From NCBI GenBank assembly GCA_943330235.2, contig CALQGY020000003.1, positions 1-64,000 on the forward strand: a stretch of 64,000 bases of DNA, written 5' to 3'. A program made the translations under genes and the position numbers. This document shows positions 1 through 64,000 of this stretch, in pieces. Under the pieces are notes generated by a model. The model searched no databases, was not told the DNA's origin, and saw only the letters and a program-made list of their open reading frames with translations. This stretch comes from Candidatus Kuenenia stuttgartensis (GTDB taxonomy: Bacteria; Gemmatimonadota; Gemmatimonadetes; Gemmatimonadales; Gemmatimonadaceae). Each line of letters begins with the position of its first letter. The first letter of the stretch is position 1.

Positions 1-428
1 GACGCCATGATGCGGACGACTTTCCCCTCGGCGTTCAGCACGACCAGCGCGGAGGTCGACGGATCGACGATGATGGTCGAGTCGCCGAGATACGGGATGA
101 TGCCGGCGGAGCGCTGCCCATACGGGAGCAGGGCGCCAGGCGCGGTATCGGCGATGACCCGCACGTCTTTCAGCGCCGCGTCAAAGCGCAGCATCTGACG
201 CCGTTGCGTGTCGTTGACGTACAGACTGCCATCCGGGAGCGCGCGCAGCATCGTCACCGCCGATAGGCCTCGCGTGGAGCGGGCCTCGACGGGCGCGAGC
301 TGCTTGACCGGCACCTTCACGGTGGAGGAATCCTGCGCCGACGCGGACGAAGCCGCCGCGGACGCGGCGACGAGCGCCATCCCGGCGCTCAGGCAGCTCG
401 TCCGGAGCAATCGAGCGTGTGTGTTCAT
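1..428 (-). CDS. Secreted protein of unknown function, N-terminal part (runs off the window edge)
   Basis: Minus-strand frame from ATG at 428: MNTHARLLRTSCLSAGMALVAASAAASSASAQDSSTVKVPVKQLAPVEARSTRGLSAVTMLRALPDGSLYVNDTQRRQMLRFD..., open to position 1; signal peptide with ASAQ cleavage; beta-propeller-like phrase (LPDGSLYVNDTQ). Confidence 0.7.
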   Translation of the reverse strand, partial: MNTHARLLRTSCLSAGMALVAASAAASSASAQDSSTVKVPVKQLAPVEARSTRGLSAVTMLRALPDGSLYVNDTQRRQMLRFDAALKDVRVIADTAPGALLPYGQRSAGIIPYLGDSTIIVDPSTSALVVLNAEGKVVRIMA

Positions 429-501
429 AGTGGTCTCACCTGTGGGTCGAATGTGCGAAGTGCTGCGCGGTACGGCTGCGGAAGCGAGAGAAGGCATCTG
501 A

Positions 502-3500
502 TTAGCGTCCACGACCGCCGCCACCACCACCACCAAACCCGCCACCACCACCACCACCGCCACCACCGAATCCACCACCCATACCGCCACCGCCACCGCC
601 CGCAGTGCCGGAGCGAATGCCCAGCAGTGTGCGCTTATCCATGAAGCCGGCCAGCTGCGTCGGGAGAATGCGATACTGCTCCGCCGTCAGCAGCTTCCGC
701 AGATCGGGCGCGATGCGAATGAGCATATCCACCGTCTTCTCGCGCGCCGTGATGTACGCGTCGTACGCCTTGCCGTGGTCGTAGTGGTCCGGAAGCTCCG
801 AGAGGAACTTCGCGACCGGCGTCCACACCGAGTCGGACTTGAGGATGTACCAGTGGTTGAGCGTGGCGATGCTGTCGGCCTGCTTGCGCGTGAGCTTGAG
901 CGTGTCGGCTTGCTGCAGCAACTGCTGCATGGGGTTGATGATGCCCACGTTGGCCGTGCCACGGAGCTGCTGCAACGACGGCTTGTTGCCGGCGCGCGTG
1001 CGGCCACGATCGAGCTGCTGCAAGAGCTGCTCGCGTTCGCGCGTCGGTCCGAGGTCGTAGCGCACGATCGCGGTGATGGACGTCGGCGAACCGCCCTGGT
1101 TCTGCGAGGGGCGCGTGGAACCGAAGCGCTGGTTCACTTCATACTTGAACGCGTTGGTCGTCGCATCGAAGCCGCGCACGTACAGCAACTGCTGCGACGG
1201 CTGGATGTTCTGGCCCCAGCCCTTCAGATCGCTCTCGCCGTTGATCATGCGGTCCACGCCGCCCAGCAGGTTCTGCACCTGGATGGACAGGTTGACGCGC
1301 TGCGGCAAGCCGATACGCAGGGAGTTGACCGAGATACCGAGGTTGCCGCTGGTCGTCCACGGGCCGCGGCACGAGTTGCGCTGCGCCAACTGACCGAGCT
1401 GCGACCGCAGACACGCCACGGCTTCCGGCGTGCCGTTCGTCAGCAGCGACTGGATGCCGCTGGCCACCACCGGATCCCGCGTATTGGCGGGATCGAAGAT
1501 GAACGCGCGATCGTTGCCGTAGCTGTCGCCGTTCACGTCGCCCTGGATCTGCGGCGTGTACAGCACGCCGGAGCGGAAGTTGCCGTTCCACGACACGCGC
1601 ATCGTGTTGAGCCAGTTGTAGCTGAGCGAGTACTGGATCTGGTGGCGCGAGAAGTTCTGCCCGGCCGACCAGGTCTTTGAGCGCGGATCGCCAATGGTGC
1701 TGGTAAAGCCCGTGAACTGCTCGCGGACATCGGCCAGCACATAGGACAGGTTCCAGCCGATTTTCGAGCTGAAGCTCACCGGGCGCAGGCTGAACGTCAT
1801 CTGCCGGCTTTCCGACTGGAGATCCGAACGCTGCTCCGTCACGCGGCCGTACGCATCAGCCACGCGCGACCCGCGCCACGCGATGGCGCCGGACGTGGGC
1901 ACGATAGACGTCACGGGGACGTAGATGGGGCGGTTCCCTTCGTTCGCCAGCGTGAAGATGGGCGTGCCGGGGAAGTTGATGTCCCATCCGCCCGACTGAT
2001 GCTGATTGCGCGACCACGTCCCGTCGACCGTGGCCTGGAAGCGGTTCTTCAGGATCGCGCCGCTCCACTGCAGGTTGGAGCGCAACGACCGCTGCGCGAG
2101 ATAGCTGTCACTGAACATGGTGACATTGGGCGCGCTGTTCGAGAACACCGTGCCGTTGGTGCCGTCGGCGCAGGCCGTGGGAATGCTGCTCACGTCCGCG
2201 GCATAATTCGTCCACTGCGGAATGGGCGCCGCACCACCAAGGCAGGTGAGCGACTGCAAGCCGGAGGGGAGACCCGTGTTGTCGACCGCGCTCTGAATGA
2301 GCTGCAATCCCGGCGTGTTCTGGAAGATGCCGAAGCCGCCACGAATGACGGCCCGCGGTGCGCGCGCCATGCCGGGCATCAGCGTCAGCTGATCGGCCTG
2401 ACCGTACGTCCACGAGAAGCCGAGCCGCGGGCTGATGTAGAGCTGGTTGGGCACCTGCGCATTGTCGCGGTTGAACTTCGTGAGGACATCCGCGTTCGCG
2501 TTCGGGCCCTGCAGATAGTGATTGCCATCGACGCGCAGTCCGTACTGGATCTGCACATCGCGCGTCGGGCGCCAGGCATCGCCGAGCGACATCGCACCGA
2601 CCATCTGGCTGCCGTTCCGACGGCGCGCCGACAACGAGCGCGTGAACGAGGCGGGGGTGTTCGCGGCCAGATCGGCGAGCGAGTTGTAGCTGAATGACCC
2701 GAGCTGGTTCTGCGTGAAATCCTGCCAGTAGCTATCGCGACGCAGTTCGCTGGTCAGCTTCACACGGTGACGATTATCGCTGCTGAACCAGGACAGCGTG
2801 TTGTTGCCGGCGATGGTCGCGTTCTGCGAGGCGGTATTGAGGTTGGTGCTACCGGCGAAGCTCAGGTTCTGCACGGACGACGAACCGTCGGCCAACACGG
2901 AGTTGACGCGCACTGAACCGGCCGGCAGCGACACGAACGGATCCGACGAGTTGCGCGACAGGTTGTAGCCGAGGGTGGTTTCCGTGAACAACCCGAAGAA
3001 GCCCGCCTGACCACTGTGGCGCAGCTGCGCCGCCCCGCCGTAGCTGGCACGGCTGCCGTCACGCGAGGGCGTGAAGAGCGCCGTCTGGCCGTTGCCCACC
3101 GGCGACGTGGCGCTCAGGTTGGCCGACAGCGTGGCGGTAAAGGTGTTGCCGCGCGTGGAGTTCTGCGGCACGAAATCGAAGCTGGAGAGGAACGAGCCGC
3201 GATCGAGGATGCGCTGCGAGCCGTAATCGCCAACGTTGAACGGCACCTTCTGCGCGCCGAGCAGGCTAATGAGCCGCGCCACCGAATCGGGCGCGACACC
3301 AACCGTCTGGAACCCGAGATCACTGCTATTCAGCAGCGTCTGCAGGTCGCGCATGTTCCGGTCCCACTGGAACGACGTGTTATAAAACGCGTGGTCCTGG
3401 CTGATAGGGCCGGACGCCGCGCCACCGAGGGAGAGATTCGTGTACTGCTGGGCCGTCGCCATACCGGCGCGACCGACGGACTGCATCGGGGGCGCAATCA

Positions 3501-4329
3501 AGTTGGAACTGAGCGACCGCTTGCGGAAGTTGCTGCCCGAGGACGTGCGGACCTGCAGCTGACCGCCCGAGAATCCGCCGCGTGCGACATCATATGGCGA
3601 CGTAGAGAGCGACGTGCTGACGGCCGCGTCGCGCGGGACGCTGGCATCACCGAAGTTGAGCCCGTTGAGCTGCGTGTTGTTCTGGTCACCGCCCAAGCCG
3701 AACACCGAGAACGCGTCCGCCGCGCCATCGGCGCCAAGCAGCAACTGGACACCAGGGATGGAGGCCGCCATGGCGGCCAGATCACCCATCTGATCAGCAT
3801 TCAGGAACCCGGGGTCGGCCGTCACGGCCTTCTCGGTGCCACTGACGTCCGCCACGGTGTCGCTGCGGGAGAGCGCCGCCCGTTCGGAGACTTGAATGGC
3901 ATCGAGCGTCACGGTGGCCGCGCTCATGCGCGCATCGGCGATGAGGATTTCCTGATCGGCCGTCCGCAGCACCTGATACCGACGCGGGCTGAAGCCGAGC
4001 GCCGTGAAGGTCACCCAATAGTTCCCCTCACCGCCGGGGAACGAGATGGTGTAGCGACCGTTCTTATCCGTCCGGGCGCTGCGGCTGACGTTACCCGTCA
4101 GCGTCGTGGCGGTGACGAGAACATTCTGCACGCCGACCGTATCGGGGCCGAGCACACGACCGCGGATGATATCGACGGACTGCGCGCGGGCCGAAGCCGT
4201 CGCACACAGGAAAAGACCGAGCACCGCAGCGAGGCGGCGCAATATAAGACGAGGAGTCACGTGAGACGTTGACGTTAAACCGATCATTCGTGAAGCGGTC
4301 TGCGAGGCCGCCTCATGCAGAGGGACCAC
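502..4329 (-). CDS. TonB-dependent receptor with N-terminal carboxypeptidase-regulatory-like domain, C-terminal helical extension and poly-Gly tail
   Basis: 1275-aa ORF; GRVLGPDTVGVQNVLVTATTLTGNVSRSARTDKNGRYTISFPGG (CarboxypepD_reg), plug and barrel-like sequence, tail GGGGGGMGGGFGGGG. True start may be internal (MIGLTSTSHV... at about 4287). Confidence 0.85.
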   Translation of the reverse strand: MVPLHEAASQTASRMIGLTSTSHVTPRLILRRLAAVLGLFLCATASARAQSVDIIRGRVLGPDTVGVQNVLVTATTLTGNVSRSARTDKNGRYTISFPGGEGNYWVTFTALGFSPRRYQVLRTADQEILIADARMSAATVTLDAIQVSERAALSRSDTVADVSGTEKAVTADPGFLNADQMGDLAAMAASIPGVQLLLGADGAADAFSVFGLGGDQNNTQLNGLNFGDASVPRDAAVSTSLSTSPYDVARGGFSGGQLQVRTSSGSNFRKRSLSSNLIAPPMQSVGRAGMATAQQYTNLSLGGAASGPISQDHAFYNTSFQWDRNMRDLQTLLNSSDLGFQTVGVAPDSVARLISLLGAQKVPFNVGDYGSQRILDRGSFLSSFDFVPQNSTRGNTFTATLSANLSATSPVGNGQTALFTPSRDGSRASYGGAAQLRHSGQAGFFGLFTETTLGYNLSRNSSDPFVSLPAGSVRVNSVLADGSSSVQNLSFAGSTNLNTASQNATIAGNNTLSWFSSDNRHRVKLTSELRRDSYWQDFTQNQLGSFSYNSLADLAANTPASFTRSLSARRRNGSQMVGAMSLGDAWRPTRDVQIQYGLRVDGNHYLQGPNANADVLTKFNRDNAQVPNQLYISPRLGFSWTYGQADQLTLMPGMARAPRAVIRGGFGIFQNTPGLQLIQSAVDNTGLPSGLQSLTCLGGAAPIPQWTNYAADVSSIPTACADGTNGTVFSNSAPNVTMFSDSYLAQRSLRSNLQWSGAILKNRFQATVDGTWSRNQHQSGGWDINFPGTPIFTLANEGNRPIYVPVTSIVPTSGAIAWRGSRVADAYGRVTEQRSDLQSESRQMTFSLRPVSFSSKIGWNLSYVLADVREQFTGFTSTIGDPRSKTWSAGQNFSRHQIQYSLSYNWLNTMRVSWNGNFRSGVLYTPQIQGDVNGDSYGNDRAFIFDPANTRDPVVASGIQSLLTNGTPEAVACLRSQLGQLAQRNSCRGPWTTSGNLGISVNSLRIGLPQRVNLSIQVQNLLGGVDRMINGESDLKGWGQNIQPSQQLLYVRGFDATTNAFKYEVNQRFGSTRPSQNQGGSPTSITAIVRYDLGPTREREQLLQQLDRGRTRAGNKPSLQQLRGTANVGIINPMQQLLQQADTLKLTRKQADSIATLNHWYILKSDSVWTPVAKFLSELPDHYDHGKAYDAYITAREKTVDMLIRIAPDLRKLLTAEQYRILPTQLAGFMDKRTLLGIRSGTAGGGGGGMGGGFGGGGGGGGGGFGGGGGGGRGR

Positions 4330-4565
4330 ACAGCCGCGCTGTGTTCTTTACACCCGAGTCGTCGAATTCGTTGGACGATCCCCGGTCATCGTGCCTGCAG
4401 CCCCACCGAGCCGTCGAGGCGGGGCCACGAGATGCGGGCCACCGGCCCGCCGCACGTCCGGCCCTAAACACGCCGGGCAGACGTCAGTGGTTCAAGGCAC
4501 GACCACGCTACGAGTACGGTGGAATTGTGCCTGTCGTTGACAGCCGGTCTCGGTATCTTGGCGGT

Positions 4566-5870
4566 ATGGAGATTTTACGCGACCCGCTGTGGAATAATGT
4601 GCGCCTCGACCCGCTGGCCTTGGCGCTGCTGGACACCCCCGTCGTCCAGCGCCTTCGCTACGTGCGGCAGCTGGGACTGGCGTTTCTCGTCTACCCCGGG
4701 GCGACGCATTCGCGCTTCGAACACGCCGTCGGCGCCTACCACTTGGCCGGCGTCGCCATCCGACTTCTTGAAGAACGTGGCGCGCTCGCCGGACGTTCCT
4801 TCGGCGGTACATCAGAGATGGGCCGCCACCTGGCGCTGGTCCGCGCCGCGGCCCTCTTGCACGACGTGGGGCACTACCCGTTCTCGCACGCCCTCGAGGA
4901 AATCGGGGTCACGCACCACGAAGAAATTGCGCGCCCGCTCCTCCTCGAGGGGCCGATCGCCGATGTCCTCGTTCGCGAACTGGGCGCCACCGCGCCCGAT
5001 GAGGTCTTCGCGCTCATCACCGGCCGCAGCGAGCATCCCTTGCAGGGGCTCATCTCGGGATCGACCGACCTCGATAAAATCGAGTATCTGAAGCGCGATG
5101 CCACCATGTGCGGCGTCCCGTACGGTGAAATCGACGTGGACCGGCTCCTCAACTCCTTGGTGCTCGTCGAGCATCCCGAGCACGGCCGCGCCACCATCGG
5201 CATACACGAAAAGGGGCTCTCGGCCCTCGAGTCGCTGCTCTTTGCCAAGTACCAGATGTATCGCAACGTGTACTGGCATCATGCAGTGCGCAGCGCCACG
5301 GCCATGTACAAGCGCCTGGTGGCGGTCAGCCTCGATGCCGGGGCGGTCACCGGCGGGGCGGTCGCCCGCTTCACGGACGAGGGGCTGTTGGTCCATCTCG
5401 ACACGCCCTCACTCCCCGCCGAGGCGCGTGCCCAACTGGATGGGCTCCGTGTCCGGCACCTCCACAAGCGGGCCTACGAGTGCCCCGCGGCCACCCTCGG
5501 CGACGACATCGGAGAATGGATCGCGTCTGACTATCCGCTGACCCGCCGCGTCGAGGACGCGCTGGCGCTGGAACTCGGGCTGCCCCAAGGTGCCCTCCTG
5601 CTCGACTATCCGGCGAAGACCCAGATGCTCGGGCTGGACCTCCCCATGCTCCGGCGGGATGGCCGGGTGGAGCTCCTGACGGCCGCGGGCTGGGAAGGCG
5701 CCATGAACCTGCCGCGCCTGAGCGACGAGTTCTATCGCAGCGCACGCCGGCTGCGGGTGTTTACCGCCGAGCGCGCCCCCATCCCCACGGAGCGGGTGCT
5801 CAAGGTGCTGCAGCAGGACGCCGACACGGTCCGCGATCGGCTGGACCGCGGTCTCCCCTTGCTGGTCTAG
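4566..5870 (+). CDS. HD-domain phosphohydrolase (SAMHD1/dGTPase-like)
   Basis: MEILRDPLWNNVRLDPLALALLDTPVVQRLRYVRQLGLAFLVYPGATHSRFEHAVG...AALLHDVGHYPFSHALE: canonical HD motif set. Start taken at the ATG at 4566, not the ORF start at 4269. Confidence 0.88.
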   Translation: MEILRDPLWNNVRLDPLALALLDTPVVQRLRYVRQLGLAFLVYPGATHSRFEHAVGAYHLAGVAIRLLEERGALAGRSFGGTSEMGRHLALVRAAALLHDVGHYPFSHALEEIGVTHHEEIARPLLLEGPIADVLVRELGATAPDEVFALITGRSEHPLQGLISGSTDLDKIEYLKRDATMCGVPYGEIDVDRLLNSLVLVEHPEHGRATIGIHEKGLSALESLLFAKYQMYRNVYWHHAVRSATAMYKRLVAVSLDAGAVTGGAVARFTDEGLLVHLDTPSLPAEARAQLDGLRVRHLHKRAYECPAATLGDDIGEWIASDYPLTRRVEDALALELGLPQGALLLDYPAKTQMLGLDLPMLRRDGRVELLTAAGWEGAMNLPRLSDEFYRSARRLRVFTAERAPIPTERVLKVLQQDADTVRDRLDRGLPLLV

Positions 5871-5892
5871 CCGGCGCGTTGGCGCAGAAGGA

Positions 5893-6549
5893 TTAGGGCG
5901 CGCCCCGCAGGCAATGCACGTCGCCCCGCTTGGCCGCTTCAAGCATTTCCACGGCCTCGGTGGTCATCCCGACGCCATGATTGCTGGCGTAGTACGCCCG
6001 GATCCCCGCATGCAGCGAATCGGCGCTGACGGTGCTGCGTACACCGTGCGCCCAGTCGCGGATGGCCTGTGGCAGCTCGACGATGCACCCGACGTCCTTC
6101 CCGGCGGCATCGAGCAGCACGATGGTGGGCGTCGCGATGCGGCCGTCGAGGGACCGGTGTGCGGCCTGCACGGGGCGCCCCTGATCGGGGTGCACAATCC
6201 GCAGCTCCAGCCCCGGCACCTGTTCGGCCAGTTTGGCCAGATACGGCACCGAATTCATCGAATCGCCGCAGCGGTCCACGGCCACCACCAGCAGTCGCCA
6301 GGTGCCGCCACCGGCGCGGGCCCGCGCCACCAGGCCGGCGTCCACACGGGCGCTGTCGTTGATCGCCAGCCAGCCCTCGCGCCGCGCCTTCGCATCGGCC
6401 AGGAAATCGGCGAAGGTCTTACCGCTTGCATGCAGCTGCAGCGGTGTGCTATCGGCGACGACGGCGCAGCGGAGGGACGGCCGCCCGGTCGGGGCGGACG
6501 GGTGGCCCAGTATCAAAGCCGAGGCCAGCAGCAGCGTGTTCGCGAGCAT
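5893..6549 (-). CDS. Secreted thioredoxin-like fold protein (degenerate)
   Basis: Signal peptide MLANTLLLASALILG; VPYLAKLAEQVPGLELRIVHPDQGRPVQAAHRSLDGRIATPTIVLLDAAGKDVG resembles a thioredoxin-like core with cis-Pro (TPT). Confidence 0.55.
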   Translation of the reverse strand: MLANTLLLASALILGHPSAPTGRPSLRCAVVADSTPLQLHASGKTFADFLADAKARREGWLAINDSARVDAGLVARARAGGGTWRLLVVAVDRCGDSMNSVPYLAKLAEQVPGLELRIVHPDQGRPVQAAHRSLDGRIATPTIVLLDAAGKDVGCIVELPQAIRDWAHGVRSTVSADSLHAGIRAYYASNHGVGMTTEAVEMLEAAKRGDVHCLRGAP

Positions 6550-6563
6550 GGAGCGATCCGGCG

Positions 6564-6776
6564 CTAGGGTTGCGGCTCGATGCGCTTGGTGCGCCCGTGG
6601 GCATCGGCCAGCTTCCGTCCGATCCCCCGATAGAAGGCCGCATCCAGCGGCTTCCCCTCCCCGTCGAGGGAGAGGGCGCAGTGCTCGAGCGCGTACAGGA
6701 TGTTGCCGAGGTACAGCTGGGCCAGCCCGCCGACTGTTTCATCGGCGGCCCCGGGAGCCAACGGCTCCTCAGGCAC
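6564..6776 (-). CDS. Small conserved-type hypothetical protein overlapping the PP2C stop
   Basis: Frame VPEEPLAPGAADETVGGLAQLYLGNILYALEHCALSLDGEGKPLDAAFYRGIGRKLADAHGRTKRIEPQP; GTG at 6776 overlaps the PP2C stop codon (GTGCCTGA). Confidence 0.5.
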   Translation of the reverse strand: MPEEPLAPGAADETVGGLAQLYLGNILYALEHCALSLDGEGKPLDAAFYRGIGRKLADAHGRTKRIEPQP

Positions 6777-7557
6777 TCGGGATGGCCGCCATTTCACCGG
6801 TGGTCCCGGTGGGCATGCCATGCACCGACATCACCTGGATGACAATCGCCGTGATGTTGTCCAGACCGCCGCGACGGTTGGCCTCGGTGATGAAGGCGTC
6901 CACCATGCGCCCTGGGGTCTCGCGCGTCTCGAGGATCTTCCGGAGCTGCGGGTCCTCCAGCATGCCGGTGAGCCCGTCGGAGCAGAGGAGCCAGAGGTCC
7001 CCGTTCTGGATCTCGCCCTGCAGCACATCGGCCTCAACCGCGGCATTGGCGCCGACACACCGCGTAATCACGTTGCTGTACGGGTGGTAGCGCGCCTGCT
7101 CGGGGGTCAGGAATCCGGCGTCGACCTGCTCCTGCACATAGGAGTGGTCCTTCGTCACCTGACGAAAGATGCCGTCGCGCATGAGGTAGACGCGGGAATC
7201 ACCAATATGTCCGATGATCCAGCGGCCGCCGGCCATGACGAGGGTCGAGGCGGTGGTGCCCATCCCCTGCTTGTCGGCCTCGACGATGGTGCGCTCGTAG
7301 ATGGCGCGATTGGCTTCGCGCAGCGCCGCGGCCATGGCCGCTAGCGGTGCGGGACCGGAGAGATCCCGATATCCGGTGAGCTCGCGCGCCACGATCTGCA
7401 CCGCCATCTCGCTGGCGACCTCTCCCGCCGCGTGACCGCCCATGCCGTCTGCGACGATGAAAAGTCCGCGCTCGGCGTCGGCGTCGGCGTACAGGCTGTC
7501 TTCGTTGCCTGCGCGGACGCGCCCGACGTCGGTTCCTGCGGCGACGGAAAGCTGCAC
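6769..7557 (-). CDS. PP2C-family serine/threonine protein phosphatase (PrpC/Stp-like)
   Basis: TDVGRVRAGNEDSLYADADAERGLFIVADGMGGHAAGEVAS...GHIGDSRVYLMRDG...LLCSDGLTGMLED. Confidence 0.93.
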   Translation of the reverse strand: MQLSVAAGTDVGRVRAGNEDSLYADADAERGLFIVADGMGGHAAGEVASEMAVQIVARELTGYRDLSGPAPLAAMAAALREANRAIYERTIVEADKQGMGTTASTLVMAGGRWIIGHIGDSRVYLMRDGIFRQVTKDHSYVQEQVDAGFLTPEQARYHPYSNVITRCVGANAAVEADVLQGEIQNGDLWLLCSDGLTGMLEDPQLRKILETRETPGRMVDAFITEANRRGGLDNITAIVIQVMSVHGMPTGTTGEMAAIPSA

Positions 7558-7683
7558 GTGGATGGGGTAGGCTTGGCCCGAAGGAGACTACGAGAGGAAG
7601 TCGAAGCTACCCGAGCGCAACACCGCTCCGCAAGCGTAGCGCCGAGTTCACCACCGCAAATCCGCGCGCGCCCGTGGTGCGGG

Positions 7684-9555
7684 TCAGTCCACGGCCTCGC
7701 CGACTTGCAGGCGAAAGAGCCGCTCGTAGAGGCCACCGGCCTCCCGCAGTGCGCGATGCGACCCGCGCTCCATCACCTCACCATGGTGCAGCACGAGGAT
7801 CTCATCCGCATCGAGAATCGTGCTCAACCGATGCGCGATGGCGATGGTCGTGCGCCCCCGCATCAACTCCGCCACCGCCGACTGGATCTCGGCTTCAATC
7901 TGCGAATCCACCGCGCTCGTGGCTTCGTCCAGGACCAGCACAACCGGGTCGGCCGCGATGGCCCGCGCGAAGGCGAGCAACTGCCGTTCGCCCACACTGA
8001 TCCCCGCGCCACGCTCGGCCAGCTCATGCCGCCACCCACCGGGCAAGCGATGCACCACGCGATCAGCCCCCACACGATGCGCGGCCGCCTCGAGCGCCGC
8101 ATCGTCCAACGCCGACCCCAGTCGGATGTTAGTGGCGACGTCACCGGCGAAGAGGAAGATGTCCTGCTGCACATAGCCGATCACCGCGCGCAGCACATCG
8201 ACCGGCACCTCGCGGATGTCGACCCCATTGATGAGAATGCGACCGCGCTGCGGTTCGTAAAAGCGCAGCAGCAGATTGACGATGGTGGTCTTGCCCGCCC
8301 CCGTGTGACCGACCAGCGCGATCCGTTCCCCAGGACGCGCCGTGAAGTCCACGTCGCGGAGCACCCATCGCGCTTGGTCCGCGTCGGCGGGGGCCGTTTC
8401 ACCGCGCGTCGCCACGATGTCCTCGGTCAGACCGCCGTCCACGTCATAGTGGAACCACACGTGTTCGAAGCGCACCGTCACCCCGGCATCACGCAGCGCC
8501 GCCACCTGCCGATCACGATCCGCGGTGGGCAACAACCCCGGCGCGTCCGGCGTGTCGAGCAGCCCGAAGATGCGCTCCGACGAGGCCATGGCCTGCTGCA
8601 GGATGTTGTACTTCTCTGAGAGATCCTGCAGCGGCTGAAAGAACCGCCGCACCAGTTGCAGGAACGCGGCCACGGTGCCCACCGTCAGCGCTCCACTCCC
8701 CACTCGCCAGCCGCTGCTCACCAACAAGCTCGCGAGCGCCAGCGTAGTCAGGAACTCGATCACGGGGAAATACATCGCGTACACCGTGATGGAGGCGAGC
8801 TGCGCGTCGAGATGCGAGGCGTTGAGCGCATCAAACCGCGCCGTCTCGTCCGCCTCGCGCCCAAAGAGCTGCACCACGCGGACCCCGGCGAGCCGCTCCT
8901 GCAGAAACGCATTCAGCTGCGCGACGCGCGTCCGGATATCGCGATAGAGACGACGGACCTGCCCCTGAAAGACACGCGACGCCAGCAGGACGAACGGAAT
9001 GACGGCACACGAGGCGAGGGCCAACCGCCAATCCACGACAAACATCACCGCGCCGATCGCCAGCAGCGTACACAGATCGCCCAACCCGGCCACCACGCCG
9101 GACGTAAAGAGCTCGTTCAAGGACTCGACGTCGCTGGTCACCCGCGTCACCAACCGACCGACCGGGGTCCGGTCGAAGTACGGAATGGGGAGCCGCTGGA
9201 TACGCGCAAAGAGCGCGTCGCGCAGATCGCGCATGACCCGCTGCCCCAACATGCTCGTGAGGACGGTCTCACCATAGGCCGCGCCGAACTGCACCAGCAG
9301 GAGCCCCACGTAGGCGAGGGCCACCTGCACCACGAGCGTGGCATCGCGCGTCGGCAACGCCGTGTCGATGACCCAGCGCGTCAGCAGCGGACCGGCCAGC
9401 TGCATGCCGGCCTCCACGACCATGAGCAGCAGCGAGCCGATCACCAGCGCCCGATACGGACGCACGTACCTGAGCAGCCGCCGCACCAGTCGTGCGTCGT
9501 AGGCTTTCCCCGCCGATTCGGCGGATTCGTTGGTGGAGGTGCGGACATTCGCCAT
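7684..9555 (-). CDS. ABC transporter, fused permease/ATP-binding protein (MsbA-like exporter)
   Basis: TM domain then Walker A GHTGAGKTT, signature ISVGERQ, Walker B VLVLDEATS, H-loop IAHRLS. Confidence 0.93.
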   Translation of the reverse strand: MANVRTSTNESAESAGKAYDARLVRRLLRYVRPYRALVIGSLLLMVVEAGMQLAGPLLTRWVIDTALPTRDATLVVQVALAYVGLLLVQFGAAYGETVLTSMLGQRVMRDLRDALFARIQRLPIPYFDRTPVGRLVTRVTSDVESLNELFTSGVVAGLGDLCTLLAIGAVMFVVDWRLALASCAVIPFVLLASRVFQGQVRRLYRDIRTRVAQLNAFLQERLAGVRVVQLFGREADETARFDALNASHLDAQLASITVYAMYFPVIEFLTTLALASLLVSSGWRVGSGALTVGTVAAFLQLVRRFFQPLQDLSEKYNILQQAMASSERIFGLLDTPDAPGLLPTADRDRQVAALRDAGVTVRFEHVWFHYDVDGGLTEDIVATRGETAPADADQARWVLRDVDFTARPGERIALVGHTGAGKTTIVNLLLRFYEPQRGRILINGVDIREVPVDVLRAVIGYVQQDIFLFAGDVATNIRLGSALDDAALEAAAHRVGADRVVHRLPGGWRHELAERGAGISVGERQLLAFARAIAADPVVLVLDEATSAVDSQIEAEIQSAVAELMRGRTTIAIAHRLSTILDADEILVLHHGEVMERGSHRALREAGGLYERLFRLQVGEAVD

Positions 9556-9597
9556 GCAGGCAGGAATCTAGCCGCCTGCCAAGGTACTTTTCACCGC

Positions 9598-12429
9598 ATG
9601 AAGGATCGTATTCGCATCCGTGGCGCCCGCCAGCACAACCTCAAGGGCTTCGACCTCGACATCCCGCGCCGCGCCCTGACAGTCATCACGGGCGTGTCGG
9701 GGTCGGGCAAGTCGTCGCTCGCGTTTGACACGTTGTATGCCGAGGGGCAACGGCGGTACGTCGAGTCGCTCTCGTCGTACGCGCGGCAATTTCTGGAGCG
9801 CATGGAGAAGCCGCTGGTCGATTCCATCGACGGCATGTCGCCGGCGGTGGCCATCGAGCAGAAGAATCCCACGCGTACCTCCCGCAGCACGGTGGGCACC
9901 GGCACGGAGATTTACGATTATCTCCGGCTGCTCTGGGCCCGCATTGGGCGCACGTACTGTCGCGTCTGCGGTCGCGAGCTGCGCCCGGACACGGTGCAGT
10001 CGGTCACCGACGTGGCGTTGTCGCTGCCGGAGGGCACGCGGTTCGCGGTGGCCTGCCCGCTCATCCGCTCGGAACACGTGACGCATGCGGTGATTGACGA
10101 GAACCTGCGCGCGCGCGGCTTCGTCCGCATCGCCGCCGGTGAGCAGCTGCTGCACCTGGATGATGTGGCCGCGGCACAGATTGATCTGGCGACCGCACCG
10201 TCGCTGTCCATTGTGGTGGACCGCCTGCGCACCGATGCCGGCCAGCGCGGTCGCATCGCCGACGCGGTGCAGACAGCGTTTCGCGAGGGCGATGGCGATG
10301 TGCTACTGCTCTTTCCTGAGCCCATCGTGCCGCCGGAGGCGTTGCGGGCGTCGGTGAACGGTGCCACGGTGACGCGACTGCGCTTCACCGATCGATTCGA
10401 GTGCCCCAACGACGGCACCCGCGCACCGCTGCCCACGCCACAGCTGTTCTCGTTCAACAATCCGCGCGGCGCGTGCGCGACCTGCAACGGCTTCGGCGCC
10501 ACGCTCACGTACGATGAATCACTGATCGTACCCAATGCGGAGCGCTCGGTGCGCGACGGGGCCATCGATCCGTGGACGGCGCCGCGTTATGAAACGCAGC
10601 GGCGCACGGTGGTGGAGTACGCGCGCACGCTGGGCGTTTCGCCCGACGCGCCGTGGCGCACGCTCCCCGCCGCCGCTCGTACGCAGCTGCTGCGCGCCAA
10701 GACGCGCGGCTACACGGGGATCTATCCGTTTCTGGAGGCGCTGGAGGAGAAGCGCTACAAGCAGTACATCCGCATCTTCCTGCGCAAATATCAGCGGGCG
10801 ATGCCCTGCCCCGATTGCCTAGGCAGCAAGTTGCAGCCGGACGCCATGGCGGTGCGCGTGGCGAACAAGACCATCGCGGACGTGACGCAGATGCCCGTGC
10901 GCGAGCTGCGCACGTGGTTAGAGACGCTGTCGCTCACCGAAACCGAGCATCAGATCGCCGACACCGTGCTACGTGAAGCACGCTCGCGCACGCGGTTTCT
11001 GGCTGACGTTGGGCTGACGTATCTCACGCTCGACCGCGCCACCCGCACGCTCTCCGGTGGCGAGGCGCAGCGCATCACGCTGTCGAACGCCCTCGGTGCC
11101 GCGTTGGTGGATGCCACGTACGTGCTGGACGAGCCCAGCATCGGCTTGCATCCGCGCGACTTGGATCGCCTGCTGACGCTGCTCAAAGCGCTGCGTGATG
11201 GCGGTAACACGGTGATCATGGTGGAGCACGATCTCGAAGCCATGCGCATCGCCGACTACATGGTGGAGATGGGGCCGGGCGCCGGGGAATTAGGCGGCGA
11301 GGTGGTGTTCGCCGGCCCGATGGCCGACGCCGCGCAGAGCCCGCTCACGGGGCAGTATCTCACCGGCGCCCGCCGCATTGAGGTGCCCACCAAGCGCCGC
11401 GCGATCGATAAGCGGTGGGTGGAGCTGCGCGGTGCAACGGCGCACAATGTGCACAACGTGGACGTGCGCATTCCGGTGGGCGCCATGACGGTGGTGACCG
11501 GCGTGTCGGGCTCGGGCAAAAGCACGCTCGTGCACGACATTTTGTATCACGCCATCGAGTCACGACTGCACGGCGAGCATTCGGCCAAGGAGCACTTGGG
11601 CGAAACGGTGGGCACGTTCACCTCGCTCACGGGCGACGACGCGTTTGATGATGTGGTGCTGGTGGATCAGAGCCCGATCGGGAAATCGCCGCGCTCAAAT
11701 CCGGTGACGTACGTGAAGGCGTACGACGAAATCCGGCGCCTGTTCAGCGAGACTACGCTGGCCCGCACGCGCGGCTACGGCCCGGGGCACTTCTCGTTCA
11801 ACGTGCAAGGCGGCCGCTGCGAAACGTGCGAGGGCGCCGGCGCGATTGAAGTGGAGATGGTGTTCATGGCGGACGTGTTCGTCCCGTGCGATGCGTGCGG
11901 CGGCAAGCGTTTTAAGCCGGAGCTGCTGGAGGTGCGCTTCAAGAACAAGACGATCGCCGACGTGCTGGAGCTGACGGTGGACGAATCGATCAAGTTCTTC
12001 CCGCGCGAAGACAAGCTCGCGCAGGCGCTGTGGCACGTGCAGCAAGTGGGATTGGGCTACCTTCGTCTGGGTCAGCCGGCCACGACGCTCTCGGGCGGCG
12101 AAGCCCAACGCCTCAAGATCGCGCGCGAATTGGCGCTGTCCGCCAAGGGCGGCGCACGGAAGCTCTACGTGCTGGACGAACCCACGACGGGGTTGCACCT
12201 GGAGGATATCCGGCGACTGGCCACGGTGTTCGAGCGATTGCTGGAGCAGGGGCACACGTTGCTCTTGATCGAGCACAATCTGGATGTGATCAAGTTGGCG
12301 GATTGGATTATCGACATGGGGCCGGACGGTGGGGATGGCGGAGGAACGGTGGTGGCGATGGGCCGCCCGGAGTCGATCGCGCAGGTGTCGGAGAGTCATA
12401 CGGGGCACTGGCTCAAGACGGTGCTGTAG
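9598..12429 (+). CDS. uvrA: UvrABC excinuclease subunit A
   Basis: MKDRIRIRGARQHNLKGFDLDIPRRALTVITGVSGSGKSSLAFDTLYAEGQRRYVESLSSYARQFLERMEKP...; two ABC ATPase domains, CxxC zinc motifs, KPELLEVRFKNKTIADVLELTVDE. ATG at 9598 is in frame with the longer ORF. Confidence 0.98.
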   Translation: MKDRIRIRGARQHNLKGFDLDIPRRALTVITGVSGSGKSSLAFDTLYAEGQRRYVESLSSYARQFLERMEKPLVDSIDGMSPAVAIEQKNPTRTSRSTVGTGTEIYDYLRLLWARIGRTYCRVCGRELRPDTVQSVTDVALSLPEGTRFAVACPLIRSEHVTHAVIDENLRARGFVRIAAGEQLLHLDDVAAAQIDLATAPSLSIVVDRLRTDAGQRGRIADAVQTAFREGDGDVLLLFPEPIVPPEALRASVNGATVTRLRFTDRFECPNDGTRAPLPTPQLFSFNNPRGACATCNGFGATLTYDESLIVPNAERSVRDGAIDPWTAPRYETQRRTVVEYARTLGVSPDAPWRTLPAAARTQLLRAKTRGYTGIYPFLEALEEKRYKQYIRIFLRKYQRAMPCPDCLGSKLQPDAMAVRVANKTIADVTQMPVRELRTWLETLSLTETEHQIADTVLREARSRTRFLADVGLTYLTLDRATRTLSGGEAQRITLSNALGAALVDATYVLDEPSIGLHPRDLDRLLTLLKALRDGGNTVIMVEHDLEAMRIADYMVEMGPGAGELGGEVVFAGPMADAAQSPLTGQYLTGARRIEVPTKRRAIDKRWVELRGATAHNVHNVDVRIPVGAMTVVTGVSGSGKSTLVHDILYHAIESRLHGEHSAKEHLGETVGTFTSLTGDDAFDDVVLVDQSPIGKSPRSNPVTYVKAYDEIRRLFSETTLARTRGYGPGHFSFNVQGGRCETCEGAGAIEVEMVFMADVFVPCDACGGKRFKPELLEVRFKNKTIADVLELTVDESIKFFPREDKLAQALWHVQQVGLGYLRLGQPATTLSGGEAQRLKIARELALSAKGGARKLYVLDEPTTGLHLEDIRRLATVFERLLEQGHTLLLIEHNLDVIKLADWIIDMGPDGGDGGGTVVAMGRPESIAQVSESHTGHWLKTVL

Positions 12430-12451
12430 GCCGGCTCCGCGTGAGTCCGCA

Positions 12452-12930
12452 TTGAGGGAGCAGCGGTGCGTGCGACGGGGGGCATGCTTCCGCTGACCCC
12501 CTGCTCCCTTGAGCTGTTCCTCGATTCTGCGACTCCAAGCGCAGCGGGGATCCCAACGCTGGGGCGGTGCACAGCACGGGACAGAAAGAACGGCAACGAC
12601 ATCCGGAGTCGCAGGATCGAGGAACCGATGCAGGATAGAGGGAGCAGAGGTGCGTGCGACTCGGGGCATGCTTCCGCTGACCCCCTGCTCCCTTGAGCTG
12701 TTCCTCGATCCTGCGACTCCAAGCGCAGCGGGGATCCCAACGCTGGGGCGGTGCACAGCACGGGACAGCAAGAACGGCAACGACATCCGGAGTCGCAGGA
12801 TCGAGGAACCGATGCAGGATTGAGGGAGCAGAGGTGGGTGCGACGCGGGGCATGCTTCCGCTGACCCCCTGCTCCCTTGAGCTGTTCCTCGGTCCTGCGA
12901 CTCCAAGCGCAGCGGGGATCCCAGCGCGCG
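12452..12930. repeat. Tandem intergenic repeat, period 184 bp, about 2.6 copies, each with two nested inverted repeats
   Basis: 'gagggagcag' recurs at 12454, 12638 and 12822 (spacing 184); 'catgcttccgctgaccccctgctcccttgagctgttcctcg' recurs at 12483, 12667 and 12851. Arms ttcctcgatcctgcgactcc / ggagtcgcaggatcgaggaa and gggagcag / ctgctccc. Confidence 0.97.
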
Positions 12931-13041
12931 AGCCATTCAAACAAACGCCCCCATCCGTGCATTTCCCACCCGCCCTCGCTTGACTTGTACCTCCACCTCA
13001 ATGAAATTCTGAGGCTCTGGGGTTTGCGCCTCAGGGAGTAT

Positions 13042-13114
13042 TCCCGGGTAGCTCAGGTGGTAGAGCAGGTGACTGTTAATCACCCTGTCGGGGGTTCGAG
13101 TCCCTCCCCGGGAG
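13042..13114 (+). tRNA. tRNA-Asn (anticodon GTT)
   Basis: tcccgggtagctcaggtggtagagcaggtgactGTTaatcaccctgtcgggggttcgagtccctccccgggag: cloverleaf with tcccggg/cccggga acceptor stem and ggttcgagtcc T-arm. Confidence 0.96.
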
Positions 13115-13137
13115 CTGTTGAAAATCAACAAGTTACA

Positions 13138-13172
13138 GAACAGGCGATCACAAACGTGGTCGCCTGTTTTGC
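13138..13172 (+). terminator. Intrinsic terminator after tRNA-Asn
   Basis: acaggcga-tcacaaacgtgg-tcgcctgt followed by tttg. Confidence 0.75.
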
Positions 13173-13338
13173 GTTGGGGGACACACCGGGGACACTCCGC
13201 CCCCCTGCAAGCGCGCCGACCCCAATGCACGGGCATGTAGCCCTCCGTTACCGCGTCGCTGCACCACCGCGCGCCAATCGTCACACCATCAGAGGACGTT
13301 GAGGGACCCGATGCGGTCTCCCCCTCACGCTCCGATGG

Positions 13339-16059
13339 ATGCCCTTCCCTCCTGTTCGCATATTCGCCGCGACGTTCGCCGTCGCGCTTGCCGTGGCCAT
13401 CGTCAGTACCAGCGCCTCCGCGCAGACCGGCAGCGTTGCCGGTGTCATCACCGGCCCGCGCGGCACCCCGGTCGCCGGCGCGCGCATCGCCGCCACGCGA
13501 CTGCCGTCTGGCCCCTCGTTCACCGCGCTCTCCGGCAGCGACGGCCGGTTTAGCATCACCGCGGTCCGCGTGGGCGGTCCGTACTCCATTAGTGTTCGCG
13601 GCCTCGGCTATCAGCCTAAAACGCAGGACAGCGTCTTCATCAAGGCCGGCGAGCGCACGACGGTCAACGTCACGCTCACCGCGGCCGATACGCGCCAGCT
13701 GGAACAGATGACCGTCGTGGGTTCGCGCACCGCGCCGCGGACCTCGCTCACCAGCCTCGCGCCGGTGGACGTGATCTCGCGCGAAGCCATCGACCAGACC
13801 GGATCCGCCGAGTTGGTGGAAACGATCGCCAGCCTCGTCCCCTCGTTCAACGTGCAGACGCTGCCTGCGCTAGACGCGACGATCTTTGTGCGGCCAGCGC
13901 GCCTGCGCAATCTCTCGCCCGACCAGACGCTGGTGCTGCTCAACGGCAAGCGCATCCATCGCTCGGCGATGATGATGAACCCCAGCTACGGCAGCGCCTT
14001 CCAAGCGCCGGACCTCGACCAGATCGCCAACTCGGCCCTCAAGTCGGTGGACGTGCTGCGCGACGGCTCGGCGGCGCAGTACGGCTCCGACGCGATCGCC
14101 GGCGTGATCAACATGAACCTCGACGACAGCCCCGGCGTCCGCGGCTTCGCGCAGTACGGCCGCCAGTTCGCCGGCGACGGCGAAGGCCCGCGGCTTGGCC
14201 TGCACGGTGGCATCCGCAAGAACACGAGCTTCCTGGCGCTTACCGGCGAATACGTGAAGTCGGGACTCACCTCGCGCTCGGAACAGGGCACCAATGCCAC
14301 GGCGTCGCAGGCGGCGTATCCGAATGTGAAGGTTCCCAACCCCGCCGTGAACTGGGGCAAGCCGGAACGTGAGGCCACGCGGCTGGCCATGACGGCCGGC
14401 CACGATGTGGGCAGCGTGTCGTTGTACTCCTTCGGGACCTTCGGCAAAGGCACCGGCGTGGGCGACTTCAACTACCGCGGACCGGTGGGCGCGTACGCGA
14501 GCGTGTTCAAGACCAGCTCCGTGTTTCCGGGGTGGAATCTGCTGTCGCTGTACCCGGCCGGCTTCACGCCGCACTTCGGGAGCCACGACATCGACATGAG
14601 CCTCGTGGCCGGCGCCAAGACCGAACGCGCCAACGGCCTCAAGCTCGACCTCAGCGTCGGCTCGGGTCGCAATCGCATCGACTACTTCATGACCAATTCC
14701 ATCAACGCGTCGCTCGGCCCGAACAGCCCGACGTCGTTTGATGACGGTGCGGTGGAGCAGAAGGAGCTCAACGTGAACGCAGACGGCTCGTATCCGCTGC
14801 CGCGCATTGGCAAGGCCGATGCTGGCACGCTCGCGTTTGGCGCTGAGCATCGCTCCGAGCGGTTTACGATCATCGCCGGTGAGCCTGCGTCGTACACGTT
14901 TGGTCCGGGCGCGTACGGCACGCCGGCGCTGCCTTGCTGCTCCAACGGCTTTCCCGGCTACGCACCGGTGAACGCCGGCTCGCATACCCAGAACAGCGAC
15001 GCCGCGTACATCGATCTCGATCTGCCGATCACCAAAGCGTTGACCGTGGCCGCGGCCACGCGCTACGAGCACTTCTCCACCTTCGGCCAGTCGGTGACGT
15101 ACAAGCTGGCCACGCGACTTGCGCTCACCTCGCAGTTGGCGCTGCGCGGTACCATGTCCACCGGCTTCCGCGCGCCCACCACGGCGCAGTTGTACAGCGA
15201 AGGCTTGTCGCAGTTCCTGCCCAACGCCACCTCGTCCATCACGACCACGGGCCGCTTCAGCCCCGTTGGTCCGGTGGCCCAACTGCTGAATAAGCGGACC
15301 GGCGTCAGCATCAAGCCGTTGGAGCCGGAAACGTCGCGCAGCGCGTCCGGCGGTGTGGTGTGGGAAAGCGGCTTCGGGCTGCAGACGACGCTCGATGTCT
15401 ACCAGATCGACATTGCGCATCGTTTGAACACGAGCACGTCGTACACGCTGACCGCCGCAGAAAACGCCGCGCTCACCGCGCTGCGCATTCCGAACTTGCA
15501 GGACATCTTCTCGGCGAACTTCCTGCAGAACGACTACAACACGCGCAACCGCGGTATGGACCTGGTCACCGTGTATGGACACGGACTGGGCGCCGGCAAG
15601 CTCACGCTCACCGCCGCGCTGAGCTACCTCTCCACGCAGATCACCGGCGGCTCGCGCGCGCTCAACCCGTACGCGAAGCAGATGACCGAGAATTCGCTGC
15701 CGAAGAAGCGCGCCACGGTGTCGGCGAGCTACAAGGTGGGCGGGTTGGATATCACGGGCCGCGTGCGCTACTACGGCGAGTGGTCGGACTGGACCGATGC
15801 CTTCCCCGCCAACGCCGCGCCGGGCACGACGTACCCGACCTACGCGCCGCAGACGTTCAAGGCCATGCCGTTCACGGACCTCGTTGCGACCTACACCGTG
15901 AACCGCTTCCTCGACGTCCGCCTGGGCGCCGAGAACGTGATGAACACGTATCCCGACCGGTCCAAGTACCAGAGCTTCCGCGGCCTGATTTACTCGCGCA
16001 ACTCGCCGTACAGCACGGACGGTGGCTACTACTACTCGCGCCTCGATTTCCACTTCTAA
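13339..16059 (+). CDS. TonB-dependent receptor
   Basis: Signal peptide; CarboxypepD_reg-like domain; plug VDVISREAIDQTGSAELVETIASLVPSFN; ends with aromatic beta-signal YYYSRLDFHF. Confidence 0.92.
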   Translation: MPFPPVRIFAATFAVALAVAIVSTSASAQTGSVAGVITGPRGTPVAGARIAATRLPSGPSFTALSGSDGRFSITAVRVGGPYSISVRGLGYQPKTQDSVFIKAGERTTVNVTLTAADTRQLEQMTVVGSRTAPRTSLTSLAPVDVISREAIDQTGSAELVETIASLVPSFNVQTLPALDATIFVRPARLRNLSPDQTLVLLNGKRIHRSAMMMNPSYGSAFQAPDLDQIANSALKSVDVLRDGSAAQYGSDAIAGVINMNLDDSPGVRGFAQYGRQFAGDGEGPRLGLHGGIRKNTSFLALTGEYVKSGLTSRSEQGTNATASQAAYPNVKVPNPAVNWGKPEREATRLAMTAGHDVGSVSLYSFGTFGKGTGVGDFNYRGPVGAYASVFKTSSVFPGWNLLSLYPAGFTPHFGSHDIDMSLVAGAKTERANGLKLDLSVGSGRNRIDYFMTNSINASLGPNSPTSFDDGAVEQKELNVNADGSYPLPRIGKADAGTLAFGAEHRSERFTIIAGEPASYTFGPGAYGTPALPCCSNGFPGYAPVNAGSHTQNSDAAYIDLDLPITKALTVAAATRYEHFSTFGQSVTYKLATRLALTSQLALRGTMSTGFRAPTTAQLYSEGLSQFLPNATSSITTTGRFSPVGPVAQLLNKRTGVSIKPLEPETSRSASGGVVWESGFGLQTTLDVYQIDIAHRLNTSTSYTLTAAENAALTALRIPNLQDIFSANFLQNDYNTRNRGMDLVTVYGHGLGAGKLTLTAALSYLSTQITGGSRALNPYAKQMTENSLPKKRATVSASYKVGGLDITGRVRYYGEWSDWTDAFPANAAPGTTYPTYAPQTFKAMPFTDLVATYTVNRFLDVRLGAENVMNTYPDRSKYQSFRGLIYSRNSPYSTDGGYYYSRLDFHF

Positions 16060-16127
16060 GCGCGTCCGGTCGGCTGGTGGGCGTTGTCCCACGAGTGATT
16101 GATTGGCCAATGTTGAGCGTGCGTACG

Positions 16128-16170
16128 ACAACGGCCCGCCAGCGTGATGCTGGCGGGCCGTTGTGTTTTT
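16128..16170 (+). terminator. Strong intrinsic terminator after the TonB receptor
   Basis: acaacggcccgccagc-gtgat-gctggcgggccgttgt + gttttt. Confidence 0.9.
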
Positions 16171-16261
16171 GCGGTAACGACTGCGGCGACGACTGCGGTG
16201 ATAAACGCGTAGGTGCATGCGTCGGCAAACGCCTTGCTGCGCGCGACGCACACCGCGCGCC

Positions 16262-16879
16262 TCACCGGCCGTTCTGCAGCACCTCGTAGTTCGCGCCGAT
16301 TTTTCGCACGTATCCCAGCGTCTCCTGGTAGCGCCAGCGCGGAATCTCCGGCGCGACCGCCTCAATGCTGGGCCAGATGGCGTGATCGAGATGCTTGGCA
16401 CGCGCGGCCGCTGCCGCGCGCGTGATGGGCCCCTCGCCCGCGTTGTACGTGCCGAACATGAACGGGAACCGTGCGCTGTCGGGCACGGAGCTGGCCCACA
16501 TCGTCCACAGATCGCGATCGTGCAGGATACCGGCGGCGATGTTCCACTCGGGATCATCGATGGACGTGAAGCGCGGCACGTGCGTCGCGATGGCCTGATA
16601 CGTGGACGGCATGAGCTGCATCAGGCCTCGCGCGCCCACGCGACTGACGGCGCGCGGATTGAGTTCGCTTTCGGCCATAGCCTGCGCCTTGAAGTGCCGC
16701 CAATCGAAGGCCACGCTGAAGTAGCGCTTGGAATACTTGCGGAAGATGGCGTCGTACTTGGACGACACCGCCGCCCCCGCGGCGCCGGTGCGCTGCGCCG
16801 CGCTGGTGTGCCAGGGCAACAGGACCGCGCACGCCGCAGCGCAGGCGACGACCGCCCGCCGTACCACCCAATGGGTCAT
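16262..16879 (-). CDS. Lytic transglycosylase (SLT domain)
   Basis: FKAQAMAESELNPRAVSRVGARGLMQLMPSTYQAIA...GTYNAGEGPI; signal peptide from MTHWVVRRAVVACAAACAVLLPWHTSAA. Confidence 0.9.
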   Translation of the reverse strand: MTHWVVRRAVVACAAACAVLLPWHTSAAQRTGAAGAAVSSKYDAIFRKYSKRYFSVAFDWRHFKAQAMAESELNPRAVSRVGARGLMQLMPSTYQAIATHVPRFTSIDDPEWNIAAGILHDRDLWTMWASSVPDSARFPFMFGTYNAGEGPITRAAAAARAKHLDHAIWPSIEAVAPEIPRWRYQETLGYVRKIGANYEVLQNGR

Positions 16880-16887
16880 GGCGCGCC

Positions 16888-17091
16888 TCAGTTGAGGGAG
16901 TGCCCGATGATGATCGCGATGGAGAGGAAGATGGCGGCGATGAAGATCGCGACCGCGATGTTCCCCTTCTTGAGCTCCTCGGGGAAATCGACCTGCGGGG
17001 TGAGCCGGTCGATGAGCCGGTAGCTCAGAAACATGAGGATGACGCCGAAAATGGCATACCCGAAATTGACCGCCAAGATGGACAGCTGCAC
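16888..17091 (-). CDS. Small membrane protein, DUF350-like
   Basis: MQLSILAVNFGYAIFGVILMFLSYRLIDRLTPQVDFPEELKKGNIAVAIFIAAIFLSIAIIIGHSLN: two TM segments with DUF350-type layout. Confidence 0.75.
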   Translation of the reverse strand: MQLSILAVNFGYAIFGVILMFLSYRLIDRLTPQVDFPEELKKGNIAVAIFIAAIFLSIAIIIGHSLN

Positions 17092-17297
17092 GCGACCTCC
17101 GCTGCGGGTGGAACACGCCGAACCGTTAGGCGAAGGTACGGCGCGGGGCGCGCGGGGGCTACGTCACCGCCGTCTCCCCCTGACCCCGCCGTGCGCGTCG
17201 TGGTATTCTCGGGCGTTCGGGGACGCCGCCGTTCACGCGCCCCCCGCCCACCTCGCGCCGGCTTGTCCGGCCCACCGCGCCGCACGGGAGATGTCGC

Positions 17298-19127
17298 ATG
17301 AGCAGTACGCCACACGATCGCCTCGACCACCTGCAGACCCAGGTCGCCGCCATGGCCGAGGAGCTGGAAGCTCACTCGGGCATCGACCGGCGGCAGTTCA
17401 TGTACTTCTCGATGGTGGCCGCGGCCGCCAGTACGTTCGGCGCGGAGTCGGCGCGTGCCATGGGCGCCAACGTCCCGTCGCTGGACCACTGGACGCCTGA
17501 TGTGGAGATGCCGGTCAGCCTGTTCCAGCCGCCCGCGCAAACGCCGCTGGCGCTGGGCAATGGCGAAGCACCCGCACTGACGTTTCAGGCCTACCCGGGC
17601 GGCACCGGCGCACTCATGGAGAAGCTGGCCCGCGAGCGCGGCCGCGCGGCGTTCGATCGCGCCGTGTTTCTGGTGGAGAAGTCCACCGGCGCCATGCCCA
17701 CGTCCGACGAAGACTTGGCCTTCCTGCCGGCGCACCGCATCTCGGCGCTCATTAAGGAGCGCAAGCTCACGTCGGCGCGCATCACGGACATCTACCTCGC
17801 GCGACTCAAGAAGCTCAACCCGACGTTGCTCTGCGCCGTGACCATCATGGAGGACTCGGCCCGCGCCGAAGCCAAGAAGGCCGACGCTGAGATTGCCGCC
17901 GGGAAGTATCGCGGCGCCCTGCACGGCGTGCCGTACGGCATCAAGGACCTGTTCTCGACGAAGGGCGTGCCCACTACATGGGGCGCGAAGGATTTTGAAG
18001 ATCGCATCATCGACGAAGACGCCGAGATTGTGGTGCGGCTGCGCGAAGCGGGTGCGGTGCTGCTGGCCAAGTTGTCCACCGGGTTGTTCGCGCAGAACGA
18101 CCAGTGGTTTCGCGGGCGCACCAACAATCCGTGGAACCTGAACATCGGTGCCAGCGGCTCGTCGGCCGGCCCTGCGTCGGCCACGGCGGCCGGGTGCGTG
18201 GCGTTCAGCATCGGCACGGAGACGCAGGGATCGATTGTGTCGCCGTCCACGCGCTGCGGCTTGAGCGCGCTCCGTCCCACCTTCGGCCGGTCCACACGTC
18301 ACGGCGGCATGGTGCTGGCGTGGTCGCAGGATCGCGTCGGGCCAATCTGCCGCACCATCGAAGACTGCGCGATGGTCTTCAACGCGTATCACGGCGTGGA
18401 CGAGAAGGACCCGTCTACCCTTACGACACCGTTCCAGTTTGACCGCGCCATCAAGCTGGCGTCGTTGCGCGTGGGCGTGGACCCGCAGGCGCCCAAGGAG
18501 CTGGTGGACAAGCTCAAGGCACTGGGCATGAATCCCAAGGACGTGGGACCACGTCCCACGGTGCCAGGCGTGGGTGGCGGCGGGTTGAATGTGGAGTACG
18601 CCGCCGCGTTTGATTCGTATGTGCAGCGGAAGGCGAAGGAGATCGGACTGGACTTGAATGCCCTCCCCGCGCCCGCCGCAGGTGGTCGCGGTGGCGCGGC
18701 GCCGTTTGGCAATGCGCCGCCAAACACCAGCCCCATGGCACCGGCCGACTGGAATCCGCGCTTCGTGGGCGGACGCACAGCGCTGGCGTTTGAGTTCATG
18801 CAGAACCAGCGCCGCCGCATGGTGCTGGTGGCCAAGTGGGGCGAGTACATGAAGGATCTTGATCTGTTCATCGGCGGCCCGAATGCCGACGTGGGACCGA
18901 ACGCGCAGACGGGCCATCCGTGCGCCGTGGTACCGTACAAGTTCGACGTACCGCAGTTCGGCGGCGGCGGTGGTCGCGGCGGTGATACGACGCCGGCACC
19001 GACGTACAAGCCGCAGCCCATTTGCGGCGTGATTACCGGCGCGCTGTTCAACGACGACAAGATTCTGTCGGTGGCGCACCAGTTCCAGAAGGCGACGGAC
19101 TTCCACACGAAGCGGCCGGCGCTCTAA
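17298..19127 (+). CDS. Amidase-signature family hydrolase, probably Tat-exported
   Basis: GVPYGIKDLFSTKGVPTT, GASGSSAGPASATAAGCVAFSIGTETQGSIVSPSTRCGLSALRPTFGRS (Lys-Ser-Ser signature); N-terminal DRRQFMYFSMVAAAASTFGAESARA twin-arginine-like signal. Confidence 0.9.
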   Translation: MSSTPHDRLDHLQTQVAAMAEELEAHSGIDRRQFMYFSMVAAAASTFGAESARAMGANVPSLDHWTPDVEMPVSLFQPPAQTPLALGNGEAPALTFQAYPGGTGALMEKLARERGRAAFDRAVFLVEKSTGAMPTSDEDLAFLPAHRISALIKERKLTSARITDIYLARLKKLNPTLLCAVTIMEDSARAEAKKADAEIAAGKYRGALHGVPYGIKDLFSTKGVPTTWGAKDFEDRIIDEDAEIVVRLREAGAVLLAKLSTGLFAQNDQWFRGRTNNPWNLNIGASGSSAGPASATAAGCVAFSIGTETQGSIVSPSTRCGLSALRPTFGRSTRHGGMVLAWSQDRVGPICRTIEDCAMVFNAYHGVDEKDPSTLTTPFQFDRAIKLASLRVGVDPQAPKELVDKLKALGMNPKDVGPRPTVPGVGGGGLNVEYAAAFDSYVQRKAKEIGLDLNALPAPAAGGRGGAAPFGNAPPNTSPMAPADWNPRFVGGRTALAFEFMQNQRRRMVLVAKWGEYMKDLDLFIGGPNADVGPNAQTGHPCAVVPYKFDVPQFGGGGGRGGDTTPAPTYKPQPICGVITGALFNDDKILSVAHQFQKATDFHTKRPAL

Positions 19128-19148
19128 GCCGAGGCAGGCCCGCGGCAC

Positions 19149-19189
19149 CAAGGGGGGCGAGGGGATGCTGGATTCCCCCTCGCCCCTTG
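19149..19189 (+). terminator. Terminator-like hairpin after the amidase gene
   Basis: caaggggggcgagggg-atgctggatt-ccccctcgccccttg; no clear T-tract. Confidence 0.5.
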
Positions 19190-19328
19190 TCGCGTCATCC
19201 CCGTGAAAGGATGCGTGGGCGATCTTGGTAGGTTCCCACGTTCCTCATTCTCCGGCACGCATGTTCATGCCCCGTTGGTCCGTCGTTGAACTCCTCGCTG
19301 CGCGTGCTCCCGCAGCCGGTGTGCACCC

Positions 19329-20576
19329 ATGAGGCGCCGCCACCTCTGGCTCGCGGGCCTTGGCCTGTCAGCGGCGAGTCTCGCACCCATGCGCACCTTT
19401 GCGCAGTCGGCCGTCACGCGCACGGCCGTATCGCGCACCGAGGTCATCGCCGCGGCCGTGGCCAACAACCCGCGCACCGCCATCGTCACCGCGGACCGCG
19501 CCATCGCCTCGGCCGACGTGCGCGCGGCCCGTCAGTGGGACAACCCCATGTTCGGCGCGAGCTTCACCAAAGACGCGCCGCAGCAGCATTACACCGTGGA
19601 CCTGCCGCTGGATGCGTGGTGGCTGCGCGCGCCGCGCGTGTCAGCCGCCGAATCGGGGCGTGATGCCACCGCCCTGCGGCTGCAATTTGAAATACGGAGC
19701 ATCGCGCTGGATGCGGACACCGCCTACACGCGTGCACAATTGGCGATGGCACGCAGTCGCTTGTCGGCGCGCACCGCGGGCGACGCGGATAGTCTGCTGG
19801 TGCTCGCGCGCGTGCGACGCGACGCGGGCGACGCGAGTCAGCTGGACGTCGAACTCGCCTCGGTGTTTGCGGGGCAGGCGCGCAATCTGGCCAGTGCCGA
19901 TTCGCTCGCCGCGCGTGCCGCGCTGCTGGCCATGCAAACGATGATGGGGCTCGCGGCCGATGCGCCGTCCATCAGTGTATCTGACTCGCTGACTCTCGAG
20001 CGTGCGGACGATGACGGTCGCACCACCACGTCGCCGCTGGCGCTGGGCGCGGTGGCCCGCGAGGTGCAGGCCGCTGAATCGCGGTTGCTGGCCGAACAGC
20101 GTCGCCGGTTTGGCGCGCCATCGTTGTCGCTGGGCGTGGAGACGGCCAATCCCGACGGTCCCGCGGGCGCGCTGCCCACGGTGGGGCTGTCCATTCCCTT
20201 CCCGCTGTTTCATCGCAACGAAGCGGGCATTGCCGGCGCGCGCGCGGAGCTCGCACGGGCGCAAGCAGTGCAGGCGCTGACGCGACTGGAATCGAGTGCG
20301 GCCGTGTTGGCGGCACGTCGGGATGCCGACGCGGCGCGCGCACGGGCCGAGCGGAGCGCGACGCTCGTGGCATCAGCGGATCGCATCACGGCCATGTCAT
20401 TGCTGGCCTATCGCGAAGGCGCGTCCACCCTGCTGGTCGTACTCGAGGCGCAGCGGACCGCGCGCGAGACGCTGTTGCAATACTTCGAAGATGTGGCCGC
20501 GTCGCGTGTCGCGACGAGCGTGCTCCGTCTGTTGACGACTCCTGTTACAACTCCTGCTCCCGAGACCCGTCCGTGA
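19329..20576 (+). CDS. TolC/CzcC-family outer membrane efflux protein
   Basis: First gene of the RND operon; alpha-helical OEP-type sequence (RAARQWDNPMFGASF..., GAPSLSLGVETANPDGPAGALPTVGLSIPFPLFHRNEAGIAGARAELARAQA). Confidence 0.88.
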   Translation: MRRRHLWLAGLGLSAASLAPMRTFAQSAVTRTAVSRTEVIAAAVANNPRTAIVTADRAIASADVRAARQWDNPMFGASFTKDAPQQHYTVDLPLDAWWLRAPRVSAAESGRDATALRLQFEIRSIALDADTAYTRAQLAMARSRLSARTAGDADSLLVLARVRRDAGDASQLDVELASVFAGQARNLASADSLAARAALLAMQTMMGLAADAPSISVSDSLTLERADDDGRTTTSPLALGAVAREVQAAESRLLAEQRRRFGAPSLSLGVETANPDGPAGALPTVGLSIPFPLFHRNEAGIAGARAELARAQAVQALTRLESSAAVLAARRDADAARARAERSATLVASADRITAMSLLAYREGASTLLVVLEAQRTARETLLQYFEDVAASRVATSVLRLLTTPVTTPAPETRP

Positions 20577-21637
20577 TGCGCTCTCCTATTCCGTTCGCGC
20601 TGCCGATGAGCGCCTTGTTGTTCGTCGTCGCGTGTGGTGCAGACAAAGACGACGCCGCCGAGGAAGCCGCGAAGGTCACGCCGTCAGTAGCGGCGGCGGT
20701 GGATACCGTGCGCGTCGGCGCGTTTTCCGAAACGGTGGATGGTGTGGGTGCGGTGGTCGCGCGCACGGGGCATGTGGCCTCGCTGGCCGCGCCGGCCCCC
20801 ACGCGTATCGCCAAGATTTACGTGGCGCTGGGTGATCATGTCGCGGCCAACGCGCCGCTGGTGGACTTCGAGCAGCCCGCGTTCGACGCCGCGGTGGCGA
20901 GTGCGGACGCTGCGTTGCGCGCCGCGGAGCTGGCGGCCGCGCGCGCCACGCGATTGGTGGAGGCGGGCGTCGTGCCACGCAAGGACGCGGAGGCCGCGAC
21001 CGCCGACCTGGAAGCCGCACGACTGGCCGCCGTGACCGCGCGACGCGCGCGCGAACTCGCGCACGTCACCGCGCCGTTTGCGGGCGTGGTAACACGCCTT
21101 TCCGTCGCGATGGGCGCGAACGTGGATGTGGGGCAACCGCTGGTGGAGATCACCGATCCGTCGCAATTGGACGTGGTGGTGCCCGTGGCGCCGGGCGATG
21201 CGGGGCATATTCGCGCGGGGCAGACGGCGCGTCTGTTTGAAGGGACCGGCGCGGATACCGTCGCCATCGGCGACGCGCGCGTTGCCGACGTGTCGGCCGT
21301 GGTGGACAGCCTCAGTCGCGGCGTGCCGGTGCGCCTGTCGCTTGGCCGGACGGCGCGCGTGCTGCGCATTGGCGAGTCCGTATTTGCACGGGTGCTGGTG
21401 TCGCAGCATACCAACGCCATTGTGATTGCTGACGACGCGCTCGTGCCCACTGGCGAGGGTTTCCATGTGTTTGTGGTGGATAGCGCGGGCGTCGCGCACG
21501 CGCGGCCGGTGACGGTGGGCGCGCGCATGGATCATCGCATCTGGGTGAGTGAGGGGCTCAAGGCCGGTGAAGTGATCGTCACGAAGGGCGCGTACGGCAT
21601 GGATGAAGGCGCGCGTGTGGTGGGCGGCAAGCCGTGA
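20573..21637 (+). CDS. RND efflux periplasmic adaptor (membrane fusion protein)
   Basis: Lipoprotein-like start (LFVVACGAD); biotinyl-lipoyl-like halves ARTGHVASLAAPAPTRIAKIYVALGDHVAANAPLVDFE and AHVTAPFAGVVTRLSVAMGANVDVGQPLVEI; overlaps the TolC-family stop. Confidence 0.92.
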   Translation: MMRSPIPFALPMSALLFVVACGADKDDAAEEAAKVTPSVAAAVDTVRVGAFSETVDGVGAVVARTGHVASLAAPAPTRIAKIYVALGDHVAANAPLVDFEQPAFDAAVASADAALRAAELAAARATRLVEAGVVPRKDAEAATADLEAARLAAVTARRARELAHVTAPFAGVVTRLSVAMGANVDVGQPLVEITDPSQLDVVVPVAPGDAGHIRAGQTARLFEGTGADTVAIGDARVADVSAVVDSLSRGVPVRLSLGRTARVLRIGESVFARVLVSQHTNAIVIADDALVPTGEGFHVFVVDSAGVAHARPVTVGARMDHRIWVSEGLKAGEVIVTKGAYGMDEGARVVGGKP

Positions 21638-24600
21638 GTCACGACGCACAGCACGACGCACAGCACGACTCACAGCACGACGCAGAGCACGACGGACAGC
21701 AAGGCGCCAAGCCGGACGCATCGCCACGCGATGCCTCGTCGAAACAACGAGGCGGCATCGCGTTATTCGATCTGTTGGCGACGCAGCGACGCTTCATTTA
21801 TCTCGTGGTGGCGTTACTGAGCGTGGCGGGCATCTGGTCGGCCACACGCCTGCCGTCAGCCATCTACCCCGAGCTGGTGTTTCCGCGCATCACCATTGTG
21901 GTGCAGGGCTCGTCGCTGGGAGCGCGGCAGGTGGTGTTCGCCGTGACGCGCCCGATCGAGGAAGCGGTCAGCATCGTGCCTGGCGTGGAGCGCGTGAAGT
22001 CGCGTTCGATTCGCGGGTCGAGCGAGATCAACATCTCGTTCGCCGAGAATACCGATATGGCGTATGCGCTACAGTTGGTGCGCACACGCGTCGATCAGAT
22101 TCGCGCGGAGCTGCCGGCGGGGTTGAGCATTGAGGTGGAGCGTCTGGCGCCGGCGCTGTTCCCCATCATTTCGTACAATCTTGAAGGCGGCGACGCGGCC
22201 ACACTGTACGACATCGCGCGATACCAGATTCGCCCTGTGATGGCGCGCGTCCCCGGTGTCGGGCGCGTGGACGTGCAAGGCACCGACATTCGCGAAATCG
22301 AAGTGGTGGCCGATCCGGCACGACTGACCGCGGCGCGATTGACCTACGAGCAACTGGCCGCCGCCATTCGCGAAAATATCACGGTCAACGCCGTGGGTCG
22401 CGTGGCGCAGGACTACAAGCAGTATCTCGTCATCACGGCGCAGGAAGCGCATTCGGCCGACGATGTGGCCAACGTGGTGGTCGCCCCCGGCGTACGCGTG
22501 CGCGATCTCGCCACCGTGGTGTTGGGCACGGAGGATCACGTGCGCATCATCTCGGGCAACGGGCATCCGGCGGCGCTGCTGAACGTGACGCGGCAGACGG
22601 GCGGCAACACGGTGGCCATCGCCGACAGCATTGCCGGCGTGGCGCGGGCGCTGCGCCCCACGTTACCCGCCGGTGTGCGGCTCGTGCCGGTGTACGATCA
22701 GTCGGAGCTCGTGCGCGACGCCGTGGCCTCGGTGCGTGACGCGATGCTCGTGGGTGCGGGGCTGGCGGTACTGGTGCTGCTGCTCTTCCTGCGCGAGTGG
22801 CGCATTACCGCGATCAGCGCATCGGCCATTCCGCTGACGCTCGTGATTACGGTGCTGTGCATGCGCGTCTTCGGGCAGACGTTCAACCTGATGACGCTGG
22901 GTGCGATGGCGATTGCGATTGGCTTGGTGATTGACGATGCCGTGGTGGTCACCGAGAACATCGCGCGTCACCTGCAGTTTGAGCCCAGTCGGCGGCTGGC
23001 CATTCGCGGCGCGCTGCAGGAACTGTTGTGGCCGGTGACGTCGTCCACCATCACGACGGTGGTGGTGTTCGTGCCGCTCGGGCTACTCAAAGGCGTCACG
23101 GGCCAGTTCTTTGCCGCGCTCTCGTTGACGCTGACGGTGAGTGTGCTGGTGTCCCTCGTGCTGGCGCTGACGCTCATTCCGCTGCTGAGCCAGCAGTGGC
23201 TGCGCGATGCCGCCGCGGAGCAGGCCGTTGCCTCGCGCAGCGTTGGCGCGACAATCGGTCGGCTGCTGGATGCGCTCACGCGCGCGTACGAGCGGCTGCT
23301 GGACGCGCTGTTGCATCGTGTGGGATTGGTGCTGGCGGTCGCGGCATTGCTGATCGCGGGCGGCGTGTTCACCTATCGCGCGCTGGGAACGGGCTTTCTG
23401 CCGGACATGGACGAGGGGTCGTTCATTTTGGACTACGTGACGCCCGGCGGCACGGCGTTGGCGGAGACCGACCGGCAGCTGCACATCGTGGAGAAGATTC
23501 TGGCGGAGACGCCGGAAATTGTGGGCACGTCGCGTCGCACCGGCGCGGAGCTGGGGCTCTTCGCGACCGAGCAGAACACCGGCGATATCGCCGCGCGACT
23601 CACGCGGCGTTCGGTGCGGGACCGCGGCATTCTCGAGGTCATCGACGACGTCCGCACGCGGGTGGAGTCGGCAGTGCCGCGCATGCGCGTGGAGTTCGTG
23701 CAGATCCTGTCCGATGTGCTCGACGACCTCTCGGGCGCGGCGTCGCCGGTGGAGATCAAGCTGTTCGGGCCTGACCTGGCCGCGCTGGAGGCGTACGCCG
23801 GCACGCTCTCGGAGAAGATTGAGAAGGTGGAGGGGTTGGAGGATTTCTACTCGGGGTTGGCGGAGCCCAGCGCGGAGCTGGCGATGTCCGTCCGGAGCGG
23901 CGACGCCGTGCGCGTGGGATTGACCGCCGATCAGGTGAGTGCTGCGGTGGGCGGTGCGTTGTTGGGCGTGGAAGCCGGCGAGATTCGCCTCGACGACCGG
24001 TCCATCGGTATCCGCGTGCGTGCGCCCGATTCGGTGCGATTCGACGCCACGCGACTGGGGGCGCTCCCCGTGCTGTCCCCGTCGACGGCGCAGGCCGTTC
24101 CCCTGGCATCGCTGGCGTCGTTTTCGGCGCAGGATGTGCGCAGCGAACATCTGCGCGAGGATCAGCAGCAGGTGATCATCATGACCGCCGGCGTGGAGAC
24201 GCGTCCGCTCAGCGAGGTGATCACCGACGTGAAAGCCATTCTGGCGGCGGTGCCGGCGCCGACGGGCGTGCGAGTGGAGTTGGGTGGCCGCTACGCCAGC
24301 CAGCAGGAGGCGTTCGAGTCGCTGCTGCTGGTGCTCGCGCTGGCCGCGCTTAGCGTGACGGCGGTGATGGTGGTGCAGTTCCGGTCGTTCCTCGAGCCGC
24401 TGGTGGTGCTGCTGGCCGCCCCCCTGTCGTTTGTCGGTGCGTTCGCCGCGCTGCTGGTGACGGGCACCGCGCTCAACGTATCGAGCTTCATGGGGCTCAT
24501 TCTACTGGTCGGACTGATCGTAAAAAACGGCATCATTTTGCTGGACTTCACGCGCCATCGCATGCTGGAGGGCGGCGTGGATCTGGAGACCGGCCTGCGC

Positions 24601-24816
24601 GAGGCCGCGCGCGTGCGGCTTCGTCCCATCCTGATGACGACGCTGTGCACGCTGTTCGGGCTGGCGCCGCTGGCCCTTGGCTGGGGCGCGGGTAGCGAAC
24701 TGCAGAAGCCGCTGGCCTTGGCGGTGATGGGCGGCTTGGCGCTATCGACGCCCATTACGCTGATCGTGGTGCCGGTGCTGCTGGTGGCGATCCGCGGGCG
24801 GTCGCACCGGCTTTAG
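21634..24816 (+). CDS. RND efflux permease (AcrB/CusA superfamily) with His/Asp-rich N-terminus
   Basis: GLVIDDAVVVTENIARHL, GFLPDMDEGSF, typical 1060-aa length; GTG start giving MSHDAQHDAQHDSQHDAEHDGQQ. Confidence 0.95.
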   Translation: MSHDAQHDAQHDSQHDAEHDGQQGAKPDASPRDASSKQRGGIALFDLLATQRRFIYLVVALLSVAGIWSATRLPSAIYPELVFPRITIVVQGSSLGARQVVFAVTRPIEEAVSIVPGVERVKSRSIRGSSEINISFAENTDMAYALQLVRTRVDQIRAELPAGLSIEVERLAPALFPIISYNLEGGDAATLYDIARYQIRPVMARVPGVGRVDVQGTDIREIEVVADPARLTAARLTYEQLAAAIRENITVNAVGRVAQDYKQYLVITAQEAHSADDVANVVVAPGVRVRDLATVVLGTEDHVRIISGNGHPAALLNVTRQTGGNTVAIADSIAGVARALRPTLPAGVRLVPVYDQSELVRDAVASVRDAMLVGAGLAVLVLLLFLREWRITAISASAIPLTLVITVLCMRVFGQTFNLMTLGAMAIAIGLVIDDAVVVTENIARHLQFEPSRRLAIRGALQELLWPVTSSTITTVVVFVPLGLLKGVTGQFFAALSLTLTVSVLVSLVLALTLIPLLSQQWLRDAAAEQAVASRSVGATIGRLLDALTRAYERLLDALLHRVGLVLAVAALLIAGGVFTYRALGTGFLPDMDEGSFILDYVTPGGTALAETDRQLHIVEKILAETPEIVGTSRRTGAELGLFATEQNTGDIAARLTRRSVRDRGILEVIDDVRTRVESAVPRMRVEFVQILSDVLDDLSGAASPVEIKLFGPDLAALEAYAGTLSEKIEKVEGLEDFYSGLAEPSAELAMSVRSGDAVRVGLTADQVSAAVGGALLGVEAGEIRLDDRSIGIRVRAPDSVRFDATRLGALPVLSPSTAQAVPLASLASFSAQDVRSEHLREDQQQVIIMTAGVETRPLSEVITDVKAILAAVPAPTGVRVELGGRYASQQEAFESLLLVLALAALSVTAVMVVQFRSFLEPLVVLLAAPLSFVGAFAALLVTGTALNVSSFMGLILLVGLIVKNGIILLDFTRHRMLEGGVDLETGLREAARVRLRPILMTTLCTLFGLAPLALGWGAGSELQKPLALAVMGGLALSTPITLIVVPVLLVAIRGRSHRL

Positions 24817-24834
24817 GTGCACGGACCGAACGGC

Positions 24835-24990
24835 CACGACATCCGGAGTCGCAGGACCGAGACACTGATGCCGGATCGAGGCGGCAGAGGTGCACGCGGC
24901 GTGAGCCATGCGGCCGCTCACCCCCTGCGCCCTGCCTCAGGTCCTCGATCCGGCGACTCCAAGCGAAGCAGAGATCTTAGCGCTGCGCCC
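24835..24990. repeat. Diverged dispersed copy of the 12452-12930 intergenic repeat
   Basis: cacgacatccggagtcgcaggaccgag...gcagaggtgcacgcggcgtgagccatgcggccgctcaccccctgcgccctgcctcaggtcctcgatccggcgactccaagcgaagcagagatct aligns by eye with the 184-bp unit. Confidence 0.85.
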
Positions 24991-25022
24991 GCCTCCGTGC
25001 CCCTTCTAAGCGCCCCTCAAGC

Positions 25023-25883
25023 TCAGCGCCCCTCAAGCACCTGCACCCCCTCGCCCACGCGCACCGTGCCCGCCACCGCATGCGTCGCGTTCATGCCGAA
25101 CATCACCAGCCCATCCTGCACCCGGTAGTTCGCCAACGTGCGCAGCGGCTCCACACCGCCGTTCGCCGTCGCGGGATCCAGCGTCGTCATCACGCAGCGC
25201 GAGCACGGTGACCCCACCGCAATCTCCGCCGATCCCACACGCAGGCGCACCCACGTATCCTCCTCGTGCGCGGCGGTCTGCGCGAGCAGGATGTTCGGGC
25301 GAAAGCGCGCCGCCGACATCGGTGCCACGCCCAGCGTCGCGAGTCGCGCATTCAGCGCATCCACGCTGGCCTGTCCCAGCAGCAGCAGCGGCGCCCCGTC
25401 CGTGAAGGCCACGCGGCGTCCCGCGTTGGGCAGCACCCCCGCGTACTTCGGCGCCAGTGGTCGCTGTGCCTGCTCGGCCAAACGCACCAAGCGGCAGGGC
25501 TTCCCCAACACGTGCGTGAACCACTGCGCCGGCGCATCGCCCGCGTCATGCGCGTCGAGGGTGTCGTCCCACACCGTGACCGAGCGCGTTGTCCGCGCCG
25601 ACGGGACCTCAACGAGCAGCGCCTCGACGCCGGGACCCGCAAGCCAGAGCGCGCCGTCCACATTCACGCGCATCCCCAGCGTCTCGACGGCATCAACGAA
25701 TCGCGGCCGCACCAGTGCAAGTCGCGGCGTATCGCGCGCCGTGATCTGCATGCCGTGCGCATCTACCACCAGCCACCGTCGATCCCCCACCGCCCCGCGG
25801 TCGTCCAGCACCATGGTATCGACAGCAATCGCGGCCGCGGACTTGATTGGATGCACAAACAGACCACCCACTCGCGGACTCAT
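25023..25883 (-). CDS. MOSC-domain protein with N-terminal MOSC beta-barrel
   Basis: MSPRVGGLFVHPIKSAAAIAVDTMVLDDRGAVGDRRWLVVDAHGMQITARDTPRLALV...; RFRPNILLAQ, GSPCSRCVMTTLDPATA. Confidence 0.93.
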   Translation of the reverse strand: MSPRVGGLFVHPIKSAAAIAVDTMVLDDRGAVGDRRWLVVDAHGMQITARDTPRLALVRPRFVDAVETLGMRVNVDGALWLAGPGVEALLVEVPSARTTRSVTVWDDTLDAHDAGDAPAQWFTHVLGKPCRLVRLAEQAQRPLAPKYAGVLPNAGRRVAFTDGAPLLLLGQASVDALNARLATLGVAPMSAARFRPNILLAQTAAHEEDTWVRLRVGSAEIAVGSPCSRCVMTTLDPATANGGVEPLRTLANYRVQDGLVMFGMNATHAVAGTVRVGEGVQVLEGR

Positions 25884-25890
25884 TGGTGCC

Positions 25891-27276
25891 TCACGTGGCG
25901 CGCGCCTGTTGCCGGCGCCAGTACGCAAACACCGGGAGCCCGAGCGCCAACAAGGCCGCCCCGCGCGCCGCGTTGCCGGGATTGGACAGAATCGATCCGG
26001 CCACCACATACAGCGCCGCCGCGATGAACAGCAGCGTACTCACCGGATGCAACGGCGCGCGCACCGACGGGCGAAATCCCGTGCGGGCATCGCGCGCGCG
26101 GAGCACGAACAACGCCGCGGCCGTCGAGCCAAAAAAGATCCAGTCCGCGAACACCACGTAGTCCAGCAGTTGTCCGTACGTACCACTCAACAACAGCAGC
26201 AGCGCGACAATCCACTGGCCCACGAGCGCCGCCACCGGCGTGCGGGTCCGCGGATGCAGCTCGGCCATGCGCCGGAAGAATAGGCCGTCGGCGGCCATGG
26301 CTTGATACACACGGGCCGACATGAGAATGACCATGCCGAGGAACCCGACGGTGGAGGTCACGATGCCGAACGTGATGAGCGTGCGTCCGGCGGGGCCGAG
26401 ATACACGAACATCGTATCCGCAGCGGGCGCGGTGCTCGCGGCCAACCCCTCGACACCCAACGCGCGCAAGTACGCGATGTTCACCAGCATGTACGTGGCC
26501 ACCACCACCAGCACGCCGATGATGAGCGCGCGCGGGAGTGTGCGAGACGGATCCACCAACTCCTCAGCCACCGCGTTGGTCTGCTGCCATCCGCCGTACG
26601 AAAAGAGTACCGGCACCAACGCGGCGCCCATGGCCAGCACGGTGGCCAGTCCACCCACCGGCGCGACCAACGGAGCCGCGAGCGCGCCGGCCACCGACAC
26701 CGGCACGGGATGCGACGGCGTCAGCAGCAGCGCGGCGCACACCAGCACCGCGATAGCGGCGAGCTTGAGCATGGTCAGCACGTTCCCCGTGGTGGCCCCG
26801 ATGCGGACGCCCAAAATATTGAGCAGCGTGAGCACGGTGATCAGCCCAATCGCCAGCGGACGCGCCGATGTTGCCGGCCAGGACATCAGCGTGGCCACGT
26901 AGCTCGCCCCCGTCATGGCGACGGCGGCAATGGCCCCGGTGGCCATGATGAGGAACAACGCCCACCCGTACAGAAACGCGGGCAGCGGCCCCCAGGCATC
27001 GCGCAGATACACGTAGGTGCCGCCCGCATGCGGCCGCCGGGCGCCCAGCTCCGCATACACGAAGCCACCGATGATGGCCACGAGCGCGCCGAGCCCCCAG
27101 GCGGTCAGCGTGAGTCCCGCCGTCCCCACCCGCTGCGCCACCACGGACGGCGAGAGGAAGATGCCGGCGCCAATGATGCCACCCACCACCAACATGGTGC
27201 CGGAGAACGTCCCGAGGCGCGCGTCATAGCCGACGCCGCGCGGGGTGGAGCGATCCTGCGGAGAGGACGAAGCCAT
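25891..27276 (-). CDS. APC-family amino acid permease
   Basis: GTFSGTMLVVGGIIGAGIFLSPSVVAQRVGTAGLTLTAWGLGALVAIIGGFVYAELGARRPHAGGTYVYLRDAWGP; multiple TM segments. Confidence 0.93.
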   Translation of the reverse strand: MASSSPQDRSTPRGVGYDARLGTFSGTMLVVGGIIGAGIFLSPSVVAQRVGTAGLTLTAWGLGALVAIIGGFVYAELGARRPHAGGTYVYLRDAWGPLPAFLYGWALFLIMATGAIAAVAMTGASYVATLMSWPATSARPLAIGLITVLTLLNILGVRIGATTGNVLTMLKLAAIAVLVCAALLLTPSHPVPVSVAGALAAPLVAPVGGLATVLAMGAALVPVLFSYGGWQQTNAVAEELVDPSRTLPRALIIGVLVVVATYMLVNIAYLRALGVEGLAASTAPAADTMFVYLGPAGRTLITFGIVTSTVGFLGMVILMSARVYQAMAADGLFFRRMAELHPRTRTPVAALVGQWIVALLLLLSGTYGQLLDYVVFADWIFFGSTAAALFVLRARDARTGFRPSVRAPLHPVSTLLFIAAALYVVAGSILSNPGNAARGAALLALGLPVFAYWRRQQARAT

Positions 27277-27362
27277 GGCCGCAAAGTGCACCGTATACAT
27301 TTCGGGCGCTACCAGTACGCGCCCCTGTCGTCGTCGCCTTCTGTCCCCTCGCCGTCCCGTCC

Positions 27363-28802
27363 ATGACATCTCGGCACCGATCCCGCCTGTTGGCGCCAGC
27401 CATGTTGGCGCCAGCCCTGCTGGCGGCCACCACGTTGTTGGCCTCCGTCGCCGCACCGTGGTGCGCGCCACTCGCCGCGCAGTCACCGTCACCGTCGGCA
27501 GCACGCGCCGTAGTCCCGTTCGAAAAATTCACGCTCCCCAACGGCCTCGAAGTCATTCTGCATGTGGACCGCTCGGTGCCCATCGTGACGGTGAACACGT
27601 GGTATAAGGTGGGCTCGGGTGACGAGAAGCCGGGGCGCACGGGCTTCGCGCATCTCTTTGAGCACATCATGTTCATGGGCTCGGAGCACGTGCCCGTCGG
27701 CAAGTTTGACGAGTGGCTGGAAGCGGCGGGCGCGAACAACAACGGCTCGACGACCTTCGACCGCACCAACTACTACGAGACGGGCCCGTCCAACGCGTTG
27801 CCGCTTATGCTCTGGCTGGACGCGGATCGTATGGGCTGGCTGCTGCCGAGCATGGACAAGCCCAAAGTGGACCTGCAGCGCGACGTCGTGAAGAATGAGC
27901 GGCGGCAGAGCTACGACAACGCACCCTACGGTCGCGCGTTCGAAACGATGCTGCCCGTGATGTTTCCGGCGGACCATCCGTATTCGTGGCCGACTATCGG
28001 CTCGATGACGGACCTCAGTGCTGCGTCGCTGGACGACGTCAAGGCATTCTTCCGCACGTACTACGCGCCCAACAACGCCAGCATCGCCATCGCCGGCGAC
28101 TTCAATCCGGATTCGGCCAAGGCGTGGGTCCGCACGTACTTCAACAGCGTGCCGCGCAACGCGACCACACCCGTGCGTCCGGTTGTTCCCGCGCCGCGGC
28201 TGACGAAGGACACGGTGTTGGTGATGGAAGATCGCGTGCAACTGCCGCGACTGTACTACACGTGGCATGGCACGAAGTCGCTGGCCGCCGACGAACCGGC
28301 GTTGGATGCACTCACCGAAATTCTCGCCGGCGGAAAGAGCTCGCGCCTGTATCGCACGCTCGTCTACGAGAAGCAGATCGCGCAGGACGTGGGCATGGGC
28401 AATCAGGCCAGCAAGCTCGATGGACTCATCCTCTTGCAGGGCACGGCCAAGCCGGGCGTGCATCCGCGCCAACTGGCGGCCGAATTCGACGCGGCCATTC
28501 GCGACATCGCCGACCGCGGCATCACCGACCGAGAACTCACGCGCGTGAAGAACGGGGTGCGCGCGTCCATGCTGGACGAACTGTCGTCCGTCCTCGGCAA
28601 GGCGGATCGCCTGAATTACTACAACTACTTCGCCGGGACGCCGGACTTCTTCGCGCAGGATCAGGCGCGCTACGAAGCGCTCACCGCCGCCGACGTGCAG
28701 CGCGTCGCGAAGCAGTATCTCCTCAGCCGCCCGAAGATCATCATGACCGTGGTCCCCGAAGGAAAGCTGGATCTCGCGTTCACGGCCGGAGGGGCCCGCT
28801 AA
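27363..28802 (+). CDS. M16-family zinc metalloprotease (pitrilysin-like), catalytic subunit
   Basis: HLFEHIMFMGSEH (HxxEH) with downstream Glu region; signal peptide. Confidence 0.94.
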   Translation: MTSRHRSRLLAPAMLAPALLAATTLLASVAAPWCAPLAAQSPSPSAARAVVPFEKFTLPNGLEVILHVDRSVPIVTVNTWYKVGSGDEKPGRTGFAHLFEHIMFMGSEHVPVGKFDEWLEAAGANNNGSTTFDRTNYYETGPSNALPLMLWLDADRMGWLLPSMDKPKVDLQRDVVKNERRQSYDNAPYGRAFETMLPVMFPADHPYSWPTIGSMTDLSAASLDDVKAFFRTYYAPNNASIAIAGDFNPDSAKAWVRTYFNSVPRNATTPVRPVVPAPRLTKDTVLVMEDRVQLPRLYYTWHGTKSLAADEPALDALTEILAGGKSSRLYRTLVYEKQIAQDVGMGNQASKLDGLILLQGTAKPGVHPRQLAAEFDAAIRDIADRGITDRELTRVKNGVRASMLDELSSVLGKADRLNYYNYFAGTPDFFAQDQARYEALTAADVQRVAKQYLLSRPKIIMTVVPEGKLDLAFTAGGAR

Positions 28803-30274
28803 TGCGTCGCTCAATTCGCACGTGGTCGGCGGCCCTCGCGCTGCCCATCCTGTCGCCCATCCTGTCGCCCGCCTTGCCGCTCGCGCTCGGCGCGCAGGCG
28901 AAGCCCGCCTCCACGACGCCGCCCACGCTGGCCGCGCCCAAGCCGCTGACGCTGCCGCCCATTACCGAGCGCACGCTGCCCAACGGATTGCGCATCGTGT
29001 TCGTGGCGCAGCACGAACAGCCCGTGGTGGATGCGACACTCGTGATTCGCACCGGCGCCGAAGCCGATCCGCGAGGAAAGACGGGACTCGCGACGCTCAC
29101 CGCGAATCTGCTGGACGAAGGCGCCAGCGGACGCGATGCATTGGGCATCGCTGACCAGATCGGATTCTTAGCCGTGCGGCTGGGCACCGGCGCCGCGTTC
29201 GAGCAGAGCAGCATCAGCCTGCACACCACGCGGGCCACGCTCGATAGCGCGCTCGCGTTGATGGCCGATGTCGCCTTGCGCCCGACGTTCGCCGAAAAGG
29301 AATTTAGCCGCCTGAAGAACGAGCGCGTCACGTCGCTCTTGCAGGAAGCCGATCGCGGTCCGTCCATCGCGGACCGCGCGTTCGCGGCCATTGTGTTCGG
29401 TAACGCGCACCCGTACGGGCATTCGGCGTCCGGCGTGCGTGAGGATGTGGAGAGCATCACCCGCGACGACGTATCGGCCTTTTGGACGACATGGTATCGC
29501 CCCAACAACGCGACGCTGGTCATCGTCGGCGATCTAACGGTCGCGGACGCGATGGCGCGCGCCACGGCGGCGTTCGGGAGATGGTCACGTGGTGAGCTGC
29601 CCGCGCTTAAGCCCGGTGCGCAGGCGGGCATCAGTGCGACGCGCATTATCATCGTCGACAAACCCAAGGCCGCCCAGAGCTCGTTCCGGTTGGGTGGCAT
29701 CGGCGTAGCGCGCACGACGAAGGACTACTACCCCATCATGGTGATGAACACGGCGCTGGGCGGATCCTTCACCAGCCGCTTGAATCAGAACCTGCGCGAG
29801 ACCAAGGGCTACACGTACGGTGCGAGCTCGGGCTTCACCATGCGTCGCGAGCCGGGCGCGTTTACGGCGCGCGCTGAAGTGGTGGCCGCCAAGACGGACT
29901 CCGCATTGCTCGAGTTCATGAAGGAAGTGCGCAGCATCCGCGAACCCATGCCGGCGACCGAACTCGCCAAGACCAAACGCTATCTGCAGCTTGGCTACGC
30001 CGAGCGCTTTGAAACGCCCGGCGATATTGCGGGCAACATCGCCGCCTTGGTGCCGTACGGTATTCCGCTCACCAGCTTGAACACGTTCAATGCCGGCATT
30101 GGCTTGGTCACCGGCAGTGATGTGCAACGCGTGGCTCGGCAGTATCTCGACCCCACCAAGCTGACCATCGTGATCGCGGGCGATCGCGCCAGTATCGAGC
30201 CCGCGCTCAAAGCACTCAAGATCGCCCCGGTCGAAATCCGCGACGCGAAGGGCCAACCCGGCATCACTCCGTGA
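28802..30274 (+). CDS. M16-family peptidase-like protein lacking HxxEH (non-catalytic partner)
   Basis: TLPNGLRIVFVAQHEQPVVDATLVIRTGAEADPRGKTGLATLTANLLDEG: HxxEH site degenerate; start overlaps the previous stop (TAATG). Confidence 0.92.
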   Translation: MRRSIRTWSAALALPILSPILSPALPLALGAQAKPASTTPPTLAAPKPLTLPPITERTLPNGLRIVFVAQHEQPVVDATLVIRTGAEADPRGKTGLATLTANLLDEGASGRDALGIADQIGFLAVRLGTGAAFEQSSISLHTTRATLDSALALMADVALRPTFAEKEFSRLKNERVTSLLQEADRGPSIADRAFAAIVFGNAHPYGHSASGVREDVESITRDDVSAFWTTWYRPNNATLVIVGDLTVADAMARATAAFGRWSRGELPALKPGAQAGISATRIIIVDKPKAAQSSFRLGGIGVARTTKDYYPIMVMNTALGGSFTSRLNQNLRETKGYTYGASSGFTMRREPGAFTARAEVVAAKTDSALLEFMKEVRSIREPMPATELAKTKRYLQLGYAERFETPGDIAGNIAALVPYGIPLTSLNTFNAGIGLVTGSDVQRVARQYLDPTKLTIVIAGDRASIEPALKALKIAPVEIRDAKGQPGITP

Positions 30275-31269
30275 AGACCATGACCACACACCGCCGCACG
30301 TTCGTTCCGCGCACCGCCGTTCCGCGCACCGCCGTTCCGCGCACCGCGCGGGCTCTGCTGACTATCGCCGCGCTAACGGCCTTCGTGGCCTGCCACCGAA
30401 CGGCCGCGCCGCGTGCAACGTCAGGGAGCGCGTCGCCGGCCGCACGCGCCAACATGCTCGTGAGCACCACGTGGTTAGCCCAGCATGCCTCCGACGCCGA
30501 CGTCGTGGTACTCCAGGTGGGCAGCAAAGCACAGTATGACAGCGGCCATGTGGCCGGCGCGCGATTGGTGACGTTGGCTGAGTTGTCGCTCCCGCAGGTG
30601 GACGGTGGGCTCTCGCTGCAAATGGCGTCGGTGGAACAGCTCACCGCCTGGGCCACTCGCAACGGCATCGGTGACCGTACGCGCGTCGTCATTGTGCCGC
30701 ATGACGAGAACTTGCAGTCGGCCACGCGGGTGTTCATCACCATGGCGTACCTGGGCGCGTTCGAGCGCACGTCCGTTGTGGACGGCAGCTTCAAGGCCTG
30801 GAAGAGCGAGGGGCGCGCCGTGAGCACCGCCGCGCCGGCCGCAGCGCGCACGGCCACCTTCACGGCCAAGCCGCGACCGGAGCTCATCGCCACCATCGCA
30901 CAGGTAGAGGCGGTGACGAAAGACTCGGGGAGCACCGCACTCGTGGACGCACGCCTCGTGCGCTTCTACAATGGCGACGGTGGCGGCTACCCGCGTCCGG
31001 GGCACATCCCCACGGCGGTGAACATCCCCCTCAATACCGTCAGCACGAACGGCTTCATGAAGCCCGCCGCTGAGCTCAAAACGCTCTTTGCGCAGGCCGG
31101 CGTCCGGGGCGACAAGCCGATCATCACATACTGCCATATCGGCCAGCAGGCCACGGTGCTGTGGTTTGTCGCAACGCTGCTCGGCTACGACGCGAAGATG
31201 TTCGACGGCAGTTTTCAGGAATGGAGCGGCACCACACGCCTGCCGGTGGTTGGCCCGCCGGCCAAGTAA
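30271..31269 (+). CDS. Secreted two-domain rhodanese/sulfurtransferase
   Basis: Second domain TYCHIGQQATVLWFVATLLGYDAKMFDGSFQEWS; first domain rhodanese-like without active-site Cys; signal peptide with AFVACH. Confidence 0.9.
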   Translation: MKTMTTHRRTFVPRTAVPRTAVPRTARALLTIAALTAFVACHRTAAPRATSGSASPAARANMLVSTTWLAQHASDADVVVLQVGSKAQYDSGHVAGARLVTLAELSLPQVDGGLSLQMASVEQLTAWATRNGIGDRTRVVIVPHDENLQSATRVFITMAYLGAFERTSVVDGSFKAWKSEGRAVSTAAPAAARTATFTAKPRPELIATIAQVEAVTKDSGSTALVDARLVRFYNGDGGGYPRPGHIPTAVNIPLNTVSTNGFMKPAAELKTLFAQAGVRGDKPIITYCHIGQQATVLWFVATLLGYDAKMFDGSFQEWSGTTRLPVVGPPAK

Positions 31270-31373
31270 CGCCCACTGTGCCCGCGCCTCGTACAGGGCG
31301 GGCACATTTGGCTTCACCCGAGGCGGCACGGTACCTTTCCGGCCTCACGATTCCTTCGTCTCCGGAGCCTGTA

Positions 31374-31913
31374 GTGCACGCTGCCACTGATCACCCTGCC
31401 GATGCGGCCACGACCCCGATTGTGGGGGTCGTGATGGGGAGCGCGAGCGACTTCGACACCATGTCGCCCGCCTGTGAACTGCTCGCGGAGCTCGGGATCC
31501 CGTACGAGGCGCGCGTCGTCTCGGCGCACCGCACCCCCGACTGGCTGTTCGACTACGCCCAGCAGGCGCAGGCGCGCGGCCTGCGCGCCATCATTGCCGG
31601 TGCCGGCGGGGCGGCCCATCTGCCCGGTATGCTCGCGGCCAAGACGCTGGTGCCCGTCCTGGGCGTCCCGGTCGTCGCGACGCCGCTGAACGGGATGGAC
31701 GCGCTGCTGAGCATCGTGCAGATGCCCGCCGGGGTCCCCGTGGCCACCTTCGCCATCGGCAAGCCGGGTGCGGCCAACGCCGCGCTGTTCGCCGCGCAGC
31801 TGCTCGCGGCGCACGACCCCGACCTCTTGGCTGCGCTGACGCGGCGCCGTGCCGCGAAGGCCGACGAGGCCCTCGCGCGGCCGCTCAACGCCCCCAACGC
31901 CATCAACCCGTGA
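31374..31913 (+). CDS. purE: N5-carboxyaminoimidazole ribonucleotide mutase
   Basis: [46 protein letters not shown]...[20 protein letters not shown] start inferred. Confidence 0.97.
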
Positions 31914-33097
31914 GCGCGTCGCCGATTCTTCCCGGCGCGACCATCGGCTTCCTTGGCGGCGGTCAACTCGGACGCATGACCGCACTGGCGGCCCGATCGA
32001 TGGGCTACGACGTGCACGTGCTCGACCCCGAAGCCACGTGCGCCACACGCCCCGTCGCCTCCCGCACGATCACCGCCGCCTTCAGCGATGTGCAGGCGGC
32101 GATCGATCTCGCCACGCAGTGCGACGTGATCACGTTGGAAATCGAGCAGATCCATCCGGACGTGCTCGCCGCCGTGGCTGAGCACGCGCCCGTGCGACCG
32201 GGGCGCGAGCCAGTGTACATCATCCAGGATCGCCTGCGGCAGAAGGAATGGTTGGCGCAGCACGCGTTCCCGCTTGGGGCGTTCATGATGGCCGACTCCG
32301 CCGAGGCGATCGCGCACGCGGTCAACACCTTCGGCCCGGGTATCGCCAAGTCCACTCATGGGGGCTACGACGGCCGTGGCCAGGTGCGCCTGTCCACGCC
32401 CGAGCAGGCCGACGGCGCGTGGCACGCGCTCGGCGGACGCACCTGCGTCGTCGAGCAGCTCGTGGATATCGACTACGAAATCAGCGTGCTCGTCGCGCGG
32501 CGCCCGTCTGGGGGCGTGGCCGTGTATCCGCCGTCGCGCAATCACCACACCGGCGGCATTCTCACGTGGGCCGTCGCACCGGCCGCCATCAGCGAGGCCA
32601 TGGCCGCACGCGCGCAGGCACTCGCGATGACGATCGCTGAACGCATCGGCATGGTGGGGCTGCTGGCCGTGGAATGCTTCGTCACGCGCGCCGGTGAGCT
32701 GTTGGTGAACGAGCTCGCACCGCGTCCGCACAACACGTATCACCACAGCGAGCGCGGATTCGCCACCAGCCAGTTTGAACAGCTCGTGCGCGCGATCTGC
32801 GACCTGCCGTTGGGGAGCACCGAACTCTACGCCCCCTCCGCCATCGTGAACCTGCTGGGCGACGTGTGGCTGCACGACACGCCGCCGAATATTCCGCACG
32901 CGCTCGAGGTTCCCGGCTCACGCATTCACCTGTACGGCAAGGCCGGAGCGCGGGCCGGCCGCAAGATGGGCCATCTCTCGGCCGTGGGTGACAGCGCGCA
33001 GCAAGCGCTGAGCCGTGTGCTCGAGAGCTACCGGCGCCTGTCCCCCGGCACCACCGATGCCTTCGACGTGCACGAACCGTCGCTCCCGCAGCACTGA
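31910..33097 (+). CDS. purK: 5-(carboxyamino)imidazole ribonucleotide synthase
   Basis: [38 protein letters not shown]...[40 protein letters not shown]; overlaps purE. Confidence 0.97.
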
Positions 33098-33134
33098 CCC
33101 GCCACTCACCCTTTCACGCGACCGAATACCTCAC

Positions 33135-33509
33135 ATGTTTCCGCGCGACCTGTACGAAATCATTCACATCATCGGCATCGCCATGCTGTTCGTCTCCATT
33201 GGCGGCGTCGCAGTCCATGCCGCCAACGGTGGCAACAAGGCCAATACGTCCACACGTGGGCTCGTCGCCGCGATGTTCGGCCTGGGCTCGTTTCTGATTC
33301 TGCTCGGTGGGTTCGGCATGATGGCGCGACTCGGTCTCGTACGCGGCATGCCCCCCGGATGGCTGGGTGTGAAGATGGTGATCTGGCTCGTGCTCAGTGC
33401 CATCGTCCTGTTGCCGTACCGCAAGCCCGCGTTGGCGCGACCGTTTCTCGTGATCCTGCCGCTGCTCGCCGGCGTCGCCGTCTACATGGCGCTGTACAAG
33501 CCGTTCTGA
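33135..33509 (+). CDS. Small integral membrane protein
   Basis: [35 protein letters not shown]...: 4 TM-like segments; follows purEK. Confidence 0.75.
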
Positions 33510-33570
33510 TTCCTGCTGCACGCTGTGGCCGACGCACATTCGCGTCGGCCCACATTGTCCGGAGCGCTCC

Positions 33571-34815
33571 ATGAATGTTCTGGTACTGAATGCCGGTTCG
33601 GCGACCCTCAAGTTTCAGGTGCTCGTCACAGATGATCACGCCATCGCCACCGACACCGATCGCGCGCTCGTGCGCGGACAGATTGAGCGCATCGGCGGCG
33701 AGTCGGTCGTCAGCGTGCGGCGCGCCGATGGCTCCACGCGGACGCGCACCGCACCGCTGCGCGATCTGCGCGCAGCGGTGGAATGGGTGGTCGCGTTTGT
33801 CACCAGCGAGGACAGCGGCACCGGGCTCGTATCGCACGCCGATCTCCACGCCGTAGGCCATCGCGTAGTGCACGGCGGCGAATTATTCCAAGACAGTGTG
33901 CGCATCACCGAGACCGTGCGTCATGCCATCGAGGGGATGATTGAACTGGCGCCGCTGCATAATCCGCACAACCTCCGTGGCATCGAGGCCGCGCGCGCGG
34001 TCCTCGGCGACAGCGTGCCGCAAGTCGCGGTGTTCGACACGGCGTTCCATCACTCGCTCCCTGAGCACGCGTACCTCTACGCCATTCCGTATCCGCTGTA
34101 TCGACGGCATCGCGTCCGCCGCTACGGCTTCCACGGTACCTCGCACCGCAGCATCGCGTGGCGCTGGCGACGGCTGACGGGGCGGACGCGCGACGACGTC
34201 CGCATCATTACGCTGCATCTGGGCAACGGCTGCTCCGCGTGCGCCATTCAAGGCGGCCAATCCATCGACACGTCCATGGGCTTCACGCCGCTTGAGGGGC
34301 TGGTCATGGGCACGCGTTCGGGCGATATCGACGCCGCCGTGCTGGACTACATCGCCTCGAAGGAAGGACTCACGCTCCCGCAGGTAGAACTCCTGTTGAA
34401 CCAACAATCGGGACTACTGGGCATCTCCGGGCTGACCAACGACATGCGCGACCTGCTGGCGGAGGCGCACGAACATGAGGATAGGCGCGCGCGACTGGCC
34501 ATCGAGATCTTCTGCTATCGCGTGCGGAAGTACATCGGTGCGTACCTCGCCGTGCTGGGCGGTGCAGACGCGATCGTGTTCGCGGGCGGCATCGGCGAGA
34601 ATGCGCCGGAAATCCGCGCCCGCATCTGCGAGGGGCTGGCCTGGGCGGGCGTCACCATCGACGCAGCCGCGAACGACCGTCTCATCGGCGGACGCGAAGG
34701 TCGGTTTTCCACGGAGACATCGGCCTTGGCTGCGTGGGTCGTTCCAACGGACGAAGAGCTGCTGATTGCGCGCGACACGTACCGGGTCGTCGCGGGGATT
34801 GAACCGCCGAACTGA
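33571..34815 (+). CDS. ackA: Acetate kinase
   Basis: [98 protein letters not shown]. Confidence 0.97.
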
Positions 34816-34995
34816 GGCGCGCCGAACTGAGGCGCGTGCCCACGCCGCGCAACACATCGGCTCGTAGCGCATCGGCGAAGGGAGACTTGATCTTTTCATA
34901 TGAACGGCCGATACTTGCAAGTGCGCGGCGATTTCCCGATTTGACGGGCCGCGCACCAGTGCCAGCGGCACTGCCCTTCCGTCTAAGTCGTGGCC

Positions 34996-35039
34996 CTGAC
35001 GGCCCTCGACGAGAAATCGGCGAGGGCCGTCAGTGTTTT
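34996..35039 (+). terminator. Intrinsic terminator downstream of ackA
   Basis: ctgacggccctcg-acgagaaatcgg-cgagggccgtcag + tgtttt. Confidence 0.85.
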
Positions 35040-35063
35040 CGGCCCGGGTCTGACGGCAGGACG

Positions 35064-35115
35064 CAGATGCTGATGCAGGTGCTGATGCAGGTGCTGGTGT
35101 AGGTGATGGTGTAGG
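35064..35115. repeat. 12-bp tandem repeat, 4 imperfect copies
   Basis: cagatgctgatg / caggtgctgatg / caggtgctggtg / taggtgatggtg. Confidence 0.9.
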
Positions 35116-35154
35116 TCGCACAAAAACTGATGTCGTCGGCGCCCGCTCGTGGGT

Positions 35155-35210
35155 GTCCGTGGTGATTTGCCGCCGCTTGCCGCCACGTTAAAGAACGCGC
35201 TAAACCGCGA
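35155..35210 (+). promoter_or_regulatory. SAM-II-like (SAM-alpha) riboswitch aptamer
   Basis: cCGTGGTGATTTGccgccgCTTGCcgCCACGTTAAAgaacgcGCTAAAccgcg: stem CGTGG/CCACG, GATTTG, CACGTTAAA and GCTAAA match the SAM-II consensus as remembered; lies 5' of a methionine-pathway gene. Confidence 0.85.
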
Positions 35211-35284
35211 CTGTACCCGGCCGTCGTTGTCATCCGGACCCAGTTTCGTAGGCGGCACTCACCCGCTCTCTGGAGAGTGCCTGG

Positions 35285-37489
35285 ATGTCCACGTACGCCC
35301 CGTCCCATCGCGTCGCGCACCGCGCGTCTAGCGCGTCTAGCGCGTCTAGCGCATCAAGCGCATCTAGCGCCGCAAGCGCGTCCAGTGCGCCACGGTCGCC
35401 CCACGTCAGCGCTGGCAGCGCGGCGCCGACCGCTCCCGCGTGGCCCGTGCGTGACGAGATCATCACGCTGACCGACGTCACCCTCGAGAGCGGCGCGCAT
35501 CTCGCGTCGTTAGCTGTGCGCATTCGCCTCGAAGGCGAGCTCGCGCCCGCGCGCGACAATCTGGTGCTGGTCGTGCATGCCCTCACGGGGACCGTCGCGG
35601 CCACCACGTGGTGGAAGGGCGTGGTGGAAGCCGGCGGGGCCATCGACCCGACGCGTCACGCGGTCCTGACCACCAATCTGCTGGGCGGATGCGACGGGAC
35701 CACAGGTCCCACCAACGACGCCCCGGACACCCTGCCGCCCATCACGACACGCGACCAGGCCGCCGTGCTCGCGCGCGTGCTCGACGTACTGCAGGTGGAG
35801 CAGCCGTTGCTCGTCTGCGGCGGGTCGTTGGGCGGCCAGGTCACCATCGAGTTCGCGGCGTCGTTCCCGCATCGCGTGCGCGCCGCGGTGGCGCTGGCCG
35901 CGCCGGCCGCGCAAACCGCACAGGGGCTCGCGTGGAATGCCATCATGCGTCGCGCCATTGCGCTGGGCGGCGTCGATGAAGGATTGGCCCTCGCGCGCAT
36001 GGTGGGCATGCTCAGCTATCGCACGCCGGCGGGGCTCGAGCAGCGCTTCGGACGCACCCAACGTGCCGACGGCACCTTTCAGGTGAATAGCTGGCTGCAC
36101 GCGCACGGAGACAAGCTGGTCGCGCGCTTCGACGCGACCAGCTACGTCGCCCTCATCAACGCCATGGACACGCACGATGTCGGCCGCGGACGCGGCGGTA
36201 TCGCCGCCGCCTTGGCGCCCGTTGCCGCTCGCCTGACCGGCGTCGGGATCCCCGGCGATCAGCTGTATCCCGCCGAGTCGGTCAGTGAATGGACCGACGC
36301 CGCAGACGCCCGCTACATCGACCTGCACTCGCTGCACGGTCACGATGCGTTCCTGATCGAGGCGGAGGCCGTGAGCGTCATTCTGCGTGACGCGATCACC
36401 CGTGCCTGGCGCGTGAGTGCAAACACCGCGACGACCACGCCCGTGAGCACAGCGCCCGCGACCACAGCGCCCGCCGTGACCACGACCTCGGCCTCGGGGA
36501 CAGCAGCCGGCGTGGCGGTCGGCACGCTCCGAGTGGCGCTGGCCGGATGCGGACATGTGGGTGGTGGCCTGCTCGATCTCATCGCGGCGCGACGTGCCGA
36601 CGACACGCCCATTCGCGTGGAGCGGGTGCTCGTGCGCGACCCCGCGCTCGCTCGGCCCGCGCTCACGAATGCCATCGCGCGTGGACTCGCCCCTGACACG
36701 GCCTGCATCACCAATCCCGCCGCGCTGCTCTCCGATGACATCGACGTGCTCGTCGAAGCCATAGGCGGTACGGGGGTTGCCCGTGCACTGGTGGAAGCCG
36801 CGCTCCGTCGCGGCATTCGCGTCGTGACCGCCAACAAGGCGCTGCTGGCCGAGCGTGGCCCGGAACTACAGGCGCTGGCTCAGGCCAATAAGACTCGCAT
36901 CGATTTCGAGGGCGCCGTCGCGGGCGCCATCCCCATCGTGCGGTGCGTGCGCAGCGGTGCCGCAGGCGTGGGGATTACCTCGTTCAGCGGCATTCTGAAC
37001 GGCACCAGCAACTTTGTCCTCGACCGACTGGCCGACGGCGAGTCACTCAACGATGCCGTCGCGACGGCGCAGCGACTCGGCTATGCCGAGGCCGACCCCA
37101 CGCGCGACCTCTCAGGCGAAGATGCCGAAGACAAGCTGCGTGTGCTCGCGTGGTTGGCCTTCGGCGTGCATCCCGCGACGCTGTCGGTCGAGCGTCAGGG
37201 CATCGACGCCGAGTCGGCCGAGTGGGCAGCGCAGGTCGTGCGCGAAGGCGACCGCGTGAAGCTCATCGCGAGCTGCACACGCGAAGACGGCGGGATTGTG
37301 GCGCGCATCCACCCCACGCGCGTCGCGCACGATGATCCGTGGGCCCGCGTGAGTGGCCCGAACAATCGCATTGTTGTGGAGAGCGACTCCGCCGGCGCGA
37401 TGGTCTTCGCCGGCGCCGGCGCCGGCGGCCGCGCCACCGCCGGCGCCGTCCTGAGCGATGTCCTCCGCAGCGTCACCGAATCCGCGTAA
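35285..37489 (+). CDS. Homoserine O-acetyltransferase (MetX) - homoserine dehydrogenase fusion
   Basis: N-half alpha/beta hydrolase: HALTGTVAATTWW...LLGGCDGTTGP...CGGSLGGQVTIEFAASFPHRVR...GIPGDQLYPAES...HGHDAFLIE; C-half GTLRVALAGCGHVGGGLLDLIA...VTANKALLAERGPEL...FSGILNGTSNFVLDRLADG...DLSGEDAEDKLRVLA. Confidence 0.95.
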   Translation: MSTYAPSHRVAHRASSASSASSASSASSAASASSAPRSPHVSAGSAAPTAPAWPVRDEIITLTDVTLESGAHLASLAVRIRLEGELAPARDNLVLVVHALTGTVAATTWWKGVVEAGGAIDPTRHAVLTTNLLGGCDGTTGPTNDAPDTLPPITTRDQAAVLARVLDVLQVEQPLLVCGGSLGGQVTIEFAASFPHRVRAAVALAAPAAQTAQGLAWNAIMRRAIALGGVDEGLALARMVGMLSYRTPAGLEQRFGRTQRADGTFQVNSWLHAHGDKLVARFDATSYVALINAMDTHDVGRGRGGIAAALAPVAARLTGVGIPGDQLYPAESVSEWTDAADARYIDLHSLHGHDAFLIEAEAVSVILRDAITRAWRVSANTATTTPVSTAPATTAPAVTTTSASGTAAGVAVGTLRVALAGCGHVGGGLLDLIAARRADDTPIRVERVLVRDPALARPALTNAIARGLAPDTACITNPAALLSDDIDVLVEAIGGTGVARALVEAALRRGIRVVTANKALLAERGPELQALAQANKTRIDFEGAVAGAIPIVRCVRSGAAGVGITSFSGILNGTSNFVLDRLADGESLNDAVATAQRLGYAEADPTRDLSGEDAEDKLRVLAWLAFGVHPATLSVERQGIDAESAEWAAQVVREGDRVKLIASCTREDGGIVARIHPTRVAHDDPWARVSGPNNRIVVESDSAGAMVFAGAGAGGRATAGAVLSDVLRSVTESA

Positions 37490-37596
37490 GCCACACGTCG
37501 CGGTGCATCCCGCAGCAAAGACGTTTCGCCCGTAACGCATCTAACCCTTACCGCGTTTCGCCCTTCCAGCGTTTCGCATCGCCCCGTCTCGCCCCT

Positions 37597-39183
37597 TCAC
37601 CGAGCCGAGGCGTCCGGCACCTCCACATCAAACGCGGCGGTCTCCACCACGCCGCGCCGCTTCACCTGCACGAACACGCGATACGCACCCGCGGTCGGAA
37701 ACGCGAAAGGAAAGGCCAGCGATGTCGTGGACGCCGACGACATCGTGGCCGCGTGATCCATGCCGGTCATACGAGGCGCGACCGCCGCTTCGTTGGTCGC
37801 CGCGCGAGACGCCGCGTCGGGCGCCACCGTATCACCACGCTCCCGGCGCATCAACTGCGCCTGCGCCTCCATACTCGCCGTGCCCATCGGATGCAGGTGC
37901 AGGAACACCTGCGCATCGCGTCGCAGCACCATCGCATGCCCCGCCATTCCGAGATACGGCTCCGTGGGCGATAACGTACCATCGGCCTCACGCATGATCA
38001 CCGACAGCCGGAGATCGTGCTGCGCGCGAAGGACGGTGGCGTCAGTGGTCAGTTGCAGCGTCCCACCGGTGGGAAGGACCGCCGCCGTCCCCAACGGCAC
38101 CGCACGCACCGCACGCCACGCATCGTCGGCGTCCGTGAGCGCCGCCACCGACGAGGACATCGCCGCGGCGGCCCCGCCCTCTGACGGAATGACCGGTGCG
38201 ACCGGCACCTCGATGGTATCCACCAGCGTACGTTGCGTGCCGCTTTCAAAGAGCAGATCACCAAAGAGCACATACCGCCCGGCCGGCAGCGGCGGGATGC
38301 GCGTCACGAACGAGTCAGGATGCACGCGCAGTGGATGCAGATGGGCGAGCACACCGTGATCCGGATCGCTGACGAGAAAGAGGTGCATCAACTTGCCGTG
38401 ATCCGGCAGGAGCGCCCCTAACCGATTCGCACGCCATGCGTCATCAACGATGGCGATGGACAACACCCGATCGACATCGAGCGTCCGCACCGCGGTCGTG
38501 ATCGCGAGCGGCCGATAGAGACGACGACCGTACGCGGCCGCTTCGGCATTCCACCACGCCGCGCCCCCAAGCAGTAGCACCGCCACCCCACCGGCGGACG
38601 CCACCATGAAGCGGCGCGCGCGTGTGCGCTGCGCCGCACTCGGTACGACACCCGGTGGCAACGCGGCCTCACGCGTCGCGGCACCGACAATGGTCAGCAC
38701 GCCCGCAATCAGCAGGGCGCCCAGCACCACGAGCAGCACGAGCATGCCGCGCGTCATGCCCAGGGTGCGCGTCGCGGTAGTCTGCAGTGGCACCACCAGT
38801 ACACCGTTGCCCAGCGGTCCTTCCACCGCCACATACACCGAGTATGTGTTGGCCGTCATGATCCAGAGATTGTGCGCCCACACCCCGGGATCCCCCGGCA
38901 CCTTCGCCGCGTCTTCCGCCGGCGGAGCCCCCTTGGTGCCCACATTCCATTGCGCAGCGCGCACGGTGATGCGCGTAGCCTCTCCCTCGAGCACGCGCAC
39001 CAGAATGGGCACCTGCCCCGGCACCACGCCCGGCGGTTCGATCAGTACGCGCACCGGATAGCCGCCCGCCCGTCCTTCGAAGACCACTTGATTGGTCCCG
39101 ACATGCCCGCTCGCCACCAGCCAGGCCAGCAGGAGGCAGGCCACGGACGACAGCCGTCGTGCCAGCACGCGCATCATGCGCAT
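37597..39183 (-). CDS. Membrane-anchored protein: signal peptide, beta-rich N-domain, two TM helices, His-rich C-terminal beta-rich domains; function unknown
   Basis: MRMMRVLARRLSSVACLLLAWLVASGHVGTNQVVFEGRAGGYPVRVLIEPPGVVPGQVPILVRVLEG; TM LVLLVVLGALLIAGVLTIVGA and FMVASAGGVAVLLLGGAAWW; HGKLMHLFLVSDPDHGVLAHLHP and GHAMVLRRDAQVFLHLHP. The ATG at 39183 overlaps the upstream stop (TGATG). Confidence 0.8.
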   Translation of the reverse strand: MRMMRVLARRLSSVACLLLAWLVASGHVGTNQVVFEGRAGGYPVRVLIEPPGVVPGQVPILVRVLEGEATRITVRAAQWNVGTKGAPPAEDAAKVPGDPGVWAHNLWIMTANTYSVYVAVEGPLGNGVLVVPLQTTATRTLGMTRGMLVLLVVLGALLIAGVLTIVGAATREAALPPGVVPSAAQRTRARRFMVASAGGVAVLLLGGAAWWNAEAAAYGRRLYRPLAITTAVRTLDVDRVLSIAIVDDAWRANRLGALLPDHGKLMHLFLVSDPDHGVLAHLHPLRVHPDSFVTRIPPLPAGRYVLFGDLLFESGTQRTLVDTIEVPVAPVIPSEGGAAAAMSSSVAALTDADDAWRAVRAVPLGTAAVLPTGGTLQLTTDATVLRAQHDLRLSVIMREADGTLSPTEPYLGMAGHAMVLRRDAQVFLHLHPMGTASMEAQAQLMRRERGDTVAPDAASRAATNEAAVAPRMTGMDHAATMSSASTTSLAFPFAFPTAGAYRVFVQVKRRGVVETAAFDVEVPDASAR

Positions 39184-40328
39184 CACCGCTGCACCGTGCG
39201 TAACCACTCACCGCGCGCCAGCCCGAGTCGCGCCGACAGAATGCCAAGCACCAGCGCCAGACCGAATCCGCGAACGGTGCCCTGCAGCGGCTCGACGTGA
39301 AAGGTACCGGTCACCACGGGCCAATCGGCCGGCATCATGTACGGGAAATTGTCCGTGCGGAACAGCGCCGTGCGCGATGCATCGCTCATCAGAAAGTTGG
39401 CGAACGGCCACTGCACCAGCGCGAGCGTCACGACAAACAGGGTGCCCACCAGCGCGGCGCGCTGCCATGCGGAACGCGACGCCGTCCGCTGCAACACCAC
39501 ATCGATGACGAAGGCCGGCACGATCAGCAGTAACGGAAAATTGAGCGGAACCATGTGCGTGATCATCTGGCGAATGGGCCCGAGACGGGGCGTCGCCGCG
39601 AACGCCGGCAGGATCCACACCTGCGCGCACATGATCAGCGTATAGACCGCCGCGCTGGCCGTGGCGGGGTACCGCAGCCGCGTCGATCGTCCCGCCGCGA
39701 CCAGCGCAAACGGGAACGCGATGGCCGACACCACATAGAACAGACTGCGATGCATCAGTGGGCGGTCGGTGAACTCGGTGCAGAAGATGGCGATGATGGT
39801 GAGCACCAAGCCACTCGCATAGGCCACGAGCCACGGTGCCGCGGATCGCTCCGGCGTCCCCGCATGGCGCGACTGCGCCGCCGCCGCGAGCGCGACCGCT
39901 CCCGAGAGAATGGCAATGAATCCCAGCGCCAACAACGCATGCGGCGGGCTGATGATCTTGACGTCGAGACCGTACGCGTTGTGCCACCAGTCGTCGAACG
40001 GCGCCGACGTGAGCATGGCGACGGCGCCCCAGATGGCGAGCCATCCGCCGAACGGCCCGTTAAACACGCGCCAGACGGTGACGCCGTCTGTGGGCGGCGT
40101 GGCGCTCCAGAACGAGCGTCGCAGCACCTCGTAGCCGGACACGAGTCCGGCTACGGCACCACCGGTATAAATCACCAGATGCGCCGGCGTCCAGAACGTG
40201 TCGCGACCAATGGACATGTGCCACGAGATGTCCCAGATGAGCCCAACAATCACACACGTCGCGGCAAAGACGACCGCCACCAACTGGCGAGGCAGGGTCT
40301 GCGCGGGGGCATCGGTCAGAGCGGTCAT
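39183..40328 (-). CDS. Polytopic membrane protein of unknown function with PmoC/AmoC-like D-x3-H-x12-H motif
   Basis: MTALTDAPAQTLPRQLVAVVFAATCVIVGLIWDISWHMSIGRDTFWTPAHLVIYTGG...FDDWWHNAYGLDVKIISPPHALLALG; many TM segments; translationally coupled to the downstream gene. Confidence 0.8.
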   Translation of the reverse strand: MTALTDAPAQTLPRQLVAVVFAATCVIVGLIWDISWHMSIGRDTFWTPAHLVIYTGGAVAGLVSGYEVLRRSFWSATPPTDGVTVWRVFNGPFGGWLAIWGAVAMLTSAPFDDWWHNAYGLDVKIISPPHALLALGFIAILSGAVALAAAAQSRHAGTPERSAAPWLVAYASGLVLTIIAIFCTEFTDRPLMHRSLFYVVSAIAFPFALVAAGRSTRLRYPATASAAVYTLIMCAQVWILPAFAATPRLGPIRQMITHMVPLNFPLLLIVPAFVIDVVLQRTASRSAWQRAALVGTLFVVTLALVQWPFANFLMSDASRTALFRTDNFPYMMPADWPVVTGTFHVEPLQGTVRGFGLALVLGILSARLGLARGEWLRTVQR

Positions 40329-40336
40329 GGCAGCGC

Positions 40337-41608
40337 CTACCGGTTTGGATGGATGCCGCGTGCCTGCAGCAGCAGGCGCACGGAGTCTACGGGCAGAGGC
40401 AGTGCACGTCCGCCGCGACTCTCGACCGGCGTGGCCATGAGCAGCGCGTCGTACAGCGCTTCCTCCGTGGCCTCGGTGACGGCCTGAAAGAGCGCGGACA
40501 TGGCGTCGTTCCCCACTTCCTGCGCCGAAACGAGCACCGCGTCGGGGTTGCGTCGCACCGCCTTCGCGGTGGAAAACGCGAGGATGTAGTCCCCGGATCC
40601 ATTGGACGCGCTCGACCCGGTGCGCCCCAACCCCATCACGGCCCGCGCGCCCAGACGTTCCAGATTGCGCGCCAGCAGCGGTGCATCGGTGGCAATCACA
40701 ATCATGCACGACCCGTCGCCTCGTTCGGCACCGGCATCGCCGGGCCCTGCGCTCGCGCCACCACCACCGCCGGGCCGGCGCACGGCCTCGACGTCCCGCT
40801 GGAAGGAAAATCGCCCCAGCAGCTGGCCAATCGGCACGCCGCCCATCTGCAGCACGCCACCGTAGTTCCCCTGCACCAGGACGCCCACGGTATAGCCGCC
40901 CAGCGAGGCCGGGAGCACGCGGGACGACGTCCCGATCCCACCCTTCCAGCCGAACATCACGGTCCCACGTCCGGCGCCCACGCTCCCCTCAACCACGGCT
41001 CCGGTGTCGGCCGACTCCAATGCGCGTACGGCCGCGGCCCCGATCCCGGGGCGGACCCGCGTGCCATTCAGGCCGCCGTCGTTCGTTTCGCCGACCACCG
41101 GATTTATCGAGCGGACCGCCGCATTTTCCGGTTTCCGTAACATCCATTGGGCCATCGCATCGCCCACCTGCCAGATGCAGAGCGTACAAGTGAGCAGCAC
41201 CGGCGTTTCGAGCTCGCCCAGTTCGCGGAGCTGTGTGGAGCCCAGCAGTTTGCCGAACCCGTTGCCCACATGCAGCGCGGCCGGCACGCGGTCGCGATAC
41301 AGATCGCCCGCGTGCGGGATGATCGCGGTCACGCCGGTGCGGAGCGAATCGCCCTCGTTCACGGTCGAGTGGCCCACCCGCACCCCCGCCACGTCGGTAA
41401 TGGCGTTCCAGCGGCCCGTCGCGAAGATGCCCGGCGCCAAGCCGAGCGCGCGGGCGCGGGTGGGTTGTGCATTGAGGGCCGCCGATGGCGCGGCGGGGCG
41501 CAGGGCCGAGAGCAGCAGGAGGCCCACCGCGGCGGCACGCGGCGCACCGAGGCCAGCCCGCCCGCGAAGGAACGCCGCGAGGACGACGAAAACGGATGGT
41601 GAAGACAT
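40337..41608 (-). CDS. P1-family peptidase (DmpA-like)
   Basis: WNAITDVAGVRVGHSTVNEGDSLRTGVTAIIPHAGD...PAALHVGNGFGKLLGSTQLRELGELETPVLLT...VVGETNDGGLNG. Confidence 0.92.
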   Translation of the reverse strand: MSSPSVFVVLAAFLRGRAGLGAPRAAAVGLLLLSALRPAAPSAALNAQPTRARALGLAPGIFATGRWNAITDVAGVRVGHSTVNEGDSLRTGVTAIIPHAGDLYRDRVPAALHVGNGFGKLLGSTQLRELGELETPVLLTCTLCIWQVGDAMAQWMLRKPENAAVRSINPVVGETNDGGLNGTRVRPGIGAAAVRALESADTGAVVEGSVGAGRGTVMFGWKGGIGTSSRVLPASLGGYTVGVLVQGNYGGVLQMGGVPIGQLLGRFSFQRDVEAVRRPGGGGGASAGPGDAGAERGDGSCMIVIATDAPLLARNLERLGARAVMGLGRTGSSASNGSGDYILAFSTAKAVRRNPDAVLVSAQEVGNDAMSALFQAVTEATEEALYDALLMATPVESRGGRALPLPVDSVRLLLQARGIHPNR

Positions 41609-41705
41609 CGGGGGAACGTATCGCGGATTTCGAGCAATTGCTCGCGTGCCCAATCGTTCTGTCGCATCGCTTCACGCCGAGGGCGGAGTCCGGCATATTG
41701 GCCTG

Positions 41706-42794
41706 ATGGCCCATCGTCCCGTCTTCGGACACCGAGCACTCAGAGAACGCCTTGCCGCCGCGTGGCATGCGGGGCGGCTGCCGTCCAGCCTGTTGCTCGT
41801 AGGCCGACGCGGCATTGGCAAGCAGCGGCTGGCGCTCTGGCTGGGCCAGCTGCTGCTCTGCGAGCGCGCACACGCCGAGGGGCTGCTCGATCCGTGCGGA
41901 AGCTGCCAGCAGTGCCGATACGCGGCCAAAGGCTCGCACCCCGATCTGCGCTGGTACTTCCCGCGACCGAACATCACGGGAGACCCAGCCCCCGAGGTCA
42001 TTCAGGCAGACCTGTCCGAGGTGATCGCGGAGCGCATGACGGCCGACGGGCTCTGGGCGCCGTCATTGGGTTCCGAAGGCATTCAAGTCGCCGCGGCGCG
42101 TTCCATTGTGAAGCAGGCGTCCGTACGTCCAGCCATGGCGGCGCGGGCGGTGTTCGTGGTTGGCGACGCGGAACGCATGGTGGCGCAGGAGGGGGCCGAT
42201 CAAGCGGCAAACGCCTTTCTGAAACTGCTCGAAGAGCCGCCGCCAGGCACCACGCTCATTCTGACCAGCAGTGAGCCGGGGATGCTGCTCCCCACCGTGC
42301 GCTCGCGCGTCGTGACCATGCGCGTGCCGCCCCTCTCGCGCACCGACGTGGAGGCCTTCCTCGACGATCCCGCCGTCGCTCGGCGCGTCACGGGCATGAG
42401 TCGCGAGGAGGCCATCCAGCGATCGGCCGGCGCCCCCGGCGAATTGTTGGCCGGCGAGGCCACCGCCAAAGCCTTCGCCTCGGCGCGCAAACTGCTCGAC
42501 GCCGCGATTCAGCCGTCAACGCCCGTCGGCACCGCGGAGCGCGTCAAGGCGGCCGCGCGCCACAGCATGGCTGGTGCACGCGGTGCCTTCACGGACACGC
42601 TCGAAGCGCTCGTCGTGGTGCTGCACGAACGCACGCGCCAGCTGGTTGCTTCGGGTCACGAACCGGAGGCGCGCCGCACCGCGCAGGCCATCATGGATGT
42701 TGAAGCGACCAAACGTCGCGCGCAGGGCAACGTGAACCCGCAACTCCTCGTGGCCGCGCTACTTGCCGCGATGCACCGCACCTTACGACCGTAA
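41706..42794 (+). CDS. holB: DNA polymerase III delta-prime subunit
   Basis: MAHRPVFGHRALRERLAAAWHAGRLPSSLLLVGRRGIGKQRLA...DPCGSCQQCRYAAKGSHPDL...NAFLKLLEEPPPGTTLILTSSEPGMLLPTVRSRV. Confidence 0.92.
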   Translation: MAHRPVFGHRALRERLAAAWHAGRLPSSLLLVGRRGIGKQRLALWLGQLLLCERAHAEGLLDPCGSCQQCRYAAKGSHPDLRWYFPRPNITGDPAPEVIQADLSEVIAERMTADGLWAPSLGSEGIQVAAARSIVKQASVRPAMAARAVFVVGDAERMVAQEGADQAANAFLKLLEEPPPGTTLILTSSEPGMLLPTVRSRVVTMRVPPLSRTDVEAFLDDPAVARRVTGMSREEAIQRSAGAPGELLAGEATAKAFASARKLLDAAIQPSTPVGTAERVKAAARHSMAGARGAFTDTLEALVVVLHERTRQLVASGHEPEARRTAQAIMDVEATKRRAQGNVNPQLLVAALLAAMHRTLRP

Positions 42795-42837
42795 AAATGT
42801 TGCGCTCCATCGCACGAAACCGTCTTCCGGGACACAC

Positions 42838-43362
42838 GTGATCGCAGGCAATTCATCCGAACCACCGGCCGACGGCGAGGTCGCGCGCGAGTTATCGCAC
42901 GTGGATGCCGCCGGAAATTTCAGAATGGTGGACGTGGGCGACAAGCCCTTTTCCATGCGGTCTGCGCTAGCCAGCGGGCAGATTCGCATGAAGAAGGATA
43001 CGTTTAACGCCATACGAGACAACACGTTAGCAAAAGGTGATGTCATACCGGTGGCACGGCTGGCCGGTATTCAGGCCGCCAAGCGGACGGCAGAGCTCAT
43101 TCCGCTCTGTCACCCGCTCCCGTTGTCGGGGATCGAGGTGCTGGTTAACCTCGATGAGGACTTGCCCGGACTTCGGGTCGAGGGAACCGTCAGAACCACC
43201 TCGCAGACTGGGGTGGAGATGGAAGCGTTGACCGCCGTCGCTGTGGCGTTGCTTACCGTGTATGACATGGCAAAAGCGGTCGACCGAACAATGGTGATAT
43301 CCGACATCGTGCTGCGTGAGAAGCGTGGTGGCACGAAGGGAGACTTCACCGCCGGTCCGTGA
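42838..43362 (+). CDS. moaC: Cyclic pyranopterin monophosphate synthase
   Basis: LSHVDAAGNFRMVDVGDKPFSMRSALASG...GIQAAKRTAELIPLCHPLPLSGIEV...TSQTGVEMEALTAVAVALLTVYDMAKAVDRTMVI. GTG start inferred. Confidence 0.96.
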   Translation: MIAGNSSEPPADGEVARELSHVDAAGNFRMVDVGDKPFSMRSALASGQIRMKKDTFNAIRDNTLAKGDVIPVARLAGIQAAKRTAELIPLCHPLPLSGIEVLVNLDEDLPGLRVEGTVRTTSQTGVEMEALTAVAVALLTVYDMAKAVDRTMVISDIVLREKRGGTKGDFTAGP

Positions 43363-43387
43363 CGGGCCAGTAGACCAGGGAGGCACC

Positions 43388-44188
43388 ATGCAACAGAGCG
43401 TGCTGGTAGCACTCGAGGGCACGGCGAGCTTGGATGCATCGGCTCGTCGGCGACGGATGCATCGTCGCCACGCCAAGAGGCGTTTAACCCGCGTTGGCGC
43501 GGCCGCAGCCACCGTCTTCGTACTGGCCCTGTTGGCCACCCCGGAGCGGGTGCCGCAGGCATTGGCGCCGGGCCTCGACATGCGTGGACCGTTCGGGCTC
43601 ACGCGGGCCATGGCCGTGAGTAGCCTGCCCCTCAAGCCCACCTGGCGTCCCGCTGGCGAGGTGCTCAGACGGAAGGCCAGTCCGGCCCCCTTGCTGCCGT
43701 TCAGTGCCAACCCGCACGATGTCGCACAGCGGGAGTCGCTAACGCGCTGGCATCAGGTCTACACGTATTCCACGCGCTATCGCATTAAGCCCGACCTCGC
43801 CCGTCGGGTGTTCGATGCCGCCGTCGTGGCGGGCATCGAACCCGAGCTGGCCTTTCGGCTCGTCCGCGTGGAAAGCGTCTTCAACGCCAAGGCCACCAGC
43901 CCCGTCGGGGCGGTCGGGCTGACCCAGCTCATGCTCGGGACAGCGCGCGAATTCGAGCCCACGGTGACGCACGAGCAATTGCTCGATCCGGACGTCAACC
44001 TGCGCATCGGCTTCAAGTACCTGCGGACGCTGATTCGCGAGTACGACGGCAACCTCAAGATCGCCCTGCTCGTTTACAACCGTGGTCCATCCGCGGTGCA
44101 GAGCGCGATCAGCCTGGGCCGCGATCCGACCAATGGCTACGAGAGCATGGTGATGCGCGGCTACCACGGACGCGGCGTCCTCGACTGA
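43388..44188 (+). CDS. Lytic transglycosylase (SLT domain), membrane-anchored
   Basis: GIEPELAFRLVRVESVFNAKATSPVGAVGLTQLMLGTAREFEP...LLVYNRGPSAVQSA. Confidence 0.92.
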   Translation: MQQSVLVALEGTASLDASARRRRMHRRHAKRRLTRVGAAAATVFVLALLATPERVPQALAPGLDMRGPFGLTRAMAVSSLPLKPTWRPAGEVLRRKASPAPLLPFSANPHDVAQRESLTRWHQVYTYSTRYRIKPDLARRVFDAAVVAGIEPELAFRLVRVESVFNAKATSPVGAVGLTQLMLGTAREFEPTVTHEQLLDPDVNLRIGFKYLRTLIREYDGNLKIALLVYNRGPSAVQSAISLGRDPTNGYESMVMRGYHGRGVLD

Positions 44189-44215
44189 TCCGCGTCGGGC
44201 GGACCAGCAGTACGG

Positions 44216-45991
44216 CTAGTGCTTTGCCGTTTTGCTGGTCTTCCGCGGTGCCGCGGCGGCAGCGGCCGACGATGGCTTGGGCGAGGACTTCTTCGCCGAG
44301 GACTTCTTGGCTGTCGACTTCTTGGCTGTCGACTTCTTGGCTGTCGACTTCTTGGCTGACGACTTCTTCGCCGACGACTTCTTCGACGACTTCTTCGCCG
44401 ACGACGTACTGCCGGACGACGACCGAGACGTCTTCGACGAGGCCGTGGCGCCACCAGACGCGCGCACACGCAGCGTCTGCCCCGCGATCAGCTTCGCACC
44501 GCGGATGCCGTTCAGGGCCTTCAGGCGGGCCACCGTCAGCCCGTAGCGATTCGCGACCGCCGCGAGGCTTTCGCCGCGACGCACCACATGCACCCCGCTG
44601 CGCGCCATCTCCCGCGGCGACGTGCTGCCGTACCGTTCAATCGACGGATCGGGGAGTTCCCGCGCAAAGGGGAGCACGGCCAGATCAGGCACCCGGACGC
44701 TCTGCCCGGCCACCAACCGCCCTTTCCGCGTGGTCTTGAGCCCGGGGTTGTACCACCGCAGCTGTTTGAGCGTGACGCCTTCCCGTTCGGCGATCGCCGC
44801 CGGCGTGGTCGTCGACCCGGACACACGGAGGGTGCGGAAACCACGTCGCGCGTCGCTGGAGAGGGTATCCAGCGCGGCCGCGGCACTGGGTCCGCTTCCC
44901 GTGGGCACGTGTACCCAGATACCGGTATCCGGGGGCGTGACGCCCCGGAGAATGGACGGATTCAGGTCCTTCATCACGGCCGGCGTTGAGGCGCTGGCTG
45001 CGGCCACGGCCGCCAGGCTCGTGCCGGCACCGACATGCACGGAGTCATAGGACAGCGGTGCCGTCGAATCGACCGCCAGCCCGTAGCGCGACGGCATCTT
45101 GCCGATCAGGGCGGCCGCGATGATCTGCGGGACATAGTTCTTCGTTTCCGGACGAAGGTAGTCCTGTTCGGCGAGCACAAAAAAGCGATCCTCACTGTCG
45201 GCGCCCTCCAATTCGCTCGCGAAACGCGTCAGCCCGCGCGCTACGCGTCCCGGACCGCCGTTGTAGGCGGCGGCCGCCAAGTACAGCGAACCAAACTGCT
45301 TTTGCAGATCCGCCAGAAAGCGAATGGCGCCGTCGGTAGACCGCACCGGATCCCGACGCTCGTCCATCCACCAGTCCACCCGCAAGCCGACGTCGCGCGC
45401 GGTGCTGCTCATGAACTGCCACATCCCCACCGCCGCCGCGCGTGAGTACGCATGCGGGTCGAATCCGCTCTCGATAAGGGCCAGATACGTGAGATCTTCC
45501 GGCATGCCGCTAGCCCGCAGCTTGGCGCGGATCATCGGTTCATAGCGCGTGCCGCGCGACAGCCGCGACGTGAAGTGCTCGCGCGACGTCGTGGAAAAGA
45601 GCTGGACGTAGTGCGCTACCCGCTCATGCGTCTCGTAGGAGCGCACGTCGATATCCCAGACGGGCTCGATATTCGTGGCGCTGGCTGAATCGGGGTGCAG
45701 TGCCGCCGTGTCGCCAAACACCGACACGACCGTCCGCTCGACTTCGTCGCTGGACGGGGCAACACGGGCCTTCGTGGGCGCCGATGCAACGCGCGGCGCC
45801 TCCACCACCGGTGGAAGCGCCGCAGCCGTCGCGACGGGCGACGGCGCGAGCGCAACGCGCGGTGCCGACGACGGGCGGCAGCCCGCCGTCCCGAACAGCG
45901 CGAACACCGCGAGCATCGCGAATGGTCGGGCAAGTCGCAAGCCGTAGGACGACGTGGAAGGCAGTTCGATGAGCGGTGGCAGTCTGGTCAC
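44216..45991 (-). CDS. MltD-like lytic transglycosylase lipoprotein with two LysM-like repeats and a KKSTA-rich C-terminal tail
   Basis: FGTAGCRPSS lipobox; ALIESGFDPHAYSRAAAVGMWQFMSSTARDVGLRVDWWMDERRDP; LysM-like HVVRRGESLAAVANRYGLTVARLKALNGI; tail SAKKSSKKSSAKKSSAKKSTAKKSTAKKSTAKKSSAKKSS. Confidence 0.93.
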   Translation of the reverse strand: MTRLPPLIELPSTSSYGLRLARPFAMLAVFALFGTAGCRPSSAPRVALAPSPVATAAALPPVVEAPRVASAPTKARVAPSSDEVERTVVSVFGDTAALHPDSASATNIEPVWDIDVRSYETHERVAHYVQLFSTTSREHFTSRLSRGTRYEPMIRAKLRASGMPEDLTYLALIESGFDPHAYSRAAAVGMWQFMSSTARDVGLRVDWWMDERRDPVRSTDGAIRFLADLQKQFGSLYLAAAAYNGGPGRVARGLTRFASELEGADSEDRFFVLAEQDYLRPETKNYVPQIIAAALIGKMPSRYGLAVDSTAPLSYDSVHVGAGTSLAAVAAASASTPAVMKDLNPSILRGVTPPDTGIWVHVPTGSGPSAAAALDTLSSDARRGFRTLRVSGSTTTPAAIAEREGVTLKQLRWYNPGLKTTRKGRLVAGQSVRVPDLAVLPFARELPDPSIERYGSTSPREMARSGVHVVRRGESLAAVANRYGLTVARLKALNGIRGAKLIAGQTLRVRASGGATASSKTSRSSSGSTSSAKKSSKKSSAKKSSAKKSTAKKSTAKKSTAKKSSAKKSSPKPSSAAAAAAPRKTSKTAKH

Positions 45992-46057
45992 GTGGTGAAC
46001 CTACGACCTCCCCGCGCGCGGCGACACCACCCGCGCACCCCGAGGGGCCAACCGCCG

Positions 46058-46603
46058 TCAGTCGATCAGACGAGAGAGCAGCGGCGTGGCCAGACGGTTC
46101 AGGGCATGCATGGTCGCTCGCGCCGTCGTCATCGGCTCATCATCGGCCGCAATCGCCGACCCGACCACGCGAATGGCCTTCCCTTCGAAGTGCGCAATCA
46201 CGGCCACCACAATCAGGTTCGTGTCAAAGGCCCGCACCGACTTCACCCCGATGAATTCCAGCCGCAACGCACCGCAGGTGGCCTGCATCACGGCGTCCAA
46301 CGTCGCCAGCGCCGCCAGACGAAGGTCGCCGCCCGGAGACGTCGAGCCCTTCTGAATCCCGATCGTCCGCTGCCCTTCCATTGGTCCTTCGCACTCGACG
46401 GTCGCCTGCGACATCGCGCCGCGGCCGTGCTCGACCTGCACTGTGATCAAGCGCAGTCTGGGGGCCACGTCGGGCTGAGTGCTTTGCAGCGGATCGCGCG
46501 CGAGGCCGGAGAAGATGGCCGGAAGGGCCATGGCAGGGTCGTCCAGAGTAGAGGGGATGGTCAGTCTTCCACTCGTCTGACGATCACTGCTGGGGCGAGT
46601 CAC
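46058..46603 (-). CDS. Conserved-type hypothetical protein
   Basis: 181-aa ORF with coherent alpha/beta sequence: LRLEFIGVKSVRAFDTNLIVVAVIAHFEGKAIRVVGSAIAADDEPMTTARATMHALNRLATPLL. Confidence 0.6.
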   Translation of the reverse strand: MTRPSSDRQTSGRLTIPSTLDDPAMALPAIFSGLARDPLQSTQPDVAPRLRLITVQVEHGRGAMSQATVECEGPMEGQRTIGIQKGSTSPGGDLRLAALATLDAVMQATCGALRLEFIGVKSVRAFDTNLIVVAVIAHFEGKAIRVVGSAIAADDEPMTTARATMHALNRLATPLLSRLID

Positions 46604-46619
46604 GCCATGGTGACGCCGA

Positions 46620-47144
46620 TTACCAACCCGGCAGCAGGACGTACGCGGTCAGCAGCGCGATGGCCTGCCCGACCACGACGTCCCCCGGATAGTGCACCCC
46701 GAGCGCCACCCGCGAAAACCCGACCAGCAAGGCCAGTACCAGAAGCGGCACCGCCAACACGGGAAAGGCCCACGCAAAGCTCGCCGCAACGGCCATGGCC
46801 GCGCACGCATGGCCACTGGGGAACGAGAAGCGGTCCGGCACGCTGATCAGTGCGTTAAACGACATGCGCGCCGTGGGGCGCTCGCGACCGGCGAAACGTT
46901 TCACCACCTGCACCACCAAGTGCGAGACGGCGAGCACCAGCAGCGCGCGCCCGGCGATACCGGTCGTCACCGCCGGGAGCAGCAGCGCGAGGAGGCTGAG
47001 GCCGATGGATCCGCGCGCGCCACCAAGGTGCGTGCACGTCGTCCAGAAGCCGCGGAGCGGATGCGTGCGGCTCGCATCCAAGGCAAGTCGTACGAAGAGC
47101 GCGCGATCACGCGCGTCGAGTCGAGTCAGCAGCGGTGGCGTCAT
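46620..47144 (-). CDS. PAP2-family phosphatase
   Basis: KRFAGRERPTARMSF...FSFPSGHACAAMAVAASFAW...GFSRVALGVHYPGDVVVG. Confidence 0.93.
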   Translation of the reverse strand: MTPPLLTRLDARDRALFVRLALDASRTHPLRGFWTTCTHLGGARGSIGLSLLALLLPAVTTGIAGRALLVLAVSHLVVQVVKRFAGRERPTARMSFNALISVPDRFSFPSGHACAAMAVAASFAWAFPVLAVPLLVLALLVGFSRVALGVHYPGDVVVGQAIALLTAYVLLPGW

Positions 47145-47242
47145 GAGGAGAGAAGCTGCCGCCCCTGTGTCGCGGGACGACCGCCGTCGCGAAACGAAGA
47201 CGTAACGCGGAACCAGCGGCCGACGGCATCCTCCCCCGTGAA

Positions 47243-48979
47243 CTACCGCATCGCCCGCGACAACGTGACATGGCCCAACCACTCCACCGACGGATCCGCG
47301 ATCAACTCCACCACATCGCCCGCGCCCGGCAGTGGCACCGTCAACAGCTGCGACGCCTCGGCCGCGACCTGCACGCGCACCGTCCGACGCACGCCGCGCG
47401 CATCGCGCACCACGAGCGTGAGCGGGGCGGCGAACGGCGCAAATGTCGCCCCCTGCGCTACCACCAGCACCAGCGACGAACTCTCGGCGCGCCACGTCCA
47501 CGTGATCTGCAGGTCCGCGTACCCCGGACGATGCAACCACTGCGCGAAGAACGGGGCCAGCGACGTACCGGCGCGCCGCTCGAAGGCGCGCCGCACCATA
47601 TCCGTGGTGGCAGTCCCGTATCGGTTCTCGCGCTGGTAGTCACGCAAGGCCCCGAAGAACACCGCATCCCCCAGCTTCGCCCGCAGCATGTGCAACACGA
47701 AGCCGCCTTTCTGGTAGCTGTTCGTGTTCAGCAACGTCACCGGATTCTCACCGCCCACGCTGTCCACCACCGGACGGTCGGCGACCACCGGCGCGGCGAG
47801 GATCTGCTCGCGAATGCGCCGCATTTCGGCGTGGAAGGCTGAATCGCCGCGACTGCGTTGCGTGTAGAGTGCGGCGAAATACGTCGCAAACCCCTCCGAC
47901 AGCCAGAGGTCGGGCCAGCGGCGCGGGGTCACGGCATTCCCAAACCACTGATGCGCCGTCTCGTGCGCGATGAGTCCCACGCCGAGCGTGTTTTCGCGAA
48001 AGGCCTTGTCCGAGTAGAAGATTGCGGTGGCGTTCTCCATGCCGCCAAAGCGCGTCGCCGACTGCACATGCGACAGATGCGTATACACGAATGGCCCCAC
48101 CAACGTCGCGAACGTGCGGACAATGCGCCCCGCCTCGCGGAAATTCCCGGGCATCGTGGGCGTCTCCTGCGGAAACGTCCACACAGACTGTGGCACGCAG
48201 CCTCCCGACATGGACGCGCCGCATGCCGTGCGCCCCAGCGACGTCTCTTGCAGCGTCGCCGCACCAATCACCATGAGGTACGTCGGAATCGGCTGCGCCA
48301 TGCGGAACGTCGTGGTCGCCCACTTCGTGTCCGACACGGTGGTCACCACGCGACGCAGCCGCGTCCCGTTTGCGACCACCGACAGCGCGGCCGGCGCATG
48401 CACCGTCCAGTTCACGGTCGCTTTGTCGCTCGGATGATCGATGGACGGAATCCAGAAGCGCGCGCGATTCGGCCAGTTATCCCCGAAGGCACTCCACCCG
48501 CGCGTCGAATCCTCGCGGATAATCAGGCCATCGCTTGGCGTGCCGTGATACCGCACGACGATGCGCAGCCGCGAACCATCCGCGCGCTGCAGCGGAATGC
48601 GAATGGCCAGACTATCACGCACCACCGCACGCAGCCGACCGTTCACCGTCACGGTGTCCACGGCGAGCCCCGTGAGATCCAGTCGGAGCGTATCAATACG
48701 CGGCGCCCGCGCGACAGTCAGCGCGGCCACCGCGCGGATCGCGCTTCCATGCAGCGGCAACGTGACGTCCAAATCGTAGTGCTGCACGTCGATGCCGGGC
48801 GCATACGGGAAGCGATCGCGCGGCCCGATCTCGGCCGCTCGCACGGCCGCTCGCACGGTCGCGGGCACCGCAGCGGACACCGACGACGCAGCGACCGCCG
48901 TCGTGGATTGCGCCGACAGCGATGTGGCCAGACACGCCGTGATCACGGCGCGACTCAGCAGCGTGCGCACAAAGATCAC
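47243..48979 (-). CDS. M1-family aminopeptidase
   Basis: HETAHQWFGNAVTPRRWPDLWLSEGFATYFAALY; GGMENATAIFYSDKAF; signal peptide. Confidence 0.95.
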   Translation of the reverse strand: MIFVRTLLSRAVITACLATSLSAQSTTAVAASSVSAAVPATVRAAVRAAEIGPRDRFPYAPGIDVQHYDLDVTLPLHGSAIRAVAALTVARAPRIDTLRLDLTGLAVDTVTVNGRLRAVVRDSLAIRIPLQRADGSRLRIVVRYHGTPSDGLIIREDSTRGWSAFGDNWPNRARFWIPSIDHPSDKATVNWTVHAPAALSVVANGTRLRRVVTTVSDTKWATTTFRMAQPIPTYLMVIGAATLQETSLGRTACGASMSGGCVPQSVWTFPQETPTMPGNFREAGRIVRTFATLVGPFVYTHLSHVQSATRFGGMENATAIFYSDKAFRENTLGVGLIAHETAHQWFGNAVTPRRWPDLWLSEGFATYFAALYTQRSRGDSAFHAEMRRIREQILAAPVVADRPVVDSVGGENPVTLLNTNSYQKGGFVLHMLRAKLGDAVFFGALRDYQRENRYGTATTDMVRRAFERRAGTSLAPFFAQWLHRPGYADLQITWTWRAESSSLVLVVAQGATFAPFAAPLTLVVRDARGVRRTVRVQVAAEASQLLTVPLPGAGDVVELIADPSVEWLGHVTLSRAMR

Positions 48980-49626
48980 GATTCCCCCACGAGTCCGGCC
49001 TCGAGCGCCAGACGTGTCAGTCCGGCCACGTTATGAATCTCGAGCTTACGCATCAGACTCTCGCGATGCGCCTCCACCGTGCGTCGACTGATGCCGAGTT
49101 CGGCGGCGATGGCTTTGTTGGTCAGGCCGCGTGCAACGCCGTCCAGCACATCGCGTTCGCGTGGCGTCAACGACTCCAGCAGATTGGCCGCCGACGGCGC
49201 GGCCGACGGTACGGCCAGCGCCAGCCGACGCACCACCGCTGGACTGAAGAACGTGCCGCCCGCATGCACCGCGCGAATCGCCGCCCGCAATTCTTCGCCG
49301 GCGCTGTCCTTGAGGATGTAGCCGTGCGTCCCAATGCGCATGCCTTCGCGTACGTACTCCGCCTGGTCATGCATGCTCAGCAGCAGCACGCGCGCCGAGG
49401 GGAGGAGCTCACGCAGCCGCGCAGCGGCCTTGAGCCCCGTCTCTTCCGGCATGGTGATGTCGAGCACGACGACATCTGGACGATGCAACACCGCCAGATC
49501 AACCGCCTCGCGTCCGTTCGCGGCCTCAGCGACCACCGTGAACCCGGGTTCGGCGTCGAGCACATGGCGAATGCCTTCACGCACGAGCGCGTGATCATCC
49601 GCCACCAGCACACGAATGTCGGTCAT
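48976..49626 (-). CDS. NarL/LuxR-family response regulator
   Basis: MTDIRVLVADDHALVREGIRHVLDAEPGFTVV...VVLDITMPEETGLKAA; HTH LTPRERDVLDGVARGLTNKAIAAELGISRRTVEAHRESLMRKL. Confidence 0.96.
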   Translation of the reverse strand: MTDIRVLVADDHALVREGIRHVLDAEPGFTVVAEAANGREAVDLAVLHRPDVVVLDITMPEETGLKAAARLRELLPSARVLLLSMHDQAEYVREGMRIGTHGYILKDSAGEELRAAIRAVHAGGTFFSPAVVRRLALAVPSAAPSAANLLESLTPRERDVLDGVARGLTNKAIAAELGISRRTVEAHRESLMRKLEIHNVAGLTRLALEAGLVGES

Positions 49627-51416
49627 GCCACCACCTCCGTCGCGTGGGTCATGCGGGGCAAGCGCAGGGTCACCTCACCGCCCTTGGCGGCGTTCCGGAA
49701 TTCCACCGCGCCACCGACGGCGTGCATGCGTTCCCGCATGCCGGTCAACCCCATGCGCCCCTCGACCTCGCGGACGCGTCCCTCGCGCGTCGTGGAAAAT
49801 CCGCGTCCGTTATCCCGTGCCACGATCAAGATCTCTCCGCTGGAGACAGACAACTCGACATCCACCGCGCTGCCGCCGGAATGGCGGGCCACGTTCGACA
49901 AGGCTTCCTGTAGGGCGCGAAAGAGCGCCAGCTCCGCTTCCGGCGCCACCTGCGGCACCGCATCGGGCGCCGCCAGTGTGGCGCGAATGCCGCTGCGTTC
50001 CGTGAAATCGGTGATGAGCGAACGCAGCGCCGGCACCAGTCCTAAATCATCCAGCAGCGACGGGCGCAGATCACTCGTGACCTGTCGAATGCTGGCGATG
50101 CCCTGATCGACCATGGCGAGCAAGCGATCGAGTCGCGCGGACGCGGTGGGCACCAGCGACGAGCGCAGCGCTTCGAGTTGCATCTTCACCGCGGAGAAGA
50201 CCTGTGCCGTTTCGTCGTGCAACTCACGCGAGAGGCGACGGCGTTCATCTTCGTGCTGCCGGACCATCTGCGTGGACAGCCGCTCCAGCGCGGTGGTGCG
50301 CGCCGCCAGCTGGCGATCGAGTTCAAACTGCTCAAGCGCAGCACCCACCTGTTGGCCGAGCGCGAGCAGAAAATCGTCATCGAGCGCAGTGAACGGATTA
50401 CGCACGTCGCCCGCCATCACCAGCGCGCCCACCAACCCCGCCGTAGTGGCGACGGGAAGCGCGGCAATGAAGGGAAACTCGCCGACAATGGCCACCACCT
50501 GCGGACGACGCGTGGCGCGCATGCGCTCCAACGCCTCCGCCACCTGCGCGTGCGGCGTCGCGCTTTGCCACGCGGCACAACTGCCCGAGGCTCGCACGAA
50601 TCGGCCGTGTACCCCGTCGCGGTCGCCACCGCCATCGAAGAGAAACATGGCGGTACCGCGGACGCCCGGCAGCGTGAGTGGGCGCGACAACAGCAGTTCC
50701 ATCGGATCGGCCTGCGCGTCGCGGCGCTGCAGGTCCCCCGAGAGCGCCGAGAGCGCGCGCACACCGCGCGCCAGATCGTCGAGCACCAGCATTACCAGCC
50801 CCGCGCCAACCAACAGTTCGAAGCAGATGTCGAGGTAGTAGCCCCACGGCGTCCAAGCCCCCCGCGCGCGGAGGAACGGATAGTCGAGATGGTGCAGGCC
50901 CCACGCGAAGAACGCCAGCGCCAACAGACGGGCACCCGGCGAGTAGGCGACGCGGTGGTGATTCCAGAATACCCATCCCGTCCACGCCGTGGCGCTACTC
51001 AGAAAGAGCACCGCCGGCAGCGCCGCCCACAAAAAGTGGTCGAGCTGATAGATGGCGATGAACGACCACATCGGCGGGAACAGCGCGAAGAACAAATAGC
51101 GCAGCCGCGTGGGGGGTTGCTTGAGAAACACCAACGAGGCCCAGAGCAGTACGAGGGCGGTCCAGCCCGTCGTCACCTGATGCCAATACAACCAGACGCG
51201 CTCATTCGTCAGCAGAAAGCTGAGGATACACAGCAGGCGCGCCATGTAGATGCCCCACGCCACGGCAAACCACCCGAACCACGGGCGCTGATACCGCGCG
51301 TAGAGGTGCGCACAGAGCGCTGCGAGCCCGGTCGTGATGGCACCTTGCAGCAACGTGGCCGCCAACTCGGTGTCGAGCAGCACGTGCGGCGTATTGACCA
51401 ACGAGGTTTGTATCAT
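49623..51416 (-). CDS. Membrane sensor histidine kinase (GAF, HisKA_3, HATPase)
   Basis: MIQTSLVNTPHVLLDTELAATLLQGA..., 6-7 TM segments; GAF-like region; RRLSRELHDETAQVFSAVKMQLEALR; LQEALSNVARHSGG...VARDNGRGF. Confidence 0.94.
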   Translation of the reverse strand: MIQTSLVNTPHVLLDTELAATLLQGAITTGLAALCAHLYARYQRPWFGWFAVAWGIYMARLLCILSFLLTNERVWLYWHQVTTGWTALVLLWASLVFLKQPPTRLRYLFFALFPPMWSFIAIYQLDHFLWAALPAVLFLSSATAWTGWVFWNHHRVAYSPGARLLALAFFAWGLHHLDYPFLRARGAWTPWGYYLDICFELLVGAGLVMLVLDDLARGVRALSALSGDLQRRDAQADPMELLLSRPLTLPGVRGTAMFLFDGGGDRDGVHGRFVRASGSCAAWQSATPHAQVAEALERMRATRRPQVVAIVGEFPFIAALPVATTAGLVGALVMAGDVRNPFTALDDDFLLALGQQVGAALEQFELDRQLAARTTALERLSTQMVRQHEDERRRLSRELHDETAQVFSAVKMQLEALRSSLVPTASARLDRLLAMVDQGIASIRQVTSDLRPSLLDDLGLVPALRSLITDFTERSGIRATLAAPDAVPQVAPEAELALFRALQEALSNVARHSGGSAVDVELSVSSGEILIVARDNGRGFSTTREGRVREVEGRMGLTGMRERMHAVGGAVEFRNAAKGGEVTLRLPRMTHATEVVA

Positions 51417-53083
51417 TCGGCCGCTGATCGCATCGTCGCATCCGGTGGCGATCCGTGATAGACCGTGCGCGACGGTAGTGCAACGGTCGACCCGTTGCGT
51501 TCGACAATGCGCAGGAACTCCATCAGCAAGCGATGACGGATGGTGAGAAATTCCCCCCAGTCTTGGGTCTCGAACCACGCCATCACGCGCAAGCGAATCG
51601 CGGAGTCCGTGAAGCCCACGACGTGCACACGCACCGCGTCCGGCCAGATCACCGGATGGGCGCGGAGGGCCGCCTCAATCTCATCACGGATCTGGTCGAT
51701 GCAGTCGGGCGCCGTCCCGTGCGCCAGATCCATGTCGGTCCGCAGGAACATTCGATCACGCTCGCCGAACGTCTCAATGCGTTCATCCGCGAGGCGGCCG
51801 TTGGGAATGCGCACCACCGTGCGATCGTTCGTGCGAAAGCTCGTCGAACGCAGACCAATGCGTTCAATCGTTCCTTCCGTCGCGCCCGCTCGAACCCAAT
51901 CCCCGACACGGAACGCCCGATCGGCCGCGAGGGAGACCGAGCCGAACAGATGTTCAACAGTTTTCTGCGCAGCCAGTGCCACAGCAATACCGCCGATGCC
52001 GAGACCGGCCAACAGCGTCCCGACGGGATAGCCGAACTGCGACAACGTCACGAGTATCGCGACAATCACGAGCGTGATGCGCAGGAAATTGCCCAGTAAT
52101 GGCACGAGCGTGCGGGCCTGCGCTCCGTCTCCGGACTCCCAGACGGCGTTCTCCAAATGATGCTGCGCCAGTCGTATCACGCGCAGCAGGCCCCAGAACA
52201 GCGAGATCAGTACGAGACCGCGCGACGCATGCTGGATGAAGTCAAAGAGCCGAACGTTCAGTTCGAGCAGCCCCAGCACCGGTTCAATCGCGAGTGCAAG
52301 GATCGACAACTGTACCGGCCCGCGTACGTTGGCGACCAAGCTGTTATCCCAGTCGGAGCTCGTTCTGGCGGCGAGACGCCCCAGCAGCCCGCGCACCGCG
52401 CCGCTCGCCAGCCACGACAGCAGGAGCAGCAGCGGCAGCGCCAGCGCGAGCCCCATCCACTGCCAGTAAAACACATGCCACGGCCCCTCACGCATCAACG
52501 CGGGGGACAGATGATCGCGCAGCCATGGCGCACCGAGGTTGTCATACCACTCGTCGACCGAGGCCACGGTGGCCGCCGAGAACCCCCAATGCGGCGGTGC
52601 GTTACCGCCGAGTCGGACCAGACGGACGGGGAGTTCCACGCCGCGCAGTCCGGGAATCGTGCCAATGACATCCCCCGACGGATCACCATCGAGCGTGTCG
52701 CCACGCGCGAGCGGCGAGAGGGTGGAGAGATCAATCTTGAGCCGCTGATCGAGCACAACCTGTAAGCGGCGGGCAAGCAGAGGCCCCTCGTCACGTGCAC
52801 CGGCGGGCAGCGCGAGGAAGGCGGCGGCCGCGCTCCAATCCTGTGCCTTGGCGAGCCGGAGGTACTCCTGCAGCGCTGCCCGAGGAGAGAGGGCCGAGAC
52901 GCCGCCGTTGGCCGTTTCGACCGCGGCCGGCGTGCTCTGGAAGACAAACTCCTGCGCGCCGGCCGACAACGGCGACGACAGAGCGGCCAATGCGGTTACC
53001 ACCGCGGCCGCAACGAACGACAAGACGGTGGGCTGCCGCGTGGACCGCGGCGCATGGCCCTGCACGATGACTGGGTGATGCAT
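51413..53083 (-). CDS. MscS-family mechanosensitive channel
   Basis: SQFGYPVGTLLAGLGIGGIAVALAAQKTVEHLFGSVSLAADRAFRVGDWVRAGATEGTIERIGLRSTSFRTNDRTVVRIPNGRLADERI. Confidence 0.94.
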   Translation of the reverse strand: MHHPVIVQGHAPRSTRQPTVLSFVAAAVVTALAALSSPLSAGAQEFVFQSTPAAVETANGGVSALSPRAALQEYLRLAKAQDWSAAAAFLALPAGARDEGPLLARRLQVVLDQRLKIDLSTLSPLARGDTLDGDPSGDVIGTIPGLRGVELPVRLVRLGGNAPPHWGFSAATVASVDEWYDNLGAPWLRDHLSPALMREGPWHVFYWQWMGLALALPLLLLLSWLASGAVRGLLGRLAARTSSDWDNSLVANVRGPVQLSILALAIEPVLGLLELNVRLFDFIQHASRGLVLISLFWGLLRVIRLAQHHLENAVWESGDGAQARTLVPLLGNFLRITLVIVAILVTLSQFGYPVGTLLAGLGIGGIAVALAAQKTVEHLFGSVSLAADRAFRVGDWVRAGATEGTIERIGLRSTSFRTNDRTVVRIPNGRLADERIETFGERDRMFLRTDMDLAHGTAPDCIDQIRDEIEAALRAHPVIWPDAVRVHVVGFTDSAIRLRVMAWFETQDWGEFLTIRHRLLMEFLRIVERNGSTVALPSRTVYHGSPPDATMRSAAE

Positions 53084-53123
53084 GCCGAAAGGTAGCGTCG
53101 AACGACGACCGGCAACCACCAAG

Positions 53124-53196
53124 TGCCCCGGCTGGGACTCGAACCCAGGACCTACGGCTTAAAAGGCCGCTGCTCTACCAACTGAGCTACCGGAGC
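53124..53196 (-). tRNA. tRNA-Lys (anticodon TTT)
   Basis: Minus strand gctccggtagctcagttggtagagcagcggccTTTTaagccgtaggtcctgggttcgagtcccagccggggca. Confidence 0.96.
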
Positions 53197-53307
53197 GAGC
53201 CGCACGAACTGAGCGGCCGTCGCGGAATTTAGCAGAGTCGCGCCAAAGCCGAAGGGGGGAACGCAACCTCCTGCGAATTCGCGTGCGGCGAATTCGCAGG
53301 AGGCGAA

Positions 53308-54783
53308 TCAGCGAATCAGCGTGATCGCGCGGGCGGAGAAGGTCGCGCCGTCCCCTGCGCCGCCGCTGACGGCCTCAAGGCGAACCGTCTGCGCGTCCAC
53401 GAGCTGCACCAGCAACACGCGATCCGCCCGCCCCATGCGGACCTCATCGTCGGTCGCGTACAGGTGGTACCGCACGAGGCCGCGCGCCACATCGATGTCG
53501 GCCGGGTCGGGATCTTCCCACGCCACCGCACGAATACCCTGCAGCCCCAGCGCTGACGTGAGGGCGCTGCCCAGTGCCACGCGAATCTGCCCGGGGCGCT
53601 CCGCGTCATAGGCAAACGTGAGCGCAACCGGCGCCAGAGCCTCCATCGGATCGACCTCGGCCAGCTGCGTCGCGCTCCGCGTCATCAGGAACTGCGACGC
53701 ATTCGCGGTCAGCGATGGGCCTGCCGCGGTAATCGCGGACGCATCAAACCACGTCCCGACCAGGCGACCCGCCCGGTCGAAGTCGATACGGCCCGCCAGA
53801 TCGGGCGCCGACCGACGCACCAATCCGTACGCCGCCGAGCGCACAGAGTCGGCGAGATACTGCACGAAGAAGGTCGCCGTGCGCCGCGCGCCATAGCGTT
53901 CGGGGCGAGCAAAGTTCTCGCGCTGCATCGCCGCATCCAGCACCCGGACGCGCAACGCCGCGTCACCGCCGAGGCTCGTCCCCAGCAGGTCGCCGCTCTG
54001 CACAATGCCGCCAACCCACAGCGAGGGCACGAGCGTAAGCCCGCTCAGGCGGATGCGGATCTGATCGCGCACCCGCAGCGTGATCGTGCCCGCCGTCGCG
54101 TCAACCTCGGTGATCAGTCCATCGGCGACCGCGCGGACCGCCTGCGCGCCCGCGCGCGTGACCAACACGGCATCCGCCGACGGCAGCGCATCGTCGGCGC
54201 CAAAGGTGCCCAGTGGCAGAATGGCGGCGATCTGGCTCCGGTCAATCGGCAGCGCCGAGAGGGTCAGGCGCGACGTGCCGCCGAAGTGCGCGAGATCACG
54301 CCATGCGCGAGCCACAAACGTCACCGATGGCGCGGCGACAGCAACGAGCGTGGCGCTCACCCTCTGTTCGGCCACCATCGTGTCGCGCTGCGCCAGCACC
54401 CAACGCCCCGCCGCGGCAATCCCCTGCGCATCGCTGGAGATCAACACCGGCGCCTGCGCCGCCCGCTCGAAGCGGACGACCGCGCCGGCAACCGGCCGGG
54501 ACTCGGCATCCAGCACGCGCACACGGAGCACGTTGTCCAGCGTATCGCCCATCCACCCGTCAAACGGCTGATCCGGCGAGGCGACCGCATCAACACGAAC
54601 CACCTGTGTCGCGGCCTGCGAAAATTGTGATGCAGGAGCCGTGGGTGTGACGGCGGTCACGTCGCCAGGGGCGCACGCGCTCAGCACACTCAGCGCGCTC
54701 AGCAACATCCCGCCCATGAAGGTCCCACGCATCTTCGGCATGCGTGTGAGTGTCGTCCACGCGGCGCGCGAGTTCAACGCCAA
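53308..54783 (-). CDS. Ig-like-domain lipoprotein of unknown function
   Basis: LLSALSVLSACAPGD lipobox; DNVLRVRVLDAESRPVAGAVVRFERAAQAPVLISSDAQGIAAAGRWVLAQRDT (Big_1-like). Start uncertain (ATG options within about 45 bp). Confidence 0.75.
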   Translation of the reverse strand: MALNSRAAWTTLTRMPKMRGTFMGGMLLSALSVLSACAPGDVTAVTPTAPASQFSQAATQVVRVDAVASPDQPFDGWMGDTLDNVLRVRVLDAESRPVAGAVVRFERAAQAPVLISSDAQGIAAAGRWVLAQRDTMVAEQRVSATLVAVAAPSVTFVARAWRDLAHFGGTSRLTLSALPIDRSQIAAILPLGTFGADDALPSADAVLVTRAGAQAVRAVADGLITEVDATAGTITLRVRDQIRIRLSGLTLVPSLWVGGIVQSGDLLGTSLGGDAALRVRVLDAAMQRENFARPERYGARRTATFFVQYLADSVRSAAYGLVRRSAPDLAGRIDFDRAGRLVGTWFDASAITAAGPSLTANASQFLMTRSATQLAEVDPMEALAPVALTFAYDAERPGQIRVALGSALTSALGLQGIRAVAWEDPDPADIDVARGLVRYHLYATDDEVRMGRADRVLLVQLVDAQTVRLEAVSGGAGDGATFSARAITLIR

Positions 54784-54908
54784 CGTGCGCCAGAAGTGTG
54801 ATAACCGTCACACCCCGATACGCGACCTGAGGGTTTGGGACGAAGTATGCCGAGAGTGTGACAGTGTCGAATCCGCACCGGCGCGGTCGACGGGGCGTGC
54901 GCGCGGGT

Positions 54909-56147
54909 TTAAACGGTCCGCGCCTGCAGTCGGAGATAGTCGGCGATGAGTGCATCCCACACGACGTCCCACGTTTTATACGCGGCGAACGCCAGCGCCG
55001 CCGTGCGCGCACGCGCCAGCCGGTCGCGATCATCCACGAGCGCAATCAAGGCGTTGGCCATCGGCTGCGGATCGCCGGGCGCGACCACCCATCCGCGATC
55101 GGGCAGCAGCTGTTCGCGCGTCGGTCCGACGTCCACGCCAACGACCGGCACCCCTGACGCCATCGCCTCCAGCAGCACATTGCCGAAGGTGTCCGTCACC
55201 GACGGGAACAGAAAGACATCGGCCGAGGCATAGGCCGCACTGAGGGCATCACCTCCCAGCGCGCCGGGCAGCCAGCTGTCCGGCGGGGCCAGCCGTCGCA
55301 CCTCGCTCGCGTACGGGCCGTCGCCTACGGCCGCGAAGCGCACGCGTCCCGGGCGCGCCGCCACGGCGCGACGCACCGCTTCGAGGCCAACGTCGAGTCC
55401 CTTCTCCGCGGCTAACCGTCCGACGTACGCGATGACCAGCGTGTCATCGGTCGCCCCCATCGCATCGCGTACTGCCGCCGAACGGTACGTCGGCGAAAAA
55501 CGAGACACATCCACCCCGCGCGACCACACCGTGGTGTTCGCAAAGCCCTGCGCATTCACCTCGTCCACGATGGACTGCGTCGGACAGTAGGTCCGCAATC
55601 CACCGTTGTGAAACCAGCGGAGGAACGCCCACCCCGGCCGAGCCAGCGCACCAAGGCGATAGTACTTCGCGTAGGCGGTGAAACTCGTGTGATACGACGA
55701 CACGAACGGGACCCCGAGCGAACGCGCAGCCGAGCGCCCGGCCAGCCCCACGCCGAACTCCGTCGCGGCATGCACCAGCGTGGGGGCGAAGTCCGCGAGA
55801 TCGCGCCGCACGCGCCCGGCCGAGGGCCACGCCATACGCAGTTGCTCGTAGGCCCAGAACGGAACGCTCGGGTAGCGCAGCACCGACGTCCGAGGCGCGG
55901 GCGCCGTGATAGCGGCGGCAACATCGGGATCATCAATGGTGAACACCCGCGCCGTCCCGCCGCGTTCTTCGACCGCCCGCACCAAGCGCTCCAGCGTACG
56001 CGCCACGCCATTCACCTGCGGGGCGTAGGTGTCGGTGAAGAGGGCGAGCCGGAGCGCCGACGCATCGAGCACCGGTCGTGCATTCACCGGCGCATTGCTG
56101 GGCGCATTGCTGGGCGCATTGCTGGGCGCGTCAATGTGCGCGGTCAT
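54909..56147 (-). CDS. GT4-family glycosyltransferase
   Basis: LRLALFTDTYAPQVNGVARTLERLVRAVEERG...SRGVDVSRFSP...VIAYVGRLAAEKGLDVGLEA...FGNVLLEAMASGVPVVGVDVG. Confidence 0.94.
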   Translation of the reverse strand: MTAHIDAPSNAPSNAPSNAPVNARPVLDASALRLALFTDTYAPQVNGVARTLERLVRAVEERGGTARVFTIDDPDVAAAITAPAPRTSVLRYPSVPFWAYEQLRMAWPSAGRVRRDLADFAPTLVHAATEFGVGLAGRSAARSLGVPFVSSYHTSFTAYAKYYRLGALARPGWAFLRWFHNGGLRTYCPTQSIVDEVNAQGFANTTVWSRGVDVSRFSPTYRSAAVRDAMGATDDTLVIAYVGRLAAEKGLDVGLEAVRRAVAARPGRVRFAAVGDGPYASEVRRLAPPDSWLPGALGGDALSAAYASADVFLFPSVTDTFGNVLLEAMASGVPVVGVDVGPTREQLLPDRGWVVAPGDPQPMANALIALVDDRDRLARARTAALAFAAYKTWDVVWDALIADYLRLQARTV

Positions 56148-56896
56148 GCCAGCTCCGCGTAGCGCACAACGTGCCGGCACTGCGCCCAGCGCGTGATGTC
56201 ACGCCGGACCGACGCGGCCGTGACGGGATGCGCAAGATCCTGCGGATGCAACGCCAAACGCAGCAGCGGCGCGCGCTGCCACGCATACCACCGTGCGTCC
56301 GCCACCAGACGCGACGCGACCGCGCGCGCGGTACCGCGCCCACTCCACCGCAAGGCGGGCGCATCAAGGCGCACAGTACGCGGATTCACGCCGCGGGCGT
56401 GCACGCGCACGGTGTGTGCATCCTCGCTGAATCCCAGCTGCAGCTCGCGCACGACGTCGTGCGTGGCCTCTCGGGCCAGCCACGCCGGTGGAATGAATCC
56501 CGTCGGCACCAGTTGCTGGTCGGCCAAGCGCGCGCACCCGCGCTGAATGCGCGCCAGCGCTGCGTCGTGCGACAGGGTGAGGAATTCGCCCTCACGCGCC
56601 GTGCGCCCGAACGCCGTCACCTGGTCTTGCCACGACCGCGGCGACCCCACTTCATCATGGCGCTCGCCATGCAGAATAATCTCGGCGCCTTCGCGGGCGC
56701 GGGCGCGCACCCAATCCATGAACAACGGATGTCGCTCAATGGGCCACTGCCCATGCCAATCGGGAACCACCAATAACGCCGGCACCACGCCGTGCGCCAT
56801 GCACAACGACCAGAGCGCGCGTACCGGCGCTTCAAGCGCCGGTGTCACGTCATGAATGGACACCAGCAACCGACGACGGGAGACCGCCTCCGTCAT
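56144..56896 (-). CDS. DUF2334-like polysaccharide deacetylase-fold protein
   Basis: RRLLVSIHDVTPALEAPVRALWSLCMAHGVVPALLVVPDWHG...EIILHGERHDE...GFIPPAWL. Confidence 0.88.
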   Translation of the reverse strand: MTEAVSRRRLLVSIHDVTPALEAPVRALWSLCMAHGVVPALLVVPDWHGQWPIERHPLFMDWVRARAREGAEIILHGERHDEVGSPRSWQDQVTAFGRTAREGEFLTLSHDAALARIQRGCARLADQQLVPTGFIPPAWLAREATHDVVRELQLGFSEDAHTVRVHARGVNPRTVRLDAPALRWSGRGTARAVASRLVADARWYAWQRAPLLRLALHPQDLAHPVTAASVRRDITRWAQCRHVVRYAELA

Positions 56897-58188
56897 GGGG
56901 TCACGACGAGCGGCGTAAGCGACGCGGCGGGGCGTCCGAGCACGGAGCGGTAGACATCGAAGAGGCGATCGAACACGGTGTCCCACGCATGTTCCGTCTC
57001 CGCGTAGGCGCGTCCCCGTCGACCCAACGCCACGAGATCGTCCGAGAACAGGGCCACCGCTTCCGCAGCCAACGACTCGGCATCGCCAGACGCGAACACG
57101 CGCCCCGCCCCGGCGGTGAGCACGTGCTCCCGCACCGCGCCCTGATCAGCGGACAGCACCGGCGTCCCACTGGCCAGCGCCTCCAACGACGAAAGCCCAA
57201 AGGTCTCGATGCGCCCCGGCGCGATATAGACGTCAAACGCGGCGAGGATGTTTGCCAGCACCTCGCGGTCGGGCTGAAACGGTACGAACGTCACGTGCCG
57301 CCCATACGGATGTTCACGCAGCATGCGCTCGAGCGGTCCGGCTCCCACCAACGCGAGCTTGGCGCCGGTTTTGGCTTCGACGTGCGACCAGGCATCGAGC
57401 ACGACGTCCAATTCCTTCTCGCTGGCGAATCGGCCCACGAATCCCGCCAGAGGTCCCGAGGGCAAGCCGAATTGTGCCCGCGTGGCGGCGGCCGACACAC
57501 GCCGATCCGGATGAAACCGCGCGAGATCGACGCCAAGCGGCACCTTCGCGATCCGCGTGATCCCCTCCTGCGCCAAATCATTCGCCGAGAAGTCCGAGGA
57601 GACAATCGTCAGCGGGAAGAGCCGATCCAACTGTCGCATGTACCGCCATGTCGCCCGATAAATCAGATGGCGCGCCATGCCATGATGCCGCGCCGTCGGC
57701 GCGAACATGCGCGGCAGGTTCGTGTGGTAGAAGCACACCAGCGGGACATCGACGTGTCGCGTCGCGTGCTTCACAACCCACGGCACAATGAACGGACTAC
57801 CCACCTCAATGAGGTCCGGCTGCTCATGCTGCACGATGCGCGAGACGCTGCGCGTGGCGAGCATGAACCGATACGGTTTCTGTCGCGGAATGCGCGGCCC
57901 CTGCAGACGGTACAACCGCACGCCATCCTGTTCGGTGATGGCATCCTGCGAACCCGGCACGGTCAGTACGTGGCGCAGCCACGGGCGCGCCGCGACGTAT
58001 TGCGCCTTCTGCAACAGGTAGGTGCGAATTCCACCGCTGGTATCACCAAACCATTCGGTGATATCCAGCACGCCCAGCGACGCGTCGGGTCGCAACCTCG
58101 GCGGCAGCGCATCCGCGCCCAGTTGTAGGCGTGGCAGCGTCGATTCCGGACGCGTCAGATGTGTAACGAACTGCGATCGGGCAGGCAT
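56893..58188 (-). CDS. GT4-family glycosyltransferase
   Basis: MPARSQFVTHLTRPE...; WFGDTSGGIRTYLLQKA...VPLGVDLARFHPDRR...GFVGRFASEKELDVVLDAW...FGLSSLEALASGTPVLSADQGAVREHV. Confidence 0.93.
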   Translation of the reverse strand: MPARSQFVTHLTRPESTLPRLQLGADALPPRLRPDASLGVLDITEWFGDTSGGIRTYLLQKAQYVAARPWLRHVLTVPGSQDAITEQDGVRLYRLQGPRIPRQKPYRFMLATRSVSRIVQHEQPDLIEVGSPFIVPWVVKHATRHVDVPLVCFYHTNLPRMFAPTARHHGMARHLIYRATWRYMRQLDRLFPLTIVSSDFSANDLAQEGITRIAKVPLGVDLARFHPDRRVSAAATRAQFGLPSGPLAGFVGRFASEKELDVVLDAWSHVEAKTGAKLALVGAGPLERMLREHPYGRHVTFVPFQPDREVLANILAAFDVYIAPGRIETFGLSSLEALASGTPVLSADQGAVREHVLTAGAGRVFASGDAESLAAEAVALFSDDLVALGRRGRAYAETEHAWDTVFDRLFDVYRSVLGRPAASLTPLVVTP

Positions 58189-58276
58189 CACGAATAGTAT
58201 CGCGGCCACCGCATGGCGGGACCGGCCGCGTCGTCACAGGATGGTGACACTGTGACGACGTCCCCACAGACGCCCT

Positions 58277-59122
58277 TCACGCGCTGGGCTTCGCCAGCCA
58301 CTCGCCGCCATCGATGACGAAGATGGAGCCGGTAATCCAGTCGCCCGCCGGCGAGGCGAGAAACGCCACCATGTTCGCGATATCCTCGGGCGTACCCCAC
58401 CGTCCCAGTGGAATCCCCTTCGCCGCGTACGCCTCCATATGGCGCTCGGTCGCCGCGAACACGTCGGGCACGCCGCTGTCGGCCGGCGGCGCAAACGCCT
58501 TGCGTACGCCTTCGGTGGGGATAGGTCCCGGTGCAATCGCGTTCACCCGAATACGTTGCGGCGCCCATTCCACCGCCAGCGTACGCGTGAGGGCATCGAC
58601 GCCGGCCTTCGCCGCGGTGGCATGCGCCATCAACGGCCACCCGCGGTAGTGCAGCGTCATGCTGGTGCTGATAATGCGCCCCCCACCCTGTTGCGCCATG
58701 ATGGGGTACACGGCCTGCGAGCAGTAGAACGTGCCGTAGAGGTCAATTTCCATCACGCTGCGCCACGCGTTGGGCGACAGCGTGGCACTGGGCGCGTAGA
58801 AATTGCCCGCCGCGTTATTCACCAGGACGTCAATGCGTCCATGCGTCGCCACAATCTCGGCCACCGACGCCGCGACACGTTCCTGATCGCGCACATCCAA
58901 CATCACGGTGGAGGCCTTGCCGCCGGCCGCGGTGATCTCCTCCAGCGCCTGCGCCAAGTGTGCCGGCTTGCGACTGGCGATGACCACATGCGCGCCGAGG
59001 GCGGCCAGCAATTTGGAAATACCGAAGCCGATACCCGTGCCGCCACCGGTCACGAGCGCAACCTGACCATCAAGCAACCCTGGGCGGAAGACCGACGTCG
59101 CAAGCACAGTCATGGGAGGCAT
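58277..59122 (-). CDS. SDR-family oxidoreductase (2,4-dienoyl-CoA reductase-like)
   Basis: GQVALVTGGGTGIGFGISKLLAALGAHVVIASRK...VNNAAGNFYAPSATLSPNAWRSVMEIDLYGTFYCSQA; IPLGRWGTPEDIANMVAFLASPAGDWITGSIFVIDGGEWL. Confidence 0.92.
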   Translation of the reverse strand: MPPMTVLATSVFRPGLLDGQVALVTGGGTGIGFGISKLLAALGAHVVIASRKPAHLAQALEEITAAGGKASTVMLDVRDQERVAASVAEIVATHGRIDVLVNNAAGNFYAPSATLSPNAWRSVMEIDLYGTFYCSQAVYPIMAQQGGGRIISTSMTLHYRGWPLMAHATAAKAGVDALTRTLAVEWAPQRIRVNAIAPGPIPTEGVRKAFAPPADSGVPDVFAATERHMEAYAAKGIPLGRWGTPEDIANMVAFLASPAGDWITGSIFVIDGGEWLAKPSA

Positions 59123-59201
59123 CCGGGAGGAGGAATGATGAGATAGCCCTCAGCGAACAGCAGACAGCGAACAGCGACCAGCAGACGGCGCACCGTGCCC
59201 G

Positions 59202-59837
59202 TTAGCGCAGCACGTCCAGCACCACTTGTTCGTCGAGACAGAAGCTTCGACGATGATGTGACGTCAGTCCGCGCTCCGCCAGCGCCTGCATGTGCTGCGC
59301 GGTACCGTACCCGGCGTTCCGCTCCCAGCCGTAGCCGGGATATCGCTGCGCCAATTGATGCATCAACCGGTCGCGCGTCACCTTGGCGACAATGGATGCG
59401 CACGCAATGGCGTAGCACTTGCTGTCGCCCTTCACCACCGCCGTGTGGACATGGCCGAGCGTGCGCAGGGGCTTGCCGTCCACGAGGATATGATCGGGTG
59501 CCTGCCCAAGCTCGGCGGGAATGCGGCCCAGCGCACGCCGCATAGCGAGGACGGTCGCGTGATAGATGTTGATCCGGTCGACCTCGCGGACGGACGCCGC
59601 ACCAAGCGCGACCACCAGCGCGTCCTCGCGGATTCGGATCGCCAACCGCTCACGGGTGGCGGCGGTGAGTTGCTTCGAATCATTCACACCGGCAATGGCG
59701 CGCTTGCCCGGGGGCATGACAATCGCACATGCGACAACGGGGCCCGCGAGGGGGCCCCGTCCTACTTCGTCGACACCTGCCAGCAACGGTCCGAACTCGT
59801 CGCGCGCTTGACGCTCAAGCGGGCTCCAGCGCGCCAC
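59202..59837 (-). CDS. rnhB: Ribonuclease HII
   Basis: LLAGVDEVGRGPLAGPVVACAIVMPPGKRAIAGVNDSKQLTAATRERLA...ILVDGKPL...IACASIVAKVTRDRLMHQLAQRYPGYGWERNAGYGTAQH. GTG start at 59837 inferred. Confidence 0.95.
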   Translation of the reverse strand: MARWSPLERQARDEFGPLLAGVDEVGRGPLAGPVVACAIVMPPGKRAIAGVNDSKQLTAATRERLAIRIREDALVVALGAASVREVDRINIYHATVLAMRRALGRIPAELGQAPDHILVDGKPLRTLGHVHTAVVKGDSKCYAIACASIVAKVTRDRLMHQLAQRYPGYGWERNAGYGTAQHMQALAERGLTSHHRRSFCLDEQVVLDVLR

Positions 59838-59862
59838 GGGGTCTCGGCCGAGCGGCGGCGCG

Positions 59863-60222
59863 TTACTTCGCGGGACGCGAGACTTTGCGTTCCTTGATGC
59901 GTGCGGCCTTACCGACCACGTCGCGGAGGTAGTACAGCTTGGCACGACGCACGACACCACGACGAACGCAGAGGATGTCCGCGATCATGGGGCTGTGCAG
60001 CGGGAAGATGCGCTCGACGCCGACGCCGTTGGAGATCTTGCGGACCGTGAAGGTCTCGCTGACGCCACCGCCACGACGGGCGATGCAGACGCCTTCAAAC
60101 GCCTGAACGCGTTCCTTTTCGCCTTCTTTGACGCGCACGTTGACGCGAACGGTGTCGCCCGGGCGGAACGGCGGGATATTCTCCTTGAGCCATTCCTTCT
60201 GCGTTTCGATGAACGGATGCAT
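59863..60222 (-). CDS. rplS: 50S ribosomal protein L19
   Basis: [95 protein letters not shown]. Confidence 0.98.
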
Positions 60223-60571
60223 ATGTCGCTCCGGGGCCGGCCATGCGACCCGGTTTTAGGTGCTGCGAATCCGGTGGGACCGGTACGAGACCGGGCCGAA
60301 GCCGGTGCGAGAGGCCCTGACGCGGACACGAGAGCGAAGTCTCTCGGCCGGAATCGACATGGCGTCGCCACTGAGCGCAGCCGACGGTGGCCTGTCGGAG
60401 GGACTCAGGAGGTGTGGCTCTCCGCCGAGGTTCCGGCAGAGCTTAGGAAAATAACGCGGAGCAGGCGCCACACGCCAGTGGGCTCCGCGCCCCGCTTCCG
60501 AGTATCGTATTGGGGTACCAGCACTTGAGCCGTTTGACCCTCCGCCGAGGCGCCCCTTCCGCGCCGCGGCC

Positions 60572-62704
60572 GTGCCCACTTCCGACGCCCCGCTCGTGAC
60601 CGTCCCTCCTGTTCCCGATACCCACGCCGACCGGCCGATCACCTACCCCGTCACCCGGAAGTCGGAGCAGGTGGACGACTACCACGGCCAGTGCATCGAG
60701 GATCCGTTCCGCTGGCTGGAGGACGACACGTCCGCGGAAACGACCGCGTGGGTCGTGGCGCAAAACGAGGTCACCGCCGGCTACCTCAGCGAGATCCCCT
60801 ACCGGGACGCCCTACGCGCCCGGCTCACGGCGTTGGTGAACTATCCCCGCGTGTCCGCCCCTGAGGTGAAGGGGCGCTGGCGCCTATTTGCCAAGAACGA
60901 CGGGCTGCAGAACCAAGCCGTCTACTACCTGCAAGAGGGCGAGCTTGGCGCACCCGGTGTCTTGCTCGACCCGAACGCCATGTCCGCCGATGGCACTACG
61001 CGGGTCGCCGGCCTCACGTTCGACGGGACGGGCACGCGGATCGCGTACATGATCAGCGCGTCCGGATCGGACTGGCAGCAGATCCGGGTCATCGACCTGG
61101 CGACACGACAAGAGTGCGACGACCGCGTGGACTGGGTGAAGGTGTCCGGCATCGCGTGGTCCGGGGACGGGTTCTTTTACAGCCGGTATCCCGAGCCGGA
61201 GAACACTGCGGCCGCGTATTCGTCGGTCAACGAAGACCACCAGGTCTTCTACCACGCGATGGGCACACCGCAGTCCGCCGACCGACTCGTCTATCGCGAC
61301 GCGGCCAACCCGCAACGGTTCCACCACGTCGTCACCACCGAAGACGAGCGCTTCGCGATTCTCTACATCAGCGATCGCGGCAAGGGGAAGGACGGGAGCG
61401 CGATGTACGCGATGGATCTCCGCGCCGTCGATGCCCGCTTCCAGCCGGTCTGGACCGAGTTCGACGACGACATGAGCGTGCTGGATAACGTGGGCGACGA
61501 TCTGCTGGTGGTGACGAATCGCGCCGCCCCGAATCGTCGCGTGGTGCGTATCGCGCTGGCCTCCCCCGCCGAATCGGCGTGGCAGACGGTCATCGCGGAG
61601 CGCGCAGAACCGTTGGACGGTGTGACGGTGGCCGGCGGGCGGATCTTCGCGTCGTACCTGAAGGACGTGACGACGCGTGTGTCCGTGTTGCACCTCGACG
61701 GGACCGTGGATCGTGAGGTCGCGCTACCAGGCGTTGGCACGGCGGTGGGATTCGGTGGCGAGCACCATGCCACCGAGGTGTTCTACACGTTCACGTCGTT
61801 CACGTCGCCGGCGTCCGTGTATCGCTACGACATCGCCAGCGGCGACAGCTCGCCCTACTCCACGGTCACCCTGCCATTCGATCCGAATCAGTTTGAGACT
61901 CGGCAGATCTTCGTGACCAGCAAGGACGGCACACGCGTCCCCGCGTTTGTGGTGGCGAAGAAAGGGCTCGTGCTGGACAGCAATAATCCAACGCTGCTGT
62001 ACGGGTACGGCGGGTTCAACGTCGCGCTGCCGCCGAGCTTCAGCGCGCTGCGCGTGGCGTTCCTGGAACAGGGCGGCGTGTTCGTGCAGGCCAACCTGCG
62101 CGGCGGCAGCGAGTACGGCGAGGAGTGGCATCGCGCCGGTATGAAGGCGAAGAAGCAGAACGTATTCGACGACTTCACCGCCGTCGCGGAATGGCTCATC
62201 GAAAACCGATATACCTGTTCCGCGCGCTTGGCCATTCAGGGCGGATCGAATGGCGGGTTGTTGGTGGGGGCCATCATGACGCAGCGGCCGGAACTCGCGG
62301 GCGTGGCGTTGCCGGCGGTGGGCGTGCTGGACATGCTGCGCTTTCACAAGTTCACGATTGGCTGGAACTGGATCGCCGATTACGGCTCCAGCGATGACGC
62401 GACAGAGTTTCCGTTCCTGCGGGGCTACTCGCCGTTGCACAACTTGGCGGATGGCGTGGCGTATCCCGCCACGCTCATCACGACGGCCGACCACGATGAT
62501 CGGGTCGTGCCCGCGCACTCGTTCAAGTTTGCGGCGCGCCTGCAAGAGGCGCACCGGGGATCAGCCCCGGTGCTCATTCGGATCGAGACGCAATCGGGGC
62601 ACGGCAGTTCGTCACTCACCAAGAGCATCAACGAGACCGCCGACGTGTTCGCCTTCATGTTCCGCCAGTTCGGTATCACGCCGACGCTGCCGCCGGCACC
62701 ATAG
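60572..62704 (+). CDS. Prolyl oligopeptidase-family serine peptidase (S9A)
   Basis: YHGQCIEDPFRWLEDDTSAETTAWVVAQN; LRGGSEYGEEWHRAGMKAKKQNVFDDFTAVAEWLIEN; IQGGSNGGLLVGAIMTQRPEL; DHDDRVVPAHSFKFAA. Confidence 0.96.
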   Translation: MPTSDAPLVTVPPVPDTHADRPITYPVTRKSEQVDDYHGQCIEDPFRWLEDDTSAETTAWVVAQNEVTAGYLSEIPYRDALRARLTALVNYPRVSAPEVKGRWRLFAKNDGLQNQAVYYLQEGELGAPGVLLDPNAMSADGTTRVAGLTFDGTGTRIAYMISASGSDWQQIRVIDLATRQECDDRVDWVKVSGIAWSGDGFFYSRYPEPENTAAAYSSVNEDHQVFYHAMGTPQSADRLVYRDAANPQRFHHVVTTEDERFAILYISDRGKGKDGSAMYAMDLRAVDARFQPVWTEFDDDMSVLDNVGDDLLVVTNRAAPNRRVVRIALASPAESAWQTVIAERAEPLDGVTVAGGRIFASYLKDVTTRVSVLHLDGTVDREVALPGVGTAVGFGGEHHATEVFYTFTSFTSPASVYRYDIASGDSSPYSTVTLPFDPNQFETRQIFVTSKDGTRVPAFVVAKKGLVLDSNNPTLLYGYGGFNVALPPSFSALRVAFLEQGGVFVQANLRGGSEYGEEWHRAGMKAKKQNVFDDFTAVAEWLIENRYTCSARLAIQGGSNGGLLVGAIMTQRPELAGVALPAVGVLDMLRFHKFTIGWNWIADYGSSDDATEFPFLRGYSPLHNLADGVAYPATLITTADHDDRVVPAHSFKFAARLQEAHRGSAPVLIRIETQSGHGSSSLTKSINETADVFAFMFRQFGITPTLPPAP

Positions 62705-62789
62705 CGGCCGCGCGTCGCAGGGCGCGTCTGAGGGCGCGTAAATGCGCAACGGCGCCATCGTGGCAATCACATCACCAATCTCGAATGAC

Positions 62790-62826
62790 AAAGCGGGGCG
62801 ATCGGATAAACCGATCGCCCCGCTTT
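62790..62826. terminator. Bidirectional intrinsic terminator between convergent genes
   Basis: aaagcggggcgatcgg-ataaa-ccgatcgccccgcttt. Confidence 0.9.
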
Positions 62827-62857
62827 CGTGTCCCGCCATCATTCCACGCCCGTCAGA

Positions 62858-64000
62858 TCACGGCGGGGTCGGCACGATGGTGGCCGTGATGATCGTGCCC
62901 ACGTGCGCGACGTACGGATCGATCAGCACCCACCACACACCGGCGGCCGGATTCGTGACCGTGCACGACTCGGTCGGGCCGTCGTTGAACGAGTGGCAGT
63001 CATCCGCCGCCGAATTGGTGTTGCCCGGCTTGTACAGATACAGGTCCGGATCGCCCGTGCCGCTGCCCAACGTGACCTTGAGCGACGTCGAACCCGCCGG
63101 CACGTAGATCGCGAACTGCGTCAGGCTGGTCGTCGAATTCGAGAACGTCAGCGGCGTGTTGTGCTTCACACCGGTGCGCACGTTGAACGAGGCCGTCGCG
63201 CTCTTGCCTTCGCTGGTGGCGGTCACCGTCACCGCACCCGGAGCCACGCCCGTCACCACACCCGTGGCCGACACCGTGGCCACCGCAGCATTGGAACTGG
63301 TGTACGTCACGATGCGTCCGTCCGTCAGGAGCACGTTCGCGGCGTCACGCAGCGTGATGGTGAGCGGAACGCCCACCGTAGTCGGCATGAAGCCAGAGTT
63401 CGGCGACAACGCAACCGTCGCGACCGGCGGCGGCGGCACGATGGTGACCGCGGTCGAGCCGACCTTGCTCTCGCTGGTCGCCGTGATGGTGGTTGTACCC
63501 GCGGACACCGACGTGACGAGACCGCTCGCGCTGACGGTGGCGACGGTCGGCGCCGAGGAGGTCCACGTGACGGGGCGGAAGAGCGCGTTGCCCTTCGCGT
63601 CCTGCGGCGTCGCGGTGAGCTGCACCGACTGACCGAGGCCGACGTTGACCGTGGCACTCGACATCGCCACCACGGCGACGTTGGCGTCCGACACGATCGT
63701 GGCGAAGCCCGACGTGCCGCGCGACGTCGCCAGGATGGCCGTCGATCCGGCCCCCACAAACGTGACGACACCGGAGGCGTTCACCGTGGCGACGGTCGGC
63801 TCGGACGACGTCCACGTGAAGGTCTCGCCCGACATCGGCGTGCCCTTCGAATCCTTGGCGACCGCGGTCAGCTGTTGCGTCGTGCCGACGCGGGCGGTGG
63901 ACAGGCGCGGCGACACTTCGACGGCCGACACGACGACGGCATCGGTGACCTTATCGGAGCTGCACGCCCCGAGGGCGAGCATGGCACCGACCGCCATCAG
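62858..64000 (-). CDS. Big_2 (bacterial Ig-like) repeat lipoprotein with C-terminal PPC domain; 5' end may lie beyond the window
   Basis: Three repeats of the type VTWTSSAPTVATVSASGLVTSVSAGTTTITATS; C-terminal LTQFAIYVPAGSTSLKVTLGSGTGDPDLYLYKPGN; lipobox LGACSSD near the window edge. Confidence 0.88.
   Translation of the reverse strand: MMAVGAMLALGACSSDKVTDAVVVSAVEVSPRLSTARVGTTQQLTAVAKDSKGTPMSGETFTWTSSEPTVATVNASGVVTFVGAGSTAILATSRGTSGFATIVSDANVAVVAMSSATVNVGLGQSVQLTATPQDAKGNALFRPVTWTSSAPTVATVSASGLVTSVSAGTTTITATSESKVGSTAVTIVPPPPVATVALSPNSGFMPTTVGVPLTITLRDAANVLLTDGRIVTYTSSNAAVATVSATGVVTGVAPGAVTVTATSEGKSATASFNVRTGVKHNTPLTFSNSTTSLTQFAIYVPAGSTSLKVTLGSGTGDPDLYLYKPGNTNSAADDCHSFNDGPTESCTVTNPAAGVWWVLIDPYVAHVGTIITATIVPTPP

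Follow-up and report, generated by a model that had tools for sequence, protein, structure and literature searches.

Copper membrane monooxygenases (CuMMOs: pMMO, AMO and HMO) catalyse the initial reaction in the aerobic oxidation of methane and ammonia, and there is a long-standing dispute over which of their copper sites is the catalytic one. In the subunit C protein PmoC, the copper ligands of the CuC site are Asp156, His160 and His173, and those of the CuD site are Asn227, His231 and His245, with x3/x13 spacing (PMC12576850). A highly divergent lineage of CuMMOs in Angelarchaeales is encoded by separate A, B, C and X genes and keeps the CuB histidines as well as CuC, with the D-site being absent (PMC9038741). 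The locus described here likewise retains a CuC-type site, but in contrast to the Angelarchaeales enzyme both C-subunit sites are kept and the counterparts of subunits C and A are apparently fused.

The locus lies in a 64,000-nucleotide stretch of a Gemmatimonadota contig (CALQGY020000003.1, positions 1 to 64,000; hereafter the window) and consists of two genes on the minus strand, which we call C-like and B-like. Their features are:

39183-40328, minus strand: C-like gene, 381-aa integral membrane protein with a PmoC-like N-terminal half and a PmoA-like C-terminal half
40179-40232, minus strand: site 1 of the C-like protein, D33-x3-H37-x12-H50 with R42/D43, counterpart of PmoC CuC D156/H160/H173 and R165/D166
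39939-39995, minus strand: site 2 of the C-like protein, D112-x3-H116-x13-H130 with D122, counterpart of PmoC CuD N227/H231/H245 and E237
39186-39773, minus strand: C-terminal half of the C-like protein, residues 186-381, with PmoA-like motifs in PmoA order
37597-39183, minus strand: B-like gene, encoding 528 aa: a signal peptide, then a beta-sandwich whose mature N-terminus is His, a pair of TM helices and two HLHP beta-domains
39103-39105, minus strand: His27 of the B-like protein, predicted N-terminal residue after signal-peptide cleavage (AxA|H or AxG|H)
38335-38400, minus strand: putative metal site 1 of the B-like protein, H262, H267, H281 and H283 (HGKLMH...HLHP), fully or almost fully conserved across 96 sequences
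37891-37947, minus strand: putative metal site 2 of the B-like protein, M413, H416, H429 and H431 (GMxxH...HLHP), conserved in 94-95 of 95 sequences

The C-like reading frame opens with an ATG (MTALTDAP...), and its stop codon overlaps the start codon of the B-like gene by one base (TGATG). The resulting gene order, C(-A?) followed by an overlapping B-like gene, is like that of pmoCAB as far as the weak PmoA assignment of the C-terminal half goes.

Sequence comparisons give good support for homology of the C-like protein to PmoC/AmoC. A search of 177,635 PDB sequences with the window protein alone returned three matches at E<=10, all of them AmoC and aligned through both sites. When a profile built from N-terminal halves across many phyla was the query, all 14 PmoC/AmoC sequences in the PDB took ranks 1-14 of the 177,635 (E 0.013 to 1.0), and the first unrelated protein followed at place 15. 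In line with this, 45 of 49 single members matched AmoC among 24,736 Pfam models (best 2e-5), as against 9 for the next family. In 11 genomes that span several phyla, the C-like gene was among the few matches of the Pfam AmoC model (PF04896) in 10 and the top-scoring one in nine, and a single-genome search reached E=7e-5 (class of 399 genomes). The scores of C-like proteins with this model are 8-23 bits (best 23.1, window gene 8.7) and thus always stay below the curated cut-off of 26.7; control genomes, too, give PF04896 matches at E<=10, and an order-level search around the Mycobacterium genome gave none. Single-pair comparison by hhalign yielded P=7e-6 for the N-terminal half versus PmoC, with reversed controls at 0.11-0.15, and P=2.9e-8 for site 1 alone versus PmoC site 1. 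Site 2 was placed in exact register with CuD by hhalign, hmmsearch and phmmer, but by itself its similarity is not significant (P=0.28). Because the hhalign values are single-pair comparisons and control genomes match as well, we place the weight on the ranking tests, on consistency across genomes and on reversed and shuffled controls. The Methylococcus capsulatus PmoC and PmoA queries and one AmoA query were each borne out by an almost identical sequence in the PDB or on a contig.

The two families share the CuC triad in its RDT..TP.H context, the second triad N/D-x3-H-x13-H with the following acid (E237 in PmoC, D122 in the C-like protein) and P-x-H, and the order and spacing of both sites. 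They differ in that site 2 has Asp for Asn, the N-terminal helices that precede site 1 in PmoC are missing from the C-like protein, and the latter has an extra C-terminal half. The preliminary description had left open the choice between a distant relationship to CuMMO subunit C and convergence; the tests by conservation, by profile and on whole genomes speak for the former, and hhalign, profile rankings and Pfam scans all find similarity to PmoC/AmoC and favor no other family. What had been described as an uncharacterised metal-binding membrane protein is thus PmoC-related with two invariant sites, and its metal would be copper.

Conservation analysis showed that D33, H37, R42, D43 and H50 are identical in 138 of 138 aligned homologues and D112, H116, D122 and H130 in 139 of 139, in both cases across many phyla, so that neither motif can be put down to chance. 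Every C-like homologue has Asp at the CuD position, where PmoC has Asn. Among 38 assembled PmoC sequences, the site 1 residues that are shared with the C-like protein are invariant, as are the CuC and CuD ligands except for a last-position gap in one sequence. Both motifs, D-x3-H-x12-H and D-x3-H-x13-H, had already been quoted correctly in the preliminary description of the 39183-40328 protein, together with PmoC ligands given as D156/H160/H173, which are indeed those of CuC (PMC12576850), and the conservation that it had called for holds for all six ligands.

The apparent duplication noted at the outset is real, as sites 1 and 2 resemble each other (hhalign P=3.4e-8; reversed control 0.095), but it is no oddity of this protein, since it corresponds to PmoC's own CuC/CuD pair. 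In PmoC itself the two sites are no longer similar to each other (P=0.12). We infer a duplicated helical hairpin as the ancestor of the CuC/CuD pair, of which the C-like family may keep an older and more symmetric form. An AlphaFold2 model of the C-like protein (pLDDT 92.5, falling to about 69-78 around site 2) has nine to ten helices, in which D33/H37 end helix 14-39 and H50 starts helix 48-73, and D112/H116 end helix 93-119 and H130 starts helix 128-154. Each triad should therefore sit at the tip of one helical hairpin, with both tips on the same side of the membrane in the model and not on opposite faces.

The C-terminal half carries the motifs RLRYPAT, FP-x10-D (264/265/276), QWP (306-308) and GEW (373-375), with residues 265 and 276 invariant in homologues. 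Comparison of residues 186-381 with PmoA by hhalign gave P=0.0015 (five PmoA sequences) and, with 22 PmoA/AmoA sequences, P=9e-4 (reversed controls 0.65-0.68), and reversed, PmoC and PmoB controls gave P of 0.17 or more. None of 200 block shuffles scored as well, where the shuffles keep 8-column pieces and some that retain the motif score nearly as well. The match is colinear over residues 264-377 through FP-x10-D, WP and G-x-W, with RLRYPAT set against RLPLGAT further upstream in a global alignment. A PmoA chain is also the best fold match of the C-like model in the PDB: Foldseek returned 3rfr_B with probability 1.00 and a TM-score of 0.59 on the target, and among the matches listed it is the one PmoA chain and the others have a probability of at most 0.57 and a TM-score of at most about 0.26. 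In this structure 3rfr_C is PmoC and 3rfr_J is PmoA, and the repeating chain order identifies 3rfr_B as PmoA. In contrast to PmoA/AmoA (PF02461), the half is fused to the C-like part, is about 20% identical where aligned and matches no Pfam model; HMMER searches of the PDB and Pfam with its profile found no PmoA match. No PmoA was found in viral contigs and no match among viral structures by Foldseek. Taken together, sequence and model suggest that the C-terminal half is likely homologous to PmoA, with a possible C-A fusion. It had been stated that no pmoA-like gene is visible nearby; there is no separate pmoA, but the statement is probably wrong in spirit, with a weakly PmoA-like C-terminal half and a B-like gene next to it.

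The B-like protein consists of a beta-domain, two TM helices and two further beta-domains, each with an HxH-type site. The position of His27 is His in 95 of 96 homologues, and position -1 is nearly always Ala or Gly. To PmoB/AmoB (PF04744) it is alike in layout only, with a mature N-terminal His, a periplasmic beta-domain, two TM helices and one or more periplasmic beta-domains. hhalign detected no significant similarity between the B-like family and PmoB, the N-terminal domain has no invariant counterparts of CuB His137 and His139, the second and third CuB His, and PmoB lacks the HLHP sites. The closest relationship is instead to the beta-sandwiches of CopC, YtkA and CrdA, which the N-terminal domain resembles weakly in sequence and in fold. 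In sequence, CrdA is the weak top profile match, and YtkA and CopC are matched by Pfam, CopC in 2 of 31 members and at E>=0.029. In fold, a Foldseek search of the PDB with the B-like model found CrdA (9ll2) with a TM-score of 0.64 on the target and probability 1.00, which is the one meaningful match since the others are mostly large Ig-like proteins with low TM-scores. With CopC the protein also has the mature N-terminal His in common. Unlike in these proteins, the domain is joined to a TM hairpin and two HLHP domains and is paired with a C-like protein. One actinobacterial C-like member runs on behind its membrane part into a soluble domain that resembles FixH/YtkA, and this fusion argues that membrane and soluble parts work together. 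The B-like protein is likely a copper-binding periplasmic partner.

The C-like protein was found in 78 of 298 sampled Gemmatimonadota genomes, about a quarter, and relatives are spread over at least seven phyla of soil bacteria. When one genome was scanned for each species, at least 396 of them were confirmed, under the titles Acidobacteria, Verrucomicrobia, Chloroflexi, Bacteroidetes (Segetibacter, Telluribacter and Chitinophagaceae), Myxococcota and Actinobacteria, and in one "Rhodanobacteraceae" MAG. For this MAG, the class search gave many C-like matches and no true CuMMO, and it may be mislabelled as gammaproteobacterial. Among the cultured hosts are Granulicella, Edaphobacter, Silvibacterium, Segetibacter and Acidipila. 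The B-like gene adjoins the C-like gene in all 20 loci of the phylum and in 69 of 80 cross-phylum loci, several of the remainder being contig ends or single-gene actinobacterial or Chloroflexi forms. No third conserved gene was detected in these 20 and 80 loci, nor did the cross-phylum loci show conserved genes for alcohol, aldehyde or hydroxylamine oxidation near the pair. Neither subunit A (PF02461) nor subunit B (PF04744) scored over its cut-off in any of 18 genomes with the pair. Whole-protein scans of the window's C-like and B-like proteins gave no significant match to Pfam or NCBIfam, PADLOC gave no match, and searches of open-access literature found no earlier description of the family.

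Several observations concern the surroundings and copies of the unit. In the window, a peptidase family S58 (DmpA-like) gene (40337-41653, minus strand) lies upstream of the C-like gene, its end separated from that gene by 8 bases, and the two may share a transcript; this arrangement recurs in close relatives only. On the plus strand, 35285-37489 encodes a 734-aa protein with an alpha/beta-hydrolase domain resembling homoserine O-acetyltransferase and a complete homoserine dehydrogenase, a fusion of two homoserine-acting enzymes. Several actinobacterial loci have a divergent gene for a TetR-type regulator upstream of the C-like gene, a hint of small-molecule induction. On a Rubrobacter marinus plasmid (L034, 4908-6022) the C-like gene is apparently split across two reading frames and may be broken or mis-sequenced. 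One genome carries three C-like copies, so paralogues with different substrates are possible.

The reading that we favor, with modest confidence, is that the two genes encode an oxygenase-like membrane complex that depends on copper and is distantly homologous to the CuMMOs; copper as the metal, the formation of a complex, the activation of O2 and the substrate are features that we infer. In the C-like protein, four helices and the two D/H/H sites that correspond to CuC and CuD would make up a PmoC core, which appears to run on into a PmoA-like half. The B-like protein would be held in the periplasm by its two-helix anchor, offering an N-terminal His and two H/M-rich sites, and would bind periplasmic copper and sit on the C-like protein, which it would load or serve. 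One or both D/H/H sites would then bind copper at the outer leaflet, and the bound copper would activate O2 and oxidise a small membrane-soluble substrate. It is quite possible, though we hold it more tentatively, that the unit represents a branch of the CuMMO superfamily that has gone unrecognised, with C and A joined in a single polypeptide, a CopC/YtkA-type copper protein in place of B, and a CuC/CuD pair that is a near-symmetric duplicate with perhaps both sites filled at once. If so, the PmoC sites and not those of PmoB would be the ancestral core.

Copper trafficking is the main and strongest rival, because the partner is of the copper-handling type and some plasmid copies lie among copper genes. 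The B-like protein would collect periplasmic copper in the manner of CopC, YtkA or CrdA, and the D/H/H sites would relay or store it without any oxygen chemistry. The copper-resistance folds (CrdA, YtkA, CopC) closest to the B-like N-terminal domain fit such a module, as do actinobacterial plasmid copies near genes for a multicopper oxidase, CcsB/ResB, a YHS-domain protein and a BlaI/MecI/CopY-type regulator. However, the C-like protein is related to PmoC and not to a known copper transporter, the RDT/TPxH context at the catalytic-type site is fully kept, and copper-resistance neighbors do not recur in Gemmatimonadota, Acidobacteriota or Verrucomicrobiota, so that we judge this account possible but rather unlikely. 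It is less probable still that a PmoC-fold protein has switched its metal to Zn, Fe or Mn, or its role, and now serves perhaps as a hydrolase, sensor or structural metal protein. The invariable Asp in place of Asn at site 2 could mark such a switch, and the first PmoC crystal structures held zinc in the CuC site (PMC12576850), but the partner has His/Met-rich sites typical of copper, and both sites are strictly conserved together with their second-shell acids. That the D/H/H motifs merely resemble PmoC by convergence is highly improbable. Overall identity is low, site 2 does not stand out by itself against PmoC and some 18 residues at site 1 contribute much of the profile score; yet every solved PmoC/AmoC ranks above 177,621 other sequences, both sites fall in the correct register and order, nearly all single members match Pfam AmoC, and the reversed and shuffled controls as well as a PmoA chain as best fold match speak against it.

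With respect to known classes, the unit is not to be filed as a CuMMO: its proteins stay below the Pfam cut-offs, and it has neither a recognisable subunit B nor a separate subunit A. The CuC Asp/His/His triad of CuMMOs is present, with D33/H37/H50 invariant and aligned to D156/H160/H173. Nor does the unit belong to the CopC/CopD type of uptake and resistance systems, since no CopD model recognises the C-like protein. It is best classed as distantly homologous to subunit C, and perhaps to C and A together.

Since both PmoC-type sites are kept, CuD with Asp for Asn, and no PmoB is recognisable, the unit separates the PmoC sites from the PmoB sites in nature, and the clear internal duplication in the C-like family suggests how the CuC/CuD pair arose. 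Its occurrence in cultured soil bacteria opens metal content and activity to testing. Judged by these comparisons, the unit lies far outside the known family of methane and ammonia oxidisers and points to an uncharacterised copper enzyme; if this is an oxygenase, major soil phyla would gain a capacity for trace-gas or hydrocarbon oxidation that current marker genes miss.
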